Assembly (NCBI GenBank): GCA_025354525.1
Contig: JANXMS010000479.1
Coordinates: forward strand, 1-34,547
DNA from: Acidobacteriota bacterium
Lineage (GTDB): Bacteria > Acidobacteriota > Terriglobia > Bryobacterales > Bryobacteraceae
Direction of reading: 5' to 3'
Length of the DNA stretch: 34,547 nt
Part shown: one piece after another, positions 1-34,547 of the stretch
How the letters are laid out: each line of letters opens with the position of its first letter
Numbering within the stretch: the stretch's first letter is position 1
Program-made: the position numbers and the translations under genes
Notes under the pieces: generated by a model
The model's database searches: none
Told to the model about the DNA's origin: nothing
What the model saw: the letters and a program-made list of their open reading frames with translations, nothing else

Positions 1-494
1 TAACTTCAAACCCCAAAGAAGCGAACCCGACTCACTCGCACGCTCCTCATCCCTTCGAGATTCTATCCTCGCCGACGCCTCCGAGAACCGAATGCCCCCT
101 TCCGCACGCCCGACCTTACCCACACCAAACAGCGAAGAGGCGATATAAGTCCGTCATGAGTCTGCTTGTTGCTCGATACCGACGTAGCCGAGGTCACTTG
201 ATCGTAAGTCGGTGTCACAATGGATTGGTTCGGCTCGGCCCGGAACTCTGTGTTGTTGCACTGCGGGGCGGAGGCGCACATCATTCGAAGTTCGCTGGGA
301 GCGGTGCAGCGGCGGTTGGCCCTGGCGCTGTTTGCGCGGACGAACCGGTCGGCGATTGAGGCGGTGCTGCCTTGGACGAATGGGGAGTTTAAGCGTCGAC
401 TGCGGACGGGGGGAGGAGGTGATGTGGAGTCGGCGGTTTGTTTCGGGGGCGCGATCGGCGTTGCTGGGGTAGCTCTGATTGGTCAAGCCTTGGA

Positions 495-911
495 CTATGG
501 GAGACCGAGAAGGAGGACATCTTCGGCAGTGGCGGCCGCACGTAGCTCAAGATTCAGCGTTGCGAGGGGAAGGCAGCGCCGCCGAGCGAGTTCCAAGTAG
601 GCTGCGTCGTAGAGAGTCAGCCGGTGTCGGGCTGCCAATTTTGCGGTCGCGCCCCACGCCTGACGGTCGGTTTCCGGATCGATGGTTATGGGAAGCCGCG
701 CAAGATCGGCCAGCGTAGCGTCTCGAAAAGCGGCATCCGCGCGGCCTTTTCGAACGCCCATTTCAAGAACGTTGGCAACCTCCAGTCGCCAAAGCGCGGG
801 CACCCAGGCTCCCAATTCAATAACTTTGGCAAAAACGTTGGAGATTGCCTCCGTGGTTTCGGCGCGGTAGATCCAGCCAATCGTGACGGAAGAGTCGAGT
901 ATCAGGCTCAA
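495..911 (-). CDS. PIN-domain (VapC-like) toxin
   Basis: 138-aa ORF MSLILDSSVTIGWIYRAE...LTLYDAAYLELARRRCLPLATLN; PIN-like acidic residues; ATGA overlap with upstream antitoxin ORF. Confidence 0.85.
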   Translation of the reverse strand: MSLILDSSVTIGWIYRAETTEAISNVFAKVIELGAWVPALWRLEVANVLEMGVRKGRADAAFRDATLADLARLPITIDPETDRQAWGATAKLAARHRLTLYDAAYLELARRRCLPLATLNLELRAAATAEDVLLLGLP

Positions 912-1159
912 GGTCGACCTTCGTCTCGATCCAATTTGAGGATCTCCCAGGTAATTGCGTCCTGCGCCAAATGCTTAGCGCGGGCGCGGATACGGTCGGC
1001 CGCCGCAATCGCTTGCTCGCGGTCGATTCCGCCAGAACTAGCCACTAAGCGGGCGACTGGCTTGCCGTGCCTCGTAATCACGATTTCCTCTCCGCGTGCT
1101 ACCCGGTCCAACAGCGAACCGAAGGTGTTTTTTGCCTCGAAGGCTCCGACTTCCAGCAT
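908..1159 (-). CDS. Phd/YefM-family antitoxin
   Basis: 83-aa ORF MLEVGAFEAKNTFGSLLDRVARGEEIVITRHGKPVARLV, typical Phd/YefM N-terminus; overlaps PIN toxin start. Confidence 0.88.
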   Translation of the reverse strand: MLEVGAFEAKNTFGSLLDRVARGEEIVITRHGKPVARLVASSGGIDREQAIAAADRIRARAKHLAQDAITWEILKLDRDEGRP

Positions 1160-1266
1160 AATTTCTTACGTACTCCAGCTTAAGCTAGCTTGCCACGATT
1201 CGGCAGGTCTCTACGGCGGGGCTGAGCGCTGGTTGCCTAGGCACGGTAGAATAGTTCCTTAGATTC

Positions 1267-1806
1267 ATGTCTCAACGGATTCGATCGACGACGGTCCTGG
1301 CGGTTCGCCGGGGGGGAAAGGTTGTCATGGCGGCCGATGGTCAAGTGACCATGGGTTCAGAGGTGCTTAAGGGGAACGCCAAAAAGCTCCGCACGCTGTA
1401 TAACGGCAAGATAATGGCTGGGTTTGCGGGCTCGACGGCGGACGCGTTTTCGCTGTTTGCGCGGTTCGAAACCAAGCTCGAACAGCACAACGGCAAGCTG
1501 GATCGGGCGGTGGTGGAGCTGGCTAAAGACTGGCGGACTGATAAGGTGCTGCGGCATTTAGAAGCGCTGCTGCTGGTGGCTGATAGCGAGAAGATCTATC
1601 TGCTGGGGGGCAATGGCGACGTGATTGAGCCAGACGATGACGTGATGGCGATTGGCTCCGGCGGATCGTTTGCGCGTTGTTCAGCCGTGGCGCTGATGGA
1701 GAACACCGAGTTGACGGCGCGGCAGATTGTCGAGAAAGCGATGAAGATCGCCGGCGACATTTGCATCTACACGAACCATAATTGCGTGTTTGAGGAGCTG
1801 GGCTAA
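1267..1806 (+). CDS. hslV: ATP-dependent protease subunit HslV
   Basis: [25 protein letters not shown]...[27 protein letters not shown]; followed by hslU. Confidence 0.97.
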
Positions 1807-3179
1807 TGGTGATCTATCTACCGCAACACGGGGCCCATGCCGATGGCGAAGCGCCGTTACTGGATGAGCTGACGCCGCGCGAGATTGTGCGGGAGTTGGA
1901 CAAATACGTGATCGGCCAAGCGGACGCGAAGAAGGCCGTGGCGATTGCGTTGCGGAATCGGGTGCGGCGGCAGAAGCTGGATCCGGACATGGCCGAAGAC
2001 GTCATGCCGAAGAACATTCTGATGATCGGGTCGACGGGCGTCGGCAAGACGGAGATCGCTCGGCGGCTGGCGAAGCTGGCGAATTCGCCGTTTTTGAAAG
2101 TGGAAGCGAGCAAGTTTACGGAAGTGGGCTACGTGGGCCGGGACGTGGAATCGATGATTCGGGACCTGGTGGAGATCTCGATCGATATGGTTCGGGAGGA
2201 ACGTCTGGATGACGTGGCGGACCGGGCGGAACGTTTTGCGGAAGATCGGTTGCTGCCGCTGTTGATGCCGCCGGCGACGGAAGCGGTGGAGAACGAGACG
2301 GACGAGAAGGCACGGGAGAAGCTGCGGGACAAGTTTCGGACTGGGAAGCTGGACGACAAGATGGTGGAGATCGACGTCAAGGACCGGGCGCCGATGATGG
2401 ACTTCGGCAGTGGGCCAGGCGCGGACGATATGGACGTCAGCTTGAAAGAGTTTTTGCCGACGCTGTTTGGGAGCCGGACGAAGAAGCGCAAGATGCGCGT
2501 GAGCGAGGCGTTCGATTATTTGGTGGAAGAAGAAGAGCTGAAGCTGATCGATATGGACCAGGTGCAGCGGGTGGCCATTGAGCGGGTGGAGCGCAATGGC
2601 ATGATCTTCCTGGACGAGATCGATAAAATCGCCGGACGGGAAGGGGGCCAGGGCCCGGACGTAAGCCGGGAGGGCGTGCAGCGGGATATTTTGCCGATTG
2701 TGGAAGGCACGACGGTGAATACGCGTTATGGCTTCGTGCGGACGGACCATATTCTTTTCATTGCGGCTGGGGCGTTTCATGTTTCGAAGCCGAGCGATTT
2801 GATTCCTGAGCTGCAGGGTCGTTTTCCGATTCGGGTCGAGTTAAAGTCGTTGACCGAGCAGGACTTTATTCGGATTTTGAAAGAGCCGAAGAATGCGTTG
2901 ATCAAGCAGAGCCAAGCGTTGTTGGACACCGAAGGGATCAAGCTGAGTTTTACCGAGGATGCCTTAGTGGAGCTGGCGAGATTCGCGGCACAGGTGAATG
3001 CGCAGGCGGAGAACATTGGGGCGCGGCGGCTGCATACGATTCTCGAGAAGGTGCTGGAGGAGATCAGTTTTGAGGGTCCGGACCTGAAGAAGAAGACGGT
3101 GAAGATTGACGCTGAGTATGTGCGGAAGCAACTGGCGGAGATCGTGAAAGATCAGGATCTGACTCGGTACATCCTCTAA
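1806..3179 (+). CDS. hslU: ATP-dependent protease ATPase subunit HslU
   Basis: [35 protein letters not shown]; Walker [19 protein letters not shown]-terminus LTRYIL; start overlaps hslV stop. Confidence 0.97.
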
Positions 3180-4087
3180 TGCACGTCCCGCGTTCCGCTT
3201 GGGTATGGGTAGGCTGCTTGGTACTGGCGGGTTGCGGGTATGTCGGCGACCCGATGCCCCCGGCGTTAAATATCCCAATGCGGATCATCGATTTAAAGGC
3301 CGAGCAGGTGGGCGCCCGGATGAAGGTGCGGTTTACGATTCCGGATTTGACTACTGAGAAGTTGCCTGTGAAGCAGGTGACGGTGGAGTTGCGGGGCGGG
3401 GATGTGGCAATGCCGGTCGCGGCGCGGGAGCCGGGCGTGGTGGAGGCAGAGGGGCCGGTGTTGGCCCCGTGGCTGGGGCACGAGGTCGCCTTCATGGTAC
3501 GGCTGCAGAACACGAAGGGCCGGTATTCGGAGTGGTCGAACGTGGTGTTGCGGCAGGTGATGCCGACGGTGGCGACGCCGGCCGGGTTTGCGGCGAAGCC
3601 GGCGGAAGGTGGGGTGGGGTTGGCGTGGAGCGGGCCGGGGGATGGGTGGTTGATCTATCGGGATGGGGTACTGCTGGCGGAGGTGAAGAAGGCCGGGTAT
3701 CTTGACGGGTCGGCGGAGGTGGGCAAGAGCTACCGGTATGAGTTGGAAGCTTGGGCGACGGCGGGTACGCAACGTGCGGCGAGTGAGCGGACGGCGGAGG
3801 TAGCGGTGACGAACACTGACAGCTTCCCCCCGATGGCACCGAGGGCGCTGAGCGTGATCGCGAGCACGAACACAATTGAGCTGTCGTGGGATCGTAGTTT
3901 AGAAGCCGACTTTAAACACTACCGGGTGTGGCGGGATGGGCAGGAGTTGGCGGCGGCAGTGGACGTGCCGGCCTATACGGACCGCACCGCTGAAAGTGGG
4001 AAAAAGTACGTTTATGCTGTTTCCGCCGTGGACCTGCGCGGCAACGAGAGTCCGAAATCACAACCTGTGGAGATCACAACCCCGTGA
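3179..4087 (+). CDS. putative lipoprotein with fibronectin type III-like repeats
   Basis: Lipobox LVLAGC near N-terminus; FnIII-like segments (APRALSVIASTNTIELSWDRS...YVYAVSAVDLRGNES). Confidence 0.75.
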   Translation: MHVPRSAWVWVGCLVLAGCGYVGDPMPPALNIPMRIIDLKAEQVGARMKVRFTIPDLTTEKLPVKQVTVELRGGDVAMPVAAREPGVVEAEGPVLAPWLGHEVAFMVRLQNTKGRYSEWSNVVLRQVMPTVATPAGFAAKPAEGGVGLAWSGPGDGWLIYRDGVLLAEVKKAGYLDGSAEVGKSYRYELEAWATAGTQRAASERTAEVAVTNTDSFPPMAPRALSVIASTNTIELSWDRSLEADFKHYRVWRDGQELAAAVDVPAYTDRTAESGKKYVYAVSAVDLRGNESPKSQPVEITTP

Positions 4088-4878
4088 CTAAGTTTGTTCG
4101 TTTCAGTCTGGATAAATCGACGCCTCCGACGGCGGCAGATCGGCATTCGGGAGTGCGCTATGGCGTGCTTGACGGGGAGACGATTTCCGAAGTCCCTTCT
4201 CTTTTCGAGTTCGACCGGGGGACGACGCATGGACTGACCTCCGTGCGACTCTTGCCGCCGGTGTCGCCATCGAAGATTGTTTGCGTGGGGCGGAACTACG
4301 CCGACCACGCGAAAGAGTTGGGGAATGCGGTGCCGACCGAGCCTCTCATTTTTTTGAAGCCTCCGAGTTCCTTGATTGCGCATGGGGACAAGATTATTTA
4401 CCCGCCGCAGTCGACGCTCGTAAGTTACGAGGCGGAGTTGGGTGTGATTATAGGGCGTCGCGCGCGGAACGTGCGGAAGCAGGACTGGGCTGATTACGTC
4501 TGGGGGTACACTTGCGTGAACGACGTGACGGCGCGGGACTTGCAGAAGAAAGACGGGCAGTGGACGCGGGGGAAGGGGTTCGACACGTTTTGCCCGGTGG
4601 GGCAGTGGGCGGTGCCAGCGAATGAGGTTAGCCTGAACAGCCTACGAGTGCAGGCGTTTTTGGATGGCGAGAAGAAGCAGGACGGGCCCGTAACGGACAT
4701 GATTTTCGACCTGGGTGATATACTTGCCTATGTCAGTCACTTTATGACACTTGAGCCAGGCGATTTGATCGCCACTGGCACCCCGCCTGGCGTAGGCGCA
4801 ATGGAACCGGGTTCTTCGGTTCGCATCGTGATCGATGGCGTGGGCGCTCTCGAAAACCCAATTACCTCGGAAGCATAA
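4084..4878 (+). CDS. fumarylacetoacetate hydrolase family protein
   Basis: KIVCVGRNYADHAKELGN...YEAELGVIIG...NDVTARDLQKKDGQWTRGKGFDTFCPVG...GDLIATGTPPGVG. Confidence 0.93.
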   Translation: MTKFVRFSLDKSTPPTAADRHSGVRYGVLDGETISEVPSLFEFDRGTTHGLTSVRLLPPVSPSKIVCVGRNYADHAKELGNAVPTEPLIFLKPPSSLIAHGDKIIYPPQSTLVSYEAELGVIIGRRARNVRKQDWADYVWGYTCVNDVTARDLQKKDGQWTRGKGFDTFCPVGQWAVPANEVSLNSLRVQAFLDGEKKQDGPVTDMIFDLGDILAYVSHFMTLEPGDLIATGTPPGVGAMEPGSSVRIVIDGVGALENPITSEA

Positions 4879-4887
4879 TAAATCACC

Positions 4888-5535
4888 ATGAAAATTTTTC
4901 TGGATACCGCCAATTTGGACGAGATTAGGAAAGGTGCCGACTGGGGCATCGTGGACGGCGTAACGACGAACCCTTCGCTGATTGCGAAGGAAGGGAAGCC
5001 GATCGAAGAGCAGGTCAAGGCGATCTGCGACATCATCGACGGCGATATTTCTGCCGAAGTGGTGGCGATTGAATCGGCCGCCATGATTACAGAGGGCCTG
5101 AAGCTGGCGAAGATCCACAAAAACATTGTGGTGAAATTGCCGTTGATTCGGGAAGGTATCAAGGCTTGCAAGGCGTTGTCGAGCGAAGGGATTCGTACGA
5201 ACGTGACGCTTTGTTTTTCGGCACCGCAGGCGATTCTGGCCGCGAAGGCTGGGGCGTACCTGGTGAGCCCGTTTGTTGGCCGGTTGGACGACATCGGCCA
5301 CGTCGGAATGGATCTGATTGAACAGATCGTGGCTGTCTTTTCGAACTACGAGTTCAAGACCCAAGTGTTGGCTGCCAGCATTCGGACGCCGATCCACTTC
5401 CTGGATGCGGCGCTGGCCGGGGCGGACGTAGCGACGATTCCGTTCAAGACCTTGGACATGCTGTTCAATCATCCGCTGACTGATCGGGGTCTTGAGCAGT
5501 TCTTGAAAGACCACGCGAAATCGTTGGCGCAGTAG
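4888..5535 (+). CDS. fsa: fructose-6-phosphate aldolase / small transaldolase
   Basis: [36 protein letters not shown]...[11 protein letters not shown]. Confidence 0.93.
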
Positions 5536-5544
5536 TTTTTGCTT

Positions 5545-5976
5545 ATGCTTCTCTCTTGGCTACAGCAGCTGGGGCAGGCCTCGTGGCTAATGCCGGCTGC
5601 GGTTGGCGTGGCGGCGTTCGGGGCTGGGGCTTGGGTGCTGGTCGGAGCGATTCGAGCGCGGCGTAGCCCGGACGAGTTGGAGCGCCGCCGCCGGATTCGG
5701 ATTCACGTCGCGGGCCGCATGGGAGAAGCAACAGTAGAACAAGCGGATGAAAAAACGCTGCACTACTCATACCAAATCGCCGGGGTAAGCTATTCGACTT
5801 CGCAAGACATTGCGCAGTTGGAGGCTCATCTGCCGGCCAAAGCTCATTTACTGATCGGCAACGCGCTGATCAAATATCATCCGCAGAACCCAGCAAATTC
5901 AATCTTAATCTGCGAGCATTGGTCCGGCTTGCTGGCCGGGCGACATTCAATAAAGCGAGAAGAAGAGCGTATATGA
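5545..5976 (+). CDS. membrane protein, DUF3592-like
   Basis: N-terminal TM segment; YSYQIAGVSYSTSQDI and VLIGNALIKYHPQNPANSIL pattern; ATGA overlap with next ORF. Confidence 0.55.
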   Translation: MLLSWLQQLGQASWLMPAAVGVAAFGAGAWVLVGAIRARRSPDELERRRRIRIHVAGRMGEATVEQADEKTLHYSYQIAGVSYSTSQDIAQLEAHLPAKAHLLIGNALIKYHPQNPANSILICEHWSGLLAGRHSIKREEERI

Positions 5977-6353
5977 AGCAATTTTTGATGATTGCCATGG
6001 CGGCGTTGATGCTGACCGTGGGCGCGACGAACATGGAAGCGGTGATTAAGAAAACTGCTCCGGCAACCGTGATTCATGTGGTGACCGTGAAGTGGAAGGC
6101 TGGCACGAAGCCGGAGCAAATCAAGGCTGCTTTGGACGGCGTGCAGGCGTTGCCGATAAAGTACAAGGGTATTGTGCGCGTTTGGACCGAGTCGATCAAA
6201 GTTCAGGGCGGCAAGGCGAACGCGTTTGTGATGGAGTTCAAGGACGAAGCGGCGTTGAAGGCTTACACGGACAGCCCGGCGCAGTTGGAATGGTACAAGA
6301 CGTACCTCGACATCCGCGAAGAGAGCGCGACGTTCGACATTACCAACAAGTAG
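5973..6353 (+). CDS. exported Dabb-domain (stress-responsive alpha/beta barrel) protein
   Basis: Signal-like MKQFLMIAMAALMLTVGA; VIHVVTVKWKAGTKPEQIKAALDGVQALP ... Dabb-like fold. Confidence 0.75.
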   Translation: MKQFLMIAMAALMLTVGATNMEAVIKKTAPATVIHVVTVKWKAGTKPEQIKAALDGVQALPIKYKGIVRVWTESIKVQGGKANAFVMEFKDEAALKAYTDSPAQLEWYKTYLDIREESATFDITNK

Positions 6354-6364
6354 TAGTAGTTTTT

Positions 6365-6394
6365 AGGGCCGTCCGCGGGTTGGCGGACGGCCCT
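6365..6394. terminator. hairpin between convergent genes
   Basis: Perfect 12-bp stem AGGGCCGTCCGC / GCGGACGGCCCT, 6-nt loop; no clear U-tract. Confidence 0.55.
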
Positions 6395-6472
6395 GGTTGG
6401 ACCGTTAGTGCGAACGGGCCTAGGCCGGGGATGGAGCGAATGGCTCTGGGGGCGCGGAGGGTATTGGGTGAA

Positions 6473-7285
6473 TTACGCACTTGGAACATTTTCCATAATG
6501 CGATGCGGGTGTGTGTAGACGTTACATCGCTCTTCGCGCAGGAAGCCGATGAGAGTGATGTTCTGTCGACGCGCGAGTTCGACCGCCATGGTAGAAGGCG
6601 CTCCTATGGAAGCGACAAAGGTTGTCTTCGCGGCGGCGCATTTTTGCAACAATTCGTAACCTGCCCGGCCACTCAGTAGAACTAAGTGTCCGGTAAGCGG
6701 CAGCGCGTCTAGTTGGAGACGATGGCCGACTAGTTTGTCGAGCGCGTTATGACGACCGATGTCTTCGCGAAGGCCGAGGAGTTCTCCTTCGAGGGAGAAA
6801 AGGGCGGCGGCGTGAAGGGCGCCGGTTCGTTGGAAAGCGGGTTGCGCGGCGGCTAGGCGCGCCGGAAGTTCGTAGAGCAGGTTGATCGGCATCGAGGCTT
6901 CGACGGAGGCCGAGGCCTCCGCCAAGGTGGGCAGTTCTTCGCGACCGCAGAGGCCGCACGCGGAGGTACGGATGAGGTGCCTCCGCGTTGCGCCAGCCGG
7001 TTCGATGCCGGCTTGCAGGGAGACGAGTACAGAGCCGGGTTGGGGATGAATAGCGGCGATTTCGGAGGCCGCCGTGATCCAGCCTTCGGCGTAAAGAAGT
7101 CCGCAGGCCAGATCGACCTCCTGCCCCGGCGTGCAAAGGGTGAGGCCGAGGGTGGCGATCTCCCGACGATCCTTGAACGAGTATTCGACGCGGACTTCGA
7201 GCGTCGCTTCGACGCCGAGCGAGTCGGTGGCCGGATGCGACCGACCACCTTCCCACCGAGCGATAGGAACCTGCTTGATCGGCAC
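6473..7285 (-). CDS. fdhD: formate dehydrogenase accessory sulfurtransferase FdhD
   Basis: SACGLCGREELP; TGALHAAALFSLEGELLGLREDIGRHNALDKLVG; LVLSGRAGYELLQKCA. Confidence 0.95.
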   Translation of the reverse strand: MPIKQVPIARWEGGRSHPATDSLGVEATLEVRVEYSFKDRREIATLGLTLCTPGQEVDLACGLLYAEGWITAASEIAAIHPQPGSVLVSLQAGIEPAGATRRHLIRTSACGLCGREELPTLAEASASVEASMPINLLYELPARLAAAQPAFQRTGALHAAALFSLEGELLGLREDIGRHNALDKLVGHRLQLDALPLTGHLVLLSGRAGYELLQKCAAAKTTFVASIGAPSTMAVELARRQNITLIGFLREERCNVYTHPHRIMENVPSA

Positions 7286-7288
7286 GGG

Positions 7289-8158
7289 CTACCGCAGACT
7301 TTGGAGCAAGCCGATGGCAGCTTTAATGTCGTCGACGTGGGCGAGCTTGGCTTGGTGACGATCGTTCATATCCTGTTCGAGAGAGACTTCGCGTTCGATG
7401 GTAAGGGCACCTTTGTAGCCGATGGCTTTCAGCGTGTTGACGAAATCGGCCATGCCGACGGAGCCCTGGCCGAGGGGCATTTCCGTGCCGAGGGTGCCGG
7501 GCTTGGACTTGTCGGGCCAGTTACCGTCCTTAGCGTGAACGGATGCGACGTGATGGCCGACGAGCTTGAGGGCGGCGATGGGTTCCGAGGTTCCGTAGAG
7601 GATGAGATTGGCGGGGTCGAAGTTGAGTTTGAGGTTGGGCCGTTGGACGTCTTCGAGAAAGTGCAGCAAAGAGGCCGCCGGTTCCTGGCCGGTTTCGAGG
7701 GCGAAGAGGATGCCGCGCTTGGCGGCGTAGTCACAGATGCGGCGGACCATCTCGCGGACGGCAATGTAGTTCGGGTGGTTATGATCTTCGGGGACAAAGC
7801 CGATGTGGCAAGCGAAAATGGGGACACCCATGGCGGCGGTGGCGTCAATGACTTCATAGGTACGGGCTTCGCGCTCGGCGCGGAAGGCGGTGGGGATGAA
7901 GCCGACGGTTTGCTCGACGGTGGGGATGTCGGCGTAGCTTTCGCCATTGTAGGCAGCGAAGACGGCGGTGACGACGAACTCTTCATCGGCGAGGGCCTGT
8001 TTGTATACTTCGCCGAGGCCGGCTAAATCAACGGACCCTGTAAAGCCGAGGTGGCCGCAGCGAATGCCGAGCGACTTCACGGCGCGGATCATCTTCAGCG
8101 GTTCGGTGTCGCCCCAAAACATCAGGCCGACTTCTAAATCATCGAGTGCAATTGCCAT
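7289..8158 (-). CDS. sugar phosphate isomerase/epimerase (TIM barrel)
   Basis: FALETGQEPAASLLHFLEDVQRPNLKLNFDPANLILYG...VHAKDGNWP...LGQGSVGMADFVNTLKAIGYKGALTIERE. Confidence 0.9.
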   Translation of the reverse strand: MAIALDDLEVGLMFWGDTEPLKMIRAVKSLGIRCGHLGFTGSVDLAGLGEVYKQALADEEFVVTAVFAAYNGESYADIPTVEQTVGFIPTAFRAEREARTYEVIDATAAMGVPIFACHIGFVPEDHNHPNYIAVREMVRRICDYAAKRGILFALETGQEPAASLLHFLEDVQRPNLKLNFDPANLILYGTSEPIAALKLVGHHVASVHAKDGNWPDKSKPGTLGTEMPLGQGSVGMADFVNTLKAIGYKGALTIEREVSLEQDMNDRHQAKLAHVDDIKAAIGLLQSLR

Positions 8159-8163
8159 GGATT

Positions 8164-8643
8164 CTATTCTCCATCAGCGCCGAAGAAGTTGCAGTGCCGC
8201 TCCCAATCGAGGAGCCAGGCTTTCATCGGCAGGCCACCCGCGAAACCGGTGAGTTTGCCGTTGGAACCGATGACTCGATGGCAGGGGACGATGAGGGGAA
8301 GGGGGTTTGAACCGTTGGCGAGTCCGACGGCGCGGGAGGCGTTGGGGTTGCCGAGCTTGAGCGCGAGGGCACCGTAAGTGGTGGTTTCGCCGAACGGGAT
8401 TTCCCGCAGAAGGCGCCAGACGTGGTGCTGGAATGGGGTGCCGACCGGCGCTAGGGGTACGGTGAATTCTCTGAGTGTCCCGGCGAAATAGGCGTTGATT
8501 TCGGCGGCCGCCAAGGGGAGTTCGCCGTCGATGGCGTCGTTGATCGCGGACGCATGGGGGAGCCTGATTTCGGTGAGAGCCGTAGGGGTACCAAGAAGGA
8601 CGAGTTCGCCGATGGGGGTGGACAGGCGGTGGCGGATTCTCAT
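8164..8643 (-). CDS. ogt: methylated-DNA--protein-cysteine methyltransferase
   Basis: EIPFGETTTYGALALKLGNPNASRAVGLANGSNPLPLIVPCHRVIGSNGKLTGFAGGLPMKAWLL (PCHRV active site); ATG overlaps preceding TGA. Confidence 0.95.
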   Translation of the reverse strand: MRIRHRLSTPIGELVLLGTPTALTEIRLPHASAINDAIDGELPLAAAEINAYFAGTLREFTVPLAPVGTPFQHHVWRLLREIPFGETTTYGALALKLGNPNASRAVGLANGSNPLPLIVPCHRVIGSNGKLTGFAGGLPMKAWLLDWERHCNFFGADGE

Positions 8644-8981
8644 GACTGGCTTCTCCAGATGTGCAGGGCGGCGTAGGCCCGCCACGGTCGCCAGGCTTCG
8701 GCGCGGGCGGTGAGTCGCCGCTGAAACGGGGCACCAAGCAGAGCGGTGAATTTGCGTACGGTGCCCGCGAGGGGGAGTTCGCCGGTCGGGCTTCGCGGGC
8801 AGTGCGGGATCCTTATGACGACTGGCCCCGCGGACCGATGCGTTCGGCGTGAGCAGTGAGTTGCTGCTGGAGCGGGGCACCAAGTGGAGCGAGCGAGCGG
8901 GACGGCGGAATAGGCAATGACTTCGGAGGCGGCAGGCGGGAGCTGGTCAGAGGACGTCGACGGGCGGTGGCGGATTCTCAT
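8640..8981 (-). CDS. chimeric mini-ORF (ogt N-terminal-like sequence fused to AlkA C-terminus), repeat unit 1
   Basis: 113 aa MRIRHRPSTSSDQLPPAASEVIAYSA...KFTALLGAPFQRRLTARAEAWRPWRAYAALHIWRSQS; starts and ends in ATGA overlaps. Confidence 0.45.
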   Translation of the reverse strand: MRIRHRPSTSSDQLPPAASEVIAYSAVPLARSTWCPAPAATHCSRRTHRSAGPVVIRIPHCPRSPTGELPLAGTVRKFTALLGAPFQRRLTARAEAWRPWRAYAALHIWRSQS

Positions 8982-9316
8982 GACTGGCCTCTCCAGATGT
9001 GCAGGGGGGAGGCCCGCCACGGGCGCCAGGCTTCGGCGCGGGCGGTGAGTTGCCGCTGAAACGGGGCACCAAGCAGAGCGGTAAATTTGCGTACGGTGCC
9101 CGCGAGGGGGAGTTCGCCGGTCGGGCTTCGCGGGCAATGCGGGATCCTTATGACGACTGGCCCCGCGGACCGATGCGTTCGGCGTGAGCAGTGAGTTGCT
9201 GCTGGAGCGGGGCACCAAGCGGAGCGAGCGAGCGGGACGGCGGAATAGGCAATGACTTCGGAGGCGGCAGGCGGGGGCTGGTCGAAGGGCGTCGACGGGC
9301 GGTGGCGGATTCTCAT
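8978..9316 (-). CDS. chimeric mini-ORF (ogt N-terminal-like sequence fused to AlkA C-terminus), repeat unit 2
   Basis: 112 aa MRIRHRPSTPFDQPPPAASEV...LTARAEAWRPWRASPLHIWRGQS; starts and ends in ATGA overlaps. Confidence 0.45.
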   Translation of the reverse strand: MRIRHRPSTPFDQPPPAASEVIAYSAVPLARSAWCPAPAATHCSRRTHRSAGPVVIRIPHCPRSPTGELPLAGTVRKFTALLGAPFQRQLTARAEAWRPWRASPLHIWRGQS

Positions 9317-10641
9317 GACTGGCCTCTCCAGATGTGCAGGGCGGCGTAGGCCCGCCACGGGCGCCAGGCTTCGGCGCGGGCGGTGAGTTGCTTTTCGGTG
9401 AGGCCGGTGGCTTTGCGGAGGACGAGGTCGCCGGCGGGGAATGCATCGGGGTCGCCGAGGGCGCGCATCGCGTAATAGTGGCGGGTCCAGGGGCCGATGC
9501 CGCGGACGTTTTCGAGGGTTTCGTTTTCGGCAAGGACGGCTCGGGCGTACGCGCGGAGGGTTTCCTGGCGGGAGGCGGGGAGGCCGATCTTCGAGAGATC
9601 AGCGTGGGCGAGTTGTTCGGCCGTGGGCATTTGACCGAATGACGCCACGAGACGGCCAGCGAGGGTGCGGGCTCCGGCGACGGTGACCTGTTGGCCGAGG
9701 ATGGCGCGGACACCGATTTCAAAGAGGTCCCAGGCACCCGGCACACGGAGACCGGGACGGGCGAGGACGAGGGGCTGGAGGAGCGGATCGAGAGAGAGGG
9801 TCGCATTGATGACGTCGAGGTCTGCGGCGACATCGAAGAGGCGACGGACGCGACGGAGGATATCCAGCCACAGGCCGGGGGCAGCGCCAATGATCGAGAT
9901 GAGCAGATGCGGCGCGGTGTAGCGGATGGTGATCTCGGCACCGGTCCAGCAGCGGCGGTACTGTGTGTCGTCGACGTCTTCGAGGCCGGGGATGGCGCGA
10001 GCGCGGAGGAAGCCGAGAATGCTGGCCCAATCGAAGGGTTCGCGGACGGCTAGGCGGAAGGCGGAGGAGGGGCGGTGGACTTTGCGGAGGGCGCTGGGGG
10101 CGCGGCCGTAGAGCGCGTGGACTACCGCATGGAAACGGCGGACGCTGCCGAAGCCTGCGGCGAAGGCGATGTCGGTGAGGGGGAGCGTGGTTTCGTCGAT
10201 GAGGCGTTTGGCGAACTGCATGCGGAGAGTTTGCGCGATGCGGACGGGCGGAGCGCCGAGGTGTTCGACGAAGAGGCGGCGGAGATGGCGGCCGGTGACG
10301 CCGAGGCGGTCGGCGAGAGCTTCGACGCTGCCAGTATCGAGGGCTCCGGCTTCAATGAGGCGCAGGCCGCGGGAGACGGTCTGCGAGGTTCCGAGCCAGG
10401 GTGTAGAGCCGGGGGCTATTTCCGGGCGGCAGCGCAGACAGGGGCGGAAGCCGGCCTCTTCGGCGGCATAGGCGGAGGAGAAGTAGACGACGTTCGATTC
10501 CTTCGGCGAGGGCGCGGGGCAGACGGGTCGGCAGTAGATGCCGGTGGAGGTGACGGCGATGAAGATCTTGCCGTCGAAGCGGGCGTCGCGGGCGCGGCGG
10601 ACTTGTTGGCAAAGGAGTGGATCGAGAGACACCTCACTCAC
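9313..10641 (-). CDS. alkA: Ada-type regulator / DNA-3-methyladenine glycosylase 2 fusion
   Basis: Ada Zn domain (YCRPVCPAPSPKESNVVYFSSAYAAEEAGFRPCLRCRPE), AraC HTH, AlkA C-terminus (GVRAILGQQVTVAGARTLAGRLV...VRGIGPWTRHYYAMRALGDPDAFPAGDLVL). Confidence 0.95.
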   Translation of the reverse strand: MSEVSLDPLLCQQVRRARDARFDGKIFIAVTSTGIYCRPVCPAPSPKESNVVYFSSAYAAEEAGFRPCLRCRPEIAPGSTPWLGTSQTVSRGLRLIEAGALDTGSVEALADRLGVTGRHLRRLFVEHLGAPPVRIAQTLRMQFAKRLIDETTLPLTDIAFAAGFGSVRRFHAVVHALYGRAPSALRKVHRPSSAFRLAVREPFDWASILGFLRARAIPGLEDVDDTQYRRCWTGAEITIRYTAPHLLISIIGAAPGLWLDILRRVRRLFDVAADLDVINATLSLDPLLQPLVLARPGLRVPGAWDLFEIGVRAILGQQVTVAGARTLAGRLVASFGQMPTAEQLAHADLSKIGLPASRQETLRAYARAVLAENETLENVRGIGPWTRHYYAMRALGDPDAFPAGDLVLRKATGLTEKQLTARAEAWRPWRAYAALHIWRGQS

Positions 10642-10738
10642 GATAAGGGATTCCCGGCGAACTGACTAGCCGTTTTCGGACATGGTCGTTTTTCAGGCCC
10701 CGTGCAGGACGCGGCGATTTGGCGTACGCTGTCAGGGT

Positions 10739-11788
10739 ATGTCACAGATCAAAGGGCCCGCCCTATTTCTCGCACAATTTATGTCCGATGAGGCGCCGTA
10801 CAACTCGCTTCCCACGATTACCGCGTGGGCGAAGTCGCTCGGCTATGTCGGGGTGCAGCTTCCTTCCTGGGACAGCCGCATCATGAACCTGAAGAAGGCC
10901 GCAGAGTCGAAGACCTACTGCGACGACTTGAAGGGCCAGACGAATGGCCTGGAGATCACCGAACTTGCGTCGCATTTGCAGGGGCAATTGGTGGCGAGCC
11001 ATCCGGCTTACGACGAGTTATTCGACGGCTTCGCGGCACCCGAGGTGCGCGGCGATCCGAAAGCCCGCAGCGAGTGGGCGATTGAGCAGTTGAAGTTGGT
11101 CATCAAAGCGTCCGCGAATTTGGGGTTGAAAGTATCGCCGTCGTTCACAGGCGCGCTGCTTTGGCCGACACTGTATCCGTGGCCGCAGCGGCCCGATGGG
11201 CTTGTCGAAGAGGGCTTCAAGGAGCTGGCGAAGCGGTGGAAGCCGATCCTGGATTTGGCCGATCAGCATGGCGTCGATTTCGCCTATGAGCTGCATCCAG
11301 GGGAGGACGTTTTCGACGGCGCGACGTTTGAGCGGTTCCTGGAAGCGACGGGCAACCATGATCGCGTGAACATCAATTACGACCCGTCCCACTTCGTACT
11401 GCAATGCATGGACTACGTTGGTTTTATTGACGTTTATGCGAGCCGCATTAAGGCATTTCATGTGAAGGACGCCGAGTTCCGTCCCACGGCCAAGGCGGGC
11501 GTTTATGGGGGTTACCTAGGTTGGAAGGAACGGCCGGGCCGGTTCCGGAGCTTGGGCGACGGGCAGGTGGATTTTAAGCAGGTGTTCTCTCGGATGACCG
11601 CGGCGGGTTACTCTAGCTGGGCTGTTTTGGAATGGGAATGCTGCTTCAAGGACAGCGTGCAAGGAGCTGCGGAAGGCGCGCCGTTTATCGCATCGCACTT
11701 AATCGATGTGCCCACAAGAGCCTTCGATGATTTCGCAGGTGGTGCCACCGACACCAAGCGGAATCGCCGGATTATGGGGCTGAAGTAA
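10739..11788 (+). CDS. sugar phosphate isomerase/epimerase
   Basis: MSQIKGPALFLAQFMSDEAPYNSLPTITAWAKSLGYVGVQLPSWD...YELHPGEDVFDGATFERFLEA...NINYDPSHFVLQ...HVKDAEF. Confidence 0.92.
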   Translation: MSQIKGPALFLAQFMSDEAPYNSLPTITAWAKSLGYVGVQLPSWDSRIMNLKKAAESKTYCDDLKGQTNGLEITELASHLQGQLVASHPAYDELFDGFAAPEVRGDPKARSEWAIEQLKLVIKASANLGLKVSPSFTGALLWPTLYPWPQRPDGLVEEGFKELAKRWKPILDLADQHGVDFAYELHPGEDVFDGATFERFLEATGNHDRVNINYDPSHFVLQCMDYVGFIDVYASRIKAFHVKDAEFRPTAKAGVYGGYLGWKERPGRFRSLGDGQVDFKQVFSRMTAAGYSSWAVLEWECCFKDSVQGAAEGAPFIASHLIDVPTRAFDDFAGGATDTKRNRRIMGLK

Positions 11789-11793
11789 GCTAG

Positions 11794-11866
11794 CGATCAA
11801 CTTACTTTCGGGTCACCGCCTCGCCGATGGTGACCCGGATCTCGTGGTCAGTGGCCTCGCTGCGTT
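11794..11866 (-). pseudogene. moaA 3' remnant (C-terminal part)
   Basis: Minus-strand translation RSEATDHEIRVTIGEAVTRK* matches MoaA RGNASDDEIRATIRETVTRKW (13177..14175). Confidence 0.85.
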
Positions 11867-13107
11867 GGTTGGAATTGAAAGGGTTGCAAGCGCCTAGGTA
11901 ACGGCCCCGCCTCGGACGCGAAACCAGCCAACAGTCCCAATTCCCGCTCGTCAATCGTCGAAGGGCCGTAGGCAATACTCAGTTCAAAGCGGATCAGAAT
12001 TGGGTCGCTGGTCGATGCCAAAACGTCGGCGGAATACACGTATTCGCCAGGAGCGTCGTATTCATGAGCCCCTAACTGCGTGCCCTCCGCGTCCACCGAC
12101 AACCGAACAGAATGGCCCGGCTCAAATAAGATCTCCGGAAGATAAAAGCGAAAACGCAACTTGCTATGCCCGGGTGGGGGCGTAGCAAATACTGCGAATT
12201 TCCGCTCAGTCCACCGCGTACCGTCCTTCTCCAGCCCATGCCACCCGCTCGCTAGCGCAACTTGATCCTTCTCTGCCGGAACCTTGGTAAACGCAACCAA
12301 ATCCTGAACGCCATAGCGGACTGGCTCAATTATGCGTAGCCCGAGATCCTCGGCGACGCGACGCACAAAGGACTCCTCATAGGCGACCGCGTTCGATGGA
12401 TAGTCTAGCCGGTTTACCGCGTGATGCTGTCGAAGAAAGGGGAATTGAATGCCGTGGCGGCTGGCTCCGGCTGCCGCCTCAGCGCTGGAAGCATACAGGA
12501 AAAAAGTTGTGTAGGCGATACCGCCGGGCGCTAGCAGCCTGCTCACTTCGGCAAGATAGTGACGAAAATCCGCTTCCAGCAGATGCGTGAAAACTGAGGT
12601 CAGGAGCACTAAGTCGAAGGATCCGGATGGATGCGGAAACGCGGAAACGCAGGCTGCTACGGTGCCCCCAGGATTATAGGAAGGATTGCCGTAATCCGCA
12701 TGATAGAACCGGAACCGCTCATTCTTTGGAGTGATATGCGTCTGGCACCATGCGATGCTCGCCGAATCCACGTCCATTCCCGTGTATTCAAGATTCCAGT
12801 CTCGTAGCCGCGGGTCCGTGGCAAGCCCATAGGCCACACGCCCGCAGCCGCAGCCAATATCCCCAATACGAATCGCCCTTGCCAGCAGGCCAAGCCGCCA
12901 TAGTTCGTCCACAAACCAGCTACCAGCTTCTTCAAACGCTTGCGCTCCGCCAACGAAGGCGCGCAAAGAATAGGGCGGCCAATGTCCCCGTCCAACGGCG
13001 CGGCGAAACAGGGCATCCGGCAGGTCCAAAAAGAGTCGGTCCAATCTCCTGCGAAGTAGAAACCGATGTCGAAACCAGGGAAATCGCAATTCCGCCCCCG
13101 GATTCAA
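11848..13107 (-). CDS. class I SAM-dependent methyltransferase with C-terminal beta-rich domain
   Basis: IGDIGCGCGRVAYGLATD...YTGMDVDSASIAWCQ...FDLVLLTSVFTHLLEADFRHYLAEVSRLLAPGGIAYTTFFL. Confidence 0.85.
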   Translation of the reverse strand: MNPGAELRFPWFRHRFLLRRRLDRLFLDLPDALFRRAVGRGHWPPYSLRAFVGGAQAFEEAGSWFVDELWRLGLLARAIRIGDIGCGCGRVAYGLATDPRLRDWNLEYTGMDVDSASIAWCQTHITPKNERFRFYHADYGNPSYNPGGTVAACVSAFPHPSGSFDLVLLTSVFTHLLEADFRHYLAEVSRLLAPGGIAYTTFFLYASSAEAAAGASRHGIQFPFLRQHHAVNRLDYPSNAVAYEESFVRRVAEDLGLRIIEPVRYGVQDLVAFTKVPAEKDQVALASGWHGLEKDGTRWTERKFAVFATPPPGHSKLRFRFYLPEILFEPGHSVRLSVDAEGTQLGAHEYDAPGEYVYSADVLASTSDPILIRFELSIAYGPSTIDERELGLLAGFASEAGPLPRRLQPFQFQPTQRGH

Positions 13108-13121
13108 GATACCATCCCGTG

Positions 13122-13177
13122 GCGCGAAGCCTTCGGTTGCGAAGAGGCAGTAGCGGAGTTTGCCGACTGAAGTTAGC
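13122..13177 (-). pseudogene. moaA 3' remnant (internal part)
   Basis: Minus-strand translation LTSVGKLRYCLFATEGF matches MoaA LTSDGKLRYCLFAIEET; begins directly after the moaA stop. Confidence 0.88.
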
Positions 13178-14175
13178 TACCCGCCGATAGAATACATCGG
13201 CCGCGGAGGCGCCACAAATTTCTGTGAGTTGATCTCGTGGCCGATCCACTTCCGGGTTACCGTCTCGCGGATGGTGGCCCGGATTTCGTCGTCGGAGGCG
13301 TTGCCGCGGAGCAGGCCTTTGACATCTGTTTCTTCGATGGCGAAGAGGCAATAGCGGAGTTTGCCGTCGGAGGTGAGCCGGATGCGATTGCAGTTCAGGC
13401 AGAATGGATGGCTGACCGAACTGATGAAGCCGACCCGACCGACGCCGTCGGCGAAGCGGTATTCGCTGGCGGGGGCGCGGGGGTCGCGGTCTGGAATCTC
13501 TTCAAGGGGGCCGATCGCTGTGGAGAGCAGGCGGATCATGTCGTCCTGGAGCAGGACTTTGGCTTTGTCCCAAATGCCTTGGGCATCGAGAGGCATAAAC
13601 TCGATGTAGCGGATTTCGATGCCTCGTTCGCGGCCGAAACGGGCGAGCGGGACGATGTCGGGTTCGACGAGATTTTTGACGGCAACCGCGTTGATCTTGA
13701 TGGGCCCGAAGCCGAGGGAGAGCGCGGTATCGATGCCGGCCATGACTTTGTTGAAGTCGTCGCGACGGGTGATTTGAAAGAAGCGGTCGCGGTCTAGCGT
13801 ATCGAGATGAACGTTCAAGCGGCGGAGACCGGCTTTGTAGAGGTCGGCGGCTTGGTCAGAGAGGAGGACGGCGTTGGTTGTGAGAGCGATATCTTCGACG
13901 CCGGGGATGGCGGTTAGCTTTTCGATGAGAACCGGGAGATCCTTGCGCAGTAGTGGTTCGCCGCCGGTAAGGCGGAGCTTGCGGACACCCATCGAAACGG
14001 CGACGCGGGCGACGCGGGCGATCTCTTCAAACGACAGGATTTCCTGTCGTGGCATGAACTTCACGCCGTCTTCGGGCATGCAGTAGAAGCAACGAATGTT
14101 GCAGCGATCGGTGACACTGATACGGAGGTTATCGTGGAGCCGGCCGAAGGTGTCGAGGAGAGGTGCTTCCGCCAT
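13177..14175 (-). CDS. moaA: GTP 3',8-cyclase MoaA
   Basis: RISVTDRCNIRCFYCMPEDGVKF; RLTGGEPLLRKDLP; C-terminal GG. Confidence 0.96.
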   Translation of the reverse strand: MAEAPLLDTFGRLHDNLRISVTDRCNIRCFYCMPEDGVKFMPRQEILSFEEIARVARVAVSMGVRKLRLTGGEPLLRKDLPVLIEKLTAIPGVEDIALTTNAVLLSDQAADLYKAGLRRLNVHLDTLDRDRFFQITRRDDFNKVMAGIDTALSLGFGPIKINAVAVKNLVEPDIVPLARFGRERGIEIRYIEFMPLDAQGIWDKAKVLLQDDMIRLLSTAIGPLEEIPDRDPRAPASEYRFADGVGRVGFISSVSHPFCLNCNRIRLTSDGKLRYCLFAIEETDVKGLLRGNASDDEIRATIRETVTRKWIGHEINSQKFVAPPRPMYSIGG

Positions 14176-15108
14176 TTACTTTACGGCGAGCATGCGTTCG
14201 ATCGGCAAGCGGGCGCGCTCCATAAGTTCAGGGCTGAGTTCGACGCGAGGGCTAACCGATTGGAGACAGTCGCGGAGTTTTTCGAGAGAGTTCTTCTTCA
14301 TGTACGGGCACTCGCTGCAATTGCAGTTTTCGTTAGTGACGAAATAGAACTGCTTGTGGGGCGCGTATTTGCGAAGCGAGTGTTGTACGCCGCTTTCGGT
14401 CATGACGATGAAGGAGTTGCGTTCGCTTTCGACGCAGTACTTGATGAGGGCGGAGGTGGAGCCGATGAACTCGGCTTGGAGCAGGACGTCGCCCGGGCAT
14501 TCGGGGTGGGCCACGACCATGGCTTCGGGATGAGCGATGCGGGCTTCGGTGACTTTGCGGGCGGCAAAGGTGGTGTGGACGATACAGGCCCCTTGCCAGA
14601 TGCGCATGTTGGTGCGGCCGGTTTCTTTCTTCACGTAGTTGCCGAGGTTGATGTCGGGCAGAAAGAGGATGGGCTTATCCGCGGGGATGGAGTTGACGAT
14701 TTTGACGGCGTTCGAGGAGGTGCAGATGATGTCGCTTTCGGCCTTCACTTCGATGGAGGTGTTGATGTAACTGACGACGGCGTGGTCCGGGTATTTTCGT
14801 TTGAAAGCGCGGACCATTTCAACGGGGCAGCTATCGACGAGAGAGCAGCCGGCGTCCTGATCGGGGACGATGACCGTCCGGGTGGGGTTTAAGGCTTTCG
14901 CCGTTTCGGCCATGAACCAGACGCCGCAGAAGGCGATGATTTCGCAATCGAGTTCTTTAGCTTTGCGGGCGAGTTCGAGGCTGTCGCCGATTACGTCGGC
15001 AAGTTCCTGGATTTCGCTGTCCTGGTAATGATGGGCAAGGATCACCGCGTTGCGTTCTTGCTTGAGCGCAAGAATCTCATCGGCAATGCTGGTTGAAAGG
15101 GTCGCCAT
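14176..15108 (-). CDS. nadA: quinolinate synthase NadA
   Basis: AVILAHHYQDSEIQELADVIGDSLELARKA; FCGVWFMAETAKALNP; HPECPGDVLLQAEFIGST; CSECPYMKKNSLEKL. Confidence 0.96.
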   Translation of the reverse strand: MATLSTSIADEILALKQERNAVILAHHYQDSEIQELADVIGDSLELARKAKELDCEIIAFCGVWFMAETAKALNPTRTVIVPDQDAGCSLVDSCPVEMVRAFKRKYPDHAVVSYINTSIEVKAESDIICTSSNAVKIVNSIPADKPILFLPDINLGNYVKKETGRTNMRIWQGACIVHTTFAARKVTEARIAHPEAMVVAHPECPGDVLLQAEFIGSTSALIKYCVESERNSFIVMTESGVQHSLRKYAPHKQFYFVTNENCNCSECPYMKKNSLEKLRDCLQSVSPRVELSPELMERARLPIERMLAVK

Positions 15109-15174
15109 AGAAATTTACTTAAACACCGGGAGTGGACCGGACCTCTTCATTGTATCCTTCCGTTAGAGAAGCTC

Positions 15175-17295
15175 ATGCGTTTGCAAGTTGCATTGGTCGC
15201 GATGATAACAACGTTGGCCGCTTGGGGTCAGCCTGCTGGCGGGGTGAACTGCGTGGCGACGGCGGTTCCGACGATCGTGCGGACGGAGGGTTTGAGCGAG
15301 CGCGTCGGCGACATGTTGTTGAACTGCGCGGGGGGCGCGCCGTCGGGGACCGTTCGAGGTGAACTGACGCTGATCTCGTTCAGTGGGCCGATCACGAACA
15401 AATTATTGGCAAACGGGGCGCTGGATCTGATCTTCACCGCGAACAGCGGAGGCGGGGAAACGATCTTGAACACGCAAGCGTTTGCGACGGCGGCGAATCA
15501 AGTGACCTTCCCCAGTGTCCAATTCAATTTGTCGTCGACGGGGACGGCGGTTCTGCGAATCACGAACTTGCGGATTGCTCCTCCGAGTAACCCGGAACAG
15601 CCAATCCGGGTTGCGCTGGCGACCGTGACCGCGGGGCAGATCCGAACAGATAACGCTCCGTTTACCGTGGGTATTACGCAGAGGGGGCTCTTGGCGTCCT
15701 ACGCCACGACGTTCGTCTGTACGCAATCGAAACTGCCGGACACGGTGAGTTTTCCGGAGTTCATTCGGCGTGGAGTGCGCTTTGCATCAGTGCGCTTGAC
15801 CGAAGGATTCTCGGACTCGTTTCAGCGGAAAGGCCCGCAGACGGATGTAGGGACGCGAGTGGTTGTGCGGTACGCGGGGTTTCCTGTGGGGGCGCGGGTG
15901 TTCACGCCCTCGGTCGCAGTTGGTTCGAGCGGTGCTATTCCGACATCCGGGGGAGACCTCGGCTTGCCGATCAGCGGAGGCCGCTATTTTTCGACGGGCA
16001 ACGGGCAACTGTTGCTTTCACGCGTAGGGAATTCCGACGCGGCCGGCGCTGGCGGCGTGCCGCTGTTCACGCCGAGCGGCGGCGTGGGGGTGATCGATTT
16101 TGACCAACTTGCGGAGGTGCCGCTGACGAACGGGGCGGGGGTGGCGGTTTACGAAGTGATGGACAGCGCGGGCAATCTGCGGGAGTCGGTACAGATTCCC
16201 ACGTTTTTGATTTTGGAGCAGCGTCCAGAGGGTGGGTCGGTGCGGGCGACGGTGGGATTGAGCTTAGGGCCGGTGTCGACGGTGGCAAGCCCGAGCGCGA
16301 CGGCACCGGTGCCCCGCTTCCAGGAGACCGCCCCGCCGACCGACTGCAACGCGCTGGGCGATTGCAATTCGAATCTGTTCCCCCGGTTGACGGTTGACTC
16401 GGCCGAACTGAGCTATGACGTCATTATCGGATCGACCGGGCAGACGCGGTTCGTACGGGTGTTGAATGAGGGCGGGGGCGTACTTTCGTGGGCGGCGTCG
16501 GTGATCTACAAAAGCGGCAGCGGCTGGCTGCGATTTGATCCGGAAAGCGGGCTCAACAACGCGACTTTGCGGCTGGATGCGGTCGCGGCGACTGGATTCC
16601 CGCCGGGGACCTACGAAGCGACGTTGGTCATTGATGGGGGACCGCTGGCCGGAACCCGATCGGCGACGGTGCGGATGGTAGCGCGGAGCCTGACTTTGCC
16701 GCCGGTTGTGAACAACCCAGAGGTGACTTCGATCAGCCACGGGGCTTTTCAGGCCGGGCCATTGGTGCCGGGTTCGCTGGGTTCGTTATTTGGAAGAAAC
16801 CTGACGGGGGCAACGACCCGGCTAACGATGGACGGGGTGGAGGGGCGGATTCTGTTTGCGGATTCCCGACAGATCAACTTTCAGGTACCAGTGGAACTAG
16901 TCGGCAGGGGTAGTGCGCAGGTGATCGTGACGGTCGATGGGCGTCAGTCGGTGCCCGTCGCTGTGCTGCTTGCGGGGACGAATCCGGGGATTTTTCCGGG
17001 GGCGATTCTGAATCAGGACAATTCGGCGAATACGGCGGCGAATCCCGCAGAGTCGGGGAGCGTGGTGCAGCTTTTCTTGACTGGATTAGAAGGTGGGTCG
17101 GTGACTGTTCGGATTCATGACCGCGCATTGCAAACACCGTTGTACGCCGGACCGGCGCCGGGGTTGATCGGGGTTCAGCAAGTGAATGCCGATGTGCCCG
17201 GCGACTTGCAAACCGTAACGACGTCAATCGTGGTGTGCGCCGGATCGGCTTGCAGTTCGCCGCAGTCGATTTCGGTGCGTCAGCCGAATCCGTAA
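15175..17295 (+). CDS. exported protein with TIGR03437-type C-terminal domain
   Basis: C-terminal 'ISHGAFQAGPLVPGSLGSLFGRNLT...VTVDGRQSVPVAVLLAGTNPGIF...VQLFLTGL...VQQVNADVP'; N-terminal signal peptide. Confidence 0.85.
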   Translation: MRLQVALVAMITTLAAWGQPAGGVNCVATAVPTIVRTEGLSERVGDMLLNCAGGAPSGTVRGELTLISFSGPITNKLLANGALDLIFTANSGGGETILNTQAFATAANQVTFPSVQFNLSSTGTAVLRITNLRIAPPSNPEQPIRVALATVTAGQIRTDNAPFTVGITQRGLLASYATTFVCTQSKLPDTVSFPEFIRRGVRFASVRLTEGFSDSFQRKGPQTDVGTRVVVRYAGFPVGARVFTPSVAVGSSGAIPTSGGDLGLPISGGRYFSTGNGQLLLSRVGNSDAAGAGGVPLFTPSGGVGVIDFDQLAEVPLTNGAGVAVYEVMDSAGNLRESVQIPTFLILEQRPEGGSVRATVGLSLGPVSTVASPSATAPVPRFQETAPPTDCNALGDCNSNLFPRLTVDSAELSYDVIIGSTGQTRFVRVLNEGGGVLSWAASVIYKSGSGWLRFDPESGLNNATLRLDAVAATGFPPGTYEATLVIDGGPLAGTRSATVRMVARSLTLPPVVNNPEVTSISHGAFQAGPLVPGSLGSLFGRNLTGATTRLTMDGVEGRILFADSRQINFQVPVELVGRGSAQVIVTVDGRQSVPVAVLLAGTNPGIFPGAILNQDNSANTAANPAESGSVVQLFLTGLEGGSVTVRIHDRALQTPLYAGPAPGLIGVQQVNADVPGDLQTVTTSIVVCAGSACSSPQSISVRQPNP

Positions 17296-17324
17296 TCGGG
17301 TTGCTCTCGTAAAAGAGAGTAGCC

Positions 17325-18086
17325 ATGGCAAACATATTTGTGAGCGGCGGCACGGGCTATCTTGGCCGACCTATGATCGCGGAGCTTCTTCGGCGCGGGC
17401 ATTCTGTGAAATGTTTGTATCGAGCGCGCTCCCGGAGTCGTGTCCCGCCTGGGTCGATGCCTGTCGCAGGCGATCCGCTCGAGAGCGCCACATTTGCCAA
17501 CGAGGTCAGTTCCGGCGATACGTTCGTCCATTTGACCGGGACGTCGCATCCGGCACCGTGGAAAGGCAGGCAGCTTGAGGCTGTCGACGGCCGCTCGTTC
17601 GAAGAGTCGTTGGCCGTCGCGCGACACCAGCGGGTGGGGCATTTCATCTATCTGAGCGTCGCCCATCCAGCGCCGATCATGCGTAGCTACATCGAAATGC
17701 GGCGGAGGTGCGAGGGGCGCCTAGTTCTCTCGGGACTTCCTGTCTCGATCCTACGGCCCTGGTACGTCCTGGGCGAAGGGCACTGGTGGCCCTATCTCCT
17801 GCTGCCGCTCTACGCGGCGGCGGAGCGATTTGGGAAGCTACGGGAAGGGGCGCTACGCCTTGGGTTGGTAACGAAACACGAAATGGTGGCGGCACTGGTT
17901 TGGGCGGTGGAGAACCCGCCAATCTCGATTCAGACCCTACCTGTGCCGCAGATCCGCGCGGTCGGCGGGCTTAACCAACCAGGTGGCCAGCCGTCGACTC
18001 GTTCCGGACCAAGCGAGGGCCTGTCTGCATCGGAATATCAGATGGTGGAGCGCCGGTTTCGCCAGGGAGAGCGACGGATCCATTGA
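17325..18086 (+). CDS. NAD(P)-dependent epimerase/dehydratase-like protein
   Basis: MANIFVSGGTGYLGRPMIAELLRRGHSVKCLYRARSR; canonical C-terminus probably near VPQIRA, followed by an unusual tail. Confidence 0.85.
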   Translation: MANIFVSGGTGYLGRPMIAELLRRGHSVKCLYRARSRSRVPPGSMPVAGDPLESATFANEVSSGDTFVHLTGTSHPAPWKGRQLEAVDGRSFEESLAVARHQRVGHFIYLSVAHPAPIMRSYIEMRRRCEGRLVLSGLPVSILRPWYVLGEGHWWPYLLLPLYAAAERFGKLREGALRLGLVTKHEMVAALVWAVENPPISIQTLPVPQIRAVGGLNQPGGQPSTRSGPSEGLSASEYQMVERRFRQGERRIH

Positions 18087-18501
18087 AGACGGAGGCGGCC
18101 TTAGCAAGCCGAACGAGGTCGCCGCCTTCTTCAATGGTCATTTCGTGCTCAACCCAGTTCGAGAGGGGCAGGTTGCGGAAGTAGATTCGTTCTTGGAGCA
18201 CCATCGCCTTTTTTGTCGAGGACGAAGTTTTCGATTCCCGGACGTAATGGCGTTCTTCCACCCGAATATCGGCGAGGAAGTTATCAAAGGAGGTGCGCTT
18301 GGCCCCCTCTTCGGCCGCATGGACTTTGTCCTCGACCGACTGCTGTTGTGCGTGAAGCTGCGCCGTTAGCTTCGCGATACTCTCCCGCTCTTGCGAAACA
18401 GCTACTTCCAGCTTCGCCTGCATGACGAAGAAGGAGAGCAGGGAGGAACCGGCCGCGATGAACACAGGCAATAGGACCCAGAGAAATGCGTCTACCGACA
18501 T
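17971..18501 (-). CDS. membrane-anchored coiled-coil hypothetical protein
   Basis: MSVDAFLWVLLPVFIAAGSSLLSFFVMQAKLEVAVSQERESIAKLTAQLHAQQQSVEDK...; N-terminal TM plus coiled coil. Confidence 0.7.
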   Translation of the reverse strand: MSVDAFLWVLLPVFIAAGSSLLSFFVMQAKLEVAVSQERESIAKLTAQLHAQQQSVEDKVHAAEEGAKRTSFDNFLADIRVEERHYVRESKTSSSTKKAMVLQERIYFRNLPLSNWVEHEMTIEEGGDLVRLAKAASVFNGSVALPGETGAPPSDIPMQTGPRLVRNESTAGHLVG

Positions 18502-18576
18502 ACTAGAGCATACATCGGCGGGTATTGGGCAAAACTTTCGGCCTAGAGCGAAAATTGTTTGGTTTAGGAAGAAACC

Positions 18577-19764
18577 TTAGCCGACTTCGCTGCGAGGGAG
18601 AGGCTCGGTTCCTTCGCTGAGGATGTCGAGATAGATAGCGTAACGATACAGTTTGCCGTACTGCTTCCCCGTCGGCGAGTGGAGGATGCCGGTCGCCTCC
18701 AGTCGGGCGAAGCACTTCTGGACCGTGGGATAGCTGAGGGCAATGTGTTTGGTCGCTTGACTGACGGTGAGGAGGGGGTAGCGTTGGAAGAGGTTATACA
18801 CCTCCAGCACGCTGGCGGCACCCTGACCCAGGGCCAGGATTTTGGCGCGATCCTGATCAAAAAGCGCGAGGATGCGCCGAGCGGAAGACACCGCCTGCTC
18901 CGCCGTCTCTTGGATACCCTGGAGGAAAAAGGCCAGCCACTCCTCCCAGATCCCCTCGGTCCGCACGCGCTGCAATAGCTCGTAGTAGCGGCTTCGGCGC
19001 TGTTTGAGATAGAGGCTGAGATACAGAATTGGGTATTGCAGGACGTTTGCTTGACAGAGGAGCAGCGTGATGAGCAGGCGGCCCATGCGGCCATTGCCAT
19101 CGAGGAACGGATGGATCGACTCGAACTGGACGTGGAGCAACCCGGCGCGGACGAGGAGGGGCAGGGAGGAGTCCGCGTGAACGAACCGCTCCAGGTCGCC
19201 GAGACATTCCATCAGGTGCTCCGGCGGCGGGGGGACGTAGATCGCGTTGCCCGGACGCGAGCCTCCGAACCAGTTTTGCGAAGTGCGGAACTCGCCCGGC
19301 TGTTTGGACGCACCACGGCCGCTGGCCAGGAGTTTGGCGTGCATCTCGCGGATCAGGCGGAGGCTGAGCGGAAAATCGTCGTCTCGCAGACGGGCGAGGC
19401 CGTGCTCAATCGCATCGACATAGCAGGAGACCTCCCGAATATCATCGAAGTGCTCCGTTCCCTCCTCGCCCTGCTCGTCCAGCAGAAGGTCGGCGAAGGT
19501 GCTTTGGGTTCCCTCAATCTGCGAAGAGACGAGCGCCTCTTTGCGAACGTACATGTATAGGAAAAGCGCCGTATTCGGCAGGACCGCGCTGATGCCATCG
19601 AGACGCCCGACCGCTTGGTTGGCGCGATCCAGCAGGCCTTGAAGACCTCGAAGGTCCAAAGCGAGGTGCGGATCCAGCGGTTTGGGCAGGTACGGTCGAT
19701 AGGTCTCCCCGGTCGAGCTGACGCGGAGGTAAGTGCCGATACGAGAGTTGCTTACGGACTCCAT
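18577..19764 (-). CDS. Fic family AMPylase-like protein with C-terminal winged helix
   Basis: Fic motif HPFLDGNGRMGR; inhibitory-motif-like SSQIEGT; C-terminal wHTH-like SQATKHIALSYPTVQKCFARLEATGIL. Confidence 0.93.
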   Translation of the reverse strand: MESVSNSRIGTYLRVSSTGETYRPYLPKPLDPHLALDLRGLQGLLDRANQAVGRLDGISAVLPNTALFLYMYVRKEALVSSQIEGTQSTFADLLLDEQGEEGTEHFDDIREVSCYVDAIEHGLARLRDDDFPLSLRLIREMHAKLLASGRGASKQPGEFRTSQNWFGGSRPGNAIYVPPPPEHLMECLGDLERFVHADSSLPLLVRAGLLHVQFESIHPFLDGNGRMGRLLITLLLCQANVLQYPILYLSLYLKQRRSRYYELLQRVRTEGIWEEWLAFFLQGIQETAEQAVSSARRILALFDQDRAKILALGQGAASVLEVYNLFQRYPLLTVSQATKHIALSYPTVQKCFARLEATGILHSPTGKQYGKLYRYAIYLDILSEGTEPLPRSEVG

Positions 19765-19772
19765 AAATACAT

Positions 19773-19806
19773 ACCACCCTGCCTAGAATAACCTAAACAG
19801 GGTGGT
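19773..19806. promoter_or_regulatory. inverted repeat upstream of the Fic gene (candidate operator)
   Basis: Perfect 9-bp arms ACCACCCTG / CAGGGTGGT, 16-nt spacer, ending 9 bp from the Fic ATG. Confidence 0.55.
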
Positions 19807-19867
19807 GAGTTAAAATAAATGGCGATTTTTTTAAATGTCGCCGGAAAAGTTAAAGCCCTCTTTAACT

Positions 19868-21178
19868 TCAGACCTTCGAAGGCACCACGTACGGCTTGCG
19901 ATACTCCCGAGTCATCAGCTTATTCGCATCCGGAGCGTTCGAGAACTCCTTCTTCGCGTTGTCCCAGGCGAGCGAGCGCCCGGCGCGATAAGCGATGTTG
20001 CCGAAGTGACAGAGGTCGGCCGCAGCGGCCCCGATCTCGATTTCCGCGTTCAGGCTCTTATAGTTGCGGCTCTTGACGGCGGCCAGGAAGTTGTTCATGT
20101 GGGCCCCCGTCTCAGACTGGCCAGCGGCGCGCTTCACTTCCTTCACCACCTCGTGCTTCTCGCCCTTGTAGATGGTGTAGCCGTTCCCATCGACAGCCAT
20201 CCAGCCATCGACGCCATAGAATAAATTGCCGATCGTGTTGCCGCCACGGGTCTGCAACCCGCCTTCGCCACCGGTAATAAGTCCCCGGGTTTCGAACACG
20301 AGTTGCCGATCGCCGTAGTCAAACGTGCAGGTCTGGGTGTTCGGAGTCTCTTGGTCGTCGTCGTACTGGAATTTGCCGCCAGTGCCGCTCACCGACTTCA
20401 GGCCAACGTGGGAGTTCGGCAGGCCCAGACCCCAACGGGCGACGTCCATTTCGTGAACGCCCTGATTACCCATGTCGCCGTTGCCGGTGTCCCAAAACCA
20501 ATGCCAGTTGTAGGCAAACCGTAATGAGTTGAACGGTCGCAGCGGGGCGGGGCCGAGGAAAAGGTCCCAGTTCACTCCGGGCGGAGTCGGCTCATCGGCG
20601 CGCTTGCCGATGGACTTGCGGCGTTTGTATCAGAGGCCCTTCGCGAGATAAATCTTGCCGAGGACGCCATCCTTGAGTAGCTGCATCGCCTCCATTTTGT
20701 GGGGCATGCTGCGAGATTGGCTGCCGATTTGGCACATGCGCGAATATTTTCGCGCGGCCGCGATCATCTGCTGGCTTTCGAACGGGTTGTGGCTAGCCGG
20801 TTTTTCGCAATAGGCATCTTTGCCCGCCTGCATCGCCCAGATCGCGGCTAGGGCGTGCCAGTGGTTCGGGGTGGCGATGGAGACCGCGTCGATATCTTTA
20901 TCCTCGAACACCTTGCGCATGTCGCCGTACTCTTTGGCCTTGGGCCGCTGTTTGCGGGCGATGGTTGCCTGCGACTTCTCAAGCGCCGCCTGGTTCACGT
21001 CGCACAGGCCCGCGACGTCAGCGCCAGCAAGCTCCAAATATTCGCTCAAATGGTTGCTTCCGCGGCCACCTAAGCCAACAATGGCCATGCGAACGCGGTC
21101 GTTGGCACCCAAAATTCTATTCGCACCAATGGAGAGCGCGGCTGCGCCCGTAATTGTTAAGACCTCTCTGCGGTTCAT
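19868..21178 (-). CDS. Gfo/Idh/MocA family oxidoreductase with one in-frame TGA (candidate Sec codon at 20630-20632)
   Basis: Two adjacent ORFs in one frame: MNRREVLTITGAAALSIGANRI...VRMAIVGLGGRGSNHLSEY...YCEKPASHN...AKGL[TGA]YKRRKSIGKRADEPTPPGVNWDLFLGPAPLRPF...WFWDTGNGDMGNQGVHEMDVARWGL. Confidence 0.85.
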
Positions 21179-21222
21179 GCGAAAAGTATACTGGAAGTCT
21201 CCCCCGCCTGTGTTGCCCCATC

Positions 21223-24200
21223 ATGCCTACACCCAGTTCCGACGTTCCTTTTGTCCATCTCCATTGCCACACCGACTACTCGTTGCTCGACGGCGCGTGC
21301 GAAATCAAACAGTTAATGAAGCTGACGGCGGAGCTCGAACAGCCTGCCGTGGCGATGACCGATCACGGCAACATGTTCGGCGCGGTGGAGTTCCACAATG
21401 CCGCCAAAGACAAGGGCATTCATCCGGTGTTCGGCTGTGAGGTTTACGTCAACCAGAACGGCCACAAATCGCGGACGGAGAACGACCGCTATAACCATCT
21501 GGTGCTGCTGTGCGAAAACCAGCAGGGTTATCGAAACCTGATCAAGCTCGTTTCGACGGGGTACCTCGAAGGCTTTTACTATAAGCCGCGCGTCGACAAA
21601 GATCTGTTGGCCCAACATTCAGAGGGGATCATCTGCCTTTCGGCCTGCTTACGCGGCGATTTGAATGAGGCGCTGCTGGGTGACAACTATGCCAAGGCCC
21701 GTGATCTAGCGGGCACCTATACCGAGATCTTCGGGAAGAATAATTTCTTCCTCGAACTGCAGGATCATGGCTTGGAGCAGGACAAACGGCTGATCCCGGA
21801 GGTGGCCCGGCTGTCGGCCGAGATGGGGATTCCGCTTGTGGCGACCAACGATTCCCATTATCTGCGGAAGGACGACGCGCGCGCCCACGAACTTTTCATG
21901 TGTATTTCGACGGGCAAAACCGTGTCGGACCCGAACCGCATGCATTGGGACCAGCCCGAGTTCTACATGAAGTCGAAGGCGGAGATGGAGAAGATCTTCG
22001 GCGACTATCCGTCCGCACTGCGGTCGCCGTATGAGATCGCGATGCGGTGCAAAGTCGCGCTCGAAAAGGTGAAGGAGCCCTTCCCGAAGTTCGACGTTCC
22101 GCCCACGCACTCGATCGACACTTACTTCGAATACGTCTGCCGCGAAGGCTTTGAGAAGCGGCGGCCACGCCTCGAACATATGCGCGCGAAAGGCACGCTG
22201 AAAGAGCCGCTCGAAGCTTATGCCGAACGGCTGAGCCGAGAGATCAAGATGATCCAGCAGATGCAGTTCTCGGGCTACTTCCTGATCGTTTGGGACTTCA
22301 TCCGCTACGCCCGCCAATCGTCCATTCCCGTCGGCCCAGGCCGCGGTTCCGCCGCCGGCTCGCTCGTCTCCTACGCGATGGAGATCACCGACATCGACCC
22401 CCTCCAGTACGGCTTGCTCTTCGAACGGTTCCTGAATCCAGAACGCATTTCGATGCCCGATATCGATACCGACTTCGAGCCGAAAGGCCGAGGCAAAGTG
22501 ATCCAGTACGTCACCGAAAAGTACGGTCGCGAGCAAGTCGCCCAGATCATCACCTTTGGAACCCTGGGCTCGAAAGCGGCCATCAAAGACGTCGGTCGCG
22601 TACTCGATATGACGTTCGCCGAAGTCGACAAGCTCACCAAGCTGGTCCCGCCAACGTTGAATATCAGGCTGAAAGACGCCTTCGCGCAGGAGCCAGGCTT
22701 CGATATCGCGGCCAAGGCGGATCCGCGCGTGAAGGAGGTGATGGAGGTGGCCCTGCGCCTGGAAGGAATGGCGCGGAATGCCTCCGTCCACGCCGCCGGC
22801 GTCGTCATTTCGCCCCAACCCCTCCGTGACCTCGTCCCCCTCTACAAAACCAACAAAGACGAAATCGTGACCCAGTACGACATGTCGGGCTTAGAGAAGC
22901 TCGGCCTGTTGAAAATGGATTTTTTGGGTCTCACCACCCTCTCCATCGTCGACGACTCCCTCAAGCTCATCGAGGCCATCCACGGCGTGAAGCTGGTCAT
23001 GGAAGACATTCCCCTCGACGACCAGAAAACCTACGAGGAGATCTTCTGGAAAGGGCGAACCTCCGGCGTCTTCCAGTTTGAATCTTCCGGCATGCAGGAC
23101 ATTCTCCGCCGCTCCAAACCAGAGCGGATTGAGGACCTTTGCGCGCTGAATGCGCTATACCGGCCAGGCCCGATTCAGGGCGGCATGATCGACGACTTCA
23201 TCGCGCGAAAGCACGGCAAGAAGGAAGTTGTTTTCGACTTCAAGGAGTTGGAGCCGCTGCTGGGCGAGACTTACGGGGTCATCGTCTATCAGGAGCAGGT
23301 GATGCAGATTTCGAACGTCATCGCGGGCTACAGCCTGGGCGAAGCGGACCTTTTGCGCCGCGCGATGGGCAAGAAGGAAGCATCGGCCATGGCCGAGCAA
23401 AAGCAGCGTTTTTTGAGCGGTTCCTCCAAGCTCGGCCACAATGCGAAGAAGGCCGACAAGCTGTTCGATCTGATGGCGCAGTTCGCTGGCTACGGCTTCA
23501 ACAAGTCGCACTCAGCGGCCTATGCGTATATGGCCTGGGTGACGGCGTATCTGAAAACGCACTACACGATTGAGTTCATGTCGGCCTTGTTGACTTCGGA
23601 AACGGGGAACACCGATAAGGTCGTCAAGTACATCAACGAGTGCAAGGATATGGGCATCAAGGTTCTGCCTCCGGACGTGGCGGCCTCGCTGCTGAGCTTC
23701 GCTCCGGACGGCCAAGCGGTTCGCTTCGGCTTGGGGGCGATCAAGAACCTGGGTCAGGGCGCCGTCGAGTCGATCTTAGCGGCGCGCGCGCAGGTGGGCA
23801 AGTTCAAAAGCTTCTTCAACTTTTGCGAAAGTGTCGACGTCGGCTCCGTCAACAAGCGTGCGCTCGAATCGTTGATCAAGGCCGGAGCCATGGACGGCCT
23901 CGACGGCACGCGGAGCCAGTTGTTCGCGATGATTGACCGCGCGATGGACCACGCCCAGCGGACCAAAAAGGACAAAGACAGCGGCCAGGGCGGACTCTTC
24001 GCTGACCTCTTTGGCGGACCGGCCGAGGACGCCCCCCCCGAGCCCTTGCCCAACGTGAAGGACTGGTCGCAGACCGAGAAGCTGAACGGCGAAAAAGAGA
24101 TGATTGGCTTCTACGTCACCGGGCACCCCCTGGACGCTTTTGCCGACAAAATCTCCGAGTTGCAAACCCACGCCAGTGACGGGCTCGACGATTGCCAGAA

Positions 24201-24711
24201 GCATGAAGAGGTGCGGCTTTGCGGCATTCTTACGGGCATCCAAAAGCGCCGCAACAAGAAGGGAGAGCTGTGGGCGGCGATGCGCCTGGAAGACCAGAAG
24301 GGGAGTCTTGAGGCGATGTGTTTCGCTAGCAAAATAGAAGAGCTCAATCAATATCTGATCGACGATCTCCCCGTTATGGCAATCTGTAAAGTGATGCCGG
24401 AAGAAGGTTCGGCACCGAAGGTCAGCCTGCAGGAACTTGTCCCGCTCGCCAAGGCGCTGGTGAAGCTGCCGAGTATCATCGCCATTCGCGTCAAGATCCG
24501 GGAGACAAACGGAATCGACCCGGCAACGGAGCTGCGGACCCTCTTCGAACGGAAGCCCGGCAACGCCCAAGTACGTCTGAAACTCGAGAAATCGCAGGAC
24601 TTCATCGCCATGATGGACGTGCCGCTGCGGGTCCGTCCAGACAAAGAGTTCAAGGCGGAAATTGAACGGATCTGTGGCGGCGACGCATTCGAGGTACTCG
24701 AAAAAGCTTAG
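21223..24711 (+). CDS. dnaE: DNA polymerase III subunit alpha
   Basis: PHP domain VHLHCHTDYSLLDGACEIKQL; GPGRGSAAGSLVSYAMEITDIDPLQYGLLFERFLNPERISMPDIDTDF; ORF continues to 24711. Confidence 0.98.
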   Translation: MPTPSSDVPFVHLHCHTDYSLLDGACEIKQLMKLTAELEQPAVAMTDHGNMFGAVEFHNAAKDKGIHPVFGCEVYVNQNGHKSRTENDRYNHLVLLCENQQGYRNLIKLVSTGYLEGFYYKPRVDKDLLAQHSEGIICLSACLRGDLNEALLGDNYAKARDLAGTYTEIFGKNNFFLELQDHGLEQDKRLIPEVARLSAEMGIPLVATNDSHYLRKDDARAHELFMCISTGKTVSDPNRMHWDQPEFYMKSKAEMEKIFGDYPSALRSPYEIAMRCKVALEKVKEPFPKFDVPPTHSIDTYFEYVCREGFEKRRPRLEHMRAKGTLKEPLEAYAERLSREIKMIQQMQFSGYFLIVWDFIRYARQSSIPVGPGRGSAAGSLVSYAMEITDIDPLQYGLLFERFLNPERISMPDIDTDFEPKGRGKVIQYVTEKYGREQVAQIITFGTLGSKAAIKDVGRVLDMTFAEVDKLTKLVPPTLNIRLKDAFAQEPGFDIAAKADPRVKEVMEVALRLEGMARNASVHAAGVVISPQPLRDLVPLYKTNKDEIVTQYDMSGLEKLGLLKMDFLGLTTLSIVDDSLKLIEAIHGVKLVMEDIPLDDQKTYEEIFWKGRTSGVFQFESSGMQDILRRSKPERIEDLCALNALYRPGPIQGGMIDDFIARKHGKKEVVFDFKELEPLLGETYGVIVYQEQVMQISNVIAGYSLGEADLLRRAMGKKEASAMAEQKQRFLSGSSKLGHNAKKADKLFDLMAQFAGYGFNKSHSAAYAYMAWVTAYLKTHYTIEFMSALLTSETGNTDKVVKYINECKDMGIKVLPPDVAASLLSFAPDGQAVRFGLGAIKNLGQGAVESILAARAQVGKFKSFFNFCESVDVGSVNKRALESLIKAGAMDGLDGTRSQLFAMIDRAMDHAQRTKKDKDSGQGGLFADLFGGPAEDAPPEPLPNVKDWSQTEKLNGEKEMIGFYVTGHPLDAFADKISELQTHASDGLDDCQKHEEVRLCGILTGIQKRRNKKGELWAAMRLEDQKGSLEAMCFASKIEELNQYLIDDLPVMAICKVMPEEGSAPKVSLQELVPLAKALVKLPSIIAIRVKIRETNGIDPATELRTLFERKPGNAQVRLKLEKSQDFIAMMDVPLRVRPDKEFKAEIERICGGDAFEVLEKA

Positions 24712-24751
24712 GCGCTCATGCTATCGTTTGGCCCTGTCGCAGGATGCTGAT

Positions 24752-25476
24752 CCCTACCCAATCGTGAGCGGAAGGGTGCAGACGAGGGCGCTCGAATACC
24801 ACGTCACCGATCATTGCAATCTTCGTTGTGACCCCTGCTGTTCGTACTCTCCGATCCTGAAAAAGTGGTGCGCTGATCCGGTGCAGTTTGAGAAAGATTT
24901 GCTGCTCGTTCGGCGGGTGGTAGAGCCCGCAGTTCGCCAAGATCGTCCGCGGAGAGCCGCTGCTGCATCCGGAGATCCAAACGCTGTTGATGATACCCAT
25001 CGGCTCAAGGTTGGCCCTCGGATTCAATTGACGACGAATGCGCTGCTGATCAAGAAACTCTCGGCGAAATAGTGGGACTGGTTGCAGATCATCTCGGTGC
25101 CGCTTTACTCGGAGCCGACGCTGCCGAAGGATTTGATTCGCTATATCGCAAAGGAAGCCGCCGATACGTTCGCCGATTGCTGGATTTGGCGCCGCTGCAA
25201 CACGATCAAGAACGGGCGGTTTTACTTCTGCACGCGACTGCGGTACGTGGAGAAGCTTGCTATGGATGGGCCGAAGTTTCAAGGCGACGGGGTGGCCGTG
25301 GACGACCCGAATGCGGTCGCGCTTGCACACCGGATTCAAACGCATCGGACACAGACAGATCCGCTCCATTCGTGCTTCCTCTGCAATGGGGGCAGGCGCA
25401 CGTGGAGATCCACCGGCAGTTAACTCCGAGCGCGATTCGAACCAAACTCGAGGGGCTGGTACAGCTTACGGCATGA
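24752..25476 (+). pseudogene. decayed radical SAM protein
   Basis: CX3CX2C in VTDHCNLRCDPCCSYSPILKKW; GEPLLHPEIQTLLM in another frame; CWIWRRCNTIKNGRFYFCTRLRYVEKLA after an in-frame TAG; further frame change at the end. Confidence 0.8.
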
Positions 25477-25509
25477 CGCTACGAAGTTCGCTGATTGAGG
25501 CTTTTGTTT

Positions 25510-25764
25510 GGCGACAATTAGAAACGACCGAAACGAAAACTACCAAAGCCGACTTGCCACCGGCGGAGGGTGCTCCCGTGGCTTCATGCTGACGGTCGGC
25601 GGGCTCGTAGCCCACCTGGGATGGCACAATGTGTTAAATCCTGGGGCTTGGGACAAAGCCCCATCTCATCCAACGCCCAGCGGCATCTGCCGAATGCACA
25701 TCAAAACACCTGCTGAAGGTGCTGCAAATGTAATTGTCGCTAAAAGCGGTTCCTAATTGTCGCC
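25510..25764. mobile_element. TIR-bounded MITE-like element
   Basis: Left GGCGACAATTAGAAACGAC (25510-25528) versus right GCGGTTCCTAATTGTCGCC (25746-25764), inverted, 16/19 matches; extra subterminal TAATTGTCGC near 25731. Confidence 0.55.
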
Positions 25765-25793
25765 CATCAGGCTTAGCCCGGGACCAATGCGGT

Positions 25794-26465
25794 GGCCGTC
25801 GATTCGTGGGTTCTCGCGCGGTTGCTTCGGGAGTGGTGGCTCGGCATACGACGGTCTTCCAATTGCGCGACGACAAGGCCGCCTACTTCGCTGGCCTCAC
25901 GGAGTTCCTGCGAGCCGCCGGTTTTGAAAGGCTCCTGATCGCCGGCGGCGAGGCTGCGGCGCTATCTTTTCCTCACCGGTTGCTAAGGCCCGCCCCGTTC
26001 TGCGCCCGCCCTGGGGCGGACGCGATTTGGGCTGAATCTGGGTGGCGGCGACCGCTGGCGATCGACCTGGGCCAAACGCAGATGAAGAGGAGGACCGTGA
26101 CTGAGAACAGAGCGTTCCCCCGAGACTTGCCCTTCGGCGGAAGGGCCCTACCCGAGGACGAAGGCCGCAAACGGCTGCGGACGTTTGTGCAAAATGCCTT
26201 GGCCGCCGCAGGCGATTACGACGGCGTCGTGCTCGGCTTGCCAAGCCGGATTACGTCCGAAGGCGACGCGGAGTCGTCGACCTATCCTGGGCTCTATGGG
26301 CCGGTCAAGCCACTGTTCGGCTCGCTGTTCCAGGACGTGCCTTGGGTGGTGCCACACGACTCGGTGCTGACGGCCCGCGGCTACCCTCCGGAGACGACGC
26401 AGAAAACGCTGGCGCTGACGATGGGCTTTGGAGTCGGAGCCGCTCTATGGCACGCCTGGTGTTAG
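25794..26465 (+). pseudogene. probable remnant of a sugar-kinase/ROK-like protein
   Basis: FLRAAGFERLLIAGGEAAALS; LAIDLGQTQMKRR; DGVVLGLPSRITSEGDAESSTYPGLYGPVKPLFGSLF; TTQKTLALTMGFGVGAALW; family uncertain. Confidence 0.4.
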
Positions 26466-27169
26466 TTCTGTCGCCTCATCGGGATGACGCTGTGCTGTCC
26501 TGCTCCTCGCTGATGGCCTCCCGGCGGTCGCTGATCGCTACCTTTTTCACGAAGGGCGATGACAGCTATGAGGCCCGAGTTGGAAGCGGTGAAGATCATC
26601 GGCGCAAGGGCGCGCCATTTGGGTTTTCACGACGCCCCGTTTCGTTCGGTGGAGTATCGAAACTTCCTCGGCATCGTCGGCGATAACGCTAGGCCGACCA
26701 TAAAAGTTGAAAAGGTGATGGTACGTCTTCTGGAGGAGCTTGACCCGGGACTGGTCCTGGCACCGCTCGGGGTCGGGAACCCTGGGTACCATCGGCTACT
26801 CCGCCCGGCGGCGAAAAAAGGGTCCGCCGGGAGCGATTGCTCTACTCCGAAGATCGGCCTCACTCCTTCGTCCACGATCAAATCGACGGCACTGTCCGCA
26901 CTGCGCCAGAGCCCGGTTGGAAGAGCTCCTTCGCCGCCCACTACGTCCAAACCTATCTCGGCGGCACCGCGCCGGAGGCGGTGAAGAACGGGTTTGCGAA
27001 GGGGAAGCCGTTTTATTGGGTCGAACCGGCTCGGCCGTTTCCCCCGCTTGACTTGACCGCGCTGCGAGATTACAAAACCCAACTCGGCGACTGGTTTAAA
27101 ACTCCGGCCGCGATCGCGTCTCTGTACGCCTCGCGGCCGGAGCGGTATTGGACTAGAACGCCAGCTTAA
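26447..27169 (+). pseudogene. frameshifted PIG-L/LmbE-family deacetylase
   Basis: MARLVLVLSPHRDDAVLSCSSLMA (PHxDD) in one frame, RPELEAVKIIGARARHLGFHDAPFRS...LAPLGVGNPGYHRLL in a second, LLYSEDRPHSFV...AAHYVQTYL back in the first. Confidence 0.8.
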
Positions 27170-30100
27170 GCGCCAACTGCACAACGCGCCAGCTTTCGCC
27201 GTTCTGGTTAGTGGTCGACGAACTCGCCGTCGAGAGCGACACGCAACAAGCTTGAGCGAACACGTTCGAGTTGATGGCCGGGCTGCCGACGGAGGCGTCG
27301 CGCGGATTCCGGAAATTGGCGTGGTTTAGAGCGTTGAACATCTCGGTGCGGAAGGTGAGCCGGAAGCGTTCGCTGAGCTGGAAGCCCTTCGAAATACCGA
27401 GGTCGACATTCCAATACGAAGGACCCTGGAACACGTTACGGCCGATGCCGAGTTCCCCAGGGGCGGGCGCGGCGAACTGGCTGGCGTCAGCGAAGAAGAC
27501 CGGACCGATGACGCCGGCCTTGTCTTGCAAACGGGCCCGCGGCAGACTCGTCACCCCCGGGGCGAGGGCAGCCCGGCTCTGGGCCGTTCCGTTCGCCGTC
27601 AGGAAGCCGGAACGGACCGTGAACGGCTCGCCCGATTGGTAGGTGTAAATCGTGTTGACGCTCCAACCCCCGATGACGGTATTGACGACCCGGTTCGCGT
27701 TGCGGAAGAGCGGCTTGCCCTTGCCAACCGGCAATTCGTAAATGCCGCTGAGGTTCAACACATGGCGCTGGTCGAAGTCGCTCCGGCCACGTTCGTTCTT
27801 GTAGTTGCGACCATCCGCCGGGGTGCGGGCATTGGTCGTTGTAAGACCGCCGCCAGAGGTCGCCGCCACCGGATCGGTCGAAAGGTTATCGATAGATTTC
27901 GACAATGTATAGCCGAGATTGAAGAGGAGCCCGGCCGTGTCGAAGCGCTTGCGGAGCGTGGTCTGAAGGCCGTGGTAGGTGGAGTCAGCGCCGTTGTCGA
28001 GCAATAGGATCTGCGCGAACTGTTGATTGGGCCTCAGCTTGGCGGCTAGCGTCGTCTGCTCAATACGGACGGCCATATTGCCCGCGGCGTTCTGGTTGGG
28101 GCTGAGGTCAGTGATCGAAGCCGCCGAGTTGGCAAACGCGCTATTCATGATCCCCTGCTGGATCAGCGGTACGGAGACTGCCCCAGAGCACGCCGTACCG
28201 TTGGCCATCGTGCCGTCCGGACGGCAACCGCCGCCGAGCCCGACGTTACGCTGCATGGCCACGAAGCTTGGCAGAATAGGCTTGGCGTCGATCTGGTTGA
28301 CGTCCCAGCTCCGATAGAGCCGAGTGCCACGGCGACCGACGTAGCCGACGCTGCCGATGTAGCTCTTGCCGAGGTCCCGTTGAATCGTGAGGTTCCACAT
28401 GTGAACCGTTGGTAGCTTCAGATTCGGGTCGAAGATCCGGGCGGGCGGGGCCGTATTTTGCGTGGCGAGGGCCGGGGTCAACTGGCTGGATGGCTTCGCC
28501 GTAGGCGGTGGCAGTTGGTTGGGGAACTGGCTCAGTCGAACGTCCGGTACGCTGGCACACCCCGCCGTGGAGGCGCCGCCGACGGTGGAGGTGCAGCGGT
28601 AAATCTGGCCGGGAACAGCCGAAGCGACCGAGGTTACCTGGAACGTCGCGATGGGGTCGAACGCCATGGTGTAGCCGGTGCGAATGACGGTCTTGGAGGA
28701 GTTGCCCGGTGCCCAGGTGAGAGCGATGCGGGGTGCCAAGGCACCCAAATTCCAGTTCTTGTACCAACGCTCAGCTTGGACAAAGGTGACGAGCCCCTCG
28801 CTGCCATCAATGTTCTTATTCGGCACGTAGGTCCGGCCGCCAGCCTCGCGAGGCGGGGGGTTGACCTCCCAGCGGACGCCGTAGGAGATCGAGATGTTCT
28901 TGCGAAGTTTGAAGTCGTCCTGCGCAAAGAAGTTGAGCTGCTTCGTACGCTGGCCTTGCGCCCATAAGGAAACGGTTTTGTCGCCAGTCTGGAAGGGCAG
29001 GAAGGTATCGCTCTTCAGGTCGCCGATGAAGTTGTGCGATAGCTGCGCCGGAATGCCGAGCAGGTCGTTGACCATGCCTTGCAGGCGGTTCAGGTCGTTC
29101 GAAGCGATGCCAGGCGAAGTGGCCGTGCTCAACGCCGGGAAGGTGAAGCCAGCGGGTGGGCGGATGGTGCGGGAGAGTGAAATGGATGGCGTCAGGGCGA
29201 CCCCGCCGACGTCGCCGCGCCGGTCGTTGTGCTGATAGATGCGGAGGTTGCCGCCGAACTTCATCACGTGCGCACCAGCGATGTAGGTGACGTTGTTGAT
29301 GATTTGGTAGGTGTTGACGGCGCGCTGAGTTCGTGGTGTCGCGGTGTAATCGACGTCCGAGTTGTTGAACGTGAAACGCGGTGTATTCGGGAACGCTGGG
29401 TTCGCTTCACCTTGCGTGAAGAGGAAGTCAAAGCGGGAGTAACCGACGGTCAACTCGTTAACCAAACGCGGCGTTACTACGCTGCGAAGGCCAACGGCGA
29501 CGTTGTACGCCGGGCGGAAGACCTCGCCACGGGTAGGGAAGCCGGGAAGCACCTGGGGACGACCGTTCAGCGGGTCGCCGCCGAGGGTGTTCTGCTCCGC
29601 CGCCAGGATGCGCCCAAACAGGTTGTGGCGGTCACTGATCACATGATCGATTCGGCCGAGGTACTGCGGTCCGCGAATCTGGAACGGGGTGTTCCAAACG
29701 AAGTTACCGGTGTTGAGGCCATCGCCGGCCGAGTACTGGTTGGGAGCCGGGTAGGCGCCGAGGACGCCCTTAACGGCGGGGTCGAGGCCCCGGCGGAGCG
29801 GGTCGTTCTGGAAGATATTGTAGCTGGCGACGCAGTTGGCATCGGTGGGGCTGGCGCAGGCGCGGACGCCGGAGGCGAGGTTGCCCGTGGCCCGGTCGAC
29901 GAGCAGTGGGGTGTTTTGCGTAATGGTTTGGCCGTTGACCGTGAGCGGGTTGCGCTGGTCCACGACGAAGTAACGGAAGATGCCTGTCAGCGCCATCTGG
30001 TTGTAAAGGTCGACGGACTCGCCGAAGGCCTTGTCAACGGGGTCCGCGAAATTGACCTTCTGGCCCTGCCAGGAGCCGAAGAAGAATGTCCTGTTCTTCT

Positions 30101-30953
30101 TGATCGGGCCACCGAGTTCGAAGCCGTATTGGTTCAACTTGATGATCGGCTTATCGAGGCCCTGGGCCTTCGAGTAAAACTCATTGGCGTTCAGCGCAGT
30201 GTTACGGAAGAATTCGAAAACGGTTCCGTGGAACTGGTTCGTACCGCCTCGGGTGGCCACCGAAACGTTGGCCCCGGAGTTACGGCCCTCTTCCGCTGAC
30301 GGGTTCGAGGTGGTGACCTTAAACTCCTGCACGTTGTCCGGATTCAGCCGGAAGATGTTATTCACCGGGTTCGGGTTGGTGCTTTCGTTGGCGTCAATGC
30401 CATCAATGGTGACGTTGACGGCACCGGTACGGGAGCCATTCACGCTGATCGTGCCGCCGGAGCGTTGTACGACGCCGGGTTCGTAGATCAGCAGATTGAG
30501 GGGGTTGCGCCCATTCAGAGGCAGGGCTTCAATGGATTTCCGCTCGATGACGTTGCCGAGGGTCGCGCCGCTCGTCTGGAGCGCGTCGGCAGTGGCTTCG
30601 ACTTGAATCGTCTCGGTAGCGGAGCCGATGTCGAGGGTGGCGTTAATCGTGGAGGGGGTATTGATTTGGAGGACGATCTTCGCTCGCTGGAAGCGTTTGA
30701 AGCCGGTTTTCTCAACCGAGAGAGTGTATGCCCCGACGGGGATAGAGGGGAATGCGTACAGACCCGCATCCGTGGTGGTGAGTTTGTAGGTGAGACCGGT
30801 AGCTTCGTTCGTCGAGATGACCGTAGCGCCGGGGACGGTGGCACCGGTGGAGTCAGTAACCGTTCCCGAGAGCTGCGTGGTGGAGGTTTGGCCGAAGAGG
30901 TTACAGGCAAGGGCCGAAATCAAGAGCGTTGAACGAAAAGCTAGGTGCCGCAT
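27153..30953 (-). CDS. TonB-dependent receptor, Oar-like, with N-terminal carboxypeptidase-regulatory-like domain
   Basis: MRHLAFRSTLLISALACNLFGQ signal; QLSGTVTDSTGATVPGATVISTNEATG; SIEALPLNGRNPLNLLIYEPGVV; C-terminal LALKLAF. Confidence 0.95.
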   Translation of the reverse strand: MRHLAFRSTLLISALACNLFGQTSTTQLSGTVTDSTGATVPGATVISTNEATGLTYKLTTTDAGLYAFPSIPVGAYTLSVEKTGFKRFQRAKIVLQINTPSTINATLDIGSATETIQVEATADALQTSGATLGNVIERKSIEALPLNGRNPLNLLIYEPGVVQRSGGTISVNGSRTGAVNVTIDGIDANESTNPNPVNNIFRLNPDNVQEFKVTTSNPSAEEGRNSGANVSVATRGGTNQFHGTVFEFFRNTALNANEFYSKAQGLDKPIIKLNQYGFELGGPIKKNRTFFFGSWQGQKVNFADPVDKAFGESVDLYNQMALTGIFRYFVVDQRNPLTVNGQTITQNTPLLVDRATGNLASGVRACASPTDANCVASYNIFQNDPLRRGLDPAVKGVLGAYPAPNQYSAGDGLNTGNFVWNTPFQIRGPQYLGRIDHVISDRHNLFGRILAAEQNTLGGDPLNGRPQVLPGFPTRGEVFRPAYNVAVGLRSVVTPRLVNELTVGYSRFDFLFTQGEANPAFPNTPRFTFNNSDVDYTATPRTQRAVNTYQIINNVTYIAGAHVMKFGGNLRIYQHNDRRGDVGGVALTPSISLSRTIRPPAGFTFPALSTATSPGIASNDLNRLQGMVNDLLGIPAQLSHNFIGDLKSDTFLPFQTGDKTVSLWAQGQRTKQLNFFAQDDFKLRKNISISYGVRWEVNPPPREAGGRTYVPNKNIDGSEGLVTFVQAERWYKNWNLGALAPRIALTWAPGNSSKTVIRTGYTMAFDPIATFQVTSVASAVPGQIYRCTSTVGGASTAGCASVPDVRLSQFPNQLPPPTAKPSSQLTPALATQNTAPPARIFDPNLKLPTVHMWNLTIQRDLGKSYIGSVGYVGRRGTRLYRSWDVNQIDAKPILPSFVAMQRNVGLGGGCRPDGTMANGTACSGAVSVPLIQQGIMNSAFANSAASITDLSPNQNAAGNMAVRIEQTTLAAKLRPNQQFAQILLLDNGADSTYHGLQTTLRKRFDTAGLLFNLGYTLSKSIDNLSTDPVAATSGGGLTTTNARTPADGRNYKNERGRSDFDQRHVLNLSGIYELPVGKGKPLFRNANRVVNTVIGGWSVNTIYTYQSGEPFTVRSGFLTANGTAQSRAALAPGVTSLPRARLQDKAGVIGPVFFADASQFAAPAPGELGIGRNVFQGPSYWNVDLGISKGFQLSERFRLTFRTEMFNALNHANFRNPRDASVGSPAINSNVFAQACCVSLSTASSSTTNQNGESWRVVQLALKLAF

Positions 30954-30986
30954 GATGGCGCGTCCCTCTGAAGTTAGCATATTCAC

Positions 30987-31739
30987 TCAAGTATAGGCGA
31001 CTAGGCCGACGCCTTCGCGGCCGTCGAGATGCATGCTGCGGGGGAGGTCGTGGCGGCGGTAAGTCCAGATTCGTTCGATCCGGAGGTCCGCCAAGGTTAC
31101 CAGTCGAGTAAGGACGGCCTCGTCGAGTAGGTGGAGCGAACGGGGAATCTGGCCCAATTTCTTGTGAGTGGAGATCGCGCGGGCGTCTTCGACCCAGCCG
31201 GGCCAAGGCTCCCCTGCGGCGATGCGAGCTTCGTAGACGGGCACGAAGGCGGCGAAGGGCTGCTGATAGGGCGTGCCCGCTTGCACGAAAAGGCGGCCCC
31301 CGGGCGCGAGCCAACGGGCAATCTTTTGCATACCCGCGACCAACTCCTCGCCGGTCAGGAAATGGAGGACGTTCGAAGCATGAATGGCGTCAAGGCTGTG
31401 CGGCGGAATATCGAGATCGACCGGGAAACGGCCGGAAAGGAGATGGAGCTGCGGTCGAAGGTGCGGCGGCGTGAGCGCTTCGAGGGAGGCGAGATGGCTC
31501 GGGTCGCTGTCATTGGCCAGGACCGACGCGCCAGCCTCAAGAGCGGGGATGGTGGCCACGCCGAAGGCTGCCCCAATGTCGAGCACGGGCCGTATGGTCG
31601 ACGCGCTGAAGGCGATGAAGAGTTGACTGAGCTCGTTCGGGACATTGGAGGTCCAACCGGTCCGGTTGCGGGTCGGCTGACGGCGGTGGATCACTGGACA
31701 ATGACTCGGGCGATGCGGCCCTCGGGTCCGACCGCCCAA
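30987..31739 (-). CDS. class I SAM-dependent methyltransferase
   Basis: RPVLDIGAAFGVATIPALEAGASVLANDSDPSHL...LDAIHASNVLHFLTGEELVAGMQKIARWLAPGGRLFVQAGTPY. Confidence 0.82.
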   Translation of the reverse strand: MGGRTRGPHRPSHCPVIHRRQPTRNRTGWTSNVPNELSQLFIAFSASTIRPVLDIGAAFGVATIPALEAGASVLANDSDPSHLASLEALTPPHLRPQLHLLSGRFPVDLDIPPHSLDAIHASNVLHFLTGEELVAGMQKIARWLAPGGRLFVQAGTPYQQPFAAFVPVYEARIAAGEPWPGWVEDARAISTHKKLGQIPRSLHLLDEAVLTRLVTLADLRIERIWTYRRHDLPRSMHLDGREGVGLVAYT

Positions 31740-32668
31740 CCGGGTTGAATGGCGTTATATCCGGCCGTTTCGACGGGCTCCCAAGTGCGACCGCCGTCGC
31801 GGCTGAGGTCCGCCCCTGAAGTGCCTACGGCAACGACCAGTTTCGAATTCAGGAAGATCGCGGCCGAGCGAAAGCCCCGCGGGCCCGAGCCGCTAATCCA
31901 AGACTTCCCGCCGTCACTGGAGCGGGAGAGGACCTGGGTGGCCTGCGCGGGCTTCCGATAGTCCCCGCCGACCGCGAGCAACGCACTGCGAGACCCTACG
32001 GCAAGAGAAAAAATGCCCGCCGAGGTTTCGGTCTGCCGAAGAGGGGTTTCGCTGACGGTCCACGTTTCCCCGCCATCTTTCGAGTGGAATACCCGAGCGG
32101 CGACGGTCCCGAACCAAATTTCTCGCTTTCCTCGGACGATCAGGCAGGTGCCGCTGGCGGCAAACCCGCCCTCCCCAGGCAGGGCCGGTGGGGTCGTGCG
32201 GCGTTGCCACGTCATCCCCCCATCCGTTGAAGTTTCAATTACAATCATCCCGTTGACGGAGTCGCCCATCAGCACTCCATGCTTCGGGTCCGAGAATGCA
32301 ATGGCATCCCAGAACCCTTTCGGGTCTGGGTTCGTTTTCAGGAGCTGCCACGAACTTCCACCGTCGATCGTCTTGTAAATGCGGGACTTATCGCCTTCGC
32401 CGCTGCTCAGTGCCAAAGCCTCCGTCGCGCTGAAAGCGGCCAAGTCGCGAAAGTCGAGGGCCTCGGCCCCAGGCACCGGTCGGCGTCGCCAACTGGTTCC
32501 GCCGTCTGTCGTGAGGAGGACGGTGCCCCCGGTTCCGCTCGCCCAGGCGATCTGTTCGTTTACGGTTGCCAAGCCACGAAGGCTATCCGTGACGCCGCTG
32601 TTCTGCGGAACGAACCGAACCTGAGCGGCCAAAGAAACAGCGAAAGTAATTGCTACGAGGAGACGCAC
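31691..32668 (-). CDS. YCF48/BNR-repeat (photosynthesis system II assembly factor-like) exported protein
   Basis: Repeated 'LLTTDGGTSWRRRPV', 'YKTIDGGSSWQLL', 'ETSTDGGMTWQRR', 'FHSKDGGETWTVSE', 'SRDGGRTWEPV'; GTG start with signal peptide. Confidence 0.85.
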   Translation of the reverse strand: MRLLVAITFAVSLAAQVRFVPQNSGVTDSLRGLATVNEQIAWASGTGGTVLLTTDGGTSWRRRPVPGAEALDFRDLAAFSATEALALSSGEGDKSRIYKTIDGGSSWQLLKTNPDPKGFWDAIAFSDPKHGVLMGDSVNGMIVIETSTDGGMTWQRRTTPPALPGEGGFAASGTCLIVRGKREIWFGTVAARVFHSKDGGETWTVSETPLRQTETSAGIFSLAVGSRSALLAVGGDYRKPAQATQVLSRSSDGGKSWISGSGPRGFRSAAIFLNSKLVVAVGTSGADLSRDGGRTWEPVETAGYNAIQPGWAVGPEGRIARVIVQ

Positions 32669-32687
32669 GATCTTCAGCGTACCGAAC

Positions 32688-33116
32688 CTAGACTGGGGTG
32701 CGCTGAACGCCGAGGGCTTGGCGAAGGTAATCAATGCCCTCAACTGTGATCGTGAAGCGGCGTTTGTCGTCGGCCAGTACGAGGGTCTTTTTCTGCATGT
32801 ACTCGCAAACGAATGTTGCTCCCTCTCGCGGCAGACCCATTTGCTTCTCCACGTCAAAGATGGAGACCGCCACGTTGATGGTGCTCCGCTTCTTCGTCAG
32901 ATACAGCATGCCGAGGATGCGTAAGAGCAGCGTCTCGTCGCAGCTAAGCTCTTCCTGCAGCGCAGAAAGGTGATTCGCGGCTTTCTCCGCACTCTCGTCT
33001 GTGTCTTGTTCGGTCGCGAGTGGTTCGTCTCGTTTGAGTTCGGGCCCCACGACGGCGACCGCTGGCTTCCGCATTCGGCCAAGAAGTGCGGACCATTCTG
33101 CTGAGTGTGTGGGCAT
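32688..33116 (-). CDS. hypothetical protein, winged-helix-like C-terminus
   Basis: MPTHSAEWSALLGRMRKPAVAVV...LRILGMLYLTKKRSTINVAVSIFDVEKQMGLPREGATFVCEYMQKKTLVLADDKRRFTITVEGIDYL. Confidence 0.55.
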   Translation of the reverse strand: MPTHSAEWSALLGRMRKPAVAVVGPELKRDEPLATEQDTDESAEKAANHLSALQEELSCDETLLLRILGMLYLTKKRSTINVAVSIFDVEKQMGLPREGATFVCEYMQKKTLVLADDKRRFTITVEGIDYLRQALGVQRTPV

Positions 33117-33135
33117 ACTTGGTCTATCGGCCGTT

Positions 33136-33165
33136 TGCAGCCAATCCCTTAGGTCCGCTATAGTG
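33136..33165 (+). promoter_or_regulatory. possible sigma70-like promoter for the aldolase gene
   Basis: TTGCAG (33136-33141), 18-nt spacer, TATAGT (33160-33165); AAGGAG RBS at 33185-33190. Confidence 0.35.
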
Positions 33166-33198
33166 CAAGAGGTTTCATTGATCCAAGGAGCAAATCGC

Positions 33199-34044
33199 AT
33201 GTCTGACGCCCCCGTATCCGGCGCCGAGTTCAAGCAGCAACTGCGCGACGGCCAGCCCAAAATGGGCCTTTTCTTGAACTCTCACAGCGCAACCGTGGCC
33301 GAACAACTCGCCCACACTGGTTATGACTGGCTGCTGGTTGACTCCCAGCACGGCCCCATGGGCTTTGAGAAGCTTTCCTCGATGCTCTGCGCCATCGCCA
33401 GCGGCGGAGCAAAGTCGATGGTCCGCGTCGCCGGAGCCCACGACCGCGCCGGTATCCAGCAGGCGCTCGACCTCGGAGCCGACGGCATCCTGGTCCCCTA
33501 CATCAACACCGCCGAAGAGGCCGCGCAAGCCATTAGCTGCGCCAAGTACCCGATGGCGGGCACCCGGTCGGTTTACTTCCCCCAACGGAGTATGAATAAA
33601 GCCGGTCTGCTCGGCTACGCCGGGAGCGCGAATGACAACGTCATCGTAGCGCTCCAGGTGGAGACGGCAGCCTGTATCGACAACATTGAGGCGATTGCCG
33701 CGCTGCCAGGCGTGGACATGCTCTTCCTCGGCCAGAATGATCTTTGCATGTCGATGGGGCTATACGTGACGTATGAGTTCCCGCACATGTACACTTCGCC
33801 AGAGCTGTTGGCGGCGACCGAAAAGTTGGTGGCACAGGCCGAGAAGAACAAGGTGATCCTCGGCATCTTCCTGTTTGGGACCAGCCGCGTAGGCGAGTTC
33901 CTCGACAAGGGCTTTACGTTCTTTAGCCTGGGCAACGACCTGCACCACATCCTGACCCAAGCGGGAGCCCACATCGGAGCGCTCGAAGGAATTGCCGACG
34001 AAAAAGGCAAGGCGTGGAAGCGCCGAGCCACCGCGCTGCTCTAA
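33199..34044 (+). CDS. HpcH/HpaI aldolase/citrate lyase family protein
   Basis: KMGLFLNSHSATVAEQLAHTGYDWLLVDSQHGPMGFEKL...VRVAGAHDRAGIQQALDLGADGILVPYINTAEEA...VALQVETAACIDNIEAIAALPGVDMLFLGQNDL. Confidence 0.94.
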   Translation: MSDAPVSGAEFKQQLRDGQPKMGLFLNSHSATVAEQLAHTGYDWLLVDSQHGPMGFEKLSSMLCAIASGGAKSMVRVAGAHDRAGIQQALDLGADGILVPYINTAEEAAQAISCAKYPMAGTRSVYFPQRSMNKAGLLGYAGSANDNVIVALQVETAACIDNIEAIAALPGVDMLFLGQNDLCMSMGLYVTYEFPHMYTSPELLAATEKLVAQAEKNKVILGIFLFGTSRVGEFLDKGFTFFSLGNDLHHILTQAGAHIGALEGIADEKGKAWKRRATALL

Positions 34045-34057
34045 CCTGACCGCGAGG

Positions 34058-34084
34058 CCGCGGGGCCTAACTCAGGTCCCGCGG
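34058..34084. terminator. hairpin between convergent aldolase and rbfA genes
   Basis: CCGCGGGGCCT / AGGTCCCGCGG, 11-bp stem with one G-U type pair, 5-nt loop. Confidence 0.45.
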
Positions 34085-34126
34085 TCGACCGCGTTGAATC
34101 CGACGCAGTAGGCTTTTCACTTTACC

Positions 34127-34547
34127 GGGGTCGACTCCGGCTTCGAACCAGATGTCCGGGTACGCCGGAGTTGCAATTGTTCGGCGACTTGGGACCGGAT
34201 AAGCGCCCGAGCGCCGTTGCGGGCATCGAGTACCAACGTGGAATTCGCCTTGGCCGGAATAGAGACCATCACGCGAGCCGTCGTCAGGTCTGGCGCGACG
34301 TGGACCTCGATCCTTCGACGCGCGGGTCGACTTCGGCTCCGGCTTCGAACCAGATGTCCGGGGTACGCTGGAGTTGCAACCGTTCGGCGACTTGGGACCG
34401 GATAAGCGCCCGAGCGCCGTTGCGGGCATCGAGTACCAACGCAGAATCCGCCTTGCCCGGAATCGAGACCATCACGCGAGCCGTCGTCAGGTCTGGCGCG
34501 ACGTCGACTTCGGTCACTTGTACACCTTCGACGCGCGGGTCGGCTCC
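34127..34547. repeat. imperfect tandem duplication (~203-bp offset) within rbfA
   Basis: 'ggcttcgaaccagatgtccgg(g)gtacg' recurs at ~34139 and ~34341; 'ttcggcgacttgggaccggataagcgcccgagcgccgttgcgggcatcgagtaccaacg' at 34180 and 34383. Confidence 0.93.
34284..34547 (-). CDS. rbfA: ribosome-binding factor A (partial at window edge, truncated by duplication)
   Basis: DPRVEGVQVTEVDVAPDLTTARVMVSIPGKADSALVLDARNGARALIRSQVAERLQLQRTPDIWFEAGAEVDPRVEG..., RbfA-like. Confidence 0.75.
   Translation of the reverse strand, partial: GADPRVEGVQVTEVDVAPDLTTARVMVSIPGKADSALVLDARNGARALIRSQVAERLQLQRTPDIWFEAGAEVDPRVEGSRSTSRQT

Follow-up and report, generated by a model that had tools for sequence, protein, structure and literature searches.

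The window analysed here, a stretch of 34,547 nucleotides from an Acidobacteriota genome, contains a gene of the Gfo/Idh/MocA oxidoreductase family that is interrupted by an in-frame TGA (Table 1), which raises the question of whether this codon is read as selenocysteine (Sec) or results from a recent nonsense mutation or sequencing error. Both readings were offered in the original prediction; the nonsense or error half is supported, whereas Sec fails on the search for a SECIS element and on the comparison with relatives. The gene itself is as predicted, one shared frame broken by one TGA: reading from the start at 21178, the TGA at codon 183 is the only stop met before the terminal TGA (19870..19868), it is present in the assembly and no extra lesions follow it, in agreement with the claim that this gene shows no further decay. 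Members of the family combine an NAD-binding Rossmann domain that carries an EKP motif with a C-terminal alpha/beta domain, and membership is indicated here by the Pfam domains GFO_IDH_MocA (PF01408) and GFO_IDH_MocA_C2 (PF19051), one in each half, and by an EKP motif (E125-K126-P127) that is invariant in an alignment of 29 sequences. The model of the read-through protein, of fair confidence (mean pLDDT 82.7), matches the fold of the glucoside-3-dehydrogenase AL3. An uninterrupted paralogue, 63% identical, is encoded elsewhere in the same genome.

Table 1. Coordinates of the interrupted gene and its parts in the window, and of two further genes of the host genome (G000) with an internal in-frame stop codon.
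Feature	Position	Strand	Remarks
Gfo/Idh/MocA-family oxidoreductase gene	19868..21178	-	436 codons, one interruption; Tat-like N-terminus MNRREVLTITGAAALSIGA
In-frame TGA, codon 183	20632..20630	-	Invariant Cys column; TGC in closest orthologue
N-terminal NAD-binding half, 182 codons	20633..21178	-	Product if UGA terminates; PF01408, E 1.7e-21
C-terminal half, 3' of the TGA	19868..20629	-	PF19051 (GFO_IDH_MocA_C2); dN/dS 0.032 vs G094 orthologue
7-bp hairpin CATCGGC-AAGCGC-GCCGATG, proposed SECIS	20593..20612	-	Inverted repeat, on the best reading arising from coding sequence
Sec formate dehydrogenase alpha (fdhA)	L169:5208-8243 (G000:C578)	-	TGA at 7634, NQSRL-U-HGPTVASL
AbiEii-family (type IV toxin-antitoxin) gene	L177:2403-3305 (G000:C392)	+	Single internal TAG at 2898

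The TGA had been predicted to fall at a Cys position and this is borne out by the homologues, which read KGLC(Y/F)KRR. Codon 183 is Cys in all 81 close homologues (53-72% identity; loci from the GTDB genome collection), encoded by TGC in 64 and by TGT in 17, and C183 is likewise invariant in the 29-sequence alignment, the UGA thus aligning with a conserved Cys as in a selenoprotein; three further, distant paralogues carry Gly, Val or Tyr at this column. There are 145 single substitutions that would create a stop in this gene and only six of them lie on Cys codons, three at a Cys that is invariant in outgroups. A stop landing at such a Cys by chance is therefore a 2-4% event, and the position of the TGA genuinely favours Sec, perhaps by a factor of 25-50.

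The host genome (7.32 Mb in 633 contigs, 97% complete) contains selA, selB, selC and selD, each scoring over its family cut-off (selC at 74 bits), as the original prediction asked of a genome that decodes Sec. The host selD (contig C549) is itself Sec-encoded, with a TGA at the Sec/Cys position (AAG-U-ASKLSPKVL) that is conserved in 15 of the 16 selD-bearing genomes of the genus (L114, L147-L161). A SECIS core, GTCCAAA-GGT-TTTGGA, is kept wherever selD is in its Sec form; G086 (L147) has the Cys form and has lost the stem. An ORF-pair scan located a Sec formate dehydrogenase, fdhA, in which a stem with a GUU loop lies 19 nt after the UGA. Its presence in the genome is in line with the fdhD gene of the window (6473..7285, minus strand), which had been considered compatible with such an enzyme. 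On this gene content the organism very probably does decode Sec, and missing machinery gives no ground for discarding the interrupted gene; given the invariant Cys column as well, selenocysteine needed proper testing.

A hairpin downstream of the UGA had been proposed as the SECIS. Its 17-nt spacer, the stem CAUCGGC-AAGCGC-GCCGAUG and the lower pairs are all as first described, and of the claimed match to bacterial SECIS geometry the stem and spacing hold, whereas the loop does not. The bSECIS rule calls for a loop of 3-9 nt with a G in the first two positions and a stem of 4-16 bp, lying 16-37 nt from the UGA with an MFE of at most -7.5 (PMC13188914). A small script that checked loop, stem and spacing as this rule specifies them found no match in the candidate, and matched all 16 of the true Sec genes of the genus that served as positive controls (selD in 15 genomes and the host's own fdhA). 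The expected stem was recovered in 15 of these 16, the loops being GGU or GUU at 19-20 nt from the UGA; among the 15 selD genes the match is the conserved GGU-loop stem in 14, a weaker alternative stem ranking first in that of L149; the host's two clear SECIS elements, in selD and fdhA, both have G-U loops at this distance. The candidate loop, AAGCGC, lies at 24 nt from the UGA and has no G in its first two positions. When the G rule is set aside the candidate stem ranks 4th of 113, and the hairpin does not exceed chance expectation (z = -1.6 against dinucleotide shuffles). Furthermore, a contiguous stem of at least 7 bp arises in 11% of synonymous resamplings and, in the same range, in 15 of 97 distinct Cys homologues; repeats of the form ATCGG...CCGAT occur in Cys homologues at nearly the same offset, and two of these (L039 and L067) form a comparable or stronger stem, AUCGGGC...GCCCGAU, displaced by one base. 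Given that the paired bases belong to the Ile-Gly and Pro/Ala-Asp codons of a conserved SIGxx(P/A)D segment, the hairpin would appear to be a by-product of coding. An Rfam scan of the region at relaxed threshold returned only a chance match to the hya RNA (E 7.3).

Four synonymous differences from the closest orthologue fall in the stem region, and three of them give better pairing in the copy with the TGA. These changes were considered as a sign of selection for a SECIS and rejected as such, stems of this kind not being unusual in the resamplings and the Cys homologues; they represent weak evidence for Sec.

The closest orthologue among the matches listed is that of G094, a member of the same genus (96% identical in amino acids, 87% in nucleotides); it has TGC at codon 183 and no stop, and the G094 genome is itself Sec-decoding, with SelB and a Sec-SelD. 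In a family search of 237 genomes, 192 of which gave a match, no other TGA at codon 183 was found among the strong matches listed and inspected, which either lacked an internal stop or were flagged for one. The loci flagged for an internal TGA, TAA or TAG that were retrieved again all carry Cys at codon 183, except for a distant paralogue in the host's own genome that has Trp, and the stops observed in them lie at or near the C-terminus. A 20-base motif around GL-TGA-(F/Y)K gave 13 matches in 396 genomes of the phylum, only that of the window being in a Gfo gene, and the searches found no second genome of the same species. In the Sargasso Sea set, new selenoprotein families were accepted when a TGA was present in at least one independent sequence, and given the possibility of sequencing error a single TGA sequence remains a candidate only (PMC1088965); for the interrupted gene no independent sequence with TGA at the column was found.

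Comparison of the host and G094 orthologues gave a dS of 0.86 and a dN of 0.022, with dN/dS of 0.015 before the TGA and 0.032 after it. Judged from these rates, purifying selection acted on the C-terminal half for almost the entire divergence between the two, and its strength up to near the present implies either a very recent stop or an error. The selection pattern, read in this way, is as compatible with an error, or with a stop too recent for decay to have followed, as with Sec, and it excludes an old pseudogene. For a baseline of interruptions, the ORF-pair scan was applied to a 427-kb sample of the host genome and gave 86 flags, most of which were gene junctions or antisense frames by inspection. 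Three clear mid-gene stops were found: the Sec formate dehydrogenase, the TAG of the AbiEii-type gene, which is an ordinary nonsense lesion spanned by a Pfam domain, and the candidate TGA. Scaled up, and only roughly since the estimate derives from one event, this amounts to ~17 nonsense lesions per genome, each with a 2-4% chance, or ~0.3-0.7 Cys coincidences; with so few in-frame stops in the sample, the genome-wide expectation is below one, and a coincidental nonsense change or error at a Cys is not very improbable.

With regard to the surroundings of the gene, the neighbouring DNA polymerase III alpha-type gene (21154..24711) has an intact frame. At 24700-27200, 4 kb away, the window contains apparent multi-frameshift genes, for which decay and assembly error are both possible; a start resembling radical-SAM, VTDHCNLRCDPCC, and a stretch resembling PIG-L, SPHRDDAVLSCSS, were named there by eye, broken over several frames, and the ORFs tested from this region gave no Pfam match. 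Synteny with the closest relative (G094:C412) stops exactly at the 3' end of the interrupted gene (window position 19870), beyond which lies a Fic-domain gene in the window and, in G094, a facing GAPDH-like gene; this arrangement suggests a rearrangement or insertion at the 3' end.

In weighing these observations, it is highly likely that a recent nonsense mutation or an assembly error, the two taken together, explains the TGA. The close orthologue is uninterrupted, the lesion is single and there is no long-term relaxation of selection, and the AbiEii TAG and the apparent frameshift genes represent other damage in the same assembly. The change would be a recent one from TGC or TGT to TGA in a normal Cys-containing dehydrogenase gene, or alternatively an error of base-calling, assembly or strain consensus with the same outcome in the sequence. 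If the TGA is real in the cell, the UGA would end translation at codon 183 and the product would be an NAD-binding domain that lacks the substrate-binding half, in which case the uninterrupted paralogue may cover the function. The reading of the UGA as selenocysteine, by contrast, requires a species-specific Sec-containing Gfo/Idh/MocA protein that arose from a Cys ancestor inside a single genus, served by an atypical SECIS at 20593..20612 without the customary G at the head of its loop, and is very improbable. It draws on the invariant Cys column, on a genome with selA, selB, selC, a Sec-encoded selD and a Sec formate dehydrogenase, on a frame and selection intact after the UGA, on the small chance of a stop at such a Cys (less than one coincidence being expected) and on the synonymous differences that improve the hairpin. 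The missing bSECIS match is also tempered by the minority of known bacterial selenoprotein genes that depart from the SECIS model, bSECISearch having missed at least 13% of the selenoprotein genes in 20 genomes (PMC12013277). However, every one of the 16 true Sec genes of the genus that were tested does match, the true elements of the host genome have GGU or GUU loops at 19-20 nt against AAGCGC at 24 nt in the candidate, and the TGA is a single occurrence whose nearest orthologue has Cys. In addition, the residue of the AL3 chain (8tdf) aligned with codon 183 is not Cys, and Gfo/Idh/MocA catalysis is not known to involve a redox thiol, which likewise counts against Sec. Neither Gfo nor MocA is mentioned in a 2026 review of prokaryotic selenoprotein families, and a literature search found no paper joining selenoproteins with Gfo/Idh/MocA. 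The nonsense or error explanation is favoured because a new Sec family private to one species has a low prior, the SECIS test failed where the controls succeeded and the nearest relative has Cys, and also because a coincidental stop at a Cys is not so improbable across the genome.

It could also be proposed that the UGA is read through at a low level by a near-cognate tRNA, or that the gene works as two polypeptides, given that the frame is open and conserved after the stop. This is hardly credible for three reasons: no homologue among the close homologues and family matches listed is split at codon 183; the first downstream candidate start in the mechanical ORF list, GTG at 20575, is already inside the substrate domain; and the evidence of selection predates the stop and needs no readthrough to account for it. 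In summary, the interruption is judged to be an ordinary one.

The case is useful mainly as a worked negative. Even in a genome that decodes Sec, the combination of a UGA at a Cys that never varies with a stable hairpin downstream does not suffice for Sec, since such a hairpin can come from the coding sequence, here the Ile-Gly and Pro/Ala-Asp codons. Were Sec nonetheless true, a large family of NAD-dependent sugar dehydrogenases would join the selenoproteome and the gene would show the gain of Sec with a non-canonical SECIS.

Among known systems, the best match in both sequence and fold is the Alistipes glucoside-3-dehydrogenase AL3 (PDB 8tdf/8tdh) of the Gfo/Idh/MocA superfamily (phmmer E 2.3e-35; Foldseek E 1.5e-22 and TM 0.74 with the predicted model). 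AL3 differs in being only 24% identical and in having a residue other than Cys opposite codon 183. The Cys orthologues of the Acidobacteriota, that of G094 and others of the same family, are far closer, with 96% amino acid identity to G094 in the same frame and a flanking DNA polymerase III alpha gene shared between G094 and the window; they differ in their codon at the column of the TGA, which is TGC or TGT. The host's own selD and fdhA resemble the candidate in their single in-frame TGA, theirs at a known Sec position, and in their conserved frame. However, theirs is followed by a GGU- or GUU-loop SECIS 19-20 nt downstream that the candidate lacks, and the TGA of selD, unlike that of the interrupted gene, is conserved in all but one of the genus members that carry selD.
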